64,000 nucleotides of DNA from Herbaspirillum sp. LeCh32-8 (lineage in GTDB: Bacteria > Pseudomonadota > Gammaproteobacteria > Burkholderiales > Burkholderiaceae_D), in contig NZ_JAGIPZ010000006.1 in the NCBI RefSeq assembly GCF_017814915.1, positions 124,001-188,000 on the forward strand, given 5' to 3'. The notes beneath the pieces are model-generated. The model made no database searches and had not been told where the DNA came from. It worked only from the letters and a program-made list of their open reading frames with translations. The position numbers and the translations under genes are program-made. Position 1 is the stretch's first letter. Each line of letters starts with the position of its first letter. This document shows, piece after piece, positions 1 to 64,000 of this stretch.

Positions 1-838
1 GATCTCCCTGTCCAACAAGCGCATGACGGTGCAGTCCGGCAAGTCGCGCTTCGCGCTGCAGACCCTGGCCGCCGAGGAATTCCCGACCGTGGCCCAGGCC
101 GAGCAATACAACGCCCAGGTCAACCTGCCGCAAAAGACCCTGAAGCACCTGTTCAACATGGTCCACTTCGCCATGGCCCAGCAGGACATCCGTTACTACC
201 TGAACGGCCTGCTGCTGGTGGTCGAGGGCAAGAACGTGATCGCGGTCGCTACCGACGGCCACCGTCTGGCCTTCTGCCAGGTCGAGACCGAGCAGGACTT
301 CCCGCGCCAGGAAGTCATCATCCCGCGCAAGACCATCATCGAACTGCAACGCCTGCTCGATGAAAGCGACGATGAAGTCAAACTCGAAATCGCCAACAAC
401 CAGGTCAAGCTGACCTTCGCCGACATCGAGCTGATCTCCAAGCTGGTGGAGGGCAAGTTCCCCGACTACACCCGCGTGGTGCCCAAGGGTTACAAGAACG
501 GCTTCACCATCGGCCGCGAGCAGCTGCTGCGTTCGCTGCAGCGCGCAGCGATCATGACCAGCGACAAGTTCAAGGGCGTGCGCTGGGTGATCGCCCCGGG
601 CAGCCTGAAGATCAGCTCCACCAACGCCGACCAGGAAGAAGCGGTTGAAGAACTGGAAATCGACTACGGCGGCGACACCGTCGACATCGGTTTCAACGTC
701 AGCTACCTGCTCGACGTGCTCAACAACCTGAAGAACGACTACGTCAACATCGCCCTGGGCGATGCCAACTCGTCGGCCCTGGTCACCATCCCGGACAACG
801 CCGACTTCAAATACGTCGTCATGCCGATGCGCATCTAA
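1..838 (+). CDS. dnaN: DNA polymerase III beta sliding clamp, 3' part
   Basis: The clamp is a ring-shaped dimer that tethers DNA polymerase III to the template. The reading frame is already open at base 2, so the N-terminal part (about 90 residues of a usual ~367) lies outside the window. The visible part contains typical beta-clamp sequence: SKLVEGKFPDYTRVVP in the middle and the C-terminal end YVVMPMRI, which matches the conserved VMPMR(I/L) tail that lines the partner-binding pocket. It is followed by a hairpin terminator and then gyrB, the usual dnaA-dnaN-gyrB order next to a bacterial origin. Identification is secure; only the 5' end is missing. Confidence 0.97.
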   Translation, partial: ISLSNKRMTVQSGKSRFALQTLAAEEFPTVAQAEQYNAQVNLPQKTLKHLFNMVHFAMAQQDIRYYLNGLLLVVEGKNVIAVATDGHRLAFCQVETEQDFPRQEVIIPRKTIIELQRLLDESDDEVKLEIANNQVKLTFADIELISKLVEGKFPDYTRVVPKGYKNGFTIGREQLLRSLQRAAIMTSDKFKGVRWVIAPGSLKISSTNADQEEAVEELEIDYGGDTVDIGFNVSYLLDVLNNLKNDYVNIALGDANSSALVTIPDNADFKYVVMPMRI

Positions 839-859
839 GCAGTCGCGCTTCAAGCCAAC

Positions 860-884
860 GAGGGGCCCTCCACGAGGGCCCCTC
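860..884 (+). terminator. Rho-independent-type terminator after dnaN
   Basis: GAGGGGCCCTC and GAGGGCCCCTC form an 11-bp stem around a CAC loop. A TTTT run follows a few bases later. It separates dnaN from gyrB. Confidence 0.75.
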
Positions 885-934
885 AGTCGCTTTTAAGATT
901 TCCGTTTTTTGCAGCTCACTAGTCGTCAGGCTAG

Positions 935-3451
<2,517 letters not shown>

Positions 3452-3497
3452 TGCTTCAATGTCACCTGATTTGGCTTGAGCGCAAAGATTCACGTAC

Positions 3498-3521
3498 AGG
3501 CCTCCTCGATTGAGGAGGCCT
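3498..3521. terminator. Bidirectional hairpin between gyrB and island operon
   Basis: AGGCCTCCTC and GAGGAGGCCT form a perfect 10-bp stem with a GATT loop. It sits between the convergent ends of gyrB (plus) and the response-regulator gene (minus), so it can serve both. Confidence 0.7.
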
Positions 3522-3524
3522 AAT

Positions 3525-4649
3525 TTATACTTTCACAATCTGATTTAGCAGAGAATCAAACTCTAAATCAGGAGTGCCAACTCGACCGTAATATCGAACG
3601 AATCGACTTTGTATCGACTCCGCAAACGGGGAGTCTAACGTGGCAACTCGCTTATAGTGGACGTCCCCGTGAATTTCAGTGACTGAGATTTGCCTCAGGT
3701 TCTGAAAATCTATTACCAAATCCGGCAAGAAGCTAGTCCCCGGCAAGAATTTATACCTATCTGGTTGTATTCCTTTTCCTTGTCGTCTGTCCGCAAGCAA
3801 CGAGCGTAGATTTGCTCTCAATGCCTTTTCCTTTTCGGCCAATTTGTTTCCTACAAACTCTTGATGTTCGGTTGCATCAGACAACGGAAAGCACTCCGCC
3901 AGAAGCGCCTTCTCAGCCTTATCTTGCGCAAAATCACACGCTGGATTCAAGACAATAAAAAATTTCTCATTGCCATTGGACTGATGTTGGACCAAATCGC
4001 AAAATGTCAAAGTGTTGCCAATCGGAGGCCAAATATAAAGCTCGATCGGATGAGCAATTTCATGGTGGGAATCGTGAGCTGGATTGAAAAATTCTCTGAT
4101 TGTGTCTCCGGCCAAAGCATTCGAAAGTCGTCGGGCTAGCAAAAAAGCAAATTCATGTTGTACCTGGTTAAGATTTACCTGCGTCGACTCATTCTCAATG
4201 TGATCCCACAAATATTGTCTTTGATGTTCTTGGATATGGCGCAAAAGCGATGGCAACTTTGTTTCGTATATTTCTTTAACTGCTTGTCGCAAAGCGTGAG
4301 CATCTCCTTTTGAGACAACTTTCACAAATGGACTTTCGAGATGCGCAATCTTGTGTGCGTATCCGGTGTAGAACACCACCGGTGTGAAATGGCTTAGTCG
4401 CAATTGCTGAAGGATACGTTCACCACCGTAGGATGTGTCCGAATTTTCGAGGTCCGTGACATCATCTTTAAGATCCAGTACCAAAACGTCAAAACGAGAT
4501 ATCGCAATTTGCTTTAGAGCCACATCGAAACTAGCAATTTGGGTGCATTCGATCTCTCCGTCAATTCCGCTTTTACGGTTCGAAATCAGTTCCGACGTAG
4601 TCGATGCTTGTTCTGCATCGTCATCTACCACCAACGCGTTCCATTTCAT
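3525..4649 (-). CDS. Response regulator with uncharacterised C-terminal output domain
   Basis: Residues 1 to about 125 form a receiver domain with all key residues: acidic cluster D9-D11 (VVDDD), phospho-acceptor D59 (VLVLDL), T95 (VFYTGY) and K114 (VSKGDA). The remaining ~240 residues match no DNA-binding output domain that I recognise. There is no helix-turn-helix signature, but there is a segment FIVLNPACDFAQDK (C238, D239) resembling short CD motifs seen in other uncharacterised accessory proteins. The gene starts only 5 bases after the stop of the histidine-kinase gene, with GAAGA upstream, so the two form an operon and very likely a cognate pair. Codon use is AT-rich, as in the rest of the island. 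I infer a phosphorylation-controlled effector or adaptor rather than a transcription factor; the function is unknown. Confidence 0.8.
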   Translation of the reverse strand: MKWNALVVDDDAEQASTTSELISNRKSGIDGEIECTQIASFDVALKQIAISRFDVLVLDLKDDVTDLENSDTSYGGERILQQLRLSHFTPVVFYTGYAHKIAHLESPFVKVVSKGDAHALRQAVKEIYETKLPSLLRHIQEHQRQYLWDHIENESTQVNLNQVQHEFAFLLARRLSNALAGDTIREFFNPAHDSHHEIAHPIELYIWPPIGNTLTFCDLVQHQSNGNEKFFIVLNPACDFAQDKAEKALLAECFPLSDATEHQEFVGNKLAEKEKALRANLRSLLADRRQGKGIQPDRYKFLPGTSFLPDLVIDFQNLRQISVTEIHGDVHYKRVATLDSPFAESIQSRFVRYYGRVGTPDLEFDSLLNQIVKV

Positions 4650-4654
4650 TCTTC

Positions 4655-6820
4655 TTAGACCCTCTTCCTTAAAGTAATTTTAAAAGTGGCACCTGTCTCG
4701 CGGCCATCATCTATCAATTCAAGTGCTCCCTCGTAGTAGTCACGAATAATTTCCCCCGAGACTGACAATCCAAGACCTGTTCCATCGGAGCGTGTGGAAA
4801 AATACGGTTCAAAAATATCCTCTCTCATGTTTTCAGAAACGCCTGGCCCTGTATCTGAAAAAATGATCTCTACAGCACCTTCAATGGTCCTCTCTACGAA
4901 TGTACTTATTGCTCGGGACTTTGCTGGAACTGTTGATAACCAGTAGATGCTGTTCTGAATCAGGTTGACGAATACTTCTTGTAGTTCTGCTGGGTCAACG
5001 GTCACCCATGTTTCCGTGGAGGGTGCATGAACTTGGATATGGTGTTTATTTATGTCGGCAGAAAAAATCTCGAAAGATGTCCTGACGACACTTTCTAGTG
5101 TGATTTTGGTAGGACGGCCGCGTTTGCGACCGCCAAAGGGCTCAACTCTTTTAAATACGCCGTGGAGGACTTCTGCCTGCGCCGAAATCTTGACGGTTCG
5201 CGTATGTATTTGCTTTAGGACTGGAGACGTTGAGAATCCAGAAATTTCCTCAAGGTCTTCTTTTGCCAGTAACGCTTCTGCGGCGATTTTTGAAAGCGGC
5301 TGGCGACCATTGTGTAGAACCGTATCAACAAGCTGACCGAGTGTGACGAGGCCTTGGTATCTAGAAACGGTGGTTTTAATGACATCGAGTTGCTTTGCCA
5401 TTCCTTGTTCCACTTCACCGAGAAGAGCTTGCGCTATCTTGTCCTCGGGGCGGCTGCTGTTGAGATATTCGTTTAGTTTTGAAAAGTCTGGGGGCGTGAA
5501 GATACCTTGCTGCTTGTCAGGATCATTTGGATTTCCTGCCTTGCGATCTCCTCTCCGAGATTTTCGGCGTGTAACCTCAATCCGCGAAATCAGATTAATC
5601 ATGATGTCGCTCAGATCCTGTAATGCTTGATTCTCCCTCAAGCCTTCTCTATTGGATTGATCTTTAAGATTGGGATTCCCATCAGACGTAAGGGCGATAT
5701 ATCCGAGAATTTGGTTATTAGAAAGCCGCAGGGAGGGATTTTGCACTCGCCGCAAATCGAGCCGTAGCCAGTCGTTGCGAGGCTCTCCATATGGTAAAAC
5801 CCGGAAACCATCTCGATAGATGTTAATGCCGGCATGCGAATCTAAATCTCTTCTTACATCGCGAAGTGTGCTTTGCGCGGCTTGAATAATTCCTCCAAGA
5901 TCGTCTCGATCCCAAATCCTCAGCTCTACGTCGATTGGTCCACAATCGGGTATTCGCATGCCCTCAACGAATCTTTCCCCGTCGCTATCAATCATTTGCC
6001 ACCCACTTGAACTGAGCTGGAATTTTCCCTTATGTTTGCTCACGTCTCCCGTGGAGGTCACGAAGCATTCGATATCGTATTCTCCGTTGCCGTTAACCTT
6101 TCCTCTAAGCCGATAGTGAGGATGGTTTACTACATCGGGAGCCGAAATTGTCGAAGTAAAACGTTCAAAACCGTCTGGAGCTTCAACTCGTATGTGAAAA
6201 TTATCGATGGATGCAAAAGGGGAAATTAGCCTAGACAATGCTTGCTGGAGCTGCGTAAAGCTGCTGTCATTCCAGTCGCTCTTCAATTTATTCAAGCGCA
6301 GAATGGTCCCATTATCTTGAGACAAGAAAAGCGAGTTCAGCGAACTGTTTGTTCTTGCCTGGCTTTCTGACAGAACTTCCACTTCATCTAAGAACTTTTC
6401 ATCATCATCAAATTGTGTCCAATCAACATATACGTAGGCCTGATCTGCCTGATTGCGTTGTCGACTAAAAACCTCTGATTCCGCAGAGAGTCTCGCTGCA
6501 GCAAATCTTCCAATTCCCTTTTCGCCCAGTACCCTTCGACCTAAATTCAAACTTCTCTTTCTTACGCTTTTTGTCGGGGTGGCAAGTTCTAGCCAAGCAG
6601 TTTGCACTGTCTCAATGCTCATGCCGTTTCCATCGTCAATGACCTCAATCGACCCCATCCCTTTTTCTACAGGAGCATGAAATCGGATAACGACGTTCTG
6701 GGCATCAGCATCGTAGGAGTTTTTCACGAGCTCGATTATCGCCACACTATCGCTGCTAATTAGTTCTTCACCAATAGTCCTCATAAGTCGGGCCCTGGGT
6801 CTAAACGTACTAGTCGTCAT
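4655..6820 (-). CDS. Histidine kinase with N-terminal MORC/Hsp90-like GHKL ATPase plus C-terminal kinase core
   Basis: The 721-residue protein has two separate GHKL ATP-binding folds. The N-terminal one has an N-box ELVKNSYDADA (E30, N34, D37), a G1 box IDDGNGM (62-67) and GEKGIGR (99-105), and is followed by an S5-like region with IYRDGFRVLPYG near 334-344. This is the Hsp90/MutL/MORC arrangement. The C-terminal half is a histidine kinase: a dimerisation helix with candidate phospho-acceptor H503 (VLHNGRQPL), N-box VFVNLIQNS, G1 DTGPG, F-box IFEPYFSTR and G2 GTGLGLS. No transmembrane segment is evident, so it should be cytoplasmic. It lies 43 bases downstream of the EcoRII-type nuclease gene and 5 bases upstream of the response regulator. 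MutL/MORC-type ATPases are known in restriction-modification neighbourhoods, which supports a defence role; the input signal is unknown. Confidence 0.85.
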   Translation of the reverse strand: MTTSTFRPRARLMRTIGEELISSDSVAIIELVKNSYDADAQNVVIRFHAPVEKGMGSIEVIDDGNGMSIETVQTAWLELATPTKSVRKRSLNLGRRVLGEKGIGRFAAARLSAESEVFSRQRNQADQAYVYVDWTQFDDDEKFLDEVEVLSESQARTNSSLNSLFLSQDNGTILRLNKLKSDWNDSSFTQLQQALSRLISPFASIDNFHIRVEAPDGFERFTSTISAPDVVNHPHYRLRGKVNGNGEYDIECFVTSTGDVSKHKGKFQLSSSGWQMIDSDGERFVEGMRIPDCGPIDVELRIWDRDDLGGIIQAAQSTLRDVRRDLDSHAGINIYRDGFRVLPYGEPRNDWLRLDLRRVQNPSLRLSNNQILGYIALTSDGNPNLKDQSNREGLRENQALQDLSDIMINLISRIEVTRRKSRRGDRKAGNPNDPDKQQGIFTPPDFSKLNEYLNSSRPEDKIAQALLGEVEQGMAKQLDVIKTTVSRYQGLVTLGQLVDTVLHNGRQPLSKIAAEALLAKEDLEEISGFSTSPVLKQIHTRTVKISAQAEVLHGVFKRVEPFGGRKRGRPTKITLESVVRTSFEIFSADINKHHIQVHAPSTETWVTVDPAELQEVFVNLIQNSIYWLSTVPAKSRAISTFVERTIEGAVEIIFSDTGPGVSENMREDIFEPYFSTRSDGTGLGLSVSGEIIRDYYEGALELIDDGRETGATFKITLRKRV

Positions 6821-6863
6821 AGTCTCTCAATAGGAATTCAGGTTAAATGTCATATTCAGCAAA

Positions 6864-8108
6864 TCAGCTCTGCAACAATCTGGCCCGCAATATGAATTGC
6901 TGGACGCCGATCAGATGCTTTCGTTGATTGATGGTGTAAGTAACATGCAGTGGAGTTGGAATCACCAAAAACAAATTATGCGAATTCATTTCATTGGTCT
7001 GATGTTCGCTGATTGCCGGCTCCAGTGTGACTAAATACTTGGTCTTGACTCTTATCGCCTCACTTAGAACTTGTCGCCACCGATCTTTACATGTTGTTTT
7101 AGCGCCCAACATAGTCAACTTTTCAGCCGGGAAATTGGAATTACGATAGGCGGAAAACGATGGGAAAATAAAATCGGGTTTTGAGCGGTTCTCGGTGAAA
7201 TTCTCTCGTCCTTTGCCTTGTTCAAACTTGAGCCCATGCGCGCGGAAGAGCGCATCTAAATGATTTTCAAAGGCATGGCCGGCTCGAGATTTTCTGCGAT
7301 TCTGAACGCTTAGAGAGAATTTGAGAAACTCAGTTACATTGTCATCCTGCCCAAAACCTTCGTTGAGTTTTATTTTAAGGAGATGCCGTTCATATATTCG
7401 AAACAGCTTCTCCTCTTGGTTCATCCAGGCCATAAGCGCTTCATCGGGATCGCCAATGGGATTCACATCTGTGCGGATTGAGTCGCGTGCAAACTCGGAA
7501 AATAATGTCGTACTAGGAAATCCCTCTGCCCCAAATTTCTCCAGCAAAGACCCCAACCACGCATCATCATCTCGAGTGAAACTAGCGATATCTACACCAA
7601 GCTCTTCCAGCATGAGCCTGAGAGGCAAGAGGAACTCTATCGCTCCAATTACTCCAGGGGAAAAACGCTCTTGGATATTATCCAAACCGAAGATCGCACG
7701 AAGCTGACTTTCTACTGACCCCCCAGCGGGTGTAAATACCATTAGTAATGAATCATCGCGCAATTTAGCAACGAGTAGAAAATCACCCGGGGCTATTTGC
7801 TCTGTTACTGGGCTATCTGGATAGTAAAGGCGATATTCCGGCAGACGAGATTCACTATTGCGCCTGCTGTCATACCAAGACACCTCACTGTCGCAAATGA
7901 GAGGAGCTTCGTCGTAGTCGCGAATGTAAACTTGTCGCGCGCGGAAATAGTGAGGTTTGTCCCGAGGTTCGCCTAGCCATTGCTTAAAACCAGCTGCAGG
8001 AAGCCCGCCGATTTCGTGCTGATTTGAGCGCCTTTTGTCTGCATCAACTGCGCTCAAGTATTTGGCCGCCACTCCTTCGAAGTAGTCACCAATACGATCA
8101 TTGAACAT
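6864..8108 (-). CDS. EcoRII-family type II restriction endonuclease
   Basis: At 414 residues it is close to EcoRII (about 404). The C-terminal half contains the EcoRII catalytic domain: NRRKSRAGHAFENHL (270-284), KPDFIFP with D312, and LGAKTTCKDRWRQVLSEA with K337 and E350, forming a PD-(D/E)XK site. The N-terminal ~200 residues fit the position of the EcoRII effector-DNA-binding domain but are more diverged. EcoRII cuts CCWGG and needs more than one site for efficient cleavage; the same specificity here is inferred from the adjacent Dcm-type methyltransferase. It is the first gene of a minus-strand operon with the histidine kinase and response regulator, and is divergent from dcm. The AT-rich composition suggests horizontal acquisition. 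Confidence 0.93.
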   Translation of the reverse strand: MFNDRIGDYFEGVAAKYLSAVDADKRRSNQHEIGGLPAAGFKQWLGEPRDKPHYFRARQVYIRDYDEAPLICDSEVSWYDSRRNSESRLPEYRLYYPDSPVTEQIAPGDFLLVAKLRDDSLLMVFTPAGGSVESQLRAIFGLDNIQERFSPGVIGAIEFLLPLRLMLEELGVDIASFTRDDDAWLGSLLEKFGAEGFPSTTLFSEFARDSIRTDVNPIGDPDEALMAWMNQEEKLFRIYERHLLKIKLNEGFGQDDNVTEFLKFSLSVQNRRKSRAGHAFENHLDALFRAHGLKFEQGKGRENFTENRSKPDFIFPSFSAYRNSNFPAEKLTMLGAKTTCKDRWRQVLSEAIRVKTKYLVTLEPAISEHQTNEMNSHNLFLVIPTPLHVTYTINQRKHLIGVQQFILRARLLQS

Positions 8109-8246
8109 ACCGATTTAGCCCAATAAATATTTTTAGTTAACGGCTACATTTCGTCGTGATCTGCGAGCGCCCCATCGCTCTTCGCGAGATCAATCTATAT
8201 TCATTTTAAACCGTATCTAGAATTTATTTGATCGGAATCCTCTGGG

Positions 8247-8277
8247 TCAAATGAGTGATATAGTGTCACTCATTTGA
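8247..8277 (+). promoter_or_regulatory. 12-bp perfect inverted repeat overlapping the dcm promoter
   Basis: TCAAATGAGTGA (8247-8258) and TCACTCATTTGA (8266-8277) are perfect inverted copies separated by TATAGTG. An extended -10 element, TGA followed by TATAGT (8256-8264), lies inside the palindrome. A bound protein would therefore block dcm transcription. M.EcoRII is known to repress its own promoter; the island's XRE regulator is the other candidate. Which protein binds is inference. Confidence 0.65.
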
Positions 8278-8297
8278 CACATGATTTAGAGGTAACA

Positions 8298-9650
8298 GTG
8301 GATCCAAAATCTGACGACTTGTCTCTCCTGAAGAGAGTGCTCGAAATCTACGATCAGAAATATGTTGCCAACTATTTGAACGCGGTCTCGCCGGACGACT
8401 GGTGCAGAGAGACCGTTAATCGTTGGATCAACGGTAAGGCTTCGCCCCGGCTTAGCTATAACGAATTCCAGGCACTGGAGGCATTGCTTCCGAAGCCCAG
8501 AACAACCGAGCACCATTTTGATTTCATTGATTTGTTTGCTGGTATTGGAGGCATCCGCCGAGGATTTGAAGACATTGGCGGGCGGTGTGTGCTGACCAGT
8601 GAATGGAATAAATATTCGGTCCAAACATATAAAGCAAACCATCATTCTGATCCGGAGTCACATGTCTTCAATGAGGACATACGTGAACTGACACTCTCGA
8701 ACAACGAGCGCGTCAGTGAGGATGAAGCATATAAATACATAGACAAAGCCGTTCCCGATCACGACGTGCTTCTGGCCGGCTTTCCTTGTCAGCCATTTTC
8801 TATCGCCGGCGTTTCCAAAAAGAACTCGCTTGGCATGAAACACGGCTTCGAGTGCAAAACGCAGGGCACTTTGTTTTTTGACGTGGCACGGATCATCGCG
8901 GCAAAGAGGCCGGTGGCTTTTGTTTTGGAAAATGTCAAGAACCTGAAGAGCCACGACAAGGGGCGCACATTCAAAGTCATCCGAGAGACCTTGGAGGAAC
9001 TGGGTTACTGGATCGCCGATTCAGAATTTGAAGGATCGAATGATCCAAAGATATTGGATGGTAAACACTTTGTGCCCCAGCATCGTGAGCGAATTGTTCT
9101 GGTCGGCTTCCGTAAGGATCTGAACGTTCACAAAGACTTTTCGCTGAAAAACGTATCTAAGTTCTTCCCAGAAAAAAAGCCCGTGTTAGGCGACATCCTT
9201 GAGCCGAATGTCGATGATAAATACATACTGACGCCTAAGTTGTGGGAGTACTTGTTCAACTACTCAGCGAAGCACAAAGAGAAAGGTAACGGTTTCGGAT
9301 TTGGACTTGTGAAGGAAACCGATATAGCCCGAACTCTTTCAGCCAGATACCATAAAGACGGGTCGGAAATTCTTGTGGATCGGGGCTTTAATCCCAACAA
9401 GCCTCTGTCAGAGAAGAACAATCAGAAGAATCGTCCACGTCGTTTAACACCAAGAGAGTGCGCTCGATTAATGGGATATGACGGGCACGATGAAAAGAAC
9501 TTCCGTATTCCAGTATCGGATACACAGGCATACCGGCAATTTGGCAATTCAGTAGTCGTTCCTGTGTTCGCCGCCGTGGCAAAATTGATGGCGCCCCTCA
9601 TTATTGAGGCCAAAAGGCGAAACCTCCAGGCTAATGAAAAGGCTGCCTGA
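8298..9650 (+). CDS. dcm: Dcm/M.EcoRII-type DNA cytosine-C5 methyltransferase
   Basis: It transfers a methyl group from S-adenosylmethionine to cytosine C5, expected at CCWGG, protecting host DNA from the adjacent EcoRII-type nuclease. All C5-methyltransferase motifs are present: I ([16 protein letters not shown]), IV with the catalytic Cys ([10 protein letters not shown]), VI (FVLENVKNL), VIII ([12 protein letters not shown]), and IX-X ([33 protein letters not shown]). Similarity to E. coli Dcm is high throughout, including the roughly 80-residue N-terminal extension. I chose the GTG at 8298 because AGAGGT lies about 4 bases upstream; an in-frame TTG at 8274 is an alternative but falls within the operator palindrome. 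The stop is 3 bases before vsr, so they are co-transcribed. Confidence 0.96.
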
Positions 9651-9653
9651 ACA

Positions 9654-10136
9654 TTGAGTGACGTTCACTCGCCTGAAATCCGCTCTCGTAATATGAGTGC
9701 GATTCGAGGACGCGATACAAAGCCAGAACTTGCGATACGGAAGGCCCTTCACCAAAAGGGTTTCCGTTATCGTCTCCATGTAAAGGACCTTCCCGGCGCG
9801 CCGGACATAGTCCTGCCGAAATATCGCGTTGCGATTTTTGTGCACGGTTGTTTTTGGCATGGTCACGCATGTCCACTTTTCAAAATTCCAAAAACAAGGA
9901 CAGATTTCTGGCTGACGAAAATTCAGCAGAACGTGAACAGGGACGCACGCGACTTTGAAAAATTATTAGTAAGCGGATGGAGAGTCAGCATCGTATGGGA
10001 ATGCAGAATCAAAGGCCCCTACAAGGAAGATCCGGAAGCACTGATTGCCAATTTAGTGAAATGGATAAGCACTGGCACCAAGTCTTCTATCGAGTTTCCA
10101 GAGGTCGGTGTCAACCCTGTTTTTTGCCCAAGCTGA
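9654..10136 (+). CDS. vsr: Very short patch repair endonuclease
   Basis: Vsr nicks DNA 5' of the T in T:G mismatches that arise when Dcm-methylated cytosine deaminates, starting very-short-patch repair. The sequence has the expected landmarks: an N-terminus RSRNMSAIRGRDTKPE, LPGAPDIVLPKYRVAIFVHGC split across the nuclease core (D of PD is catalytic), the metal-binding segment HGCFWHGHACPLF, RTDFWLTKI, and WRVSIVWECRIKG near the end. The length of 160 residues is normal. The start is a TTG three bases after the dcm stop; the next ATG, 40 bases on, would remove conserved residues. The dcm-vsr order matches E. coli and many EcoRII-type systems. Confidence 0.95.
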   Translation: MSDVHSPEIRSRNMSAIRGRDTKPELAIRKALHQKGFRYRLHVKDLPGAPDIVLPKYRVAIFVHGCFWHGHACPLFKIPKTRTDFWLTKIQQNVNRDARDFEKLLVSGWRVSIVWECRIKGPYKEDPEALIANLVKWISTGTKSSIEFPEVGVNPVFCPS

Positions 10137-10213
10137 GAGCAACACCGTGAGTAACATGAATTGGTTTAACGAATCTGCAGTTCCATTTCCTTTTGTTCGG
10201 CTTTGCATCAAAT

Positions 10214-11293
10214 CTAAAGCTCAGCCCTAAGGCTCTTCAACCAGTCGGCCGACGCGATCGTCCTACTTCCGCCATCCATAAGTGCAGACATGTTTGACGC
10301 GATCTCACGAGCCGGATCCGAGAACTGCCCCAACTTACTGAATTTACCGAGATCGATAGACTTAAATTTAACGCTGCTTTCACCATTGACCGAAGTGTGA
10401 CGACCTGCAGTGGATGAAGACGTTATTCCAATTTCATCGAGCGTATTTCGATCAAGGACGGTTGCGATTACCGCAGCACGATCACGTATCTCAAGGTCTG
10501 TGAGCAAATACATGGAGGTGGCATTCTTCGTCCAGTAGGGCTTCACCAGAATTGTATGGAGACATTTGATACCAGCGTCTGCGAGCTTACTCAAAACTTG
10601 TAGCTCTCCATCATTAATTCCGAATGAAAGCCCTCTCCATGAGGACATGGGGAATTTGTGTTTGATCTCAAAAATCCAAACTTCTTTGTCAATGACAAAA
10701 ACTCTGTCCAGATTCCACACGGACTGAAAATATGGCTGGATCGCACAGTTGATGAATAAGCGTGGGAGCACCACCCGTTCTCCCACGCGGTCACGGTACT
10801 GAGTGAACAGAAACCCCCAGATAGCTTGCTGCTGCCGCAGCGAATCTCTTACTGATGTATTGACCTTAAATGGGGAGTACGGTTTTCCGGATAACTCCGT
10901 CATCAGCTCGCTAAGCAATTGGGGTTCCCCAACACGAACTGCTCCATTCATCCTTACCGCGAAGAATTCACCATCCTCATAGTTGACAAGAAACGTGGTG
11001 AAGATAGTGCTTAGTCGGGCAAGGTATCTTGCAAGACCCGCTGATTTATTTCGAACCCAGACGAACGCGATCCAACGTTCCTGACTTCTCTGAGTATCAA
11101 CCACGACACTTTCGACATCCAGCGCAGTGATTTTTTCACCAGACACAGACGGCACATTTGCGACGATCTGATCAAACAAGCTTTCTACGACAAGACCTTC
11201 AAGCAATGTGTGCTTGTCTGCACTGAGAATCTCCGCAGCCGTCGCATGATTCGCGAGGTCTAAATCTCGAAGCTCTCCCCATGGTGTTTTCAT
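10214..11293 (-). CDS. Putative PD-(D/E)XK nuclease of the restriction island
   Basis: I do not recognise the family of this 359-residue protein. Its centre carries a PD-(D/E)XK-like core, NLDRVFVIDKEVWIFEIKHKF, split as D196 followed 13 residues later by E209-x-K211 on a predicted strand, which suggests a Mg-dependent endonuclease. The ATG at 11293 is preceded by GGGGA at 5 bases; an upstream in-frame ATG at 11455 would overlap the XRE gene and add a poorly supported 54 residues. It lies 97 bases downstream of the XRE gene on the same strand, the usual controller-then-nuclease order. It is convergent with vsr. No dedicated second methyltransferase accompanies it. Composition is AT-rich, as in the island. 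Confidence 0.6.
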   Translation of the reverse strand: MKTPWGELRDLDLANHATAAEILSADKHTLLEGLVVESLFDQIVANVPSVSGEKITALDVESVVVDTQRSQERWIAFVWVRNKSAGLARYLARLSTIFTTFLVNYEDGEFFAVRMNGAVRVGEPQLLSELMTELSGKPYSPFKVNTSVRDSLRQQQAIWGFLFTQYRDRVGERVVLPRLFINCAIQPYFQSVWNLDRVFVIDKEVWIFEIKHKFPMSSWRGLSFGINDGELQVLSKLADAGIKCLHTILVKPYWTKNATSMYLLTDLEIRDRAAVIATVLDRNTLDEIGITSSSTAGRHTSVNGESSVKFKSIDLGKFSKLGQFSDPAREIASNMSALMDGGSRTIASADWLKSLRAEL

Positions 11294-11390
11294 ATTGTCC
11301 CCGAGCAATAAAGCTCGGATAGCATACACGGGAAGATGCACTTTGAATAAATATCTGGCGATATTTCGATTGACTAAATTTTGGTATTTT

Positions 11391-11654
11391 CTATTGGTCA
11401 GTGTCTGCAGTATCAATAGAGAAAAGATTGGCATCAAGTAGGCGTGGCAATTCAAGTTCCAAAGCGTTGGCTAGTGCCTCCATATGGTCCACCGAGATAT
11501 TTCTCGCTCCTCCCTCTACTTGGCTCAGATAGGTCCGACTCATACCTGCCTGGAAAGCAAGTTCTTCCTGAGAAATCTCCTTCAATCTGCGAGCTCTTCG
11601 AACATTAAGTCCAAAGATTTCGCGCGCACTTGGCAAGGTTTTAGTCTTTTTCAT
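11391..11654 (-). CDS. Small XRE-family HTH regulator (possible R-M controller protein)
   Basis: The 87-residue protein is almost entirely one Cro/C1-type helix-turn-helix domain: ARRLKEISQEELAFQAGMS then RTYLSQVEGGARNISVDHMEAL. Size and domain content match restriction-modification controller (C) proteins, which delay nuclease expression until methylation is complete. It is the first gene upstream of the putative nuclease on the same strand. No clear ribosome-binding site precedes the ATG, and C genes are often leaderless. Its target could be its own promoter or the palindrome in front of dcm; neither is proven. A general phage-type repressor is the alternative. Confidence 0.75.
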   Translation of the reverse strand: MKKTKTLPSAREIFGLNVRRARRLKEISQEELAFQAGMSRTYLSQVEGGARNISVDHMEALANALELELPRLLDANLFSIDTADTDQ

Positions 11655-11828
11655 CGCTCAGAGCATCAGACGCCTAAGAGCGACGGTCTATTATCTAAAT
11701 AAAACTGTGCGTTAACTTTAAGTCACAATTTATCAAATTATCCCGATTCTGTAACTCCGCCCCACATGTTATCTATATAGACATTGCCCACCTCCCGCCC
11801 CAACCCTACCACTCACCATCGGCGCCCC

Positions 11829-12662
11829 ATGCCCTCTGCACCTCCTTCTCCAGACCTCGACCCAGCCATCCTCCTTCGCGCCTGCCAATGGCTCCAAGAA
11901 TCCGACAGCCTCATCATCACCGCAGGCGCCGGCATGGGCGTCGACTCCGGCTTGCCGGACTTCCGGGGCAACGAGGGTTTCTGGAAGGCGTATCCGCCGC
12001 TGCAGAGGGCCGGTATCGCCTTCACCGAGATCGCCAATGGCGAGGCCTTCGGTGAGGATCCGGTGCTGTCTTGGGGCTTCTACGGTCATCGGCTGAACCT
12101 GTATCGTGAGACCGTGCCGCATGCCGGGTTTGCTTTGCTGAATGCGTTGGCCGTGACCAAGCCGCACGGGATGTTCGTCTTCACCAGCAATGTCGACGGC
12201 CAGTTCCAGAAAGCCGGCGTGGATGAGGAGCGCATTGTCGAGTGCCACGGCGGCATCCATCACCTGCAATGCAGCGACGATTGCGCCGGCGCAATCTGGC
12301 CGGCCGATGCGATGGCGCCGCAGGTGGACATGGCGCATTGCCGGCTGGTCTCTCCCCTGCCGCTGTGTCCCTCATGCGGGGCGGTAGCGCGGCCCAATAT
12401 CCTGATGTTCAACGACTATCGCTGGAACGAACGCCGCACCGATGCGCAGTACGCGCGCATGCGCGCCTGGCTGGACACAGTGACGCGTCCGGTGGTGATC
12501 GAGTTGGGCGCCGGCACGGCGGTGCCGTCGGTGCGGCGCATGAGTGAGAGCCTGGGCGCGCCGCTGGTGCGCATCAATCCGCGCGAGTGGCGGGTGGATG
12601 GCGCCGATCAGGTCGGCCTGGCTTGCGGGGCGCTGGAGGGCTTGCGGCTCTTGCTGGGGTGA
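11829..12662 (+). CDS. Sir2-family NAD-dependent protein deacylase
   Basis: Sirtuins remove acyl groups from lysine using NAD. The protein (277 residues from the ATG at 11829) has the NAD site TAGAGMGVDSGLPDFRG (31-47), the TSNVDGQF segment (119-126, equivalent to the usual TQNID), catalytic H140 in ECHGG, and four Cys positioned as a zinc site (C148, C152, C180, C183). A TTG at 11784 would add 15 residues of low-complexity sequence and is less likely. High GC shows that it belongs to the core chromosome, marking the right edge of the AT-rich island. TSNVDGQF and GNEGFW point to a bacterial subgroup whose substrate I cannot predict. Confidence 0.9.
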   Translation: MPSAPPSPDLDPAILLRACQWLQESDSLIITAGAGMGVDSGLPDFRGNEGFWKAYPPLQRAGIAFTEIANGEAFGEDPVLSWGFYGHRLNLYRETVPHAGFALLNALAVTKPHGMFVFTSNVDGQFQKAGVDEERIVECHGGIHHLQCSDDCAGAIWPADAMAPQVDMAHCRLVSPLPLCPSCGAVARPNILMFNDYRWNERRTDAQYARMRAWLDTVTRPVVIELGAGTAVPSVRRMSESLGAPLVRINPREWRVDGADQVGLACGALEGLRLLLG

Positions 12663-12719
12663 GGGCGCTATCATGGGAAAGTCTTCGGAATTCATGGCGT
12701 CACGCGCCCTCCAAGCCCC

Positions 12720-13991
12720 ATGGACAAACAACAATCCCTGCGCCGGGCCAAACGCCTGGCCCTCCTCTGCCTGCTGTTCTCGGTGGCGGTGTTTATCGTC
12801 ACTTCGCTCTCGCCGCGCGTGTGGTGGGTCGATCTGCTGCGCGCCATGGCCGAGGCGGCGATGGTTGGGGCGCTGGCGGACTGGTTTGCGGTGACGGCGT
12901 TGTTTCGTCGCGTGCTGTTGCCGCACACGGCCATTATTCCGCGCAACAAGGATCGCATCGCTGACAATCTTGCGGTGTTCGTCGAAGAGAAATTCCTGAG
13001 TACGCAATCGCTGGTTGAGCTGGTGCGTCGACACGATCCGGCGCAGCGTCTGGCCGGTTGGCTGGCCGCGCCGGAGACCGCGCAACGCCTCGGCGCTTAC
13101 ATGGCGCAGGCGGTGGCCGGCGTGTTGACGCTGACCGACGATCGCAAGATCCAGGGCTTTGTGCGCGATGCGCTGCGCACCGCGCTTCACAAAGTGGATC
13201 TCTCTTCCTCGCTGGCCACGATCCTCGATACGCTGACGCAGGACGGTCGTCACCAGCAGCTGTTGGATCGCGCCATTGTGCAGGTGGTCGAGTTGCTTAA
13301 CCGAGAGCAGACGCGCGCCTTCATTGCCGAGAGCATGGTCGAGTGGCTGAAGCGCGAATATCCCAAGGTCGAGAAGGTGCTGCCCTCCAACTGGATCGGC
13401 GAAAAATCCGCCGAGACCTTGGCCGACATTATCGACAAGCTGCTGACCGGCATCGCCGAGGATCCGCAGCACTCGCTGCGCCAGGCTTTTGATCGTCAAG
13501 TGGCCGCCTTCGTCACGCGTCTGAAGGAGGATGAGGGCCTGCGCGAGCGTGCTGAGCAGATCAAGCGCGAGTTGCTGGAGGGCGAGGCGGTGAGCGCTTA
13601 CGTGGCGGGGTTGTGGAACACGCTGCGTGAATGGATACGCCAGGATCTGGCGGGCGAGGACTCAGCATTGCGCGCCAAGGCAGCCGGCGCCACGCAGTGG
13701 GTGGGGCACGCGTTGCTGGAGGATGCGGAGCTGCGCGCCTCTTTCAACCGTCACCTGGAGCAGGCGATCGGCACGCTCAGTCCCGAGGTGGCGCGCTTCT
13801 TGAGCAAGCACATCAGCGACACGGTGAAGAACTGGGATGCGGCGGAGCTGTCGCGGCAGATCGAGTTGAACATCGGGCGCGATTTGCAGTACATCCGGAT
13901 CAACGGGACGGTTGTCGGTGGGTTGATCGGGGCGCTGTTGTTTGGGGCGTCGGTATTGATGCAGTGGTTGGCGGGGTGGCCTGCGTTGTAG
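12720..13991 (+). CDS. DUF445 family membrane protein
   Basis: The 423-residue protein has one membrane helix near the N-terminus (about 13-31), then the DUF445 signature MAEAAMVGALADWFAVTALFR, a long charged helical middle part, and a final hydrophobic segment (about 397-418). This is the family of E. coli YjiN. The function is unknown; the arrangement suggests an inner-membrane anchor with a large helical soluble region. The gene starts 57 bases after the sir2 stop on the same strand and may be co-transcribed. It is followed by a repeat-filled intergenic region. Confidence 0.88.
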   Translation: MDKQQSLRRAKRLALLCLLFSVAVFIVTSLSPRVWWVDLLRAMAEAAMVGALADWFAVTALFRRVLLPHTAIIPRNKDRIADNLAVFVEEKFLSTQSLVELVRRHDPAQRLAGWLAAPETAQRLGAYMAQAVAGVLTLTDDRKIQGFVRDALRTALHKVDLSSSLATILDTLTQDGRHQQLLDRAIVQVVELLNREQTRAFIAESMVEWLKREYPKVEKVLPSNWIGEKSAETLADIIDKLLTGIAEDPQHSLRQAFDRQVAAFVTRLKEDEGLRERAEQIKRELLEGEAVSAYVAGLWNTLREWIRQDLAGEDSALRAKAAGATQWVGHALLEDAELRASFNRHLEQAIGTLSPEVARFLSKHISDTVKNWDAAELSRQIELNIGRDLQYIRINGTVVGGLIGALLFGASVLMQWLAGWPAL

Positions 13992-14086
13992 CGTTTGCTG
14001 CAGGTGCGGGGTTTTGTCTTTATCTGTATTGCTTGTGCGAACGCATGCGGGTGACGCTGACATTGCCTGTGCTTTGACGGTGGTTT

Positions 14087-14350
14087 AACGACACTGGGTC
14101 CCTGCTTTCGCAGGGACGACATGGAGACAAGAACCTGAACCTCCTGCAGTTCCAGCAACCGCCTGCCTGTTGTTCCTGCTCTCGCAGGGACGACACGGAG
14201 ACAAGAACTTGAATCTCCTGCTGTTCCAGCAACCGCGTGTCTGTTGCGCCTGTTTTCGCAGAGATGACAGGGAGACAGCAACTTGAACCTCCTGCCGTTC
14301 CAACAACCACCTGTCTGTCGTCCCTGCGAAAGCAGGGACCCAGCGTCGTT
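14087..14350. repeat. 264-bp element: 34-bp inverted ends enclosing three 74-bp tandem repeats
   Basis: The ends (14087-14120 and 14317-14350) are inverted copies with one mismatch; each contains the palindrome TCCCTGCTTTCGCAGGGA. Between them lie three head-to-tail 74-bp units starting at 14101, 14175 and 14249, each beginning CCTGYTYTCGCAG and ending CTGTTG or similar, with scattered point changes. The units share the palindrome arm with the ends. It occupies most of the gap between the DUF445 gene and glsA (13992-14481), which has no credible gene. Confidence 0.85.
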
Positions 14351-14481
14351 CGTCGCGCATCCCTGACCTGTGAGACAGCAGCAAGAGCCCAACCTCATCG
14401 CATCGAAACCGTCACACGCGTCAGGCAGCCATCCGCACCTTCACTCGCGCAATCACCCGCCCTCTCCGCTAACCAAACAAC

Positions 14482-15408
14482 TCAAAAAATAGAAAACCCG
14501 GACCGCCCCGAGAACAACTCCAGCGCCCTGCCCCCCGCCAGCGAATTGCCGTGCACGTCCAGCGCCGGCGACCACACGCACAGCGCCATGCGGCCCGGGA
14601 CCACCGCCAGGATGCCGCCGCCGACGCCGCTCTTGGCCGGCAGGCCGATGCGGAAGGCGAAGTCGCCGGCGGCGTCGTAGGTGCCGCAGGTCAGCATGAT
14701 GGAGGCCACGCGCCGCACTTCGCTGGGCGTGAGCAAGGCCTCGGAGACGCCGAGCGCCGTGCCGTAGTGCACCAGCAATTGCGCGGCGCTCACCAGCTCG
14801 GCGCAGCTCATCTCGATCGAGCATTGGCGGAAGTAGGTCTGCAGCACATCGTCCACCGGCGACTTCAGGTTGCCGAAGCTCTTGATGAAGTTCGCCATGG
14901 CTGCGTTGCGAAAGCCGTGCCTGGCCTCCGATTGCGCTACGCGCGGATTGAAGTTGATGTCTTCCACGCCGCTGATCTGGCGGATGAATTCCAGGATCGC
15001 CAGGTGCGGGTTCACGTACTGGCTGCACAGGATGTCGGTCACCACCAGCGCGCCGGCGTTGATGAAGGGATTGCGCGGAATGCCCTGGTCGGTCTCCAGC
15101 TGCACCAGCGAGTTGAACGGATTGCCCGAGGGCTCGCGCCCCACGCGCTGCCACAGCGCATCGCCCAGCTTGCGATACGCCATGATCAGGGTGAAGACCT
15201 TGGAGATGCTCTGGATCGAGAAGCGCTCATGCGCATCGCCGGCGGTGAAGGTGCCGCCGTCCGGCAGGTAGAGCGCGATGCCCAGCTTGTTGCGGTCGAT
15301 GTGGCCGAGCTCGGGGATGTAGTTGGCCACCTTGCCCTGCAGCGTCAGCGGGCGGACTTCCTCCAACACCTGTTCGAGGATGGGACTGAAATTGAAGGCG
15401 GTATCCAT
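14482..15408 (-). CDS. glsA: Glutaminase A
   Basis: It hydrolyses glutamine to glutamate and ammonia in the cytoplasm. The 308 residues match the serine-dependent beta-lactamase-like glutaminase family: NYIPELGHID (29-38), the SxxK catalytic motif in SIQSISKVF (S67, K70), NPFINAGALV, and GLPAKSGVGGGI near the C-terminus. The length equals that of E. coli YbaS/YneH. The ATG lies about 140 bases from the neighbouring chemoreceptor gene on the same strand, so it may have its own promoter. Bacterial homologues can contribute to acid tolerance; nothing here shows which role applies. Confidence 0.96.
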   Translation of the reverse strand: MDTAFNFSPILEQVLEEVRPLTLQGKVANYIPELGHIDRNKLGIALYLPDGGTFTAGDAHERFSIQSISKVFTLIMAYRKLGDALWQRVGREPSGNPFNSLVQLETDQGIPRNPFINAGALVVTDILCSQYVNPHLAILEFIRQISGVEDINFNPRVAQSEARHGFRNAAMANFIKSFGNLKSPVDDVLQTYFRQCSIEMSCAELVSAAQLLVHYGTALGVSEALLTPSEVRRVASIMLTCGTYDAAGDFAFRIGLPAKSGVGGGILAVVPGRMALCVWSPALDVHGNSLAGGRALELFSGRSGFSIF

Positions 15409-15551
15409 GCGGTCGTCGGCGGCAAGAGTGGTGATCGGAGCAAGGCGATAGGCGCATCATGCCATCCGCCTTGTCCGCACGCCAAGCCGTCACCTCACGT
15501 CGCCTGCCGGCGTGTCGTGCCGCCCGCCCCTCTGATGCCCGCCAATCCCCG

Positions 15552-17153
15552 TCAGGCCAGCCGCAGCGCATTGGGCACCGCGATGGTGCGCAGCGCCGGC
15601 CCTTGCGCGGGATTGAGCTTGAACACCGACACCAGCCGCGTCAGCTGCGCCGCCTGGTCCTGCAGCGACTGCGCGGCGGCCGCGGCCTGCTCCACCAGCG
15701 CGGCGTTCTGCTGCGTCACCTGGTCCATCTGCACGATGGCCAGGTTGACCTGTTCGATGCCGGCGCTTTGCTCGTTGCCGGCGGCGCTGATCTCGGTCAC
15801 CACGGTGCTCACGCGCTGCACGCTGGCCACCACTTCATGCATGGTGGCGCCGGCCTGTTCCACCAGCTTGCTGCCGTTGCCCACGCGCTCGACCGAGTCG
15901 GCGATCAGTTCCTTGATCTCCTTGGCGGCGGTGGCGCTGCGCTGGGCCAGCGAGCGCACTTCGGATGCCACCACTGCGAAGCCGCGGCCCTGCTCGCCGG
16001 CGCGCGCGGCTTCCACTGCGGCGTTCAGGGCGAGGATGTTGGTCTGGAAGGCGATGCCGTCGATCACGCCGATGATGTCGACGATCTTCTTCGACGATTC
16101 GTTGATCGCGCCCATGGTGTCCACCACCTGCCCCACCACTGTGCCGCCGCGCTGCGCCACCGACGACGCCGAGTCGGCCAGCTGGTTGGCCTGGCCGGCG
16201 TTGTGCGCGTTCTGCTTGACGGTGGAGGTCAGCTGTTCCATCGACGAGGCGGTCTCTTCCAGCGAGGCCGCCTGCTCCTCGGTGCGCGAGGAGAGATCGA
16301 GGTTGCCGCGTGCGATCTCTGTGCTGGCCGTGGCGATGGTGTCGGTCGACACGCGCACCTGGCTGACGATGTCTTGCAGGTTGTCGTTCATGGTCTTCAG
16401 GGCGCGCAGCAGCTTGCTGGTTTCATCGCGACCGCTGTGGTCGATCTCGGAGGTGAGGTCGCCCGCCGCCACCGTCTCGGCCACGCGCACCGCACGGTCC
16501 AGCGGCCGGGTGATGCTGCGCGTGATCATCCACGCGATCGCGGCCGCCACCAGCAAGCCGGCCCCGGCCAGGCCCAGCAGCAGGTTGCGCGCGTTGGCGT
16601 AGTTCTGCTCCACTTCATCGCCGGCCGTCTTCATCATCTGGTGCTGCTGCCTGATCAGCGCGTCGGCCGCGTTCATGTAGGCGCTCTGCACCGGTCGCAC
16701 CTCGCCGATCAGCACATCGATGGCGCCGTCCTTGGTGCCTTCCTTCACCATCGTCAGCACCTTGTCGCGCTTGGCGAGGTAAGCGTCCTGCGCCTTGAGC
16801 AAGGCGGCCAGCGAGGCGCGGCTGGCGTCATCCACCAGCAGCTTGTCGAGCTGCGCCAGATCTTCGCGCGTGGCGCGGTCGGCGCCGACGATGCGGTCCG
16901 ACTCGCTCTTGATCTGCGCCTCGTCCTTGAGCAGCAGGATATTGCGCACCGAGCGCGCCACCAGGTTCAGCTGGTCGACGATATCGCCGGCCACCACCGT
17001 CTTCGGATACTTGTCGTGGATGACGTCGTTCATCTGCCGGTTCAGTTGCCCCAGCCGGGTGATGCCCGACGCGGCCATCACCAGCATCAGCGCCATCAAG
17101 AGGCCGAAGCCGAGCCACAGGCGCACGCGGATTGTTACGTTGGAAATATGCAC
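15552..17153 (-). CDS. Methyl-accepting chemotaxis protein
   Basis: This is a membrane chemoreceptor of 533 residues. It has a short cytoplasmic N-terminus, TM1 (about 11-31), a helical periplasmic domain of the four-helix-bundle type, TM2 (about 191-212), HAMP from [13 protein letters not shown], and a long cytoplasmic signalling coiled coil whose tip carries [20 protein letters not shown] split before [13 protein letters not shown]. No C-terminal CheR-docking pentapeptide is present. The start is GTG at 17153, preceded by GGGGGAA. The ligand cannot be predicted. It stands alone, without che genes nearby, as is common for scattered receptors. It resembles the second receptor at 52908-54542. 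Confidence 0.95.
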
Positions 17154-17394
17154 GTTGATTCCCCCTTGTCGTCAAGACAACCGGACTGCTTATCGATGAT
17201 GGTGTGCGGCAATTCGCCAGGGATGAGCGTGGGCAGGATTGGCGGCCGCCGGATGCTGGTGCTGCGTTGGTGCTGTGTCGATGCTGCTCTTGCAGCATAG
17301 GAAAGAAAGCGCGCCGACGCCAAGCCCGATTACGCGGGCAAAGCTCGGCTATTTCTCGATATGGAAAGGCGCGCCGGGGCGGCGCGACCCGGCG

Positions 17395-18042
17395 TCAGTC
17401 GCCCAGGTCGATGGTGGCGGCCAGCGCAATGCCGGCGGGCGGCTCGTACATTGCCAGCACCCAGGCCTGCTGGCCGGTGCGCGGCAGCGCGGCCTGTGCG
17501 TCCAGGGTTTGGATGAAGAAGTTGATGGAGGCGCGGTCGAGGCCGGCGAAGGGATCGTCCAGCAGCGTCAGCGTGGCGTTGGCGGCGAAGGCGGCGGCCA
17601 GGTAGACCTTGCGCTTGCTGCCGGTGGAGAGCATGAAGAGCTTTTTCTCCAGGTGCGGCGTGAGCGAGAGTCCTTCGGTCAGCGCCGGCAGGCGGGCCTC
17701 GTCGAAGGCCGGGAAGTGCTTGCGCATGGCGGCGAAGAATTCGGGCGGGGTCTGCTGGTCGTAGGCTTCGGTGCGCGGGTCGACGTAGAACACGCGGCGG
17801 CGATAGGCCTCGCTGTCTTCGTCCAGGCGGATACCGTCCAGTTGCAGCACGCCGTCTTTCACCGGCATCTGGCCGGCCAGCAGTTGCAGCAGCGTGGTCT
17901 TGCCGCGACCGTCGCCGCCGCGCACCAGCGTCACGCCGGGCGCGATCTTGGCGGACAGGTCATGGAACAGCGGCAGATCTGGATAGCTGAAGTTGAGGCG
18001 GGAGACTTGCAGCACCGCATCGGAGGGCGGCGGTGCGTTCAT
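17395..18042 (-). CDS. ABC transporter ATP-binding protein
   Basis: This 215-residue single ABC ATPase domain has a slightly degenerate Walker A (GGDGRGKTT), a variant signature loop LSTGSKRKVYLA, and Walker B TLLDDPFAGLD. Its ATG overlaps the stop of the upstream small membrane-protein gene (ATGA), so translation is coupled. No typical permease gene is adjacent. The compact size recalls CcmA-like export ATPases, but no other ccm genes are here. The partner is probably the two-helix protein upstream, or a permease elsewhere. The substrate is unknown. Confidence 0.85.
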   Translation of the reverse strand: MNAPPPSDAVLQVSRLNFSYPDLPLFHDLSAKIAPGVTLVRGGDGRGKTTLLQLLAGQMPVKDGVLQLDGIRLDEDSEAYRRRVFYVDPRTEAYDQQTPPEFFAAMRKHFPAFDEARLPALTEGLSLTPHLEKKLFMLSTGSKRKVYLAAAFAANATLTLLDDPFAGLDRASINFFIQTLDAQAALPRTGQQAWVLAMYEPPAGIALAATIDLGD

Positions 18043-18263
18043 CGGCGAGGCTCGCGCGCGGCCTGCTTTTCCTTGCGGGCGTCGACCAGCATTGCGATGG
18101 CGAAGGCCAGCGGCGGGTACAGCAGGATGACGGCGGCCCAGTCGTGGTCGGACAGAACCATCAGGCCGGCGATGCACAGGTCGATCGCCATCAGGAACAT
18201 CAATGGCCAGCCCACAGGCGCGCCAAGGAAGGTCTTCGGTCTCTTGTTCTTGAAGTACAGCAT
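18039..18263 (-). CDS. Small two-helix membrane protein
   Basis: This 74-residue protein has two hydrophobic segments (roughly 17-34 and 40-58) and a basic, soluble tail KEKQAAREPRR. The ATG at 18263 is preceded by a purine-rich GGTGAATGGC; an in-frame GTG four codons upstream is possible. Its TGA overlaps the ATG of the ABC ATPase by four bases, indicating a two-gene operon and probably a functional pair. I do not recognise a family. It is too small to be a standard ABC permease subunit by itself. Confidence 0.65.
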   Translation of the reverse strand: MLYFKNKRPKTFLGAPVGWPLMFLMAIDLCIAGLMVLSDHDWAAVILLYPPLAFAIAMLVDARKEKQAAREPRR

Positions 18264-18616
18264 GCCATTCACCACTGTTGTTATCCGCTTCAATTGTTCG
18301 CGTGGATTGCGCCGGCACAGCGATGCTGATGACTGCCTGGCAACAATGCAGCGAAGGGTTGTCTCCTGCCGACGATTATAAAAGATGTTGGCGGGCGCAG
18401 CGACGTCGGCGCGGCAGGTGATCAATGTTCCCGCAGGGCAAATCAGAAACCAAAATCGGTCGCCGCAATCACACCGGACAGGGAAGCTCATCGCTCCCCG
18501 CCGTTATTTCCGACGGCTGCGCCGGGCCGACGCTGATGCGAACAACAAACAAGAGCAGCGCGACGCCAACACCGCCTGCCGCAGCCGGCCACGCCAACCT
18601 CATGCAACGGAGCAAC
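18264..18616. other. Divergent intergenic region, no gene seen
   Basis: This 353-bp region separates the minus-strand membrane-protein/ABC operon from wecB on the plus strand and must hold both promoters. I see no RNA gene or convincing palindrome. An open frame upstream of wecB (from 18425) lacks a ribosome site and conserved sequence. Confidence 0.5.
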
Positions 18617-19768
18617 ATGGACAAGGCCACTCCCCTGAAGGTGCTGTCGATTTTCGGCACGCGCCCGGAAGCCATCAAGATGGCGCCGCTGGTCAAGGCG
18701 CTCGATGCCGAACCCGAGATCGATTCCATCGTCTGCGCCACCGGCCAGCATCGTCAGATGCTGAACCAGGTGCTGGACCTGTTCGACATCCGCGCCGACC
18801 GCAACCTCGACGTGATGGTGCCGGACCAGACCTTGAACGGCCTGTCGTCGCGGCTCTTCAGCGAGATCGACAAACTGCTGGCCGAGACCGCGCCGGATCG
18901 CGTGCTGGTGCACGGCGACACCACCACCGCGATGGTGGCGGCGCTGGCCGCCTTCCATCGCCGCATTCCGGTGGGCCACGTGGAGGCCGGTCTGCGCACG
19001 CACGACCTGAACCAGCCCTGGCCGGAAGAGATGAACCGCCGCACCATCGACGTGGTGAGCGATTTGATGTTCGCCCCGACCGAGCAGTCGCGCCGCAACC
19101 TGGAAGCGGAGAACCTGCAGGGCCGCGTGCTGGTGACCGGCAACACCGTGATCGACGCGCTGCAGATGTCGGTGACGCGCATCGACGCCGATGCGACCCT
19201 GCGCGGCAACCTGGACGCCGCGCTGCCGGCGCTGGATCCGCAACGCAAGCTGCTGCTGGTGACCGGCCACCGGCGCGAGAATTTCGGCGAAGGCTTCCGC
19301 CAGATCTGCCGCGCGCTGGCCAAGCTGGCGCAGCGCGACGACCTGCAGATCGTCTATCCGGTGCACCTTAATCCTAACGTGCGCGAGCCGGTGATGCAGG
19401 AGCTCTCGGGCCTGCCGCACCTACACCTGATCGAGCCGCTGGACTACTTCCAGTTCGTGCGGTTGATGCAGCAGGCGCACGTGATCCTGACCGATTCCGG
19501 CGGCGTGCAGGAAGAGGCGCCGGCGCTGGGCAAGCCGGTTCTGGTGATGCGCGACGTCACCGAGCGACCCGAGGCGGTGGCCGCCGGCACGGTCAAGCTG
19601 GTGGGCACCGACGTCGGCCGCATTGTCGACACCGTGGCCACGCTGCAGAGCGAACAGGCGCTGTGGAAGAGCTTCGCGCGCAAGCACAATCCGTACGGCG
19701 ATGGCCATGCCTGCCGCCGCATCGTGGATGCCATTCTCGGTCGCGAGGTGCAGCCCTTCGCCGCTTGA
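18617..19768 (+). CDS. wecB: UDP-N-acetylglucosamine 2-epimerase (non-hydrolysing)
   Basis: It interconverts UDP-GlcNAc and UDP-ManNAc, supplying ManNAc for surface glycans. The 383 residues show the family hallmarks: FGTRPEAIKMAPL at the N-terminus, VHGDTTT, GHVEAGLRT, WPEEMNRR, VTGHRRENFG and TDSGGVQEEAP. The ATG at 18617 follows GGAG by 5 bases. In E. coli the same enzyme is NfrC, required for the phage N4 receptor glycan made by NfrB. Here the gene lies upstream of bcsB-like, nfrB and nfrA on the same strand, separated by about 600 bp, suggesting that it provides the precursor for that pathway. Confidence 0.95.
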   Translation: MDKATPLKVLSIFGTRPEAIKMAPLVKALDAEPEIDSIVCATGQHRQMLNQVLDLFDIRADRNLDVMVPDQTLNGLSSRLFSEIDKLLAETAPDRVLVHGDTTTAMVAALAAFHRRIPVGHVEAGLRTHDLNQPWPEEMNRRTIDVVSDLMFAPTEQSRRNLEAENLQGRVLVTGNTVIDALQMSVTRIDADATLRGNLDAALPALDPQRKLLLVTGHRRENFGEGFRQICRALAKLAQRDDLQIVYPVHLNPNVREPVMQELSGLPHLHLIEPLDYFQFVRLMQQAHVILTDSGGVQEEAPALGKPVLVMRDVTERPEAVAAGTVKLVGTDVGRIVDTVATLQSEQALWKSFARKHNPYGDGHACRRIVDAILGREVQPFAA

Positions 19769-20369
19769 AGAAAGTCGCACAGCTCATCCGCACGCGATGC
19801 TGCGAAGGGTTGGGCGATGCCTGCCGCAGGCTTGCCGGGCACGCATCGCGCGCGTGAGTTTTCTTGAATTTTTCCGACGAAAGCCGGTCATCTTTTCCTA
19901 CGCCTGAAAACATTTTGAAACACTTTTGTGCAGGCGTCGCCGTCGGTCGGGACGTCGGGCATGGCACGCCGGAATTCGCGAAAAAGTCCGTTCCGCAACA
20001 CCGCGATGCATGCGCGAAATGTCCGCAGCCCGACTGAGCCGTCGACGCGCCAGCGTGACAGCGCTGCGCAAAATTTAGGCAGCGACACAGCGCTGCGCTC
20101 GCGTCATATCCCCCTCCTTCCACGCCGCCGAGGCGCTGCAGAAAATTCAGAAATCTCAAGAAACTGAGATAGAAACTGCAACCAAATGTTGAGCTACCGC
20201 GTCGTAAATCCACGCAACCGAGCAGTAACAAGAAGCTAGGATCCGGCGCCGCCGAATCCAGACAACAACCAGCCTCATCCCTGCCGCACGTCCAGTGCGC
20301 GCGGCAGGATAGCAGCCCGGCGAACCTATGTGCAGGCGGGCAGAGGCATTTCTCTTGCGACAGGAATTT
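19769..20369. other. 601-bp intergenic region between wecB and the bcsB-like gene
   Basis: No credible gene is seen. It contains a direct repeat ACAGCGCTGCGC at 20058-20069 and 20087-20098, a short hairpin TCTCAAGAAACTGAGA, and an imperfect hairpin with CTGCCGC/GCGGCAG arms near 20280-20306, shortly before the bcsB-like start. The part from 20130 is less GC-rich and is the likely promoter and leader of the nfr operon. Confidence 0.45.
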
Positions 20370-22664
20370 ATGATTGCCCGCCATCCGTCTCATGCACGTG
20401 CTTCGCTCTCCACTTCGTCTTCCCGCCGCGCATTGCGCGCAAGTCTCTTCATTTCCGCGACGGCCGCGCTGATCGCTTCCTCGTTGGCCCAGGCAGCGCC
20501 CACCGGCGCGGCTGATGCCTTGCGCAAGCTGGCCGACGACACTTGGATCCAGCGCCGCGAAACGCTCTCCGCGCTGGGCTTCACCACGCCGCTGGTGCTG
20601 GCCTCCAACGACAGCAGCCGCGAGATCTATCTGCCGGTGCCGGCCAACGTGCCGCTGTCGGATGCGACGCTGAAGATGGACGCCAAGTACCTGCGCGCCG
20701 ACGGCGGCCGGACCACCATGGTGCTGTCGGTGGACACCTTCCCCGCCGCCGCGCGCGCCATGACCGCCGACCAGGGCGACGCCAGCCTGACGCTGGGCAT
20801 CGACGGCGCGCCGCGCAGCAACGGCTTCGTGCGCATGTCGGTGAACTGGACCACCATGCTCTCCGGCCTGACCATGTGCTCCGATCCGCGCACGCCCGGC
20901 AACGTGCTGCGCGTGGCGCCGAGCTCGTCCTTCAGCTATCGCTACGACAGCCGCGCCATCGGCGACCTGCGCACCGCCTGGGGCGCGTTGCCGGCGGTGG
21001 CCTCGATCATGGTGGCCGGCAAGGACCTGGACCAGCAATCCTATGACACCGCCTGGCGCATCGGCGTGGCGCTGGAGCGCGCCGGCAAGCACAGTCGCGT
21101 GACCGCATTGCCGCAGGTAGGCGACAAGATCGAGCTGTCGCGCCTGAATGTGCCGGAAGGCCTGAAGTCGGTGCCGGCCTTTGCCGCGCTCGCGGGCAGC
21201 GGCGAACACGTACTGAAGGATCAGGCCGAGCTCGGCGCGCTGATGGCGATCGGCCAGAACGGCGCCGACGGCGAGCTGCGCGGCGACATCGTCGTGGGTG
21301 ACCAGAAACTGCTGGGCGCGATCGACGCCGCCATGAACGCCCTGCAACAGCAGGTGCAGTCGAGCGCGCCGGACGCCGCCGCGGCCTTCGCCGACTGGCG
21401 TCGCCGCGTGCAGCCGCAGAGCGCCGGCCTGGACGGCAAGGAGCTGCGGCTGGCGTCGGCCTTCGGCCATCCGGTGATCCTGGCCGGCCCGCAATCGGGC
21501 ACCGCGTTTGCCAGCATGTTCGACAACTACTGGCGCAACATTAGCGGCTCGCCGACCCTGATCGCGCGCACCGCGCACAAGCCCAATACCGGTGAAGACT
21601 TCATCCTGCTGAAGAACCTGGGCGGCGCGCCCGGCAGCTTCGACGTGATGAGCCGCGCCGACTGGACCGCCTCCTTCGACATCGCCGAGGTCGCCAGCAA
21701 CGGCCGCCTGCCGTCCGAACTGGTGCTGGACGTGTCGGCCGCGCCGGGCGCGGGACGCACGCCGCCGGTGGCGTCGGTGTTCCTCAACGACGTGCTGCTG
21801 GGCGCCAAGAGCCTGCAGGCCAACGGCCAGCGTGAGCGCATCACCGCGCGCATTCCGCCCAACGCCTTGGCGGCGCAGAACCAGCTGCGCGTGGCCTTCG
21901 TGCGCCAGCCCTCCAGCGACAACTGCCGCGAAACCCCGCAAGCCTTCCCGGTGGGCGTGCTGGCTTCCAGCCACGTGAAGCTGGACAAGGCAAAGGACGA
22001 GCCCAACTTCACCGGCATGGTGCGCCGCTTTGCGGCCGGCGCCGAGCTGATGGTGCCGCGTGCGTATCTCAATGACGTGCCGGCCAGCCTGCAGCGCGTG
22101 ATCATGGTCGCGGCCAGCGCCGGCCTGCCGGCCGACAAGACCAAGTTGACCATCGTCGACGACGGCAAGGACGCCGCGCCGGCCGGCGACTTCCTCGCCT
22201 TCGACATTCCCTTCAAGGACAACAAGGGCTTGGTGCAGGTCAAGGGCAACACGCTGGTGATGAACGACAGCTCGGCCAAGCCGATGCTGGACGTGACCGG
22301 CTTCAACCGCCTCGGCATTCTTGAAGTGGCGCAGGCCGGCGGCAAGCAGGGCGTGGTGTGGCGCAGCGTGGGCGAGCAAAAGCCGGTGATCGCCAAGCCG
22401 TTCTCGCTGTCCTCCGGCAATGTGGCGGCGGTGGCGTCCTCGGGTTTGCTATCCGAGATCGACACCAACGACAGCACCGGCCGCGACTACGTGCAGGACG
22501 CGCCCTCGCTGACCATCCCCGACATCCTGTGGTGGGTGGTGCCTCTGACCATCATCGGCCTCTTCATCCTGCTGCTGGTGCTGGCAAGCCGCGCACGTCG
22601 CCGCCGCATGCGTGAGCAGGAGCGCGAGCAAGAGTTGAAGAAGCAGCAAGGACCCGAGCAGTAA
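20370..22664 (+). CDS. BcsB-like periplasmic subunit of a polysaccharide synthase
   Basis: The 764-residue protein has an N-terminal signal sequence (about 1-42, ending near AQAAPTG), a long periplasmic region of the cellulose-synthase BcsB type (carbohydrate-binding jelly-roll and flavodoxin-like parts), and one C-terminal membrane helix (WWVVPLTIIGLFILLLVLA) followed by an Arg-rich cytoplasmic tail. BcsB guides the emerging glycan across the periplasm and anchors to the synthase. The ATG at 20370 follows AGGA; an upstream ATG at 20328 is less suited. It is 17 bases upstream of nfrB. No bcsA or bcsC is present, so I infer that it serves the NfrB synthase. Confidence 0.8.
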   Translation: MIARHPSHARASLSTSSSRRALRASLFISATAALIASSLAQAAPTGAADALRKLADDTWIQRRETLSALGFTTPLVLASNDSSREIYLPVPANVPLSDATLKMDAKYLRADGGRTTMVLSVDTFPAAARAMTADQGDASLTLGIDGAPRSNGFVRMSVNWTTMLSGLTMCSDPRTPGNVLRVAPSSSFSYRYDSRAIGDLRTAWGALPAVASIMVAGKDLDQQSYDTAWRIGVALERAGKHSRVTALPQVGDKIELSRLNVPEGLKSVPAFAALAGSGEHVLKDQAELGALMAIGQNGADGELRGDIVVGDQKLLGAIDAAMNALQQQVQSSAPDAAAAFADWRRRVQPQSAGLDGKELRLASAFGHPVILAGPQSGTAFASMFDNYWRNISGSPTLIARTAHKPNTGEDFILLKNLGGAPGSFDVMSRADWTASFDIAEVASNGRLPSELVLDVSAAPGAGRTPPVASVFLNDVLLGAKSLQANGQRERITARIPPNALAAQNQLRVAFVRQPSSDNCRETPQAFPVGVLASSHVKLDKAKDEPNFTGMVRRFAAGAELMVPRAYLNDVPASLQRVIMVAASAGLPADKTKLTIVDDGKDAAPAGDFLAFDIPFKDNKGLVQVKGNTLVMNDSSAKPMLDVTGFNRLGILEVAQAGGKQGVVWRSVGEQKPVIAKPFSLSSGNVAAVASSGLLSEIDTNDSTGRDYVQDAPSLTIPDILWWVVPLTIIGLFILLLVLASRARRRRMREQEREQELKKQQGPEQ

Positions 22665-22681
22665 GCGGCGGAGCCAGCGAT

Positions 22682-24850
22682 ATGTTTTCCACCGCCAACG
22701 CCACGGCCCAGCTCAATTTCCTGTTCGCCAATTACTATGCGGCGCTGGAAATTGCGGCCGCCGTGGTGGCCGTCCTGATCCTGCTGTCGGCGCTTGACGA
22801 CCTGCTGTTCGACATCTGGTACTGGGCGCGCCGCATCTGGCGCCGCTTCACCATCGAGCGCACGCGCACCCCGCTGACGGTGGAGCAACTGCGCGAGCGC
22901 GACGAGCAGCCCATCGCCATCATGGTGCCGGCCTGGCTGGAGGCCGACGTCATCGCGCAGATGATCGAAGACATGGTGGCGGTGCTGGACTACCAGCGCT
23001 ACCACGTCTTCGTCGGCACCTACATCAACGACCAGGCCACCATCGACGAGGTCGAGCGCATGCGGGTGCGCTACAAGCAGCTGCATCGCGTCGAGGTGCC
23101 GCACGCCGGGCCGACCTGCAAGGCCGACTGCCTGAACTGGGTGGTCAAGGCCATCTTCGCCGGCGAGCAGGAGCTGGGCATGAAGTTCGCCGGCGTGGTC
23201 CTGCACGACAGCGAAGACGTGCTGCACCCGCTGGAGCTGAAGTTCTTCAACTACCTGCTGCCGCGCAAGGACATGATCCAGCTGCCGGTGGCCTCGCTGG
23301 AGCGCGAGTGGTTCGAGCTGGTGGCCGGCACCTACATGGACGAGTTCGCCGAGAGCCATGCCAAGGACATGATGGTGCGCGAAAGCGTGGCCGGCATGGT
23401 GCCCTCGGCCGGCGTGGGCACCTGCTTTTCGCGCAAGGCCCTGAAGGGGCTGATGCAAGAATCCGGCGGCGAGCCCTTCAACATCGCCAGCCTGACCGAG
23501 GACTACGAGGTCGGCACCAAGCTCTCGCAGATGGGCATGCAAACCATCTTCGCGCGCTTCCCCGTGAAATTCACAGTGCGCCGCAAGCCCTGGTTCTTTG
23601 GCGACCGCGACAGCGTGAAGGAGAGCACGCTGGAGATGCCGCTGTCGGTGCGCGAATACTTCCCCGATACCTTCCGACAGGCCTACCGCCAGAAGGCGCG
23701 CTGGGTCATCGGCATCGGTCTGCAGAGCTGGGAGCAGATGGGGTGGAAGGGCTCGCTGGCCGAGCGCTACCTGCTGCTGCACGACCGCAAGGGCGTGGTG
23801 ACCGCCTTCGTCAGCATGCTGGGCTATGTGCTGGCGCTGCAGTTCATCCTGTTCTCGGCGGCCACCACCTTCAACCTGTGGGAGGTGTTCTATCCGCCGC
23901 TCCTGGCCGGCGACGGCTGGTGGCGCACGGTATTGCTGTTGAACGCACTGGCCATGCTCAACCGCGCCGCGCACCGCTTCTACTTCACCGCCGAGCTGTA
24001 CGGCTGGCGTCACGGCCTGATGGCGCTGCCGCGCATGGTGGTGTCCAACTTCGTCAACTTCATGGCGGTGGCGCGCGCCTGGCGCATGTTCCTGCTCTAC
24101 CTGTTCGCGGGCAAGACGCTGGCGTGGGACAAGACCATGCACGACTTCCCCACCGAAGGCATCGCCGCCCGACCGCGCCTGCGCCTGGGCGACCTGCTCA
24201 AGACCTGGCAGGCGGTGGACGACGTCACGCTGGCGCGCGCGCTGGAAGAACAGCGCCGCACCCACCTGCCGCTGGGCACCGTGATGGTGAGCAACGGCTG
24301 GCTGGACGAGGAAACCCTGGCCGAGGCGCTGGCCTATCAGGAGCGCCTGCCGCGCGTGAACCTGACCCGCGAGCTGGTCGAGCAGCATGCCGGCCTGCTG
24401 CCGCATGAAGTCAGCGCCCGCCTGCGCGCGCTGTACATCGGCCCCGGCGTCGATGGCCGTCCCGACGAGGGTTTGGCGCGCGTCGCAGTGGCCAGCGCGT
24501 TGACCGACGAAGGCCGCGCCGAGCTGGAGATCGCGCTCGGCCGTGTGCCCTTTGCCATGGTCGCGCGCGAGTCCGAGATCGCCGCCGGCCTGCGCCTCTT
24601 GCGCGGCCAGCGCAACGCCTTCGACAAGGCGCAAACCGAGGCACGCGTGCCGCTCCTGGGCGACCTGCTGATTGCCAGCGGGCTGCTGTCGCGCGAGACC
24701 TTCGACGCCGCCATGCGGCGCTACCGTCCGGATCGCCACGGGCGCATCGGCGACTACCTGGTCAATGAATCGGTGATCTCGCGCGAGGCCATCGAGCAGG
24801 CCGTCAGTCGCCAGCGCGAGCTGCTGGCGCAGGGCGGGCCATCTGCATGA
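22682..24850 (+). CDS. nfrB: NfrB-like processive glycosyltransferase with c-di-GMP-binding MshEN domain
   Basis: This inner-membrane synthase (722 residues) begins with a membrane helix (about 20-38). Its GT2 domain has DSED (176-179), TEDYEVG (272-278) and QKARW (337-341), the D,D,D,QxxRW set of processive enzymes. Several membrane helices follow (about 370-480). The C-terminus is an MshEN region beginning RLGDLL (501-506) with ALEEQRRTHLPLGTVMV, the Leu/Gly pattern known to bind cyclic di-GMP. E. coli NfrB has the same order and secretes the ManNAc-containing NGR glycan used by phage N4. A GGAG site precedes the ATG. Secretion controlled by c-di-GMP is strongly suggested by homology. Confidence 0.92.
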   Translation: MFSTANATAQLNFLFANYYAALEIAAAVVAVLILLSALDDLLFDIWYWARRIWRRFTIERTRTPLTVEQLRERDEQPIAIMVPAWLEADVIAQMIEDMVAVLDYQRYHVFVGTYINDQATIDEVERMRVRYKQLHRVEVPHAGPTCKADCLNWVVKAIFAGEQELGMKFAGVVLHDSEDVLHPLELKFFNYLLPRKDMIQLPVASLEREWFELVAGTYMDEFAESHAKDMMVRESVAGMVPSAGVGTCFSRKALKGLMQESGGEPFNIASLTEDYEVGTKLSQMGMQTIFARFPVKFTVRRKPWFFGDRDSVKESTLEMPLSVREYFPDTFRQAYRQKARWVIGIGLQSWEQMGWKGSLAERYLLLHDRKGVVTAFVSMLGYVLALQFILFSAATTFNLWEVFYPPLLAGDGWWRTVLLLNALAMLNRAAHRFYFTAELYGWRHGLMALPRMVVSNFVNFMAVARAWRMFLLYLFAGKTLAWDKTMHDFPTEGIAARPRLRLGDLLKTWQAVDDVTLARALEEQRRTHLPLGTVMVSNGWLDEETLAEALAYQERLPRVNLTRELVEQHAGLLPHEVSARLRALYIGPGVDGRPDEGLARVAVASALTDEGRAELEIALGRVPFAMVARESEIAAGLRLLRGQRNAFDKAQTEARVPLLGDLLIASGLLSRETFDAAMRRYRPDRHGRIGDYLVNESVISREAIEQAVSRQRELLAQGGPSA

Positions 24851-24884
24851 CGCTGATCCGGAACAAGAACATGAGAACAAGAAG

Positions 24885-27488
24885 ATGAAAACACACCGAC
24901 CGTCCCCTCTCCATCGTCGTCCTTGCACGGCGCCGCGCCGCTGCGCGCTGGCCCTGCTGCTGGCGTCCGCCTTCGTCGCAGGCGCAGCGCAGGCGCAGAC
25001 CCAAGTGATCCCGCTGCCCTTGTTCGGTCCGGCCTATCGTTTGGCGCAGGATGCCTACCAAGCCGCCGCGCGCGGGGACTTCCGCCGGGCGCAGGCGCAG
25101 TTGCATGAGGCGATACGCCTGCGTCCGGATGCGATGGAGTTGCGCCGCCAGCTGCGCGAGACGCGCGAGCTTGAGCGCAACGGCGCGGCCATGCGCAGCG
25201 CGGTGCGTGGTGCGGGTGATGCCGGCTACAACGACGCCACCGCCGCCTATCGCGCCTACAACGCCAGGCGCTACGAGCAGGCCATCGCGCTGGCGCGCCG
25301 CGCCGTGGAAAAGTCGCCGCGCAACAACGCCTACTGGCTGTTGCTGGGCAATGCACTGATCGAAACCCATGCCTATGGCGACGCCGAGGCGGCACTGGCG
25401 CAAGGCGTCGACAGCGCGCGCGACGCCGGGCCGCTGCGTCGCCGGCAGGTCGAGTTGCGTCGCGAAATGGCGGCGATGCAGGCTGCCGCCGTGTTCCGCG
25501 CGCAGCGCGACAGCGATCCGGGCGCCGAGCTGGACGCCGCGCAGCGCGCGGTCGACTACGCGCCGCAGGAGATGTCGTATCGCCTGATGCTGGTGATCGC
25601 CCTGCTGCGCAACGAGCGCCTGCAGGACGCCGAAGCCGCCGCCGATGAGGCGCGCGCGCGCGACGAATGGCAGGCCGGCCCGCTGCTGCTGCGCGCCTAT
25701 GCGCGCCTGCGCCTGGGTCGCGGCGCCGACGCGCAGAATGACTTCGACCGTGCGCGCGCGCTGGCGCGTCCTGATGAACAGCTGAACGTGCGCCTGCTGC
25801 AGGCGGATGCCGAGCTCGCGCTGCATCGTCCCCAACGCGCGCTCGATGCGTTGGCCGACATTGATGAGGCCGCCGCCACCGACCCGGCGCGTGCCGCGCA
25901 ATTGCGACAGACGCGCCAGCAAGCCAAACAGGATCTGGCGCGCTATCGCCGCGCCGCGCTCTCGCTGGCGGCCGACGAGGCCACGCCGCTGACGGCGCGC
26001 GACTTCCCGGTGCCGGCGCTGGATTGCAACCCGGCTGGCGTCGACGCCGCCAACGGTTGCCGCGTGGCGCCCGGCGCATTGCCGCGCGACGCCGGTTACG
26101 ACAAGGCGTTACTGGCCTACCAGGCGATGGAGCGCAAGGATTACGACGCCGCTGCGGATGAATCGCGTGAAGCGATCGCGCTGTCGCCGCAGAACATGGA
26201 CTACTGCTTGTTGCTGGTCAATGCGCTGGAGTCCGCACAGCGTCTGTCCGAGGCTGAGCAGGCCGCCACCGACGCGCTCAGGCAAGGCACGCCGCAAGAC
26301 GGCAGCTTGCTGGCCCAGCGCGGCGGCATCCGCGAGCGCCTCGGCAATGCCGCCGGCGCGCGTCAGGACTATGCCGATGCCTTGGCGCAAGGCGGCCTGC
26401 CATTGGAGACCGAGATCGACTTGCTGGCGCGCACCGGTCACCAGGCCGAAGCGCGCGAGAAATTCCTGGCCGGGCGCGACGCCGGCGCATTGGACGACCT
26501 GGATGATGTGCAACTGGGCTACCTGGCCGCACGCGCCGGCGAGAACGGCGTGGCTCAACAATCCTTCAGCAAGGCCGACGCTGCCGGAAAGTTGCCCGAT
26601 ACCGCACTGGAAGACGCCGCCTACACCGCCGTCCACAATCGCGACGATCGCAGCGCGCTGGACTGGTTGGCGCGCAGCGTCGATGCCGCCGACGAGGGCC
26701 GTCTCGACAAGACCGCGCAGCAGCGCTTCGACACCCGCCGCAGCATCTCCACCATCGACCGCGAGTTCGGCTTCATCGCGTCGCTTTCGCGCAGCGGCGG
26801 CGGGCCCAGCGCCGGCAACGGCGGCCGTCCCGGCGCCTCCAGCCGCGACAGCACCTGGCAGACCGGCGCCGAGGCTTATTGGCGTCCGTTCGGTTACATG
26901 GATGGGCGCACGGTCGAAGTCTTCGGCCGCGTGTTCCAGACGCTGGACGACAAATCCGGCGGCGCGACCGGCACCCAGACCGCGCAGGCCACTGTGGGCG
27001 CGCGCTGGAAGCCCTTCGCCAGCCAGAACATCGTGCTCTCGCTGGGACGGCTGATTCCGCTCGGCGCGCAATCCAGCGCCGACTGGCTGGCGCAGCTGGC
27101 CTATTCCGACGGCATCGGCACCGACCTGCGCGTGGATCGGGCGTCGTGGTGGACCACCCAGTGGTATGGCGAAGTCGGCCGCTACTTGCGTAACCCGCAG
27201 ACCTACGGCCTGGCGTCGGTGCAGGCCGGCCGCAGTTTCCGGTTGGACAACGTGAGCCCGAACCTGGTGGTGTTCCCGCACCTGACCCTGAACGGCGACT
27301 ACAACTCGTTGAACGGCAACAAGACCGCGTTCGGTTTCGGCCCCGGGGTCAATTTGCGCTACTGGTTCCGCGCCGACCGCTACCACGCGCCGCGCTCCTA
27401 CCTTGATCTGTCGCTGCAATATCGCATCAAGATCGGCGGCGACGATCGCGCCAAGGGATTCTTCCTGACCACCACGTTGTCCTATTGA
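24885..27488 (+). CDS. nfrA: NfrA-like TPR outer-membrane protein (phage N4 receptor homologue)
   Basis: The 867-residue protein has a signal peptide (cleavage near AQAQT, about residue 38), a long periplasmic stretch of TPR-like helical repeats rich in Ala/Arg (about 50-620), and a C-terminal region from about 660 with the aromatic strands of the NfrA C-terminal domain, ending in TTTLSY, a typical outer-membrane beta-signal. In E. coli, NfrA is the outer-membrane channel and phage N4 receptor partner of NfrB. It follows nfrB by 34 bases. The TPR part is the most diverged. Confidence 0.88.
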   Translation: MKTHRPSPLHRRPCTAPRRCALALLLASAFVAGAAQAQTQVIPLPLFGPAYRLAQDAYQAAARGDFRRAQAQLHEAIRLRPDAMELRRQLRETRELERNGAAMRSAVRGAGDAGYNDATAAYRAYNARRYEQAIALARRAVEKSPRNNAYWLLLGNALIETHAYGDAEAALAQGVDSARDAGPLRRRQVELRREMAAMQAAAVFRAQRDSDPGAELDAAQRAVDYAPQEMSYRLMLVIALLRNERLQDAEAAADEARARDEWQAGPLLLRAYARLRLGRGADAQNDFDRARALARPDEQLNVRLLQADAELALHRPQRALDALADIDEAAATDPARAAQLRQTRQQAKQDLARYRRAALSLAADEATPLTARDFPVPALDCNPAGVDAANGCRVAPGALPRDAGYDKALLAYQAMERKDYDAAADESREAIALSPQNMDYCLLLVNALESAQRLSEAEQAATDALRQGTPQDGSLLAQRGGIRERLGNAAGARQDYADALAQGGLPLETEIDLLARTGHQAEAREKFLAGRDAGALDDLDDVQLGYLAARAGENGVAQQSFSKADAAGKLPDTALEDAAYTAVHNRDDRSALDWLARSVDAADEGRLDKTAQQRFDTRRSISTIDREFGFIASLSRSGGGPSAGNGGRPGASSRDSTWQTGAEAYWRPFGYMDGRTVEVFGRVFQTLDDKSGGATGTQTAQATVGARWKPFASQNIVLSLGRLIPLGAQSSADWLAQLAYSDGIGTDLRVDRASWWTTQWYGEVGRYLRNPQTYGLASVQAGRSFRLDNVSPNLVVFPHLTLNGDYNSLNGNKTAFGFGPGVNLRYWFRADRYHAPRSYLDLSLQYRIKIGGDDRAKGFFLTTTLSY

Positions 27489-27511
27489 TTCCACAGACTC
27501 TGGAGAGCGCC

Positions 27512-28390
27512 TTGGCGTCGATCCGACAACTCGGCAGGTCTTTGCGGGGCGCCGCGCTGGCCACAGCGGCGGCGTCGCTGCTGGCCGCCTGCGCCGGCTG
27601 CAATCCCTTCGATGCGGAGGATCATGCGCCGGTGCGCGTGGCGGGCGTGGTGTGGCAGCCCGACAATGCCACCGTCATGCCGCGCGGCAATTGGCAACGG
27701 CTGGGCGCGCATGAGCTGCTGGTGCAATGGAGCGCGGTGGACGGCATGGCCTTCGTGCCCGGCAGCCAGATGCCGCAAGCGCCGCAGATGCCCGACTGGC
27801 ACCGCATCGCCGGCGAACCCTGGGCGCAGGACGTGATCCTCGGCCTGGCCGGCCGCTTCGACGAAAAGGCCGCGCGCGCCGACATCGAACAGCTGGTGGC
27901 TGACTCCATCGAACTGGCCAAGCTGCCCACGCCGCTGCATGTGACGGGCTGGTATTTCCCGGTGGAGATCGACCCCACCTGGGCCGAGGCGCCGCGTCTG
28001 GGCGCGTTGCTGGCCAAGCTGCCGCGGCCGCTGTGGATCACGGTGTATGACAGCGCCAACGTCGGCCCCGATGCGCTGGCCGACGGCCTGATGAAATGGC
28101 TGCCGCCGGATGTGGGCGTGTTCTTCCAGGACGGCGTGGGCGTCTACGCGCGCGAGCCGCGCATCGCCCTGCACTACGCCGACGTGCTGACCAAACGCCT
28201 GGGGCGCGAGCGCGTGCGCATCATCGCCGAGGCCTTCCGGCCGATGCCGGGCGGCGGTTTCCGCAGCGCCACGGCCGACGAGATCCGACCGCAGGTGAAC
28301 CTCTACAAGGGCTACCGCGTTTCCATCTTCGACGGCCCGCATTACCTGCCGGACGCACTGGTGGAGACGCTGAGCCGGCGCCGCGATTGA
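27512..28390 (+). CDS. YbcH-like (DUF4434-type) lipoprotein of the nfr locus
   Basis: The N-terminus ends in a lipobox LLAAC, so the mature protein should be lipid-anchored. The rest has features of a TIM-barrel-like periplasmic protein (GVVWQP, VTGWYFPVEI, WITVYDSAN, VGVFFQDGVG) resembling E. coli YbcH, the neighbour of nfrA there. I place the start at TTG 27512, after TGGAG at good spacing, giving 292 residues; a TTG at 27485 overlapping the nfrA stop is the alternative. The position suggests a role in glycan processing or export, perhaps as a hydrolase, but no catalytic residues can be assigned with confidence. Confidence 0.75.
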   Translation: MASIRQLGRSLRGAALATAAASLLAACAGCNPFDAEDHAPVRVAGVVWQPDNATVMPRGNWQRLGAHELLVQWSAVDGMAFVPGSQMPQAPQMPDWHRIAGEPWAQDVILGLAGRFDEKAARADIEQLVADSIELAKLPTPLHVTGWYFPVEIDPTWAEAPRLGALLAKLPRPLWITVYDSANVGPDALADGLMKWLPPDVGVFFQDGVGVYAREPRIALHYADVLTKRLGRERVRIIAEAFRPMPGGGFRSATADEIRPQVNLYKGYRVSIFDGPHYLPDALVETLSRRRD

Positions 28391-28396
28391 ACGGCG

Positions 28397-28735
28397 TCAG
28401 TCAGTGCTGGATACATCGGCATCGCGCTGCTTGAGCCACACCCCAAAATCCTGAAACGCGCCGACCACCGGGCGCAGCCGTTCGCCTTCTTCGGTGAGCG
28501 CATATTCGACGCGCGGCGGCACCTCGGGATGCACGGTGCGGCTGATGAGGCCGCTTTGCTCCAGCGCGCGCAGGTCCAGCGTCAGCATGCGCTGCGAGAT
28601 GGTCGGCAGGTGGCGGCGCAGTTCGTTGAAGCGTTTGGGGCCGTCGAGCAGGAACCACACCAGCAGCAGACGCCAGCGCCCGCCCAGTACGCGCATCGCC
28701 TCTTCCACGGGACAGCCTGACACGTTGTCTTTCAC
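28397..28735 (-). CDS. HxlR-family transcriptional regulator
   Basis: A 112-residue winged-helix regulator with the HxlR pattern CPVEEAMRVLGGRWRLLLVWFL, FNELRRHLPTISQRMLT and LEQSGLISRTVHPEVPPRVEYALTE split at the wing. The start is GTG at 28735, preceded by the excellent site CGGAGGACGAA. It is divergent from the glutathione transferase gene, and an inverted repeat lies between them at 28753-28778. Regulation of the transferase and of itself is inferred. HxlR proteins often sense electrophiles or quinones through Cys; one Cys lies at residue 8. Confidence 0.92.
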   Translation of the reverse strand: MKDNVSGCPVEEAMRVLGGRWRLLLVWFLLDGPKRFNELRRHLPTISQRMLTLDLRALEQSGLISRTVHPEVPPRVEYALTEEGERLRPVVGAFQDFGVWLKQRDADVSSTD

Positions 28736-28752
28736 TTCGTCCTCCGGTAACA

Positions 28753-28778
28753 AATTTGTGCCTTGCGCACAAACTTTT
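28753..28778. promoter_or_regulatory. Inverted repeat between hxlR-type and GST genes
   Basis: AAATTTGTGC (28753-28762) and GCACAAACTTT (28768-28778) form a near-perfect inverted repeat in the divergent promoter region. It is a candidate operator for the HxlR-family protein. Confidence 0.5.
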
Positions 28779-28842
28779 GCGTTCTTGTGCGCGCGCGCGG
28801 CGGCCGACAGAATACCGGCTTTTCCACCGAGGAGAGCAAGGC

Positions 28843-29469
28843 ATGACATCCGCCCCGACGCTGTTGACGCTGTATTACGCCCCGCATACCTGTTCGCTGT
28901 CGCCGCACATCGTGCTGCGCGAACTGGACCTGCCGTTCACGCTGGTGAAGGTCGACAACCGGAGCAAGCGCACCGAGCATGGCGAGGACTTCCTGGCCAT
29001 CAATCCCAAGGGCTATGTGGCGGCCCTGCAGCTGGCCGACGGCCGCGTGCTGACCGAAGGGCCGGCGATCCTGCAATACCTGGCCGACCTCAAGCCCGAG
29101 GCGGGCATGGCGCCGCCGGCCGGCAGCTGGGAGCGCGCGCGGTTGCAGGAGATGCTGAGTTTCATCACCAGCGAGCTGCATGCCGGCATGAGCCCGCTGT
29201 TCAATGCCGCCTTCGGCGAGGAGGTCAAGCAAGTGTTTCGTGAACGCCTGTTCAAGCGGATGGCGCATGTGGAGCAGGTTCTGCAGGGTTCGCCCTGGCT
29301 GCTGGGCGAGCGCTTCGGCGTGGCCGATGCTTACCTGTTCACGGTGCTGGGCTGGTTGCGCTTCTTCGATATCGGCCTGGAACGCTGGCCGGCGCTGGCG
29401 CGCTTCATGCAGACGGTGGCGCAGCGGCCGTCGGTGCAGGCGGCGTCGGCGGCCGAGGGCGTGGCCTGA
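28843..29469 (+). CDS. Glutathione S-transferase family protein
   Basis: The 208-residue protein has an N-terminal thioredoxin-like glutathione-binding domain (LYYAPHTCSLSPHIVLRELD; NPKGYVAAL; LTEGPAILQYLADL) and an all-helical C-terminal domain ending GERFGVADAYLFTVLGW and ALARFMQTVAQRPSVQAA. This is the GstA/beta-class arrangement; the Cys in HTCS near residue 13 is at the position of the beta-class active-site Cys. The ATG at 28843 is preceded by GAGGAGA. It is divergent from an HxlR regulator, which suggests induction by a toxic electrophile. The substrate is unknown. Confidence 0.93.
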   Translation: MTSAPTLLTLYYAPHTCSLSPHIVLRELDLPFTLVKVDNRSKRTEHGEDFLAINPKGYVAALQLADGRVLTEGPAILQYLADLKPEAGMAPPAGSWERARLQEMLSFITSELHAGMSPLFNAAFGEEVKQVFRERLFKRMAHVEQVLQGSPWLLGERFGVADAYLFTVLGWLRFFDIGLERWPALARFMQTVAQRPSVQAASAAEGVA

Positions 29470-29480
29470 AAAATAAAAAA

Positions 29481-29505
29481 ATGCCGTCCGGTCCCCGGAC
29501 GGCAT
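29481..29505 (-). terminator. Terminator of the first TonB receptor gene, shared with GST
   Basis: ATGCCGTCCGG and CCGGACGGCAT form an 11-bp stem with a 3-base loop. An A-rich run lies to the left, giving a T-tract on the minus strand, so it mainly ends minus-strand transcription. It lies between convergent genes. Confidence 0.7.
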
Positions 29506-29675
29506 GCAAAACCCTTCTCGTTCCGCGGCCAGACCATGGCCGCCGCACCGCTGCTTTGCTTGGGGCGCCGCAACAGTGCGAAGAAAAACAGCTTCTCATC
29601 TACCTTGACCCGCCAACGTCAAAAACGGATCAGGCGCGGGCACTTCTTTCACCCGCCCGTCCCGCGTTCGCCCGC

Positions 29676-32132
29676 TCAGAAATCCACTTGCGCCGACAGC
29701 AGCACCGTGCGCGGCGCCGCCACCGTGGCGTAGGGATTGTCCAGCAGCCAGTAATTGCGGTTGAACAGGTTCTCCACGTTCAGGCGCAGCACCAGCGGCT
29801 TGCCCGAGATGCGGCTGGTGTAGCGCGCGCCGATGTCCCAGCGCGTCCAGCCCGGCAGGCTGAGCGTGTTGGCGGCGTTGAAGTAGACCGCCGAGGTGTG
29901 CACCATGCGCGCGTTGAAAGCCAGACCGGGCAGCCACGGCGCGTCCCAGTCGGCGGCCAGGTTGAAGGTGTGCTTGGGCACGCCGGGGGCGTTGCGGCCG
30001 TCGTTGGCGTGGTTTTCGGTGCGCGTGAGGCGGCCGTCGTAGAAGGTGGCGCTGGCCATGAGGCGCAGGCGCGAGGTCAGCTCGCCATAGGCCGACAGCT
30101 CCAGCCCGCGGTTGCGTTGCTCGCCGTCGTAGCCGTAGGACGTGGTCTGCGGCGAGTCGGTCAACACCGTGATGGCGGCGCTGGGATTGCGGATCTCGAA
30201 CACCGACACATTGGTGCTGAGCTTGCCCCAGTCGACCTTGAGCCCGCTCTCGATCTGGCGCGAGCGGTACGGCGCCAGGATCTGGCCGGCGTTGACCATG
30301 CCGGTCGGCACCACGGTGCCGCGCGTCAGGCCGGCGGTGTAGTTGGCGTACAGCGAGAAATTGTCGTCCGGCTTGATCACCACGCCCCACAGCGGCGAGA
30401 TGGCGCTGGCGTCGTACGAGGATTGCAGCGCGCCGGTGACGGTGTCGTAGCTGTCGTAGCGCACGCCCTGGCGCCGCGCGCCGAGGAACAGGCGCAGATG
30501 GCCGTCCAGCATCGACATGGCGTCGGTCAGCGTGACGCTGTCGAGCGTCATGTCGGAGGCCTTGCGCGGCGTGGCGCGTTGGGCGGTGATGGGGGTGAGC
30601 GGGGTTTGCGTGTAGATGCTGTAGCCGTTGCTGGTCGCGGCCTCGGTGTAGCCGTTGCCGGCCTCCTGCTGCAGGCGCGTCAGGCCCACCGAAATGGTGT
30701 GCTGCACGCCGGCGCCGTCGAGCTGCATGCGCAGGCCGGTGTCGGCGGTGACGGTCTTGCTGTAGGTATCGTAATAGCCGTTGTAGGTGGTGCCCGCGCC
30801 GGCGTTGTCGACCGAGCCGACCGGCAGGTTCTGGCGGGTTGTGCTGTCGCGGTAGCCGATCGCGCCGTATGCGGTGATGCGTTGGCCGAGATCGTATTCC
30901 AGCCGCGTGACGGCGGCCTTGTCGTCCAGGTGCAGGCGGTTGTCGGGGAAGAAGTTGAAGTCGGCCGCCGGCGCCGCCGGGATCGCCGTGACGGTCGACA
31001 GGAAGCCCACCTGCGGGCGGAAGTTGCGGCTGTCCTCGTGCTGGGCGTAGGCATCCAGCGACCAGCGCAGCTGCGCGCCGCGGTAGTCCAGCGCCAGCGT
31101 GCCGGCGCCGACCTTTTGATGCCCGCCGGCGATGCTGCCCTCGCCGTCGCGGTAGGCGGTGTTCACGCGGATGCCCCAGGCGCGGTCGTCGCCGAAGCGG
31201 CGCCCGAGGTCGGCCTGCATGCCGGGCTGGTTGTCGCTTTGCCAGGTGGTGGTCAGTCGCGTGAGCGGTTCGTCGCCGGCGCGCTTGGTGACGATGTTGA
31301 TGCTGCCGCCGATGCTGCCTTCCGGGCTGATGCCGTTCATCAGCGTGCCCGGCCCCTTGAGCACCTCAACCCGCTCCACGATGACGGCCGGCATGCGACT
31401 GCCCGAGGCCAGGCCGAACAGGCCGTTGACGCCGACGTCGCCGCTGGTGAGGTTGTAGCCGCGGATCTGGTAGGTCTCGCCGAAGCCGCCGGTGGAGGTC
31501 AGCATGCGCACCGAGGCATCGTTGATGACCACGTCGGCCAGCGAGCGCGCCTGCTGGTCCTGCAGCAACTTGCTGGTGTAGTTGGTGGTGGAGAACGGCA
31601 CGTCCAGCACGCCGTCGGTGCCGAGAATGCCCAGGCTGCCGCCGCGCGCCAGCTGGCCGCCGGCGTAGGGGGCGCTGTCCTGCTCGGCGCGCGAGGTGAC
31701 GGTCACCTGCGGCAGCGGGGCCGCAAGGCCGACGGTGGCCGGTGCCGGTCGCGCCAGCGTGTAGCTGCCGTTGGCTTGGCGGGTGGCGCGCAGGCCGCTG
31801 CCGCCCAGCAGCGCGGCCAGGCCGTCGTCGACGCCGTAGCTGCCGTGCAGGCCTTCGCTGCGCAGGCCGGTGGTCAGTTCGGGGCGGAACGAGAGCAGGA
31901 TGCCGGCCTCATGGCCGAAGCGGGCCAGCACTTCTTCCAGCGTGCCGGCGGGGATGTCGTAGGCGCGTGCGGCCTCCTGGGCGTATGCCGCGGCGGGGGC
32001 GCCCAGCGCGGCGCCCAGCGCGAGGCACGGTGCCAGGCGCGCGTACCAGCGCAGCGCGCCCGACGCGGCCAGGCCGGCCGCAAAGCCGGATGCTGCCCGT
32101 GCGCGGCGCTTGGAAGCCCTGCCTTGCCCCAT
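29676..32132 (-). CDS. TonB-dependent siderophore receptor with STN signalling domain
   Basis: This outer-membrane receptor of 818 residues has a signal sequence (to about residue 51, AYAQE), an N-terminal STN domain (YDIPAGTLEEVLARFGHEAG to about 125) for signalling to FecR, a TonB-box/plug region (VTVTSRAEQD; YQIRGYNL; VERVEVLKGPGTLMNG; GGSINIVTKRA), and a beta-barrel ending in VLLSAQVDF. It is of the ferrichrome/pyoverdine-receptor type; the actual siderophore cannot be read from sequence. It lies downstream of fecI-like and fecR-like genes on the same strand, so it should be induced by surface signalling when its ligand is present. Confidence 0.94.
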   Translation of the reverse strand: MGQGRASKRRARAASGFAAGLAASGALRWYARLAPCLALGAALGAPAAAYAQEAARAYDIPAGTLEEVLARFGHEAGILLSFRPELTTGLRSEGLHGSYGVDDGLAALLGGSGLRATRQANGSYTLARPAPATVGLAAPLPQVTVTSRAEQDSAPYAGGQLARGGSLGILGTDGVLDVPFSTTNYTSKLLQDQQARSLADVVINDASVRMLTSTGGFGETYQIRGYNLTSGDVGVNGLFGLASGSRMPAVIVERVEVLKGPGTLMNGISPEGSIGGSINIVTKRAGDEPLTRLTTTWQSDNQPGMQADLGRRFGDDRAWGIRVNTAYRDGEGSIAGGHQKVGAGTLALDYRGAQLRWSLDAYAQHEDSRNFRPQVGFLSTVTAIPAAPAADFNFFPDNRLHLDDKAAVTRLEYDLGQRITAYGAIGYRDSTTRQNLPVGSVDNAGAGTTYNGYYDTYSKTVTADTGLRMQLDGAGVQHTISVGLTRLQQEAGNGYTEAATSNGYSIYTQTPLTPITAQRATPRKASDMTLDSVTLTDAMSMLDGHLRLFLGARRQGVRYDSYDTVTGALQSSYDASAISPLWGVVIKPDDNFSLYANYTAGLTRGTVVPTGMVNAGQILAPYRSRQIESGLKVDWGKLSTNVSVFEIRNPSAAITVLTDSPQTTSYGYDGEQRNRGLELSAYGELTSRLRLMASATFYDGRLTRTENHANDGRNAPGVPKHTFNLAADWDAPWLPGLAFNARMVHTSAVYFNAANTLSLPGWTRWDIGARYTSRISGKPLVLRLNVENLFNRNYWLLDNPYATVAAPRTVLLSAQVDF

Positions 32133-32264
32133 GTCGTGACGACCTCTCCTTGCCAGATAAGCAATATGAAAATGCGAGAAACACGATCCCTAAATGGCTT
32201 GACCCGCGAAAAGTGAAAACGGATCAGCCTGCGGCCGTTTTTTAAAGTTTTTTTTGAGGGGAAA

Positions 32265-33296
32265 TCAGCTGCTGCGTACCGACGCCGTGGCGTTTGCCGC
32301 CAGGCTCAGGCGGACGTGGCGTGCTCCCCAGAAACGCTCGCGGACCTCGGCGCGCAGCGCCAGCGTGCCGGCCACGGTGTCGAGCACACGACCGACGTCG
32401 GCCACCGGAAACGAACCCGATACCCGTAGCGCGGCCACGGCCGGATCGCACGAGAGATGGTCGCGGCTGTAGCGGCCCAGCTCGGCCAGGAAGTCGTCCA
32501 GCCGCATGCCGTGCGCGATGATGAAGCCGTCGGTCCAGCCGATGGCGGCGAGATCAGCGGCGCTGACCGTGCCGATGTCGGTGGCCGAGAAGCGCGCTTG
32601 CTGGCCCGCCGGCAGTACCACTGCGGCGGCGCCGTGGCGTGGCTCCAGGCGCACCGCGCCTTCAAACACGCGGACCTCGGTGGCGTCCCCTGCCAGCCGG
32701 ACGGCGTAGCGCGTACCCAGCGCATGGGCGGCGCCATGCGCGGTTTCGATCAGGAACGGGCGCGCTGCGGCGTCTTTGGCGGTGGTGGCTAGGAGCTCGC
32801 CGCCGAGCAGGCGGATGCGGCGCTCGGCCGCGCCATAGGCGATGTTGGCGGCGCTGGCGGTGTTGAGCATCAGCTGGGTGCCGTCGGCCAGCACCAGCGT
32901 GCGGCGCTCGCCGATGGCAGTGCGGTAGTCGGCGTTCCACTCGCGCCAGGGTGTGAGTTCGGCGGCGCCCCAGACGGCGCCGCCGGCGAAGAGGGTGACC
33001 GCCAGCGTCTTGACGATCTGGCGGCGGCGTGCCGAACCGCGCGGCGCCAATGCGGCCTGGGCGATGGCCGAGCTGACCGGCGAGGCCAGTGGCTGCAGCC
33101 GTCCGCGCACCGACTCGATGCGTTGCCAGGCGCGCTCATGGTCGGCATGTGCAGCGCGCCAGCGCTGCCAGGCGGCCACGGTCTCGGCGTCCGGCTGCGC
33201 CTGCAGCTCGACCAGCCATTCCAGCGCGCGCTCGGCGACCTGCGGCGGCACGGCGGCGGCGTCGGGCGTGTGTTTGTACCAGGTCGATGCGGACAA
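32265..33296 (-). CDS. FecR-like anti-sigma/sigma regulator (cassette 1)
   Basis: This is an inner-membrane protein that relays receptor occupancy to the ECF sigma factor. It has an N-terminal DUF4880-like part (ALEWLVELQAQPDAETVAAWQRW), a single membrane helix (about 95-112), and the periplasmic FecR domain with the signatures YRTAIGERRTLVLADGTQL, GTRYAVRL and GWTDGFIIAHGMRLDDFLAELGRY. No ATG is available: I chose a TTG at 33296, which follows AGG at 7 bases and lies 20 bases after the sigma-factor stop; a later GTG is possible. Length is 343 residues. The operon order is fecI-fecR-receptor. Confidence 0.88.
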   Translation of the reverse strand: MSASTWYKHTPDAAAVPPQVAERALEWLVELQAQPDAETVAAWQRWRAAHADHERAWQRIESVRGRLQPLASPVSSAIAQAALAPRGSARRRQIVKTLAVTLFAGGAVWGAAELTPWREWNADYRTAIGERRTLVLADGTQLMLNTASAANIAYGAAERRIRLLGGELLATTAKDAAARPFLIETAHGAAHALGTRYAVRLAGDATEVRVFEGAVRLEPRHGAAAVVLPAGQQARFSATDIGTVSAADLAAIGWTDGFIIAHGMRLDDFLAELGRYSRDHLSCDPAVAALRVSGSFPVADVGRVLDTVAGTLALRAEVRERFWGARHVRLSLAANATASVRSS

Positions 33297-33316
33297 GGCT
33301 TGCCTATTTCGGAAGA

Positions 33317-33811
33317 TCAGCGCAGGAAGGAGACGTCGGCGAAGTAGCAGCGCTGCAGCCCCTTCACCAGGTAGCGCTTGACGGAGGGAATCGAGATGCC
33401 CAGCGCCTCGGCCACCTGCGCGTGGGTCATGCCCTCCAGCTGCGAGAGCAGGAAGGCGCGGCGCACCACGGCGGGCAGGCCGTCCAGCAGCTGGTCCAGC
33501 TCCAGCAGGGTTTCCAGCAGGATGGCTTGTTCCTCGGGCGACGGCGCCAGCGCTTCGGGCGTCATGGCCAGGGCTTCCAGGTAGGCCTTCTCCAGCTTTT
33601 CGCGGCGCCACAGGTTCGACAGCAGGTTCTGCGCCACCGTGGTCAGGTAGGCGCGCGGCTCGTTGAGCACCGAGGGGACGCGCTCGCTGCCCAGCAGCCG
33701 CATGAAGGTGTCGTGCGCCAGATCGGCCGCCTGCTCGCTGTTGCCGAGGCGACGCGCAAGCCATCCCTTGAGCCAGGAATGGTGGTCGCAGTAGAGGGCT
33801 TCGATGGACAT
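33317..33811 (-). CDS. FecI-like ECF sigma factor (cassette 1)
   Basis: A 164-residue iron-starvation ECF sigma factor. Region 2 is seen in DLAHDTFMRLLGSERVPSVL and RAYLTTVAQNLLSNLWRRE; region 4 in LPAVVRRAFLLSQLEGMTH and AQVAEALGISIPSVKRYLVKGLQRC. It should direct RNA polymerase to the downstream receptor promoter when released or activated by FecR. A Fur box lies about 90 bases upstream of the ATG, linking expression to iron limitation. Confidence 0.93.
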   Translation of the reverse strand: MSIEALYCDHHSWLKGWLARRLGNSEQAADLAHDTFMRLLGSERVPSVLNEPRAYLTTVAQNLLSNLWRREKLEKAYLEALAMTPEALAPSPEEQAILLETLLELDQLLDGLPAVVRRAFLLSQLEGMTHAQVAEALGISIPSVKRYLVKGLQRCYFADVSFLR

Positions 33812-33900
33812 GGGCGCAGCGTATCCCTGAAAGATGGGCCGGCCGCGCGGGCGAAAACCTTGTTTTCAGGCAAGTCCGCGCGGAGGGGAAGCTCCAAGTA

Positions 33901-33922
33901 TAAATGATAGTGATTACTATTA
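33901..33922 (-). promoter_or_regulatory. Fur box upstream of cassette-1 sigma factor
   Basis: TAAATGATAGTGATTACTAT matches the GATAATGATAATCATTATC Fur consensus at most positions and stands out as an AT-rich patch in GC-rich DNA, upstream of the minus-strand fecI-like gene. Confidence 0.7.
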
Positions 33923-33986
33923 ACAGAATGGCGTCGACGGCATCAACGCGGCGTTGTTTTCACTCCAAACTGGCGTGCGGAAAAAA

Positions 33987-34007
33987 ATGCCGGCGCGAGG
34001 CCGGCAT
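33987..34007 (-). terminator. Terminator of the DUF2325 gene
   Basis: ATGCCGGC and GCCGGCAT pair around a GCGAG loop. Seven A residues on the left give a T-tract on the minus strand, downstream of the DUF2325 gene. Confidence 0.75.
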
Positions 34008-34063
34008 GAAAGAACGCAAAGGACGCAAAAATTGAAGAAGAGACAGGCCGGAAATCGCTCAGG

Positions 34064-34720
34064 TCAGCCTGTGCTGTCGGAGGTTTCAGCCAGGTCGGCA
34101 TCGGCCACCAGGCGCGCGCGCAGGTTCTGGTGAATGCGCATGATGCGGAAGGTGGCCGGCTGCTCGACCATCACGCAGGTCTTGCCGGTGCGCTTGCAGT
34201 GATCCTGCACGCGCCAATAGTCGCCGTGCGAGAGGCAACCGGTCTGGCAGATCACCAGGTCGGCCTCGGCCATGCTGGCGTCGAGGTCGCACAGTTGCTC
34301 AGTTTCGGCGCGCGCAGCGGAGGCGTCCGGCATGGCGGGGGCGACTGCTGGGGCGGAGGTGAACGGCATGCCCATCGGTGGACGCAGTTTTTCGCGCATC
34401 AGGTCCTGCAGCTTGCGGCTGAGTTCCCTGACCTTGCGCGCCAGCGTGGCGCGCGGCGCTAGGTCGGGGATGGCGGCTTCCAGCGAGGCGCGGTCTTCAC
34501 GTGCCCAGGCCAGCTCGCTCTCGCGCGCAACGATGATGGCTCGCATGCGCATCGTCTGCGCGCGCAAGACGGCAATCTCTTCAGCCTGGCGCGCGATGAT
34601 CTCGCTGCAGCGGCGCTGGGCGGCCGCCAGGTGGCGCACCAGCATGGCCTGTTCGGCGCCGGGCGCGTCTTGCAACTGGCCCGGTGTCGGGGACGGCGGG
34701 CGAAGCATGGTGTTGTTCAT
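34064..34720 (-). CDS. DUF2325 domain protein, Fur-box associated
   Basis: The 218-residue protein has an N-terminal helical, probably coiled-coil region (about 20-105, LVRHLAAAQRRCSEIIARQ and following) and a C-terminal DUF2325 domain (ADLVICQTGCLSHGDYWRV, CKRTGKTCVMVEQP) with conserved Cys and His. DUF2325 proteins are of unknown function, and the Cys/His pattern could bind a metal. The gene lies between two FecI-FecR-receptor cassettes and has its own Fur box and its own terminator, so it is a monocistronic, probably iron-repressed gene. A link to iron handling is inferred from that placement. Confidence 0.85.
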   Translation of the reverse strand: MNNTMLRPPSPTPGQLQDAPGAEQAMLVRHLAAAQRRCSEIIARQAEEIAVLRAQTMRMRAIIVARESELAWAREDRASLEAAIPDLAPRATLARKVRELSRKLQDLMREKLRPPMGMPFTSAPAVAPAMPDASAARAETEQLCDLDASMAEADLVICQTGCLSHGDYWRVQDHCKRTGKTCVMVEQPATFRIMRIHQNLRARLVADADLAETSDSTG

Positions 34721-34780
34721 ATTGAGTCTCCCTGGCAGCCCTGGCGGGCGTGTCGCATACCGGCCAGGAGGGACTCGATT

Positions 34781-34804
34781 ATAAATGAGAATAATTGTTA
34801 TTTA
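34781..34804 (-). promoter_or_regulatory. Fur box upstream of the DUF2325 gene
   Basis: ATAAATGAGAATAATTGTTA followed by TTTA is a strong Fur-box match about 60 bases upstream of the minus-strand DUF2325 ATG. Confidence 0.75.
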
Positions 34805-34848
34805 ACTAGGACGGCGGCAGGGTTATTTGCTGTGGAAAACATGAAAAA

Positions 34849-34869
34849 AGGCCGTCCTTCGGACGGCCT
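34849..34869 (-). terminator. Terminator of the second TonB receptor gene
   Basis: AGGCCGTCC and GGACGGCCT form a 9-bp stem with a TTC loop. An A-run on the left gives a minus-strand T-tract, about 30 bases after the receptor stop. Confidence 0.8.
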
Positions 34870-34898
34870 GCCTCGCTTGCCAACACGCGTCGCGCCGA

Positions 34899-37460
34899 TC
34901 AATAGTCGATCGAATAGCTCACGCCGAAGGTGCGTCCACGGCCCTTGTAGTCCAGCGCCTGTTGCGCCACCAGGCTGCCGTACAGGATCTTGGCGCGCTG
35001 GCCCCAGGTGGTGGTGTAGTCGCGGTCCAGCAGGTTCTGGATGCCGAAGCTGAGCGTGCCTTTGGGCAGCTGGTAGGCGCCCAGCAGGTCGAACAGCGCA
35101 TAACCGGACAAGCGGTTGCCGCCGCCGTCGGCCACTGCAAACACCTGCGTGCCCTGCAGGCGCAGCGCCAGGTTGCCGTCCTTCCAGCCGGTGTAGGCCG
35201 TCATCTTGGACGGGCTGGAGGTGGTCACGTCGCGCTTGGCCCAGTCGCCGTTGGTGCCGCGCTGCTGGGTGATGATGGCCAGCCAGTTCAGGCCGGCGTC
35301 CCAGCGTTCGCTGAAGGTGTAGTTGAGCTGCCCTTCCACGCCGACGTTGCGCACCTTCTGGTCGACCACGTCGATGTTGAGCGTGCTGCGGTTGATCTGG
35401 ATCGCCTTGTCCGACCATGAGTAGAACGCCGCCAGCTGGGTCGACAAGCCGCCGCCGCGATGGCGCCAGCCCAGCTCGACCTGACGCGTCTTGATGCCGC
35501 TCATCGGCGAATTGGCCACGCTGGTGCCGCTGATCAGGTTCCAGGTGCCGCCGGTGCCGCCCACCAGCGAGTAGCTGCCCTGGCCGTAATACTTGGCCGG
35601 GTCGGCCAGCTCGAAGCCCTCCGAATAATTGGTCCACACCTGCTGCTGCGGCGTCAGCTTGTACAGAAGCCCGCCATTGAAGAGCGTGACGTCGTAGCTG
35701 TTCTTGCCGCCGGGGATGGCCTGCGCGCTGCGGCCCACGCCGGAAGCCACCAGTCGCTGCTGGGCCACCTGCACGAAGTCGCCGACCTCGATGTCGGCGT
35801 GCTGGTGGCGCACCCCGCCCGATAGCGAGAGGCGCTCGGACAGCTTCCAGTCGGCCTGGCCGTAGAAGGAGGTGATATCGGTCTTGAAGGTCGGGTAGCG
35901 GCCCAGCTCGGCCGCGCGGTTGAACACCAGGCCGCCGGAGGACAAGGCCTGCGCGGTGTTGAACATCACCTGGGTGCCGGTGAATTTCTCATGGTCGTAG
36001 TCCACGCCATAGGTCAGCTTGACCGCGTCGAACTGTTTGGCCAGCACCGCCTTGACGCCATAGGTGTCGGTATTCTGGCGCGAGGTGCTGTAGTAAGGCA
36101 CGGTGGTGCGCACGCCGCCCACGGTGTAGGTGTCGGTGCCGGGGAAGGGATAGAAGTCCAGCTTCTCGGAGCGGGCGAAGGCCTGCAGGTAGAAGTCCTG
36201 GCCGCCCAGCACGTCGCGCGCGTGATAGTCGGAGGAGACCATCTCGCGCCGCGTGCGCGGCTTCACGTCCGAGCTGAAGCCGCCGCGCACATCCAGCTGC
36301 GACGAATCCACGGGCGCTGCGCCCAGGCGCATGGCGCCGATCAGGTTGGGGCCCATGTACAGCGTCTTGCCGGGCTGGTAGCCGGAGTCGTACAGCTGGC
36401 CCAGCAGCTTCAGGCTTTGGCCGCCGCCGAAGTCGATGTCGAGGTTGCCCAGCAGGTCGATCGATTCGTTGAATTGCAGGTCGGTCTGGGTGATGTCGGG
36501 AATGACAGCCTTGCCGTTGCCGTCATAGGCGCCGCCGTTCTTGCCGTACACCACGCCCAAGCGGCCGTAGATGCGGTCGTTGCCGCCCGAGACCGATTGC
36601 GCCAGGCGCCAGTCGAGATCGTCGCCGGCATGCAGGCCGGTGCGGAACCCTGCCTCGCTGGTGAAGCGCAGCTCGCCCGACTGGGCGCGTTTGGTGACGA
36701 TGTTGATGATGCCGCCGGTGGCATTGCCGCCATACAGCGCGCTGGCGCCGGACAACACTTCGATGCGCTCGATGTTGAACGGGTCGATCGAGTCGAACTG
36801 GCGCGACAGCGCGCGCGAGCCGTTCAGCGAGATGCCGTCGATCATCACCAGCGCGCTGCGCCCGCGCAGGTTCTGGCCGTAGTTGGTGCGCCCTTGCGGC
36901 CCCACGTCCAGGCCCGGCACCAGGTTGCCCAGCAATTCCTTCAGCGGCACGCCGGCTTTGGCCTGGGCGGCGATCTGCTCCTGTTCGATCACCCAGGTGG
37001 TGGCCGGCAGTTCGGTCACCTGCGTGGGCGTGCGCGCGCCCACCACCACGATCTCCGACAGGATCGGCGTCCCGCCCTCTTGCGCCGCGGTGCGCGGCTT
37101 GCCGGCGGCGGCTGCGCGTTGCACCAGATAGTCGCCGTTGGCCTGCGCCTGCGCGTTCAGGCCGCTGCCGCGCAGGATGGCGTCAAAGCCGGACTGCACG
37201 CCATGGCGGCCGCTCAGGCCCGGCGAGCTCAGGCCTTCGGCCAGCCTGGGATCAAAGGCCAGCGTCACGCCGGCCTGCGCGGCGAAGCGGTTGAGCACGC
37301 CGGCCAGCGGGCCGGCCGGGATGCTGTAGTCCTGCTGCGTTGCTGCGGCTGCATTGGCCGGGGTTTGCGCCTGCGCGGGCAGCGCCGCGGCCAGCGCGGC
37401 GCTGCACAAGGCCAGCTGCAGCGCCAGTTGCAGGGGGCGACGTCGGAAGGTGTGGGTCAT
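34899..37460 (-). CDS. IutA-like TonB-dependent siderophore receptor with STN domain
   Basis: This 853-residue outer-membrane receptor has a signal peptide (to about residue 31, AQAQT), an STN domain (YSIPAGPLAGVLNRFAAQAG to about 112), a plug (VVVGARTPTQVTELPATTW; LRGRSALVMIDGISLNGSRA; IERIEVLSGASALYGGNATG), and a barrel. The C-terminus has NLLDRDYTTTWGQRA and DYKGRGRTFGVSYSIDY, closely matching the end of the ferric-aerobactin receptor IutA. A hydroxamate-carboxylate siderophore is therefore the best guess. Unlike IutA it carries an STN domain, consistent with the fecI/fecR-like genes directly upstream. The stop is followed by a good terminator. Confidence 0.93.
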   Translation of the reverse strand: MTHTFRRRPLQLALQLALCSAALAAALPAQAQTPANAAAATQQDYSIPAGPLAGVLNRFAAQAGVTLAFDPRLAEGLSSPGLSGRHGVQSGFDAILRGSGLNAQAQANGDYLVQRAAAAGKPRTAAQEGGTPILSEIVVVGARTPTQVTELPATTWVIEQEQIAAQAKAGVPLKELLGNLVPGLDVGPQGRTNYGQNLRGRSALVMIDGISLNGSRALSRQFDSIDPFNIERIEVLSGASALYGGNATGGIINIVTKRAQSGELRFTSEAGFRTGLHAGDDLDWRLAQSVSGGNDRIYGRLGVVYGKNGGAYDGNGKAVIPDITQTDLQFNESIDLLGNLDIDFGGGQSLKLLGQLYDSGYQPGKTLYMGPNLIGAMRLGAAPVDSSQLDVRGGFSSDVKPRTRREMVSSDYHARDVLGGQDFYLQAFARSEKLDFYPFPGTDTYTVGGVRTTVPYYSTSRQNTDTYGVKAVLAKQFDAVKLTYGVDYDHEKFTGTQVMFNTAQALSSGGLVFNRAAELGRYPTFKTDITSFYGQADWKLSERLSLSGGVRHQHADIEVGDFVQVAQQRLVASGVGRSAQAIPGGKNSYDVTLFNGGLLYKLTPQQQVWTNYSEGFELADPAKYYGQGSYSLVGGTGGTWNLISGTSVANSPMSGIKTRQVELGWRHRGGGLSTQLAAFYSWSDKAIQINRSTLNIDVVDQKVRNVGVEGQLNYTFSERWDAGLNWLAIITQQRGTNGDWAKRDVTTSSPSKMTAYTGWKDGNLALRLQGTQVFAVADGGGNRLSGYALFDLLGAYQLPKGTLSFGIQNLLDRDYTTTWGQRAKILYGSLVAQQALDYKGRGRTFGVSYSIDY

Positions 37461-37561
37461 GGTGGTCTCTGGTTGTGTGGCCGCGCGATTTCGCGGCGTT
37501 CACAGACCATGACGAAGCAGAAATGCAAAGGGACAGTGCCGCGGTAAAAATTTTTCGATCG

Positions 37562-38581
37562 CTATTTCACCGCCGGGCTCACTACCGCCAGCAGCGGCGA
37601 ATAGTGCGTCACCCGGATCGGCAGCGCCGCCTGCAGCGTCTGCAATACGCGGTCCGGATCGTCCAGCGCGAACACGCCGGACACCCGCAGCTGTGCCAGT
37701 TGCGCGCGGTCGTAGCGCAGCATCCCGCCGCGATAGCGCGCCAGTTCGTCCAGCACGTCCGCCAGCGGCATGTTGTCCGCCACCAGGCGGCCGCGGGTCC
37801 AGCTGGCGGCCAGTTCGGCATCGGTGCGCTCGGGCGCGCCGACTGCATGCGGGGTGACGGTGACGCGCTCGCCCGGCGCCAGCACCCGGCTTGATGCGCC
37901 GTCGGCGCTGGTGGCGCGCACCTGCGATTGCAGCACCGTCACCACGGTGCCATGGCCGTCGTCGCGCACCAGATAGCGCGTGCCCAGCGCGCGCGCTTCG
38001 CCGTCCTCAGTGCGCACCGCAAACGGTCGCTGCTGCGGCCGTTCGATGTGGGCCACGTCCACCAGGATCTCGCCTTGCAGCAGTTCGATGCGACGCTGGC
38101 CGGCCTCGTAGCGCACGTTGACGGCGCTGCGGCTGTTGAGCGTCAGTTGGCTGTGGTCCGGCAGCTCCACCGTGCGGCGTTCGCCGGCGGCGGTGCGATA
38201 GTCGGCGCTCCAATAGCGCGCCTGCGGCAACATTGCCCACAGTCCGGCGCCGAAGACCAGCGCGACGCCGGCCGCCACCGTACGCCGCAGCGCGGACGGC
38301 GCGCGCTTGCGCGGCGGCGGCGTGAGCGCATCCAGCGCCTTGGCGGCGGGACCGGCGACCAGGCCGTCGAAGCGCGCGAATAGTTGTTCCAGACGTTGCG
38401 CCGCCAGGGCGTGACGCGGATCCTGTTCGCACCAACGGCGATAGGCCCGGAGCCCTTCCGCATCGAGCTCGCCGGCGCCCAGGCGCGTGAGCCAGTCGAT
38501 GGCCTGCTCGACCATCGGCTGGTCGGGTTCCATGATGGGATGCTGAGTTGGCTGGCGATCGGGCGGGCAGGCGGTGTTCAT
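37562..38581 (-). CDS. FecR-like sigma regulator (cassette 2)
   Basis: This 339-residue FecR-family protein has an N-terminal DUF4880 part (QAIDWLTRLGAGELDAEGL, RRWCEQDPRHALA), one membrane helix (about 100-118), and a periplasmic FecR domain with YRTAAGERRTVELPDHSQL, LGTRYLVRDD and the C-terminal SWTRGRLVADNMPLADVLDE. The ATG overlaps the sigma-factor stop as ATGA, so translation is coupled. The IutA-like receptor starts 101 bases downstream. It should transmit receptor occupancy to the cassette-2 sigma factor. Confidence 0.93.
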   Translation of the reverse strand: MNTACPPDRQPTQHPIMEPDQPMVEQAIDWLTRLGAGELDAEGLRAYRRWCEQDPRHALAAQRLEQLFARFDGLVAGPAAKALDALTPPPRKRAPSALRRTVAAGVALVFGAGLWAMLPQARYWSADYRTAAGERRTVELPDHSQLTLNSRSAVNVRYEAGQRRIELLQGEILVDVAHIERPQQRPFAVRTEDGEARALGTRYLVRDDGHGTVVTVLQSQVRATSADGASSRVLAPGERVTVTPHAVGAPERTDAELAASWTRGRLVADNMPLADVLDELARYRGGMLRYDRAQLAQLRVSGVFALDDPDRVLQTLQAALPIRVTHYSPLLAVVSPAVK

Positions 38582-39120
38582 GCGGCTCGTGAAGACGCGA
38601 CGCCCGGATAAAGCGCGCGATAGCAATGCAGGGTGGCGGCGGCCAGGTATTGCTTGACCATGCTGGTCGAGACTTTGAGCTCGGCGGCGATTTCGGCGTG
38701 CGAGAGGCCGTCCAGCCGGTTCAGCAGGAAGGCGCGGCGCGGTTTCTCGGGCAGTCCTTCCAGCATGGCGGCGATGGCGTTGAGCGCCTCCACCGCCAGC
38801 AGGATTTGCTCCGGGCTGTCGGCGCATTCCTGCTGCGCGTCGCGCATCAGCGCGAGCGCGTCGAGATAAGCGCGCTCCAGCCTGCGGCGGCGCTCTTCGT
38901 CGATGATCAGGCGCGTGGCGGTGGTGACCATGAAGGCGCGCGGTTGCTGCAGCGAGGCCGGATCGGCCAGGCTGAGGATGCGGGCGAAGGCTTCCTGGGC
39001 GAGATCGGCGGCGTGGTGCGGGCAGCCGGTCTTCTTGCGCAGCCATGCCGCGAGCCACCCATGGTGCTCGCGGAACAGCAGGCTGAGGAATTCGTTCTTG
39101 CCGAGGCCGCCGACGGTCAT
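38578..39120 (-). CDS. FecI-like ECF sigma factor (cassette 2)
   Basis: A 180-residue ECF sigma factor. Region 2 includes HHAADLAQEAFARILSL and RAFMVTTATRLIIDEERRR; region 4 includes LPEKPRRAFLLNRLDGLSH and AEIAAELKVSTSMVKQYLAAA. The ATG has a strong GGGAGGGAGC site. A Fur box lies about 35 bases upstream. It is only moderately similar to the cassette-1 sigma factor, so the two cassettes look like separate signalling lines rather than a recent duplication. Confidence 0.93.
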   Translation of the reverse strand: MTVGGLGKNEFLSLLFREHHGWLAAWLRKKTGCPHHAADLAQEAFARILSLADPASLQQPRAFMVTTATRLIIDEERRRRLERAYLDALALMRDAQQECADSPEQILLAVEALNAIAAMLEGLPEKPRRAFLLNRLDGLSHAEIAAELKVSTSMVKQYLAAATLHCYRALYPGVASSRAA

Positions 39121-39152
39121 GCTCCCTCCCTGGATGCAAAGCGCGTCAAATG

Positions 39153-39174
39153 TAAATAAGAATTATTATTAAAT
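39153..39174 (-). promoter_or_regulatory. Fur box upstream of cassette-2 sigma factor
   Basis: AAATAAGAATTATTATTAAA resembles the Fur consensus and is the only AT-rich patch upstream of the minus-strand sigma-factor gene. Confidence 0.65.
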
Positions 39175-39243
39175 AAAACGACGCTAAGGACAAGGCGCAT
39201 CGGCCCACGCAGGCCGAGTCCGGGGAGCGAGGGAGCGTGGTTC

Positions 39244-39426
39244 TCAAGCGTCGGGCCGCGCGCGCAGCTTCCAGTGCAGGCGCAGCTTGCGCGCCACCAC
39301 CCACACCGGCGCCACCAACCCGGCCCAGCACAGCCAGTCCCACAGGCCGTCGCCGAAGATGCCGGCGGCCAGGCCGCCCAGGGTCAGCGAGGCCAGCAGC
39401 AGCGGCCAGCTCCAGGTTCCGTTCAT
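39244..39426 (-). CDS. Small membrane protein partner of the PepSY protein
   Basis: A 60-residue protein with two hydrophobic segments (about 4-24 and 28-44) and a basic tail (RKLRLHWKLRARPDA). Its ATG overlaps the stop of the PepSY gene as ATGA, so it is translationally coupled and under the same Fur-type control. I recognise no domain. Small proteins of this kind often follow PepSY iron-regulated genes; its role is unknown. Confidence 0.7.
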   Translation of the reverse strand: MNGTWSWPLLLASLTLGGLAAGIFGDGLWDWLCWAGLVAPVWVVARKLRLHWKLRARPDA

Positions 39427-40589
39427 GCCTGCTCCTTCATGCCGGCGATGGTCGTGGCGGGGTGTTGTTTGTCATTCTGGGCGTCGATCTGGCGCACCGC
39501 GTTCCTGCTGCGTTTCATCCAGATGATGAAGCCGGTCACGGTGGCCGCGGTGGTGAGCACGGTGAACAGCGCCCACAGGATCTTCAGCGGCATGCCGGCG
39601 TAGTCGCCGAAATGGAACGGCCCGGACAGCAACAGCACCTGCATGTACCAGGGCATGCCGCGCCGGTCGGCCAGGGCACCGGTTTCGGCATCGACCACGG
39701 CGATGTTGTAGACGCGCTTCTCCAGCTCGGTATGGCCGCGCAACACCACCATATAGTGTCGCTTGGTGGCGTACTCCGTGCCGGGGTAGAACACGAAGGC
39801 CAGGTCCTTGCCCGGCACCGCCTCGTTGGCGACCTGCACCGCGCGGTCGGGCGCGACCAATGACTTGGGCGTCGTCGCCGGCAGCGTGCGCACCAGGTCT
39901 GCCAGCTCGGTCTTTTGCCAGATGCCGATGATCAGCGGCGACAGCGACAGGAAGGTACCGGTCAGCCCCACCACCAGCGCCCACACCATCACCGCGATGG
40001 CGCTCAGGTTGTGCAGGTCGGCCTGCACCATGCGCGCCTGGCGTCCGAAGCGCACCAGGCCGAAGGCCAGCTTGCGCATGAACGGCCCGTACAGCACGAT
40101 GCCGCTGACCATGCTGAGCACGAACACGATGCCCACCACGCCGATGAACAACTGCCCCGGGAAGCCCAGGAACAGGTTCACATGCAACTTGAGGAGGAAG
40201 CCGGTAAAGCTGTCGTCGGTGCCAATGCTGTGCGGTTCACCGCTGGCGGCGTTGTAGAAGAAGGACTTGCCCTCGCGCAGGCTGGCCGCATCGGGCGGGC
40301 CGACGCGCACGCCGACGAACTGCGCGCCGTCATCCTCGAAGAAGGACAACGACTGCATCGCCGTGCCGGGATTGGCGGCGAGGGTTTGGTTCACCAGTTG
40401 CTGCAGCGCCGGTCGCGGCGTGCCGTCGGCGACCGCGGCGACATGATGCCCCTGCTCCAGCAGGTCGTCGATCTCGTGGTGGAAGATCAGCAGCAGCCCG
40501 GTCACGCACAGCAGCAGCAGGTTGATGGTGCAGATCAGGCTGGTCCAGCGGTGTACCGTGTACCAGCCGCGCAAGGTCTTGCTCTTCAT
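39423..40589 (-). CDS. PepSY-associated transmembrane protein (iron-regulated)
   Basis: The 388-residue protein has four main membrane segments: about 15-38 after WYTVHRWTS, about 145-170, about 195-220, and near the C-terminus about 330-353. The two PepSY-type soluble parts lie between them. The motifs HRWTSLICTINLLLLCVTG, HVNLFLGFPGQ, DLHNLSAI and LSGPFHFGDYAGMPLK carry His residues typical of this family, which is often proposed to act as a ferric-siderophore or heme reductase. A Fur box lies about 65 bases upstream. It belongs to the iron cluster, probably reducing or releasing imported iron; that role is inferred. Confidence 0.9.
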   Translation of the reverse strand: MKSKTLRGWYTVHRWTSLICTINLLLLCVTGLLLIFHHEIDDLLEQGHHVAAVADGTPRPALQQLVNQTLAANPGTAMQSLSFFEDDGAQFVGVRVGPPDAASLREGKSFFYNAASGEPHSIGTDDSFTGFLLKLHVNLFLGFPGQLFIGVVGIVFVLSMVSGIVLYGPFMRKLAFGLVRFGRQARMVQADLHNLSAIAVMVWALVVGLTGTFLSLSPLIIGIWQKTELADLVRTLPATTPKSLVAPDRAVQVANEAVPGKDLAFVFYPGTEYATKRHYMVVLRGHTELEKRVYNIAVVDAETGALADRRGMPWYMQVLLLSGPFHFGDYAGMPLKILWALFTVLTTAATVTGFIIWMKRSRNAVRQIDAQNDKQHPATTIAGMKEQA

Positions 40590-40652
40590 TATTGGCTCCC
40601 CGGCCGCCCGGGTGTGCGCACGGCCGTTCCCTGTTTTTCAGACGGGCCGATT

Positions 40653-40673
40653 ATAAATGAGAATTATTCTTGC
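40653..40673 (-). promoter_or_regulatory. Fur box upstream of the PepSY gene
   Basis: ATAAATGAGAATTATTCTTG is a good Fur-consensus match upstream of the minus-strand PepSY gene, with the same left half as the box at 34781. Confidence 0.75.
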
Positions 40674-40699
40674 GATTTCTGTTTTCGGCGCGCAAAAAA

Positions 40700-40726
40700 A
40701 ACGGCCCCGGTAACACCGGGGCCGTT
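40700..40726 (-). terminator. Terminator of the MFS transporter gene
   Basis: AACGGCCCCGG and CCGGGGCCGTT pair over 11 bp around TAACA, with an A-run on the left giving a T-tract on the minus strand, just after the MFS stop. Confidence 0.85.
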
Positions 40727-40746
40727 GGGTGGGAGCGGAAGCTAAC

Positions 40747-42015
40747 TCAGCGAGCCTTGGCAGCGCCCGGCCACAGGCGCACTACCAGCGCCAGGATCGA
40801 GGTCGTGGTGGCTAGCGCGATCACCGCAATCCAGCCCCACTGCGCCAGCGCCAGGCTGCCCAGCGCCGCGCCGCCGGCCATGCCGATGAACATGCCCACG
40901 AACAGCACCGCGTTCAGGCGGCTGCGAGCGCCGGGCTCGATGCTGTAGACGATGGTCTGGTGCGCTACCAGCGTAGCCTGCACGCCGAGGTCGAAGCCGA
41001 TCGCGGCCAGGGCGATCAGCGCCAGCTGGCCATCGGTCGAGAACCAGGGCGACAGCGCCATCGCCGCGAACGACACCGTGGCCAGGCCGACGCCCAGGCG
41101 GGTCACCAGTTCAGGGCCCTTCTTGTCCGAGATGCGGCCCGCCAGGGGCGCAGCCAGGGCGCCGGCCGCGCCGGCCAGGCCGAAGGCGCCGGCGGCGGCA
41201 CTGCCCAGGTGGAACGGCGCGCCGTGCAGCATCACCGCCAGCGTCGACCAGAAGGCCGAGAAGCCGATCGACAACAAGCCCTGCGCCAGTGCGGCCCGGC
41301 GCAGTGCGCCATGCTTCTTGAACAACGTCGCCAGCGAACCCAACAGCGCGCCATACGACAGGTGGGTGGTCGGATGGAAGCGCGGCAGACCGCGCCAGGC
41401 GGCCACGCCGATCAGCGCGATGCTGGCGGCGGCGCCGACGAACATGGCGCGCCAGCCGAAGTGCTCGGCCACGAAGCCGCTCACCACGCGTGAGAGCAGG
41501 ATGCCCAGCAGCAGGCCGGTCATCACGGTGCCGACGATGCGTCCGCGGCTGTGCTCCGGCGCCAGCGTGGCGGCGGCGGGGACGATGTCCTGCGCCATGG
41601 TGGCGGTCAGGCCCACCGCCAGGCTGGCCGCCAGCAGCATGCCCACGCCGGAAGAAGCGCCGGCCAACAGCAGGGCCACGGTCAGGATGGCCGCCTTGAT
41701 CAGGATGATGCGGCGACGGTCGTAGCGATCGCCCAGCGGCGCCAGCAGCAAAATGCCCAGCGCATAGCCGAGCTGGGTCGACATCGGCACCATGCCCACC
41801 AGGCGCTCGGAGGCGCCAATGTCGTCGGCCAGCACGCCCAGCATGGGTTGCGAGTAATACAGCGAGGCCACCGACAGGCCGGCGCCGGTGGCCAGCAGGC
41901 CGATCAGCGCGGGCGACAGGCCTGGGGCGTGGTGGACATGGGTGTGCGAAGGCGCCTTGGCGGTCGCTGCCGCTGTTGTCGCCGCGGCTGTATGCGTTCT
42001 GGGAATGCTGCTCAT
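40747..42015 (-). CDS. MFS transporter (drug-exporter type)
   Basis: The 422-residue protein has about 12 membrane helices. The motif between helices 2 and 3 is LLLAPLGDRYDRRRIIL, the MFS motif A. The first helix is followed by SLYYSQPMLGVLADDIG, typical of the YybF/YgaY-like subgroup of drug exporters. The N-terminal tail is Ala/Thr-rich and contains HTHVHH, which may bind a metal or be incidental. It is divergent from a LysR-type gene, probably its regulator. The substrate is unknown. Confidence 0.92.
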   Translation of the reverse strand: MSSIPRTHTAAATTAAATAKAPSHTHVHHAPGLSPALIGLLATGAGLSVASLYYSQPMLGVLADDIGASERLVGMVPMSTQLGYALGILLLAPLGDRYDRRRIILIKAAILTVALLLAGASSGVGMLLAASLAVGLTATMAQDIVPAAATLAPEHSRGRIVGTVMTGLLLGILLSRVVSGFVAEHFGWRAMFVGAAASIALIGVAAWRGLPRFHPTTHLSYGALLGSLATLFKKHGALRRAALAQGLLSIGFSAFWSTLAVMLHGAPFHLGSAAAGAFGLAGAAGALAAPLAGRISDKKGPELVTRLGVGLATVSFAAMALSPWFSTDGQLALIALAAIGFDLGVQATLVAHQTIVYSIEPGARSRLNAVLFVGMFIGMAGGAALGSLALAQWGWIAVIALATTTSILALVVRLWPGAAKAR

Positions 42016-42149
42016 GCTTGGATACTCCGGTGAATTTGCGTCGCTGCTGGTCTTTAAGCCCTGTGAATGCCAGCGTTGAGGCGAATTTTCCGCTTCCCGG
42101 CTCGCATACGGTAGTAGCGCAAAGGGCAGAATTGATATACGTTGAGCGT

Positions 42150-43154
42150 ATGACCAAGTCCTCCCCTCCCCCGGGCTCCAATGCTGCCGGGCCGCTTTCC
42201 GCCGCAGGCCTGAGCGACCGCATCGAGCTGATGCAAACCTTCGTGCGCATCGTCGAAGCCGGCAGCCTGTCGGCCGCGGCGACGCAGCTGGGCACCACCC
42301 AGCCCACCGTCAGCCGCCGCCTGCAGGCGCTGGAGCGCTCGTTGGGCGTACGCTTGTTGCAACGCTCGACCCATGCGATGAAGCTGACCGAGGACGGCGA
42401 GCGCTGTTACGAGCGCGCCAAGGACCTGCTGGCCGGATGGGACGAGTTCGAGAACGAGCTGCGCGGCGCGCGCCTGCATGCCGAGGGCTCGCTGCGGGTG
42501 GTGGTGCCGCACGCGTTCGGCCAGAAGCAACTGATCGGCCCGCTGGCCGAGTTCATGCGGCGCCACCCGCGCATCACCGTGGAATGGCTGCTGCACGACC
42601 GCGCCGCCGATTTCATCATGCACGGCATCGATTGCGCCATCGAGGTCGGCGACGTGCACGACACCTCGCTGGTGGCAATTCACCTGGCCGAGGTGCCGCG
42701 CATGACGGTGGCCTCCCCTGCCCTGCTGGAGGGCCGCGCGCTGCCGCGGCATCCGGCCGACCTGGCGACGTTCCCGTGGATCGCCATCCCGGCGTTCTAC
42801 CGGCGCGAGATCACGCTCACCCATGCAGGCAGCGGCGAGCAGAAACACGTCGGTTTCCGCCCGCAGCTGGTCACCGACAGCCTGTACGCGCTGCGTAACG
42901 CCGCCATCGAAGGCATGGGCGTGGCGGTGGGGTCGTCATGGATCCTGGCCGAGGACGTCGCCGCCGGGCGGCTGGTGCAGCTGTTGCCGGAATGGATGCC
43001 GGCGCCGCTGCCGGTGTCGTTGCTCTACCCGTACGCGCGCATCTATCCGGCGCGGTTGCGGCATTTCATCGACACCATGAAGGAGGCGATGCCCGCTGCC
43101 GTGAGCGGCGCGGTGGGATGGGAGGCGTTGATGCGCATGAAGAAGGAGGATTGA
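42150..43154 (+). CDS. LysR-family transcriptional regulator
   Basis: A 334-residue regulator with the winged HTH at residues ~24-85 (LMQTFVRIVEAGSLSAAATQ, LGTTQPTVSRRLQALERSLG) and a periplasmic-binding-like effector domain. The effector domain has FIMHGIDCAIEVGDVHD, the pattern of the CrgA/AaeR-like branch. The ATG at 42150 is the last Met before the HTH and gives a normal length. It is divergent from the MFS gene over 134 bases, so it likely controls that exporter. Confidence 0.92.
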   Translation: MTKSSPPPGSNAAGPLSAAGLSDRIELMQTFVRIVEAGSLSAAATQLGTTQPTVSRRLQALERSLGVRLLQRSTHAMKLTEDGERCYERAKDLLAGWDEFENELRGARLHAEGSLRVVVPHAFGQKQLIGPLAEFMRRHPRITVEWLLHDRAADFIMHGIDCAIEVGDVHDTSLVAIHLAEVPRMTVASPALLEGRALPRHPADLATFPWIAIPAFYRREITLTHAGSGEQKHVGFRPQLVTDSLYALRNAAIEGMGVAVGSSWILAEDVAAGRLVQLLPEWMPAPLPVSLLYPYARIYPARLRHFIDTMKEAMPAAVSGAVGWEALMRMKKED

Positions 43155-43200
43155 GGTCGCTTGGTCTTGTCGACGTGACTGCTACACGATGAACGCCATT

Positions 43201-43307
43201 GGATTCCTGCCTTCGCAGGAACGGCGAGAAGAGGTTACTCGAACCTTGCTTCGCCCGAATCTGCAACCAGTCTGTCGTTCCTGCGAAGGCAGGAACCCAG
43301 TGTCGTG
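43201..43307. repeat. REP-like inverted repeat pair
   Basis: GGATTCCTGCCTTCGCAGGA (43201-43220) and the inverted copy around 43276-43298 (TTCCTGCGAAGGCAGGAACC) flank about 50 bp, and the right arm continues CCAGTGTCGT. Both arms are members of the palindromic family also found at 14087-14350, 46076, 46201 and 46620. Confidence 0.8.
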
Positions 43308-43340
43308 AAAGCCGCGATCAAATGCGGCGACGAGCTGCAG

Positions 43341-43382
43341 CTACGCGCCGTGCTTATTAGTGGTGCGCAGCACGGCGCGTAG
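43341..43382. terminator. Strong hairpin between lysR and CoA-transferase genes
   Basis: CTACGCGCCGTGC (43341-43353) and GCACGGCGCGTAG (43370-43382) form a perfect 13-bp stem with a 16-base loop, only 6 bases after the CoA-transferase stop (minus strand). There is no T-tract, so it may stabilise the 3' end or act with Rho. Confidence 0.5.
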
Positions 43383-43388
43383 TTACCC

Positions 43389-44879
43389 TCACCCCAAGCG
43401 CATCGTCCGATGCTGCGCATAGTGCTGATGCCACGCAAACGCCTCACCCAGCAGATGCGGCGTATGGCCGCCGGCCTGGCAGGCACGCTCGAAGTAGTCC
43501 CGCAGCTGCGCGCGGTAATCCGGATGGCAGCAATGCTCGATCACCTGCACCGCGCGCTCGCGCGGCGCCAGGCCGCGCAGGTCGGCCAGGCCCCATTCGG
43601 TGACCAGCACGTCAACGTCGTGCTCGCTGTGATCCACGTGCGAGACCATCGGCACCACGCTGGAGATCCTGCCTTCCTTGGCGACCGACTTCGACACGAA
43701 GATCGAGATCTGTCCGTTACGCGCGAAATCGCCCGAGCCGCCGATGCCGTTCATCATGTGCGTGCCGCCCACGTGGGTGGAATTGACGTTGCCGTAGAGG
43801 TCGAACTCCAACGCCGTGTTCAGGCCGATGATACCGAGCCGGCGCACCAGCTCAGGGTGGTTGCTGATCTCCTGCGGGCGCAGCACCAGCTTGTCGCGAT
43901 AGCGATCGATGTTGGCGATGAAGTGCTCGTACTTGGCCTGCGACAGCGTGATCGACGAGGCCGAGGCAAAGGCCAGCTGGCCCGAGTCCAGCAGCTCGAT
44001 GGCGCTGTCCTGCAACACCTCCGAATACATCGCCAGGCCGCGGAAGGGAGACTCCACCAGGCCATGCAGCACGGCGTTGGCGATGGTGCCGATGCCGGCC
44101 TGCAGCGGCGCCAAGGTGTGCGGCAGGCGTCCCGCCTCCACTTCGCATTCGAGGAAGCGGATCACGTGGCGCGCGATGGCGTTGGTTTCTTCATCCGGCG
44201 GCAGCACCGAGGACGGGCTGTCCGGCGTCTCGGTCATGACGATGGCGACCACCTTGGCCGGATCGAAGGCGATCGTGCTGCGGCCGATGCGCTCATCCGA
44301 TGCGGTCAGCGGAATCGCTCCGCGCGCCGGACGTTCGGCCGGCAGGTAGATATCGTGCAGGCCTTCCACCGCCAGCGGCACGCTGGTGTTGAGCTCGATG
44401 ACAATGTGTTTGGCCTGCTCCACGAAACTGGCCGAGTTGCCCACCGACATGGTCGGCACGATGCCTTCCTCGGTGATGGCGGCCGCTTCGATCACGGCGA
44501 TGTCGATGCGCGACGGCGTGCCGCTGCGCAGCTGTTCGGCGGTCTCGGAAAGATGCTGGTCGATGAACATCACCTCGCCGGCGTTGATCTTGCCGCGTAG
44601 CGTGGCGTCCACCTGGAATGGCAAGCGTCGCGCCAGCAGACCAGCCTCGGCCATCAGGCCATCGCTGCCGTTGCCCAGCGAGGCGCCGGTGATGACGGTG
44701 AAGCGCAGTTCCTCGCGCTTGGCGCGTTCGGCCAGCGCGCGCGGCATGGCCTTGGCATCGCCGGCGCGGGTGAAGCCGCTCATGCCGATGGTCATGCCGT
44801 TGTGGAAGAAAGAGGCGGCCTGTTCGGCCGACATGACTTTGCCTGCCAATTCAGGCTGGCGGATACGCTGGCTGTCCAT
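43389..44879 (-). CDS. Acetyl-CoA hydrolase / succinyl-CoA:acetate CoA-transferase family
   Basis: The 496 residues fit the Ach1/AarC/ScpC family, which moves CoA between short-chain acids (acetate, propionate, succinate). Motifs include GMTIGMSGFTRAGDAKAMP near the N-terminus, AGIGTIANAVLHGL, NTALEFDLYGNVNSTHVGG, and MNGIGGSGDFARNG with SHVDHSEHDVDVLVTEWGLADLRG toward the end. The ATG at 44879 follows AGGAG. It is divergent from a LysR gene, suggesting substrate-responsive control. Whether it acts as a hydrolase or a transferase, and on which acid, cannot be settled from sequence. Confidence 0.93.
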   Translation of the reverse strand: MDSQRIRQPELAGKVMSAEQAASFFHNGMTIGMSGFTRAGDAKAMPRALAERAKREELRFTVITGASLGNGSDGLMAEAGLLARRLPFQVDATLRGKINAGEVMFIDQHLSETAEQLRSGTPSRIDIAVIEAAAITEEGIVPTMSVGNSASFVEQAKHIVIELNTSVPLAVEGLHDIYLPAERPARGAIPLTASDERIGRSTIAFDPAKVVAIVMTETPDSPSSVLPPDEETNAIARHVIRFLECEVEAGRLPHTLAPLQAGIGTIANAVLHGLVESPFRGLAMYSEVLQDSAIELLDSGQLAFASASSITLSQAKYEHFIANIDRYRDKLVLRPQEISNHPELVRRLGIIGLNTALEFDLYGNVNSTHVGGTHMMNGIGGSGDFARNGQISIFVSKSVAKEGRISSVVPMVSHVDHSEHDVDVLVTEWGLADLRGLAPRERAVQVIEHCCHPDYRAQLRDYFERACQAGGHTPHLLGEAFAWHQHYAQHRTMRLG

Positions 44880-44997
44880 GTTGTTGCTCCTGCTCGGTTT
44901 CTTTTGGAAAGGGCGAAGTGCATCCGGGCGGGCCGTGGTGTGGGGGCCGGAGCGGACTTCTTGCATTCTTGTTTTGATCCAGTATAGGAGTCGTGTC

Positions 44998-45047
44998 GTA
45001 TGCGCTGTATGATTTAAATTCCGCCATTGCAGTCGCAATGCGCATAC
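44998..45047. promoter_or_regulatory. Spaced inverted repeat in the lysR / CoA-transferase promoter region
   Basis: GTATGCGC (44998-45005) and GCGCATAC (45040-45047) are inverted copies separated by 34 bases, between divergent genes. Two distant half-sites are plausible for a LysR-type tetramer; binding is inference. Confidence 0.4.
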
Positions 45048-45086
45048 TTTGATCTCCCGCAAATTCACCCAGAAAGCCCGGTCGCC

Positions 45087-45977
45087 ATGGACATCCGCGC
45101 GTTGCGCTATTTCACCGAAACGGTGCGTCTGAACAGCTTCAGCCGCGCTGCCGACGCCTTGCATGTGACGCAATCCACCGTCAGCAAGATGGTGCGCCAG
45201 CTGGAGGATGAGGTCGATGCGCCGCTGCTGATCCGCGACGGTCGCAAGCTGCAGTTGACCGACACCGGCCGCGTGGTGTTCGAGCAGGGCCAGCAAATTC
45301 TGGCATCGATGCTGCGGCTCGACGCCGAGGTGCGCGACACCAAGGCCCTGCGCCAGGGCCGACTGGAAATCGGCATCCCGCCGATGATCAACATCCTCTG
45401 CACGCCGGTGCTGAAGGCATTTCGCGAACGTCATCCGGACATCGCCATCGTGCTCAAGGAAGACACCGGCCCGCAGATCGAGCAGCGAGTGGCCAGCGGC
45501 GAGCTGGAGATCGGCATGACGGTGCTGCCGGTCGATCCGGAGCTGTCACTGCAGGTGATGCCGGTGGCGCGTTACCCGATTTGGGCGGTGGCGCAGGCAG
45601 GCAGTTTCCAGAAGAACCGCAGTACCCTGCGTTGCGCGCAGCTGGACGGTATGCCGCTGGTGATGCTGAACAACGAATTCGGGCTCACCCGCAGCCTGCG
45701 CGGCAGTTTCCGCGAGCTGGGCATCGCGCCGCAGATCGTTGCGCAAAGCGGCCAATGGGATTGGCTGGTGGCGATGGCGCTGGCCGGCATGGGGACGGCC
45801 CTCTTGCCCGAACCGTTCATCCACCGGATCGCAACCGACCAGCTGCAGGCGGTGCGCCTGGTGGAGCCGGAGGTGCAGTGGCAGGTGGCGTATGTCACGC
45901 GTGGGGGCTACCTTTCGCATGCTGCGCGGGCTTGGATGGCGGTGAGTGAGGGCTTGTTTGCGGGGGGCAAGGGGTGA
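45087..45977 (+). CDS. LysR-family transcriptional regulator
   Basis: A 296-residue protein with an N-terminal HTH (MDIRALRYFTETVRLNSFSR, AADALHVTQSTVSKMVRQLE) and a C-terminal effector domain (GRLEIGIPPMINILCTPVLK; MALAGMGTALLPEPFI). It resembles the CynR/CidR-like part of the family. It is divergent from the CoA-transferase gene and likely activates it in response to an organic acid or a CoA ester. It is followed by a repeat-rich non-coding region. Confidence 0.93.
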   Translation: MDIRALRYFTETVRLNSFSRAADALHVTQSTVSKMVRQLEDEVDAPLLIRDGRKLQLTDTGRVVFEQGQQILASMLRLDAEVRDTKALRQGRLEIGIPPMINILCTPVLKAFRERHPDIAIVLKEDTGPQIEQRVASGELEIGMTVLPVDPELSLQVMPVARYPIWAVAQAGSFQKNRSTLRCAQLDGMPLVMLNNEFGLTRSLRGSFRELGIAPQIVAQSGQWDWLVAMALAGMGTALLPEPFIHRIATDQLQAVRLVEPEVQWQVAYVTRGGYLSHAARAWMAVSEGLFAGGKG

Positions 45978-46200
45978 GCTTGCGTTTGTGGGTGTGTGGG
46001 TTTGGTGACTTGTTGACTATGTTTGGTTTGCAGTCTGATGCTTCATGTTTGCTAATGCCGCCTAGCTTTCTGATTTAACCCGTCATCCTGGCGAAGGCCG
46101 GGATCCAGTGTCGTTCGTTGCGCTTTTGCGGCACCAACATCTATCACTCAAGCTGCGTCAAGTTTCATCAGTAGCAGAACACGCAGACTCCCATTCAATT

Positions 46201-46568
46201 TAACCCGTCGTCCCAGCAAAAGCAGGGACCCAGCGTCGTTTGTTGCGCTTCACCGGTGCTTGTTGAGGCGCATTGGGTAGTCTGGTCTTGCTGCGTGCAG
46301 ATGTACTGACTCTGTGCTTTTCTTTCTCCGGTCGGAACGGAGCGCCGGGGGCGGCCCGGCAGCCGCTCACTTTTCTTGCTTCGCCAAGAAAAGTAAGCAA
46401 AAGAAGGCGGCCCCTAAGTGCCAGCCCCTTCGGGGTACCCGTCGCAGCGCGCTGAAAAATGGGCAAGGCAAAGTCGCTGCGCTCCGGTTGCCTTGCTGAT
46501 CCATTTTTCACCGCACTCCGCCGGCTGGCCCACAAGGGGAAACCCGGCCGGCTCGCCTGCGGCATCGC
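46201..46568 (+). repeat. Composite repeat, copy 1 (REP plus ~294-bp body)
   Basis: It starts with a REP-like palindrome (46201-46250) and continues with a body from GGTAGTCTGGTCTTGCTG (46275) to CGGCATCGC (46568). The body contains its own inverted repeats, such as GAAAAATGGGCAAGGCAA against TTGCCTTGCTGATCCATTTTTC, which would fold strongly as RNA or single-stranded DNA. Confidence 0.85.
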
Positions 46569-46619
46569 ATGCTTGCTGCTCGCCTGCGACATCGATGTAT
46601 TGGCTCGCTATCTCATGCA

Positions 46620-46980
46620 ATCCGTCGTCCCTGCGAAAGCAGGGACCCAGTGTCGTTCGTCGTGCTTCCTCGATTGTTGTTCTGGGCGGGTAGTCTGGTC
46701 TTGCTGCATGCGGATGTACTGGCTTCATTCTTTCTTTCTCCGGTCAGAACGGAGCGCCGGGGGCGGCCCGGCAGCCGCTCACTTTTCTTGCTCCGGCAAG
46801 AAAAGTAAGCAAAAGAAGGCGGCCCCTAAGTGCCAGCCCCTGCGGGGTTCCCGTCGGAGCGCGCTGAAAAATGGACAAGGCAAAGTCGCTGCGCTCCGGT
46901 TGCCTTGCTGATCCATTTTTCACCGCACTCCGACGGCTGGCCCACAAGGGGAAAACCGTCCGGCTCGCCTGCGGCATCGC
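46620..46980 (+). repeat. Composite repeat, copy 2
   Basis: It has the same layout as copy 1: a REP-like palindrome (46620-46667), then the body from 46688 to 46980, nearly identical to copy 1, with differences concentrated at paired positions (for example CGCAGC/CGGAGC), suggesting that structure is conserved. Confidence 0.85.
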
Positions 46981-47082
46981 TTCTGCTCATCCTCGCCTTC
47001 GGCTTCGCACGGGCTCTCGGCTCCGCCTTCGAGGCGGCAAGGTGCAGTGGATAAGACATTTGGCCATTGCAAGCCCCGCAAT

Positions 47083-47155
47083 GCCCCCGGCGCTCCGTTC
47101 CGACCGGAGAAAGAATGAAGCCAGTACATCCGCATGCAGCAAGACCAGACTACTC
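47083..47155 (-). repeat. Inverted partial copy of the composite repeat
   Basis: The reverse complement runs GAGTAGTCTGGTCTTGCTGC to GGAACGGAGCGCCGGGGGC and matches the first ~75 bases of the body of copies 1 and 2. Together with copy 2 it makes a long inverted arrangement around 46.7-47.15 kb. Confidence 0.8.
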
Positions 47156-47373
47156 AATGCATACGATCGAAGCAGATCATTCGCAAACCGACTGCAACAT
47201 AAGAACTTAAGTCATACAGCGAATGCCCCCCTCTTCCTATACTCCCCCTTGCCGACACCCGTCGCGTCCGCCGGTCGCGGCGGCGGAACCGGAATGACGC
47301 TGCTGCGGGAATAAAGCCGCGCGGGCGTCGGCGCTCCATCGAATTCCCCAACACGCCCCTCTCCCTCCATAGC

Positions 47374-49512
47374 ATGCCGTCGCCGCTATCGACATCCGGT
47401 CGCTCCGTCGACCGTTTTCCTTTCCATTTCCTCCATGCTCCCTGGCGACGCTTGCGCCTGCAGCTGGAGCGCTGGCGCGCGCATTTCCCGCTGCGCAACG
47501 CCAACCTCTCCGAAGGGCTGCGTGCGGCGTGCGGGGCCAGCGCGATGTTGTTGCTGGGCGAGTGGTTGGGCAATCCCTTGTTTTCTTGGGCGGCGATCGG
47601 CGCCTTCCTGACGTGCCTGGCCGACAGCGCCGGGTCCAACCGCGCGCGCCTGGTGTCGATGGGCGGCTTTGCGTTGGCGTCGACGCTGGGTGGTATGCTG
47701 GCCGCAAGCGCCGCGGGCGTGAGTGTCGAGACGGGGTTGCTGGCGATCACCGCCTGCGCCGGCGTGGCCGGGTTCTCGCGGGTGTACGGCGCCGCCGCCG
47801 GGTTGGTGCTGATGCTGGCAGCCGGGGTGTCGGCCATCATGGCCGATGCGCCGGTGGTGTTGTGGCCGTTCGGTCATAGCCATGTGCTGATCTATTTCGC
47901 CGGTTGCCTGTGGGCCATGCTGCTGGGGTTGACGGTATGGCGCATCCATCCCTTCGCGCCGGCGCGAAAAGCGGTGGCGCGGGTGTATGGCACCTTGGCC
48001 GAATTGGCGGCGGTGGCGGCTTCCAGCGAAGACGGCGAGCCCAGGCCCCAGGCGCAGCTGGCGCACGTGGCCGAACTGGCTGCGCATACGCGCCGCCATG
48101 CGCGCTTCGATATCGCCACCGCACGTCGCGCGGTGGATGCCGTGGCAGCTGAGCGCACCGAGTCGCGTCGCCTGTACGAGAACCTGCTGGTGCGACTGGC
48201 GCGCGCCGGCGAGCTGCTCGATTGCATCACCGTGCTGGCCGACCTGCGTCTGACGCATTACCAGGAGCCCGACGCGCGGCGCCGCACCTCGCGCGTGCTG
48301 GCCGCCATCGCGCAGCTGCTGCAGGGCATGCAGCGCGCCATGGCCGCCGGCGAGCCGATTGCGGCCGACGACGACGCACGCATCATGCTGCGCCTGCGCC
48401 AGCTGGTGGCGCGCCTGCCCAGCGGCGCGGGCCGCGTGCTGCAGTTGGTCGAGGCGCCGTTGGCGGCCGGCGTTGCCGCTGGCGATCCGGTCGGCCTCAA
48501 GCAGGCCGCGCGCGAGACCGAGGCGCAGCCGCATGGCTTGCCTGCCCTGCTGCATCGCCTGCGCGCGCTGTGGCGCAAGGCCGCGCTGCACGCCAACGCC
48601 GGCTCGGCCGAGCTGCATCACGCCTGGCGCTGCGCCGCCGCGGCCGGGATTACTTACCTGATCGTGCATCTGCTGGAGCTGCCCTTCGGCTACTGGGCCA
48701 CCATGGCCACCATGCTGGTGATGCAGCCGACCGTGGCCGACAGCTGGTCGCGCAGCATGGAGCGCGCCGTCGGCAGCGTGGTCGGCGGCGCGCTGGCGAT
48801 CGCCTTGTGTCTGGTGGTGCATTCGCCGCTGGCGCTGGCCGCGCTGGTGTTTCCGCTGACGGTGCTGACCATGGCCCTGCGTCCGGTCAGCTACGGCCTC
48901 TACGCCACCTTCTTGACGCCGGTGTTCGTGCTGGTGGCCGACGTTGCCACCGATCCCGCGCTGCAGCTTGCCAACGCCGCGCTGCGCGCCGGCAACAATG
49001 TCATCGGCGCGGCCGTGGCGGTGGCGGCCAGCTACCTGTTCTGGCCGCGTCGCCAGGGCGGTGACGCGCACGGGCAACTGTGGCGCATGGTGCAGCTCAA
49101 CCTGGCCTATCTGATCGACGCGGTGCAGGCCGGCCACGCCCCTGGCGAACTGGCGCGCATGCATGCCCATCGGCGCGACGCTTGCGTGGCCAATGTCGAG
49201 GCCGGCCTGCTGTTGCAGCGCTTGCTGCGCGAGCGCGCCTGGTCAGACCGCGCCGGCGGCGCCGGGCGTACCGCAGTCGCCTTGTCGCGACGGCTGGCGG
49301 CGGCCGCCAGCCATTTGTGGACGCATCCGCAGCCGGCCGCGCCGGAGTTGCAGCAATGGCTGCAGGAGATGGGCGCCGCCCTGCAAGCGCATGACGCGGC
49401 CGCGCTGCACGAGCTGGCGCGTCGCCGTCCTGCCCCGGTGCAGCTGGCGCAGGCCGATTCGGTCGAGACGCTATGCCTGCTGGTGGCGGCATTGTTGCCC
49501 GCGGAAAAATAA
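47374..49512 (+). CDS. FUSC family inner-membrane protein (putative aromatic-acid exporter)
   Basis: The 712-residue protein has two blocks of membrane helices (about 50-185 and about 425-560), each followed by a helical cytoplasmic region. This is the duplicated FUSC/YccC/AaeB layout. The second block contains WRCAAAAGITYLIVHLLELP and YWATMATMLVMQPTVADSWS followed by RSMERAVGSVVGGALA, the conserved FUSC segment. Homologues include AaeB and fusaric-acid resistance pumps. It lies 88 bases upstream of an MscS-type channel gene on the same strand. The substrate is unknown. The start lacks a clear ribosome site. Confidence 0.9.
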   Translation: MPSPLSTSGRSVDRFPFHFLHAPWRRLRLQLERWRAHFPLRNANLSEGLRAACGASAMLLLGEWLGNPLFSWAAIGAFLTCLADSAGSNRARLVSMGGFALASTLGGMLAASAAGVSVETGLLAITACAGVAGFSRVYGAAAGLVLMLAAGVSAIMADAPVVLWPFGHSHVLIYFAGCLWAMLLGLTVWRIHPFAPARKAVARVYGTLAELAAVAASSEDGEPRPQAQLAHVAELAAHTRRHARFDIATARRAVDAVAAERTESRRLYENLLVRLARAGELLDCITVLADLRLTHYQEPDARRRTSRVLAAIAQLLQGMQRAMAAGEPIAADDDARIMLRLRQLVARLPSGAGRVLQLVEAPLAAGVAAGDPVGLKQAARETEAQPHGLPALLHRLRALWRKAALHANAGSAELHHAWRCAAAAGITYLIVHLLELPFGYWATMATMLVMQPTVADSWSRSMERAVGSVVGGALAIALCLVVHSPLALAALVFPLTVLTMALRPVSYGLYATFLTPVFVLVADVATDPALQLANAALRAGNNVIGAAVAVAASYLFWPRRQGGDAHGQLWRMVQLNLAYLIDAVQAGHAPGELARMHAHRRDACVANVEAGLLLQRLLRERAWSDRAGGAGRTAVALSRRLAAAASHLWTHPQPAAPELQQWLQEMGAALQAHDAAALHELARRRPAPVQLAQADSVETLCLLVAALLPAEK

Positions 49513-49600
49513 GCGGAAACAAAATCTCCCTTCCCGGTTCGAACGCGAAAACGGCAAGCCACGATGGCGATGCCGTGCTGACAACATGAAAAGGGAAGCG

Positions 49601-50722
49601 ATGAACCTGGATTTTCTCTACAACATGAACGAAGGACCGTTGCGCTCCGGCCTGATCGTGCTGGGCGTGGCGCTGGTATCGGTGGTGGTGGCGGTGATCC
49701 TGCACCGGCTGGGTACGGCGCTGGTGCGGCGTATCGCGCGCGGTCATCCGTTCACCACCACTGCCACCGAGGTCGCCTACAACTCGGGGCGCACCTGCCT
49801 GATCCTCTTCATGCTGCGCTTGGTGCTGACCGGCGCGCCGGACAATACGCCCGGGCTGACCTCGATTTCCTATCTCACCTCGGTGGCATTGATCCTGGCA
49901 TTGACCTGGTTCTTGATGCGCTGCGTGAAGTCGGTCAGCGTCACCGTGGTCAAGTTGCATCCCTACGACATCGCCGACAACCTGAAGGCGCGTCGCATCC
50001 TCACCCAGACCCGGGTGCTGTCGCGCAGCGCCTATTTCCTGATTGCCCTGCTGGGCCTGTCGTTCGTGCTGTTGACCTTGCCCGGCGCGCGCCAGTTCGG
50101 CGCCAGCCTGCTGGCCTCGGCCGGGGTGGCCGGCATCGTCGCCGGTATTGCCGCCAAGCCGGTGCTGGGCAACTTCTTCGCCGGGCTGCAAATCGCTTTC
50201 TCCCAACCGATCAGGCTCGACGACGTGCTGATCGTCAAAGGCGAATGGGGGCGCGTGGAAGAGATCACCGGCACCTTCGTGGTGGTGAAGATCTGGGATG
50301 AACGACGCATGATCGTGCCGCTGCAGTGGTTCATCGAAAATCCGTTCGAGAACTGGACGCATACCTCGGCCACTATCCTGGGCACGGTGTTTCTCTGGCT
50401 GGATTATTCAGTGCCCGCCGGGGCAGTGCGCGCCGAGTTCGAGCGGCTGGTGAAGACCTTGCCGCTGTGGGACAAGCGTGTCTGCGTGATGCATGTCACC
50501 GACGCCGACCAGCGCTGCATGCAGGTGCGCCTCTTGGTGTCGGCCATCGATTCGGGCAGCGCCTTCGACCTGCGCTGCCAGATCCGCGAGCACATGATCG
50601 GCTTCATCGCGAAGAATTACCCGCACGCCCTGCCGCGCCTGCGTGCCGAGGTCGAGGCGCGCAACGACGCGGATGCGCTGGACACGGTCGTGGCCGGCTC
50701 GCCCAAGGAAAGCCTGGGCTGA
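49601..50722 (+). CDS. MscS-family mechanosensitive channel
   Basis: The 373-residue protein has four or so membrane segments; the last, ASLLASAGVAGIVAGIAAKP (about 170-190), is the Gly/Ala-rich pore helix, followed by VLGNFFAGLQIAFSQPIRLDD and the beta domain (VEEITGTFVVVKIWDERRMI, then VPLQWFIENPFENWT). MscS channels open on membrane stretch to release solutes. I chose the ATG at 49601 because AAGGGA precedes it; the ATG at 49586 is possible. It probably shares a transcript with the FUSC gene upstream. Confidence 0.93.
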   Translation: MNLDFLYNMNEGPLRSGLIVLGVALVSVVVAVILHRLGTALVRRIARGHPFTTTATEVAYNSGRTCLILFMLRLVLTGAPDNTPGLTSISYLTSVALILALTWFLMRCVKSVSVTVVKLHPYDIADNLKARRILTQTRVLSRSAYFLIALLGLSFVLLTLPGARQFGASLLASAGVAGIVAGIAAKPVLGNFFAGLQIAFSQPIRLDDVLIVKGEWGRVEEITGTFVVVKIWDERRMIVPLQWFIENPFENWTHTSATILGTVFLWLDYSVPAGAVRAEFERLVKTLPLWDKRVCVMHVTDADQRCMQVRLLVSAIDSGSAFDLRCQIREHMIGFIAKNYPHALPRLRAEVEARNDADALDTVVAGSPKESLG

Positions 50723-50805
50723 CCACGGCAACAAACCAAAAAAATGGAAGACAAAGAGGTAGGCGGACCACATTACTGGCGACCGAGGGGAGAGATCGTC
50801 GCTGC

Positions 50806-51072
50806 GAGCGTGTTATGACCTATTTCATCCCCCGCGTTCGGATGAGAAGGGATGCAGTGCAAGGCGCGATGCGCAGCGTAGGGTGGCGCCCTACGCAAGC
50901 GTTGCAACGCGGCAATGCGCCCTTCTCATCCGAACCCTGCGGGCAGCTCCGGCAAGGGGCTGCCTGCGGCGTTGCATCTCCTTGCCGTAGCACCGCTACG
51001 GCGCGTCGACGCGCCTTGCATGCAACCCCTTGCCGAAGCTGCGCGGGGGATGAAATAGGTCATAACACGCTC
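50806..51072. mobile_element. 267-bp MITE-like element with 31-bp perfect terminal inverted repeats
   Basis: The ends 50806-50836 and 51042-51072 are perfect inverted copies starting GAGCGTGTTATGACCTATTT. Inside is a second inverted pair, TTCGGATGAGAAGGG (from 50837) and CCCTTCTCATCCGAA (to 50936), and further GC-rich palindromes. No transposase fits in this length, so it would be mobilised in trans. No obvious target-site duplication flanks it. The rest of the 50723-51205 gap shows no gene. Confidence 0.8.
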
Positions 51073-51205
51073 TGGCCCGCCTGGGGAGATCGTGGCACGC
51101 CGGGATCGCCGGCGTCCGGTGCGCGCGGCGCTTGTGGCGCCGGCGCGGTACTGCATCAATCTTGCTGCTGAAGGTGTTGCATCATCGCGGCAGGGTCGCG
51201 GATGA

Positions 51206-51616
51206 TTACAGGGCGTTGCTGTTGCTGTTGCTGATGGCCTGATCTTGCGAACGGGCTTGTTGCAGTTCGTCCTTCACTTGCTGACGGGTCAGCACCGAGT
51301 GGAAAGGCTTGTCGGCCGGGTATTGGTCGCTGACGACGATCTCGCCGTTGTCGCGGGCTTGCTTGAGCTCGGCGACCACGTCGGCGCGGGTCTTGGTCGA
51401 CACGAACTTCTTGTCGGTCGGGTCTTGATAACGGTCGGTGACCAGGATTTCGCCGTTGGCGCGGGCTTGTTGCAGCTCGGCGATCACTTCGGCACGGGTC
51501 TTGGTCGACACGACGGGGGTTTCCGGCGGGTAAGCCACTTCAGCCATGGCGGCGCCAACGGCGGTGGTCAACAGCAGGCCTGCAAACAGGTTCTTGGCAA
51601 TGTTCTTGGTGTTCAT
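51206..51616 (-). CDS. DUF4148 small secreted protein
   Basis: The 136-residue protein has a signal peptide (cleavage near AAMAE, about residue 25) and three copies of a ~20-residue repeat: TKTRAEVIAELQQARANGEI, TKTRADVVAELKQARDNGEI and LTRQQVKDELQQARSQ. This is the DUF4148 pattern common in Burkholderiales, periplasmic and of unknown function. The tail is SNSNSNAL. AAGGAAAC precedes the ATG. Its neighbours give no clue. Confidence 0.88.
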   Translation of the reverse strand: MNTKNIAKNLFAGLLLTTAVGAAMAEVAYPPETPVVSTKTRAEVIAELQQARANGEILVTDRYQDPTDKKFVSTKTRADVVAELKQARDNGEIVVSDQYPADKPFHSVLTRQQVKDELQQARSQDQAISNSNSNAL

Positions 51617-52134
51617 GATCGTTTCCTTGTGAGAGATAGGATGTGCGATTCAGCCCGGCCCGACGTTTGTGGATCAGTCGCTTTTCGCTTTCATCGTGAA
51701 ACCAAGTTTAGGGATTGCAGGCGTTCAGAAAAAGGCTCTAAACCGGAATACATAATTCCCAAAACCAGAACAATCAATTTTTTCGTACAGCATGGGTCGT
51801 ATCCGGAACACCATCGGATGTCGTGGCGACCATGGCGGATTTCAATGGAAGATCTTTAAAATCGATCGGAAACCCTTTTAAATAAAGGGTTTGTCCATTC
51901 TCAAAAACTCGCCCGGGATTGCCTCGTCGACAATTCCTTGAGATGACGCAATGCGGAAACTATCGGCCCGATACAAAATGACAATGAACTTGTTCAATGG
52001 ATTTGAGCAAGTTTTTCAAGCTTTCGTTGTATAAGATAAGATATAACGAAATGCGGATCAGCACCCGATCGCGCATCAGGCGCACGCGCTGCGCCCTGCC
52101 CCGCTCTTCTCACTTTCCGTTCGCCGCCACCGCC
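51617..52134. other. 518-bp intergenic region, AT-richer, with a hairpin
   Basis: It separates divergent genes (DUF4148 and the amidotransferase). It holds the hairpin AAACCCTTT/AAAGGGTTT at 51870-51892 and an AT-rich stretch near 52030-52050 (ATAAGATAAGATATAACG) that could be promoter DNA for the plus-strand gene. No gene is seen; an open frame beginning at 51997 is only an upstream extension of the amidotransferase. Confidence 0.45.
51870..51892. terminator. Intergenic hairpin
   Basis: AAACCCTTT and AAAGGGTTT form a 9-bp stem around TAAAT. It has no gene directly upstream in either direction, so a terminator role is uncertain. Confidence 0.35.
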
Positions 52135-52875
52135 ATGAAAACCGCCCTCGCCCTCCGCCACGTCGCCTTCGAAGACCTGGGTCAGCTCGCGCCCCTGTTG
52201 AAGAAGAACGGTTACCAGGTCAGTTACTTCGACGTCGGCGTCGACTCCTTCGCCCACGTCTCGCCGCTGGACGCCGATCTGGTGATCGTGCTGGGCGGCC
52301 CCATCGCCGTCTACGACACCGCGCAATATCCTTATTTGCGCGCCGAGATCGCGTGGTTGCGCGCACGCCTGCTGGAAGACCTGCCCACCCTGGGCATCTG
52401 CCTGGGCGCGCAACTGATGGCGGCGGCGCTGCATGCGCGCGTCTATCCCGGCACCTCCGGCAAGGAGATTGGCTGGGGCCCGCTGCGCGCGGGCGCGCAT
52501 GCCGTCGAGTTGCCCTGGTTCCACCAGCTGGTGGGCCAGGACACACGCGTGCTGCACTGGCACGGCGACACCTTCGACTTGCCCGAGGGGGCGCGCCATC
52601 TGGCTTCCTCCGCGCAGTACCCGAACCAGGCCTTCGCCTGGGGCGAGAATTGCCTGGCGCTGCAGTTTCATCCGGAGTTCGATGTGCGCATGGTGGAGCG
52701 CTGGCTGATCGGTCATGCGCACGAGATTGCGCACACGCGCAACATCAGCCTGGCCGGCCTGCGCGCCGATGCCGAGCAATACGGCCGCTCCTTCGAGGCG
52801 GCCTCGCAGCATTTCTGGCAAGGCTGGCTGCGCAGCCTGAACGGGAACAAGGAAGAGATGCGGCGCACGGCCTGA
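52135..52875 (+). CDS. Class I glutamine amidotransferase-like protein
   Basis: This is a 246-residue stand-alone GATase1 domain. Catalytic Cys is C89 in LGICLGAQL and the His-Glu pair is H179/E181 in LQFHPEF, so the triad is intact. The GuaA-like layout LVIVLGGPIAVYD, GKEIGWGPL and LHWHGDTFDLP places it with the GMP-synthase-like amidotransferases that release ammonia from glutamine or hydrolyse gamma-glutamyl compounds. No synthase partner is adjacent. The ATG at 52135 is the first before the conserved sequence. The substrate is unknown. Confidence 0.9.
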   Translation: MKTALALRHVAFEDLGQLAPLLKKNGYQVSYFDVGVDSFAHVSPLDADLVIVLGGPIAVYDTAQYPYLRAEIAWLRARLLEDLPTLGICLGAQLMAAALHARVYPGTSGKEIGWGPLRAGAHAVELPWFHQLVGQDTRVLHWHGDTFDLPEGARHLASSAQYPNQAFAWGENCLALQFHPEFDVRMVERWLIGHAHEIAHTRNISLAGLRADAEQYGRSFEAASQHFWQGWLRSLNGNKEEMRRTA

Positions 52876-52907
52876 GGCATTGTGCCCGGCCGTGCGCGCA
52901 GGAAGGC

Positions 52908-54542
52908 TCAGGCCGACGGCGTGAGCTGCAGGGGCTGCGGCGTGATGTCGCGTTCGGGCTGACCGTGACGCGCAGCGCCGGCGGCCACCACCGGCGTGCC
53001 GAGACGGAACTTGCGGCCGGCATCGGCCAGCTTTTGCGCCTGTGAGCGCAGCATGTCGGAGGTGGCGGTGGCCTCTTCCACCAGCGCCGCGTTCTGTTGG
53101 GTGGCGTCATCGATTTCGGTGACGGCGCGGCTGATCTGCTCGATGCCCGAACTCTGCTCGCGGCTGGCCACCGAGATCTCGCCCATGATGTCGGTCACGC
53201 GCTTGATGCTCTCGACCACGTCGCCCATGGTGGCGCCGGCCTCGTTGACCAGCTTGCTGCCGGCGTCCACTTTCTCCACCGAATTGTCGATCAGCTGCTT
53301 GATCTCCTTGGCTGCGGCCGCCGAGCGCTGCGCCAGCGAGCGCACTTCGGACGCCACCACCGCGAAGCCGCGGCCCTGCTCGCCGGCGCGCGCCGCTTCC
53401 ACTGCCGCGTTCAGGGCCAGGATATTGGTCTGGAAGGCGATGCCGTCGATCACGCTGATGATGTCTACGATCTTGTTGGACGAGTGATTGATTTCGCTCA
53501 TCGTCTGCACCACCTGCGACACGACGCCGCTGCCCTTCTTGGCCACGTCGGATGCGTCCATCGCCAGCTGGTTGGCCTGCTGCGCGTTCTCGGCGTTCTG
53601 CTTGACGGTGGAGGTGAGTTCTTCGATAGAGGCAGCGGTCTCTTCCAGCGAGCCGGCCTGCTGCTCGGTGCGCGAGGACAGGTCGAAGTTGCCCGAGGCA
53701 ATCTCGCCGGCGGCGGTGGTGATCGACTCGGTGCCGACCTGCACTTCGCTGACGATGCTGCGCAAGGAATTATTCATCTCGCCGAGCGCGCGCATCAGCT
53801 CGGCAATCTCGTCGCGCCCCTTTTGCTCGATGTGCGCCGACAGGTCGCCGGCGGCCACCATCTTGGCAACGTCCAGCGCGCGCTTGAGCGGCGCCGTGAT
53901 GCTGCGTGAAATGATCACCACCGCCACCGCGCCGATGGTCACCAGCAGCACGCTCAACAACACCATCAGCTGCATGCTGCGCTCGCTGCTGGCGTCGATG
54001 TCGGCCGCCAGCTTGTCGATGGCATTGCGCTGCTCGGCCAACAGATTGTTCACCTTCCCGCCGTAGTCTTTGGCGGCCGGCTCGAAGACCTCCTTGTAGG
54101 CCTTTTCGGAGGCCGCGGCGTCGCCGGTCTTGCGGGTATTCATCACCAGTTCCTTGGAGGCCTGGTATTTCTTGCGGGCCTCGATGATAGTCGCCATCAG
54201 CGCCTTCTCTTCATCCGAGGACAGCAGCGGCTCGATCTTCTTGATGATGGCGCTGCCGCTCTTGACGCTCTGGTCGATGTCGTCCTTGAAGGTGTTGGAG
54301 AGCTCGGCGTCGCTGCTGCGCGCGATCATCGAGGTGCGCACCACCGCCGAATAGGTCAGCACGAACCAGTCGGCCACCAGGCGTTCCTTGGCCAGCGGTA
54401 TTTCCATCATCTGGCGCGTCGCGTCGGCGTTCTTGCGCGCGTTGTACAGCGCCATCGAGGTGGACAGGATGGCCAGCACCAGCACGAGCGCGAAGCCGAA
54501 GGTGAGGCGGTTGGAGATCCGCATGTTGGAAAGGATTTTCAT
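52908..54542 (-). CDS. Methyl-accepting chemotaxis protein
   Basis: This 544-residue receptor has TM1 (about 11-30), a four-helix-bundle type ligand domain with LAKERLVADWFVLTYSAVVR (4HB_MCP-like), TM2 (about 190-211), HAMP (SRSITAPLKRALDVAKMVAA), and a signalling tip [20 protein letters not shown] followed by [13 protein letters not shown]. Residues of the tip are nearly identical to the receptor at 15552-17153, but the sensory domains differ. There is no CheR-docking pentapeptide. The ligand is unknown. Confidence 0.95.
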   Translation of the reverse strand: MKILSNMRISNRLTFGFALVLVLAILSTSMALYNARKNADATRQMMEIPLAKERLVADWFVLTYSAVVRTSMIARSSDAELSNTFKDDIDQSVKSGSAIIKKIEPLLSSDEEKALMATIIEARKKYQASKELVMNTRKTGDAAASEKAYKEVFEPAAKDYGGKVNNLLAEQRNAIDKLAADIDASSERSMQLMVLLSVLLVTIGAVAVVIISRSITAPLKRALDVAKMVAAGDLSAHIEQKGRDEIAELMRALGEMNNSLRSIVSEVQVGTESITTAAGEIASGNFDLSSRTEQQAGSLEETAASIEELTSTVKQNAENAQQANQLAMDASDVAKKGSGVVSQVVQTMSEINHSSNKIVDIISVIDGIAFQTNILALNAAVEAARAGEQGRGFAVVASEVRSLAQRSAAAAKEIKQLIDNSVEKVDAGSKLVNEAGATMGDVVESIKRVTDIMGEISVASREQSSGIEQISRAVTEIDDATQQNAALVEEATATSDMLRSQAQKLADAGRKFRLGTPVVAAGAARHGQPERDITPQPLQLTPSA

Positions 54543-54948
54543 GGTGTCTGCCGAATAAAAAGGACTCGCGCCCGGGTCTCTGGATTATTGTTATTGGTTG
54601 TTATTCGACGTCGCCGGCGAGGCCGCGCACATCGCCGGTTGGCAGTGTGCGACGACGCTTGCGGGTGCCAGTCCAGATTACTGGCTTTTGAGGGCTGCGG
54701 GAATAGGTGGAAACCACGTAATCACGCAAAGTCTGTCAATTGCCGCGAGGCATGTGGCGATGCTGCCATGCGTCAAGCGTAGCGGCGCCGTTGCGGCGTG
54801 AGAATGTCGATAAAGCACACGGCTTCTCGCGCGCAACTTCTCAATTGACGGGATCGTTGGTGGGGGTATCGGCTGGACGCGGCGACGCGCCGATTCGCAG
54901 CGTCGCCGCAAAGACGGGATGCCGTGCGGCATCCCGTGAGGCGGTGCG
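54543..54948. other. 406-bp intergenic region
   Basis: It contains the chemoreceptor promoter region (its start is at 54542, minus strand) and, at its right end, the hairpin that follows the amidohydrolase gene. I see no gene or repeat otherwise. Confidence 0.45.
54914..54937 (-). terminator. Hairpin after the amidohydrolase gene
   Basis: ACGGGATGCCG and CGGCATCCCGT form an 11-bp stem directly after the minus-strand stop, followed by CTTTG on that strand. It is a weak intrinsic terminator. Confidence 0.5.
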
Positions 54949-56262
54949 TCAGGCTTGCGGCGCCAGCCCCGCGCGCAGACCCATGACCCGGGACAGCGCG
55001 CGCGTGCCGGCGTCGAAGTCGTCCTGCTCCATCGCCTCGTCCGGATTGTGGCTGCCGTTGCCGTTGCGCACGAACAGCATGGCCGTCGCGATGCCCTGGT
55101 TGGCGAACAGCGCCGAGTCGTGGCCGGCGCCGCTGGGCAGGCGGCGGTGCGACAGTTGCAGCGCCTGCGCGGCGGCCTGCAGTTCATCCTGCAGCGCCGC
55201 GTCCATCTGCGCCGGCTGGCTGCCGGTGCGCTCGCCCAGTTCGAAGCGCACGCCGTGTTTCTTCTCGGCGATCGCCACCGCCTCCATCAGGTGACGCTCC
55301 ATGCGGTGCAGGCTGTCGGTGCTGCGCGAACGAATGTCCACGCCGAAGCTGGCCCGCCCCGAGACCTTGCTGATGTCGGCCTGCTGTGCGTCGGTGAAGA
55401 CCTGGCCGAAGGTCAGCGTCAGCTCCTCCCCTTCCCGTTCCATCTGCGCCCAGTCCTGCTGCAGGCGCGCGATGACTTCCGCCAGCGCCACCACCGCGTC
55501 ATGGCGGTGGCTGCGCGGCGTCGCGCCCGAGTGGGCATAGTCGCCCAGCACGCGCGCGTGGCGGTAGCGCAGGCTGCCGCAGATGCCGGTGACCACGCCG
55601 ACTTGCTCGCCGGCTTCCACCAGCACCGGTCCCTGCTCGATGTGCAGTTCGAGGAAGCAGGCGATGCGTCTGGCGTTCAGGTGCGCCTCGCCGCCGGCGA
55701 TGCCTTCGGGGCGGCCGCCGCATTCGATCAGGTGATCGCGCAGGCTGCGTCGCGTGTCCAGGCGCAGGATATCGAGCGCGTCCGCGCCCAGCAGGCCGAA
55801 GGCCGATTTGCTGCCGATGTAGGAGACCGGGAACCAGGCGCTCTCTTCCGCGCGCACGCCCATCACGGTGACGTCGCATTGCGGCTGCACGCCGGCCGCG
55901 ACCCAACCGGCCAGCACCGAGAGGCCGGCCACCACGCCGGCGGCGCCGTCGTAGTTGCCGCCGCGCGGCACGGAGTCCAGGTGCGAGCCGGTCATGACGG
56001 CCGGCGCGCTGCGGTCGCGGCCGGGCAAGGTCATGTAGAGATTGAGCGCGGCGTCGGTGCTGACTTCCAGGCCCAGCGTGCGCGCCGTCTGCGCCATCAG
56101 CTGGTGCGCGCGTTGCTCGCCGGCGCCGTAGGTGTCGCGGGTGATGCCGTGGGCGTCGCCATTGAGTTGGTCGCTGTCGCGGCGCAGCTGCTGGAACAGC
56201 CGGCGCGCCAGTTGCAGGTCGGGTTCGGCCAGGGGGAGGGTGGCCGCGGTCTTGGTATGCAT
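54949..56262 (-). CDS. M20-family amidohydrolase (N-carbamoyl-amino-acid hydrolase / allantoate amidohydrolase type)
   Basis: The 437-residue enzyme has the two-metal site of the family: H94 and D105 in GSHLDSVPRGGNYDGAAG, E139/E140 in GVRAEESAWFP, H207 in LELHIEQGP, and a late His in SGAGHDSALF. ARVLGDYAHSGATPR carries the dimer-domain residues that bind the substrate carboxylate. Family members hydrolyse N-carbamoyl amino acids, allantoate or ureidoglycolate; the specific substrate is unclear. The ATG at 56262 follows GGAAG. No hydantoinase or purine-catabolism gene is adjacent. Confidence 0.92.
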   Translation of the reverse strand: MHTKTAATLPLAEPDLQLARRLFQQLRRDSDQLNGDAHGITRDTYGAGEQRAHQLMAQTARTLGLEVSTDAALNLYMTLPGRDRSAPAVMTGSHLDSVPRGGNYDGAAGVVAGLSVLAGWVAAGVQPQCDVTVMGVRAEESAWFPVSYIGSKSAFGLLGADALDILRLDTRRSLRDHLIECGGRPEGIAGGEAHLNARRIACFLELHIEQGPVLVEAGEQVGVVTGICGSLRYRHARVLGDYAHSGATPRSHRHDAVVALAEVIARLQQDWAQMEREGEELTLTFGQVFTDAQQADISKVSGRASFGVDIRSRSTDSLHRMERHLMEAVAIAEKKHGVRFELGERTGSQPAQMDAALQDELQAAAQALQLSHRRLPSGAGHDSALFANQGIATAMLFVRNGNGSHNPDEAMEQDDFDAGTRALSRVMGLRAGLAPQA

Positions 56263-56748
56263 ATGTGCTTCCGTGAGTGCTGATAGCGATAAGGCGGATG
56301 CGAAGGGAGACGCTGCGGGCATTCTGCACCAAATCAGGCGGGCGCCGCTTCGCGCGCTGACGGCAAGCAATAGTCATGCCGCAAGGCAAGCGCGGCATTG
56401 GCGTTCCCGCGTGCTGGGGAGAGTTCTGCATCGTTACTTTCGGTTGCATTCCTGACCTGCGCTTGCAATTGCGCCTGAACCTCGTAGGCCAAACCGCTTT
56501 CTCAATCGTGTGGGCTGTTGTCAAGCGCATGCCGCTGCGGCACCGGTATGCGTCGACGGCGGCCCGCAGCGCCGCTCCAGGGAACGCAGGGAGTGCGCTG
56601 CCAGACCGCGCATTCGCCATTTCGGACCGGCGTTTGCGTCATCCGGGAGGTCGAAAATCAGACCTTGTCTGACATGTCGGCAAGTCGGATTTGCCTATAG
56701 TGGGCGCACGGACTTTCCGCTTTTCATTTGACGCCAAGGAGGTAAAAC
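56263..56748. other. 486-bp intergenic region between divergent genes
   Basis: No gene or repeat is seen. A TATAGT element at 56696-56701 lies upstream of the small secreted protein gene and is a candidate -10; no matching -35 is clear. Confidence 0.4.
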
Positions 56749-57060
56749 ATGAACGCAAACAAGATGAAAGCACGTCATATCCTGATCCCGTCCCTGTTGA
56801 TGGCTCTGGCCGGCGGCGCCATGGCGCAAAGCGCCCCTGCAACGTCGGCCGTGCCGTCCAACGATCCGTTCGTCCAGAAGCGTCAGGCCGATGCCGACGC
56901 CAAGGCCGAATACAAGGCTCAGAAGAAGGCTGCGAAGGCTGAATACAAGGCTGACAAGAAGGCTGCCCGCGCTGATCTGAAGCAGGAGAAGAAGGACTCG
57001 ACCGCGCAGCGTAACGAGCAGCTGGCCAACTCCCCTGCTCCCAAGCCCAGCACGCCTTGA
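56749..57060 (+). CDS. Small secreted Lys/Ala-rich protein
   Basis: The 103-residue protein has a signal peptide (cleavage after GGAMA, about residue 26) and a highly charged helical body with repeated KAEYKAQKKA / KAEYKADKKA / ARADLKQEKK units, then a Pro/Ser tail. The strong Lys periodicity suggests a soluble periplasmic helix, possibly binding acidic polymers. I recognise no family. A good AAGGAGG site precedes the ATG, and a strong terminator follows, so it is monocistronic and probably well expressed. Confidence 0.8.
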   Translation: MNANKMKARHILIPSLLMALAGGAMAQSAPATSAVPSNDPFVQKRQADADAKAEYKAQKKAAKAEYKADKKAARADLKQEKKDSTAQRNEQLANSPAPKPSTP

Positions 57061-57114
57061 TCGTGCATGAAGATTGACCTTGAGGATGGCGCGCCACGCG
57101 AACGGCGCGCCAGG

Positions 57115-57149
57115 AAAAAAGCCGGATTGCATCTGCATCCGGCTTTTTT
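57115..57149. terminator. Strong bidirectional terminator
   Basis: AAAAAAGCCGGAT and ATCCGGCTTTTTT are perfect inverted arms around a 9-base loop, with A- and T-tracts on both sides. It lies between the convergent small secreted protein and MFS genes. A second hairpin, GGCGCGCC repeated in inverted form, lies just before it at 57088-57111. Confidence 0.9.
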
Positions 57150-57202
57150 CTTTGGTATTTCATTTGGTAGCCGTTTGCATCACCGTTATCGTGCCGGCAG
57201 GT

Positions 57203-58465
57203 TCAATTGCTGCCCTGCCGCCACAAGCGCCGCGCCAGCCATCCCGCCGCCAGCGCCTGCAGCAGCATGAAGCCCGCCACCGCGTTCCAGCCGGAATGCT
57301 CCCAAAACCAGCCCCCTACTGAACCGAGGATGCTGCCGCCGAGATAGTAGGCCAGCAGGTAGAGCGAGGCGGCGTGTCCCTTGCCGGTGACGGCCATGCG
57401 GCCGACCCAGCTGCTGGCCGCCGAGTGGGTGGTGAAGAAGCCGATGGTGAGGCACACGATGCCGGCGATCACCAGTCCCAGCACCGAGCTGCAGGTCAGG
57501 AGCAGGCCCAGGCAGGAGATCCCAATGCCGGCCGCCACCAACGGTGCGCGTCCGAAACGGTCGGCCAGCGCGCCGGCCCACGACGACGAGACGATGCCGA
57601 AGATGTAGGCGCTGAAAATCAGCCCGGTGGCAGTGGCCGACAGCGAGAACGGCGCACCCATCAGGCGAAAGCCCGCGTAGTTGTATGAGGTGGCGAAGAT
57701 GCCCATGGCCAGCGCGCCGATGCCGAACACCAGCGGCAGGCGACCGTGCGCGAAGTGGCCGCGCCACAATGCCAAATGGTCGCGCATCTTCAGCACACCG
57801 TTGCGCACGAAATTGCGTGAAGCAGGCAGCAACAGCACAAAGGCCACCGCGAGCGCGAGGTCGAGCGCGCCGATGGCCAGCATGGCGCTGCGCCAGCCGA
57901 AGGATTCGGCCAGCATGCTCATCGCCACCCGTCCCATCATGCCGCCGAAGGCATTGCCGCTGACATACAGACCCATCGAGAAGCCCAGGCCGCTGTGGTC
58001 GATTTCCTCCGACAGGTACGCCATCGCCACCGCCGGTACGCCGCCCAGCGCGAAGCCTTCCAGCGCGCGTGCGGCCAGGATCATGTGCCAGCTCGGCGCC
58101 ACTGCCGCCAACAGGTTGCAGCAGGCTGCCACCGCCATCGAGGCGAACATCAGCTCCTTGCGGCCGTAGCGTTCCGAGACAATGCCGGCCAGCGCGATCG
58201 ACAGCGCGAGCAGGGCGGTCGACAAGGACAGCGCCAGCGAGGCGCCGGCGGCGCCGACGTTGAACTCGCGGGCGAATTCCGGCAGCAGCGGCTGCACGCA
58301 GTACAGCAGCGAGAAGGTAGCGAAGCCGGAGCAGAACAGCGCCAGCGTGATGCGGCGATACGCGGCCGAGCCGCGGATGGCGCCCTGCGCGGAACGCGGG
58401 GCAGAGGCGGAAGCGGGGCGCTGGCCGGCCTGGGCAGGCTCGGCGGATTTGGACAGGGACTGCAT
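57203..58465 (-). CDS. MFS transporter (YnfM/Bcr-like exporter)
   Basis: The 420-residue protein has 12 predicted helices. The first helix has LALFCSGFATFSLLYCVQPL, then LPEFAREFNVGAAGASLALS, and motif A is IVSERYGRKELMF. The segment ARALEGFALGGVPAVAMAYL fits YnfM-like members. It is divergent from a LysR gene, with a palindrome between them, so it is probably an inducible efflux pump. The substrate is unknown. AGGAAG precedes the ATG. Confidence 0.92.
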   Translation of the reverse strand: MQSLSKSAEPAQAGQRPASASAPRSAQGAIRGSAAYRRITLALFCSGFATFSLLYCVQPLLPEFAREFNVGAAGASLALSLSTALLALSIALAGIVSERYGRKELMFASMAVAACCNLLAAVAPSWHMILAARALEGFALGGVPAVAMAYLSEEIDHSGLGFSMGLYVSGNAFGGMMGRVAMSMLAESFGWRSAMLAIGALDLALAVAFVLLLPASRNFVRNGVLKMRDHLALWRGHFAHGRLPLVFGIGALAMGIFATSYNYAGFRLMGAPFSLSATATGLIFSAYIFGIVSSSWAGALADRFGRAPLVAAGIGISCLGLLLTCSSVLGLVIAGIVCLTIGFFTTHSAASSWVGRMAVTGKGHAASLYLLAYYLGGSILGSVGGWFWEHSGWNAVAGFMLLQALAAGWLARRLWRQGSN

Positions 58466-58544
58466 GGGGGACTTCCTTGCCGGCGCGCGGAGAAGGGCAG
58501 GGCGCCGTTGCTGTTGATGACGCCGCCAGTCTGGAAGAAATCAG

Positions 58545-58562
58545 ATATATTGTCCAATATAT
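58545..58562. promoter_or_regulatory. LysR-type operator palindrome
   Basis: ATATATTG and CAATATAT are perfect 8-bp inverted arms around TC, in the divergent promoter region of the MFS and LysR genes, 35 bases before the lysR ATG. It contains the T-N11-A pattern of LysR sites. Confidence 0.65.
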
Positions 58563-58596
58563 ATCAGTGCCTATCTCCATCTACAAAACAGATACC

Positions 58597-59499
58597 ATGG
58601 AACTTCGCCATCTCCGTTACTTCCTTGCCGTAGCCGACCAGCTCAGCTTCACGCGCGCCGCCGAAAAGGTCGGCATCGGCCAGCCGCCGCTGTCGATGCA
58701 GATCAAGGCGCTGGAGGAGGAGGTCGGCGCGCCGCTGTTCCGGCGCACCTCGCACGGGGTCGAGCTGTCCGAGGTCGGCGCGATCTTCCTGCCGCATGCG
58801 CACAAGGCCGTGGCGGATGCCGAGCAGGCGTTGCGCGCGGCGCAGCAGGCGGCCAGCGGCGAGGTCGGATTGCTGCGCATGGGTTTCACTTCCTCGGCGG
58901 TGTTCCACCCGCTGGTGTCGCACTCGCTGCAGCAGTTCCGCGAGCGTCATCCGGGCCTGGAGATCTCGCTCAGCGAGGGCATCACCGAGCAGCTGCTGGC
59001 CGACATTGCCGGTTCGCAGCTCGACGCCGCCTTCGTGCGCATCGTCACCACGCCGTCCGAGGAGCTGGGCGTGGTCGAGCTGCCGGCCGAAAAGCTGAAG
59101 GTGGCTTTGCCGCGTTCGCACGCGCTGGCGCGACGCAAGTCGTTGCGGCTGGAAGACCTGGCGCAGGAAAAATTCATCATGGTTCCGCGCGGCAAAGGTT
59201 CGGCGCTGTACGACGGCATTTTCAGCGCCTGCCAGGCGGCCGGCTTTGACCCGCAAGTGATCCAGCTGGCGCCGCAGCTGACCTCGGCGATCAACCTGGT
59301 GGCGGCCGGCCTCGGTATTTCCATCGTGCCCGAGGCGATCGAGCAGGTGCAGCTGGCGCAGGTACGCTACATCGAGATCCGCGAACCGGCGCCGCGCGCG
59401 CAGCTGTCGCTGGCCTATCACCGGCAGTCGATCGCGGCGACGCGCTTTGCCGCACACCTGCAGCGCTCGTTGCGGCGCGCGGGCGGGGCGGTCGAGTAG
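58597..59499 (+). CDS. LysR-family transcriptional regulator (BenM/CatM-like)
   Basis: A 300-residue regulator. The HTH is MELRHLRYFLAVADQLSFTR, AAEKVGIGQPPLSMQIKALE and EEVGAPLFRRTSHGVELSEV, typical of the BenM/CatM/CbbR branch. The effector domain has GEVGLLRMGFTSSAVFHPLV and INLVAAGLGISIVPEAI. The ATG at 58597 is the conserved start. It likely senses an aromatic or similar acid and controls the divergent MFS exporter through the palindrome at 58545-58562. Confidence 0.94.
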   Translation: MELRHLRYFLAVADQLSFTRAAEKVGIGQPPLSMQIKALEEEVGAPLFRRTSHGVELSEVGAIFLPHAHKAVADAEQALRAAQQAASGEVGLLRMGFTSSAVFHPLVSHSLQQFRERHPGLEISLSEGITEQLLADIAGSQLDAAFVRIVTTPSEELGVVELPAEKLKVALPRSHALARRKSLRLEDLAQEKFIMVPRGKGSALYDGIFSACQAAGFDPQVIQLAPQLTSAINLVAAGLGISIVPEAIEQVQLAQVRYIEIREPAPRAQLSLAYHRQSIAATRFAAHLQRSLRRAGGAVE

Positions 59500-59520
59500 G
59501 ATGTGGGGAAGGGCGCGCGC

Positions 59521-60000
59521 TCAGCGCGTCTTGAACTGGTCCAGCACCGAGTTGGCCTGTTCCAGGAAGGCGGTGGGATATTCCTCCACCAGTTTTTCCA
59601 GCGCCGGGATCATGCGTTCGAGCGCAATGGTCAGCGCGATGTCGCTGATCTCCTCGCCCCACAGCACCTTCTGCACGAAGGCGGCCGGGCCGATCTCGGA
59701 GATCAGGCGCATGCTCATCTGCCGCTCCAGGGTATCGGTGCGGGGGCCGAAGACCTCTTCGAAGATCTGGGCGATGGCGTTTTCCAGGCGTCGACGGAAG
59801 GCCTCGACGTCCTCGATCAGCGAAGGGGCATCCTCCGGCGGCGGCAGTTGTCCGCGCTCGATCAGATCGCGCGCTTCCTCGGCCATGCGGCTCAGCTCCT
59901 GAACATGCAGCGTCAGCGCGCTGATCTCGTCGATCAGCGTGCGCAGGCGCAGCTGTTGCGGCATCTCGGATTCGGCTGAACCCGTCGGTGATGAACTCAT
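59521..60000 (-). CDS. Conserved hypothetical helical protein
   Basis: This soluble 159-residue protein is predicted to be mostly alpha-helical, with coiled-coil-like stretches (RLRTLIDEISALTLHVQELS; IEDVEAFRRRLENAIAQIFE) and a conserved-looking end LVEEYPTAFLEQANSVLDQF. I do not recognise the family. The ATG at 60000 lacks a clear ribosome site; an in-frame TTG at 60051 would add 17 residues. It is convergent with the lysR gene by 21 bases and divergent from feoA. The function is unknown. Confidence 0.65.
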   Translation of the reverse strand: MSSSPTGSAESEMPQQLRLRTLIDEISALTLHVQELSRMAEEARDLIERGQLPPPEDAPSLIEDVEAFRRRLENAIAQIFEEVFGPRTDTLERQMSMRLISEIGPAAFVQKVLWGEEISDIALTIALERMIPALEKLVEEYPTAFLEQANSVLDQFKTR

Positions 60001-60352
60001 CTGGTTGTTATGCTCAGGAGCCGGCCGGGCCGGAGCTCCTTGCTGTATCAATCTGCCGACAATACCGTTCCCTCGCGGTCTCGTCGCTTTTCGGGCGCTT
60101 GGCTCGACGCATTTGCGCGCCGCGGCTGGGCATCCCGACCCTTGTGGTTAATTTCTGTAAGGCAATAGACGGAAGTATATTGCGATGCGGAAAATTTCGC
60201 ATGGGAATTTTCGCCTGTTCGGCGAAGAAGCCCAGAAGATCACGGTAATTATTGCCTGGATAATAAAAGAAAAGCATGGGTTTGCGTTTCTTCTTGCCAT
60301 CTTTATCAGGTTTTTTTTGTCGGATCGGTGCATCTGTTGAAACGAGATCGGG

Positions 60353-60375
60353 CGCTGCGTCATATTGACGCAGCG
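60353..60375. promoter_or_regulatory. Perfect 10-bp-arm palindrome upstream of feoA
   Basis: CGCTGCGTCA and TGACGCAGCG flank TAT. It lies about 50 bases upstream of the Fur box. It could be a second operator for feo or a terminator-like hairpin; there is no T-tract. Confidence 0.5.
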
Positions 60376-60422
60376 GCTCCCGCCGTGGGACTTGGGCCGG
60401 GCGCGTGTGGGCGCAGGCTTAT

Positions 60423-60440
60423 ATAATGAGAATGCTTATC
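60423..60440 (+). promoter_or_regulatory. Fur box upstream of feoA
   Basis: ATAATGAGAATGCTTATC matches the Fur consensus at nearly all positions, 27 bases before the feoA ATG. Iron-dependent repression of feoAB by Fur is well established in other bacteria. Confidence 0.8.
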
Positions 60441-60467
60441 GATTCAATTTCCTCATTTCCCAACGCC

Positions 60468-60709
60468 ATGCGACTGTCCGAACTAGCCAGGGGCGCTTCC
60501 GCCATTGTTGATCACGTCGCAGACGTCCACGCCGCCGACGCGGTGGCGGGCCGCCTGCGCGACCTCGGATTCGTCAACGGCGAACCGGTGCGCATTGTCG
60601 CGACCGCGCCTTGGGGCGCCGACCCGATCCTGGTGCAGATCGGCTCCACCCGTTTTGCGCTGCGTCGCGCCGAGGCCGATCGCGTGCGCCTGCGCATAGA
60701 GGCGGCGTG

Positions 60710-60710
<1 letters not shown>
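60468..60710 (+). CDS. feoA: Ferrous iron transport protein A
   Basis: An 80-residue SH3-like protein that assists FeoB. Family features include MRLSELARGASAIVDHV, AGRLRDLGFVNGEPVRIVAT and DPILVQIGSTRFALRRAEAD. The ATG at 60468 gives the normal length; upstream in-frame Mets lie within the Fur box region. Its TGA overlaps the feoB ATG by one base (TGATG), so translation is coupled. Confidence 0.95.
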
Positions 60711-62529
<1,819 letters not shown>

Positions 62530-62533
<4 letters not shown>

Positions 62534-62814
62534 GCACGCTGTGGTGGCAATACGTGATCGTCGCGCTGCTGGTGGCCGCCAGCCTCGTCTACATGGTGCG
62601 CAAGCTGGCGCCGGCGTTGTCGTGGCGCTGGCAGGCAGGGTTCGCGGCCTGGCTGCTGCGTCGCCGCTGGTCCCGCTGGCAGGCGCTGGGACGCCATCTG
62701 CTGCCGCCGCGCAGCACCGGCGGATGCGGCGGCGGCGCGTGTGACGGTTGCGGCGATGACGGCGACGCGCAAGCGCCGCTGGAACAGAAGATCACCTTCC
62801 ATCGCCGGCGCTGA
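62530..62814 (+). CDS. FeoB-associated Cys-rich membrane protein
   Basis: The 94-residue protein has one N-terminal membrane helix (about 7-24), a basic Trp/Arg-rich middle, and a cytoplasmic-type Cys cluster GGCGGGACDGCG (C66, C71, C74). The ATG overlaps the feoB stop as ATGA. The layout matches small Cys-rich proteins found after feoB in place of FeoC; the Cys residues may bind iron or an Fe-S cluster and regulate transport. It lies in a different part of the family from the classical HTH FeoC. Confidence 0.82.
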
Positions 62815-62832
62815 TCCGCGCGCCTTGATGCC

Positions 62833-63324
62833 TCAGTCCTTTTTCTTCCCCGGGCGCGTCGCCGACTTCTTCACTTCCACCTGATGCGCGGCGACCGGCT
62901 TGCCGTCGGCGCCCAGCGGCTGCATGCGCGGGAGCGCCTTGCCGCTCTTTTTCTCCACCAGCTTTGAATGGCCTTCGCCCGGCGCGAACAGGTATTGCTC
63001 GCCCCACTGGCGCAACCCGATCACCACCGGCAGCAGCGCCTCGCCCATCCCGGTCAGCTCGTATTGCTGGTAGGCGCTGCCGTCCGCAGCCGGCGCGCTG
63101 TCCAGGATGCCGGCGTCCACCAGCTTCTTCAGGCGATCGGCCAGGATGTTGCGCGCCACCCCCAGGTTGTCGCGGAACTCGCTGAAGCGGGAGAGGCCGT
63201 CGAAGGCGTCGCGCACGATCAGAAGCGCCCAGCGGTCGCCGATCAGTTCCAGCGCCCGTCCCGTGGGGCAATGCTCGGCATAGCGAGGGTGTTCGATGTC
63301 GGCGGGTGTCTTGATGGCTGGCAT
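62833..63324 (-). CDS. HxlR-family transcriptional regulator
   Basis: A 163-residue protein. The HxlR winged helix covers about residues 19-110 (CPTGRALELIGDRWALLIVR, DAFDGLSRFSEFRDNLGVAR, NILADRLKKLVDAGIL). It is followed by a ~50-residue Lys-rich C-terminal tail (VEKKSGKALPRMQPLGADGK, TRPGKKKD), longer than usual. It is divergent from an MFS gene and has two matching sites in between. It probably represses the exporter and responds to a toxic compound; C19 is the only Cys and sits where HxlR sensors keep a reactive Cys. Confidence 0.92.
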   Translation of the reverse strand: MPAIKTPADIEHPRYAEHCPTGRALELIGDRWALLIVRDAFDGLSRFSEFRDNLGVARNILADRLKKLVDAGILDSAPAADGSAYQQYELTGMGEALLPVVIGLRQWGEQYLFAPGEGHSKLVEKKSGKALPRMQPLGADGKPVAAHQVEVKKSATRPGKKKD

Positions 63325-63410
63325 GGTGGAGGGGCGGGGTAGTTTCCTGCGATGTTAGCAAAGCGGACGCGGCGGCTTCAAGGCAAGGCGACCGCGCTGC
63401 AATGTTGATA

Positions 63411-63466
63411 GGTTGCATTTTAAAACCACATTGGCATACACTGTCACGTAGTTTCAATTTGCAACC
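63411..63466. promoter_or_regulatory. Promoter of the MFS gene with two inverted operator copies
   Basis: A 17-bp motif GGTTGCATTTTAAAACC (63411-63427) recurs inverted at 63450-63466 (reverse complement GGTTGCAAATTGAAACT). A promoter fits within it: -35 TTGCAT (63413-63418), 18-base spacer, -10 TACACT (63437-63442). The sites bracket the -10, as expected for repression by the HxlR protein. Confidence 0.65.
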
Positions 63467-63483
63467 ACAATGGAGGCCTCGCC

Positions 63484-64000
63484 ATGTCATCCCTCATGTC
63501 GCCCGCCACGCCCGTCGCCGCCTGTTGCGATCCTCGCGATCCCTGTCATCGGCCGGTGCTCAGCCGCACGCGGATCCTGCTGTTCGCTGTCGCGGCCGGC
63601 ATCAGCGTGGCCAATGTCTACTACGCCCAACCGCTGCTGGATGCGCTGGCGGCCGATTTCGGCATCGCCACCGCCGCAGTCGGCGGGGTGGTCACCGCCA
63701 CCCAGGTCGGCTCGGTGCTCGCACTCCTGTTGTTGGTGCCGCTGGGTGACGTGCTGCCGCGCCGCCGGTTGATGCTGACGCAAGCGGCGGCACTGGTGCT
63801 GTCGCTGCTGGCGCTGGCGGGCAGCGCGTCACTATGGATGCTGCTGGGCGGGATGCTGCTGGCCGGCATGCTGGGCACGGCGATGACGCAGGGCCTGATC
63901 GCCTACGCCGCCGCTTTGTCGGCGCCGCAGCAACGGGGCGGCGTGCTCGGGGTGGTGCAGGCGGGCGTGATCACCGGGTTGTTGCTGGCCAGGGTGGCGT
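63484..64000 (+). CDS. MFS transporter, 5' part
   Basis: The frame is open to the window end (172 codons seen). The first helix is followed by GISVANVYYAQPLLDALAAD, and motif A is VPLGDVLPRRRLML. The subgroup is the same as the exporter at 40747-42015 (SVASLYYSQPMLGVLADD), although the two are clearly different genes. The ATG has TGGAGG at good spacing. It is divergent from the HxlR regulator; the N-terminal tail has a Cys cluster (CCDPRDPC) that is unusual for MFS proteins. Confidence 0.9.
   Translation, partial: MSSLMSPATPVAACCDPRDPCHRPVLSRTRILLFAVAAGISVANVYYAQPLLDALAADFGIATAAVGGVVTATQVGSVLALLLLVPLGDVLPRRRLMLTQAAALVLSLLALAGSASLWMLLGGMLLAGMLGTAMTQGLIAYAAALSAPQQRGGVLGVVQAGVITGLLLARVA

Follow-up and report, generated by a model that had tools for sequence, protein, structure and literature searches.

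Pairs of two-component-like genes that accompany R-M genes were described in 2021 (Bellieny-Rabelo, HEF_HK/Response_reg_2; PMC8011034), and the neighbours reported for them include C5-methylases, Vsr, and EcoRII-C. Relatives in that set are up-regulated in Pectobacterium on potato tubers—a response that does not point to phages—and the discussion of the same paper speculates that the pairs control R-M systems (PMC8011034). GHKL ATPases are likewise known from R-M loci. Those named paraMORC are described from R-M operons that also encode nucleases and helicases (Iyer 2008, PMC2292703). The occurrence of MutL/MORC-like ATPases near some R-M genes was also part of the background of the initial annotation of the present locus. 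VcSduA (Shedu, paraMORC3), in which a GHKL part is joined to a nuclease, is reported to be anti-phage (PMC12137116). That annotation had proposed a composite defence in which a phosphorelay either controls restriction or provides a second line of response when restriction fails; no published functional test of either role was found. Here we show that the kinase–receiver pair in question accompanies C5-methylases rather than EcoRII, an association that is new here, and we consider what such a pair might do.

The window, the whole stretch of DNA that was analysed, comprises 64,000 nt of Herbaspirillum sp. LeCh32-8 (NZ_JAGIPZ010000006.1, positions 124,001–188,000, forward strand). Within it, the genes for an EcoRII-type restriction endonuclease (414 aa; 6864..8108, − strand), a GHKL-ATPase histidine kinase (721 aa; 4655..6820, − strand), and a receiver protein (374 aa; 3525..4649, − strand) share one strand and stand 43 and 5 bases apart, exactly as first annotated. 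Divergent from this row are the genes for a Dcm-type C5-methyltransferase (8274..9650, + strand; NCBIfam PRK10458, 761 bits against a cut-off of 710) and a Vsr mismatch endonuclease (9654..10136, + strand), followed by the unnamed p413 (360 aa from the likely ATG; 10214..11296, − strand) and an XRE-type HTH regulator resembling R-M control proteins (11391..11654, − strand; PADLOC Control_protein, 64.9 bits). A perfect 10-bp, terminator-like hairpin (3498..3521) stands between gyrB and the receiver gene. At the dcm start is an inverted repeat with 16-nt arms (94%) and a 7-nt spacer (8243..8281), possibly an autoregulation site for the methylase or the HTH protein. The repeat overlaps a promoter-like consensus match (8250–8221, − strand) directed toward the nuclease; since promoter-like matches are rarer than in shuffles, this match alone is no evidence.

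These genes form an island of 44–48% GC inside DNA of 63–66% GC, flanked by gyrB and a SIR2-type gene, and because dcm, vsr, p413, and the HTH gene are included in the low-GC DNA, the feature is larger than the three genes. This DNA-restriction island is horizontally acquired, and it holds the one C5-methylase match in the 5.03-Mb genome. Comparison of window positions 3452–11784 with six loci of the genus (L210–L214 and L216) indicated that the stretch after gyrB to the HTH gene adjoining SIR2 (or DUF445) is a hotspot for cargo, which consists of kinase–receiver–Dcm–Vsr in one genome (G557), Dcm–Vsr with other genes in another (G634), and other genes in two more (G536, where they include a GHKL gene, and G568); in G579 and G610, the stretch is nearly empty.

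The nuclease matches EcoRII-C (PF09019; residues 236–406) at 221.9 bits, and its residues 217–407 are close to solved EcoRII (3hqg, E 4e-39; 1na6, E 2e-38). The catalytic residues D312 and K337, annotated as intact, are indeed kept in all eight aligned EcoRII-type proteins, the window's included. The description of the enzyme as EcoRII-type holds for this catalytic half but not for the N-terminal half, which has no recognised domain: residues 1–214 gave no Pfam match to EcoRII-N, a domain that the EcoRII of another locus (L036) carries at 123 bits.

On the far side of the methylase, p413 is possibly a PD-(D/E)xK nuclease, judged by eye. Its homologues were found on six plasmids, and R-M genes lie beside it in all four of the plasmids whose surroundings were examined. 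In Acidiphilium and Acidithiobacillus, p413 adjoins an annotated type II REase, Vsr, and Dcm (53% identical), with the Acidiphilium REase matching EcoRII, and the orders REase–p413–dcm and vsr–dcm–MvaI/BcnI REase–p413 occur in Photobacterium and Spirosoma, respectively. The protein has the look of a companion of such R-M systems that has so far escaped notice, and it is possibly, but not certainly, part of the restriction/kinase system of the window.

The kinase contains two GHKL ATPase modules by Pfam, namely HATPase_c_3 at residues 25–142 and HATPase_c at residues 609–719, and from residue ~480 onward it matches solved kinase cores (ZraS, E 7e-16). In an alignment of the window kinase with 79 relatives, the H-box residue H503 and the N-terminal GHKL residues D62, G64, G66, K101, G102, and G104 are present in 80 of 80 rows, and N619, N623, D656, and G658 in 79. 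The receiver alone gives a weak Pfam receiver match (16.9 bits against a cut-off of 30.2), and the profile of its family matches solved receivers (ArlR, 1e-10). Among the window receiver and 73 relatives, D59 of the REC domain and C238, which lies in a PxCD motif of the C-terminal output domain, are the sole invariant columns (74 of 74 rows), and D10 is present in 73. The integrity of H503 and D59, as initially annotated, is thereby borne out, and both halves of the predicted relay look active from their conserved residues. Thus, the H-box His, N and G boxes, and receiver Asp of a two-component system are all conserved; the regulator has no known output domain. A sequence search of the PDB up to E 10 gave no match for this domain, nor was there a consistent Pfam match across 54 members of the family, and neither source gave the domain a name.

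With respect to the pairs described in 2021, neither PF19191 nor PF19192 was found in the window kinase and receiver by a Pfam scan at E up to 1, or in three plasmid homologue pairs at E up to 0.5, and membership of the window pair in PF19191/PF19192 was rejected on the blank scan. The window-type output domain was nevertheless aligned by hhalign with three PF19192 receivers over 136 columns (Prob 94; E 1.7e-7, an E-value for one comparison). Furthermore, a third set, with partners of ~450 aa, is related over most of its length (E 2e-11, Prob 97, 341 columns) when a 17-member set is used, which supersedes an earlier weak comparison of these partners (Prob 7.6). This C-terminal homology, in the absence of a PF19191/PF19192 match, makes the window pair a sister branch of the known kind. 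PF19192 receivers themselves were found in 3 of 274 class genomes; a Dcm-type gene and a GHKL kinase accompany the receiver in all three, and Vsr in one.

Of 398 phylum genomes, 4 have the receiver, and of 392 family genomes, 14 have the kinase at E up to 1e-30, the window genome being included in both counts; a search of phage records with the receiver gave no match. Gene neighbourhoods were compared for the best 80 of 544 kinase relatives from genome contigs, a sample biased to similar kinases because only the best were kept. The receiver gene directly neighbours the kinase in 77 of these 80 (73 by a stricter spacing rule), and Dcm lies within 6 kb in 68, Vsr within the same distance in 40, and EcoRII in 4. 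Of the 12 clusters with no Dcm match within 6 kb, five are no more than 300 bases from the end of a contig. The linkage of the pair to C5-methylase genes spans many phyla. EcoRII-C, for its part, was found in 22 of 398 phylum genomes, window genome included, and the pair stands beside EcoRII in two of these 22 (the window and G068), several of the stretches being short or cut by a contig end. The composite defence proposed initially is therefore retained as a methylation-linked system, given the 68 loci with Dcm and the fused kinase described below, whereas control of EcoRII by the phosphorelay as a general role is weakened by the co-occurrence counts.

That such pairs usually occur without any restriction gene, which was to speak against the initial reading, is borne out in part: 33 of the 80 clusters consist of Dcm, kinase, and receiver and, apart from Vsr or HTH, contain no further ORF of at least 150 aa (a count that leaves out L047, L062, L083, L085, and L098), but methylases are the usual company. 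At least 1 kb of flank is available on each side in 23 of the 33. In these clusters the pair occupies the place expected for a nuclease gene; a nuclease may sit outside the clusters as drawn or among the 63 extra ORFs, of which 8 were scanned with Pfam or PADLOC. Some of the genes labelled Dcm in the cluster listing are glycosylases or pieces, and one labelled as the kinase is another GHKL gene. Nucleases recognised in other clusters are of the AspBHI type in L038 and L039, and type II matches were obtained in L043 (methyl-directed) and L116.

Several further features of these neighbourhoods were observed. The AspBHI-type enzymes (L038, 6829–8049; L039, 7327–8481) are methyl-directed according to PADLOC, yet are located in the same cluster as a C5-methylase, a seeming contradiction. 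HhH-GPD-type glycosylases lie beside the pair in L047 (by Pfam) and in L051, L081, L083, L084, L096, and L098, where they resemble the C-terminal part of the L045 and L052 methylases; in these two methylases the glycosylase is fused to Dcm. The enzymes may be G:T mismatch glycosylases that take the place of Vsr. Among plasmid records matching the kinase (L007 and related records), 41 of 65 are from Campylobacter, with kinase and receiver adjoining dcm in the one that was examined, and in some records the kinase match covers two annotated genes.

Comparison of identities shows that partners have been swapped among the loci. The window's nearest kinases, those of L038 and L039 (49% identical), have beside them another kind of nuclease and a Dcm with 27–29% identity to that of the window, and across 17 loci with a Dcm match and kinases 42–49% identical to the window's, the Dcm is 23–29% identical (best segment). 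At the EcoRII loci L089, L104, L105, and L111, the Dcm is 47–52% identical to the window's and the kinases 29–35%. On a quick kinase tree of 84 rows, eight of them with EcoRII, from which seven near-identical rows had been left out beforehand, the EcoRII partnership needs six changes, gains and losses being indistinguishable. Shuffling of the EcoRII label on this tree gave a value as low in 8 of 500 cases; the label is slightly clustered, so not every recruitment need be independent. On a quick tree of 36 chosen rows, with L023 left out, five changes are needed, and a single EcoRII clade is rejected (p-AU 5e-81). EcoRII and the pair thus appear to have come together repeatedly, which is new here. 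In addition, a viral contig (L155) has the same five-gene order as the window.

In one relative, the kinase of L095 from a Flavobacteriales genome, the EcoRII-N DNA-binding domain is fused to the N-terminus (52.5 bits against a cut-off of 25), an arrangement that is also new here. The operon has the order HTH–Dcm–kinase–receiver, and the stop of the Dcm frame lies one base ahead of the kinase frame, so the EcoRII-N part belongs to the kinase gene. The Dcm shares 45% identity with that of the window across 364 columns, and its PRK10458 score of 336 bits is far under the cut-off of 710. No EcoRII-C above cut-off was found in this genome, the best match having 14 bits and two stops. The L155 kinase shows a sub-cut-off EcoRII-N (22.0 bits; E 1.6e-4 alone), and the fusion is accordingly counted in 1 of the best 80 of 544 genome loci and, below cut-off, in 1 of 38 viral loci, N-terminal extensions having been sought only in ORFs of at least 780 aa. 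With the fused protein as query, a search of viral_contigs, which reaches close relatives only, gave no match, and in the plasmid search the N-terminal part was absent, the matches starting at residue 179 or later among the 40 listed of 44 records. EcoRII-N was found in 3 of 296 genomes of the same phylum, and only G1045 has a long fused frame. No report of the fusion was found in open-licence literature by searches not aimed at it by name. At another locus, L232, a stand-alone EcoRII-N-like ORF of 141 aa (6557–6982, − strand) is located beside a GHKL ATPase and an ORF that, by eye, reads as an SNF2-type helicase; this row adjoins Dcm–EcoRII–Vsr and recalls the R-M operons described in PMC2292703.

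Because of the EcoRII-N–kinase fusion and the known GHKL clamps, we tentatively propose, at somewhat less than an even chance, that the pair is a DNA-sensing phosphorelay that acts as a companion of C5-methylases and, in the island, as a second arm beside EcoRII. The N-terminal GHKL module would engage DNA as in MutL/MORC-type clamps, the putative clamp taking in kinase residues 143–440, and would respond to unmethylated (non-self) target DNA, either directly or via a partner DNA-binding domain. Such sensing would trigger phosphorylation of H503 and then transfer to D59, and phosphorylation of D59 would release the C-terminal PxCD output domain; we infer this response side of the relay. The EcoRII of the island would be the first arm, cleaving unmodified CCWGG, as predicted from the type of its Dcm, and the phosphorelay would be a second, nuclease-independent arm with the same Dcm mark as its self signal. 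If this is true, a histidine kinase reads the methylation state of DNA, and the sensing of self and non-self DNA becomes a phosphorelay. It would also explain why C5-methylases can have the pair, without a recognisable nuclease, beside them. The DNA-sensing reading gives a direct test for the genes published in 2021, and with the EcoRII-N–kinase fusion a DNA target can be predicted and put to the test on one protein.

It is possible, if rather doubtful, that the pair takes the role of restriction arm in an R-M-like system that works without a nuclease. The kinase, reading DNA, would then detect target sites without the Dcm mark, and the phosphorylated receiver, through a new effector domain that contains the Cys, would stop the phage or the cell, so that EcoRII islands would carry a cutting arm and a signalling arm under one methyl mark.

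A role of the phosphorelay in adjusting how strongly Dcm and EcoRII are transcribed or how active they are, so that self-damage is avoided, as suggested by the authors of the 2021 study, is unlikely. The shared strand and close spacing with the nuclease are consistent with such a regulator, as is the control of R-M systems on which the discussion of that study speculates (PMC8011034), but no known DNA-binding family was recognised in the output domain (PDB up to E 10, Pfam), pairs persist where no nuclease is recognised, and more usual regulators, the HTH gene and the inverted repeat at the dcm start, are already present.

More improbable still is that the GHKL module is an ATP-driven clamp aiding the nuclease on DNA, with the kinase chemistry secondary. 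A pure clamp would need neither an invariant H-box His and receiver Asp nor the receiver gene next in line in 77 of the best 80 of 544 relatives, even though the paraMORC proteins of R-M operons that include nucleases and helicases (PMC2292703), the joining of GHKL to a nuclease in VcSduA (PMC12137116), and the EcoRII-N–kinase fusion all speak for it. A similarly low probability is assigned to EcoRII and the pair being chance neighbours in a defence hotspot, brought there separately and without interaction. The EcoRII combination is found on several kinase-tree branches, L155 repeats the five-gene order, and the three window genes share one strand with 43- and 5-base gaps, all of which argue against coincidence; that same-genus genomes differ in cargo between gyrB and the HTH edge, and that EcoRII and the pair are each mostly seen without the other, would fit it. 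It is very unlikely that the MutL-like module cooperates with Vsr or with a glycosylase in mending deaminated 5-methylcytosine, for although Vsr lies within 6 kb in 40 of the best 80 of 544 loci and an HhH-GPD-type glycosylase is beside the pair in several others, half of these 80 are without Vsr within that distance, and restriction enzymes and a restriction-type DNA-binding domain also accompany the pair.

Taken as the DNA-sensing phosphorelay preferred here, the pair can be set beside the known systems. The window resembles an EcoRII R-M system with Dcm and Vsr in that an EcoRII-C nuclease, Dcm, and Vsr share one locus; it differs in having the pair, which is absent beside 20 of the 22 EcoRII-C loci examined (some stretches being short), and in having a nuclease without a recognisable EcoRII-N. 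Detocs is a two-component-like phage defence with other domains than the window pair. Both are two-component-like, with no shared family shown here, and the PADLOC scan listed no Detocs model, whether or not its library contains one. In HEF_HK/Response_reg_2, as in the window, HATPase_c_3, H-box, and HATPase_c are combined in one protein with the receiver gene adjacent, and C5-methylase, Vsr, and EcoRII-C neighbours are found in both (PMC8011034). The three PF19192 receivers have 555–617 aa and their kinases 991–1003 aa, as against 374 and 721 aa in the window. As in the case of paraMORC, the window has a GHKL ATPase in an R-M neighbourhood, near C5-methylases, Vsr, and EcoRII-like nucleases, and VP1/RAV-type DNA-binding proteins are noted for the paraMORC operons (PMC2292703). 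The terms "receiver" and "two-component" are absent from the main text of that paper, whereas the window ATPase continues into a complete kinase core. VcSduA likewise has an N-terminal GHKL ATPase, as does the window kinase, but its output is a fused nuclease and not a phosphorelay (PMC12137116).
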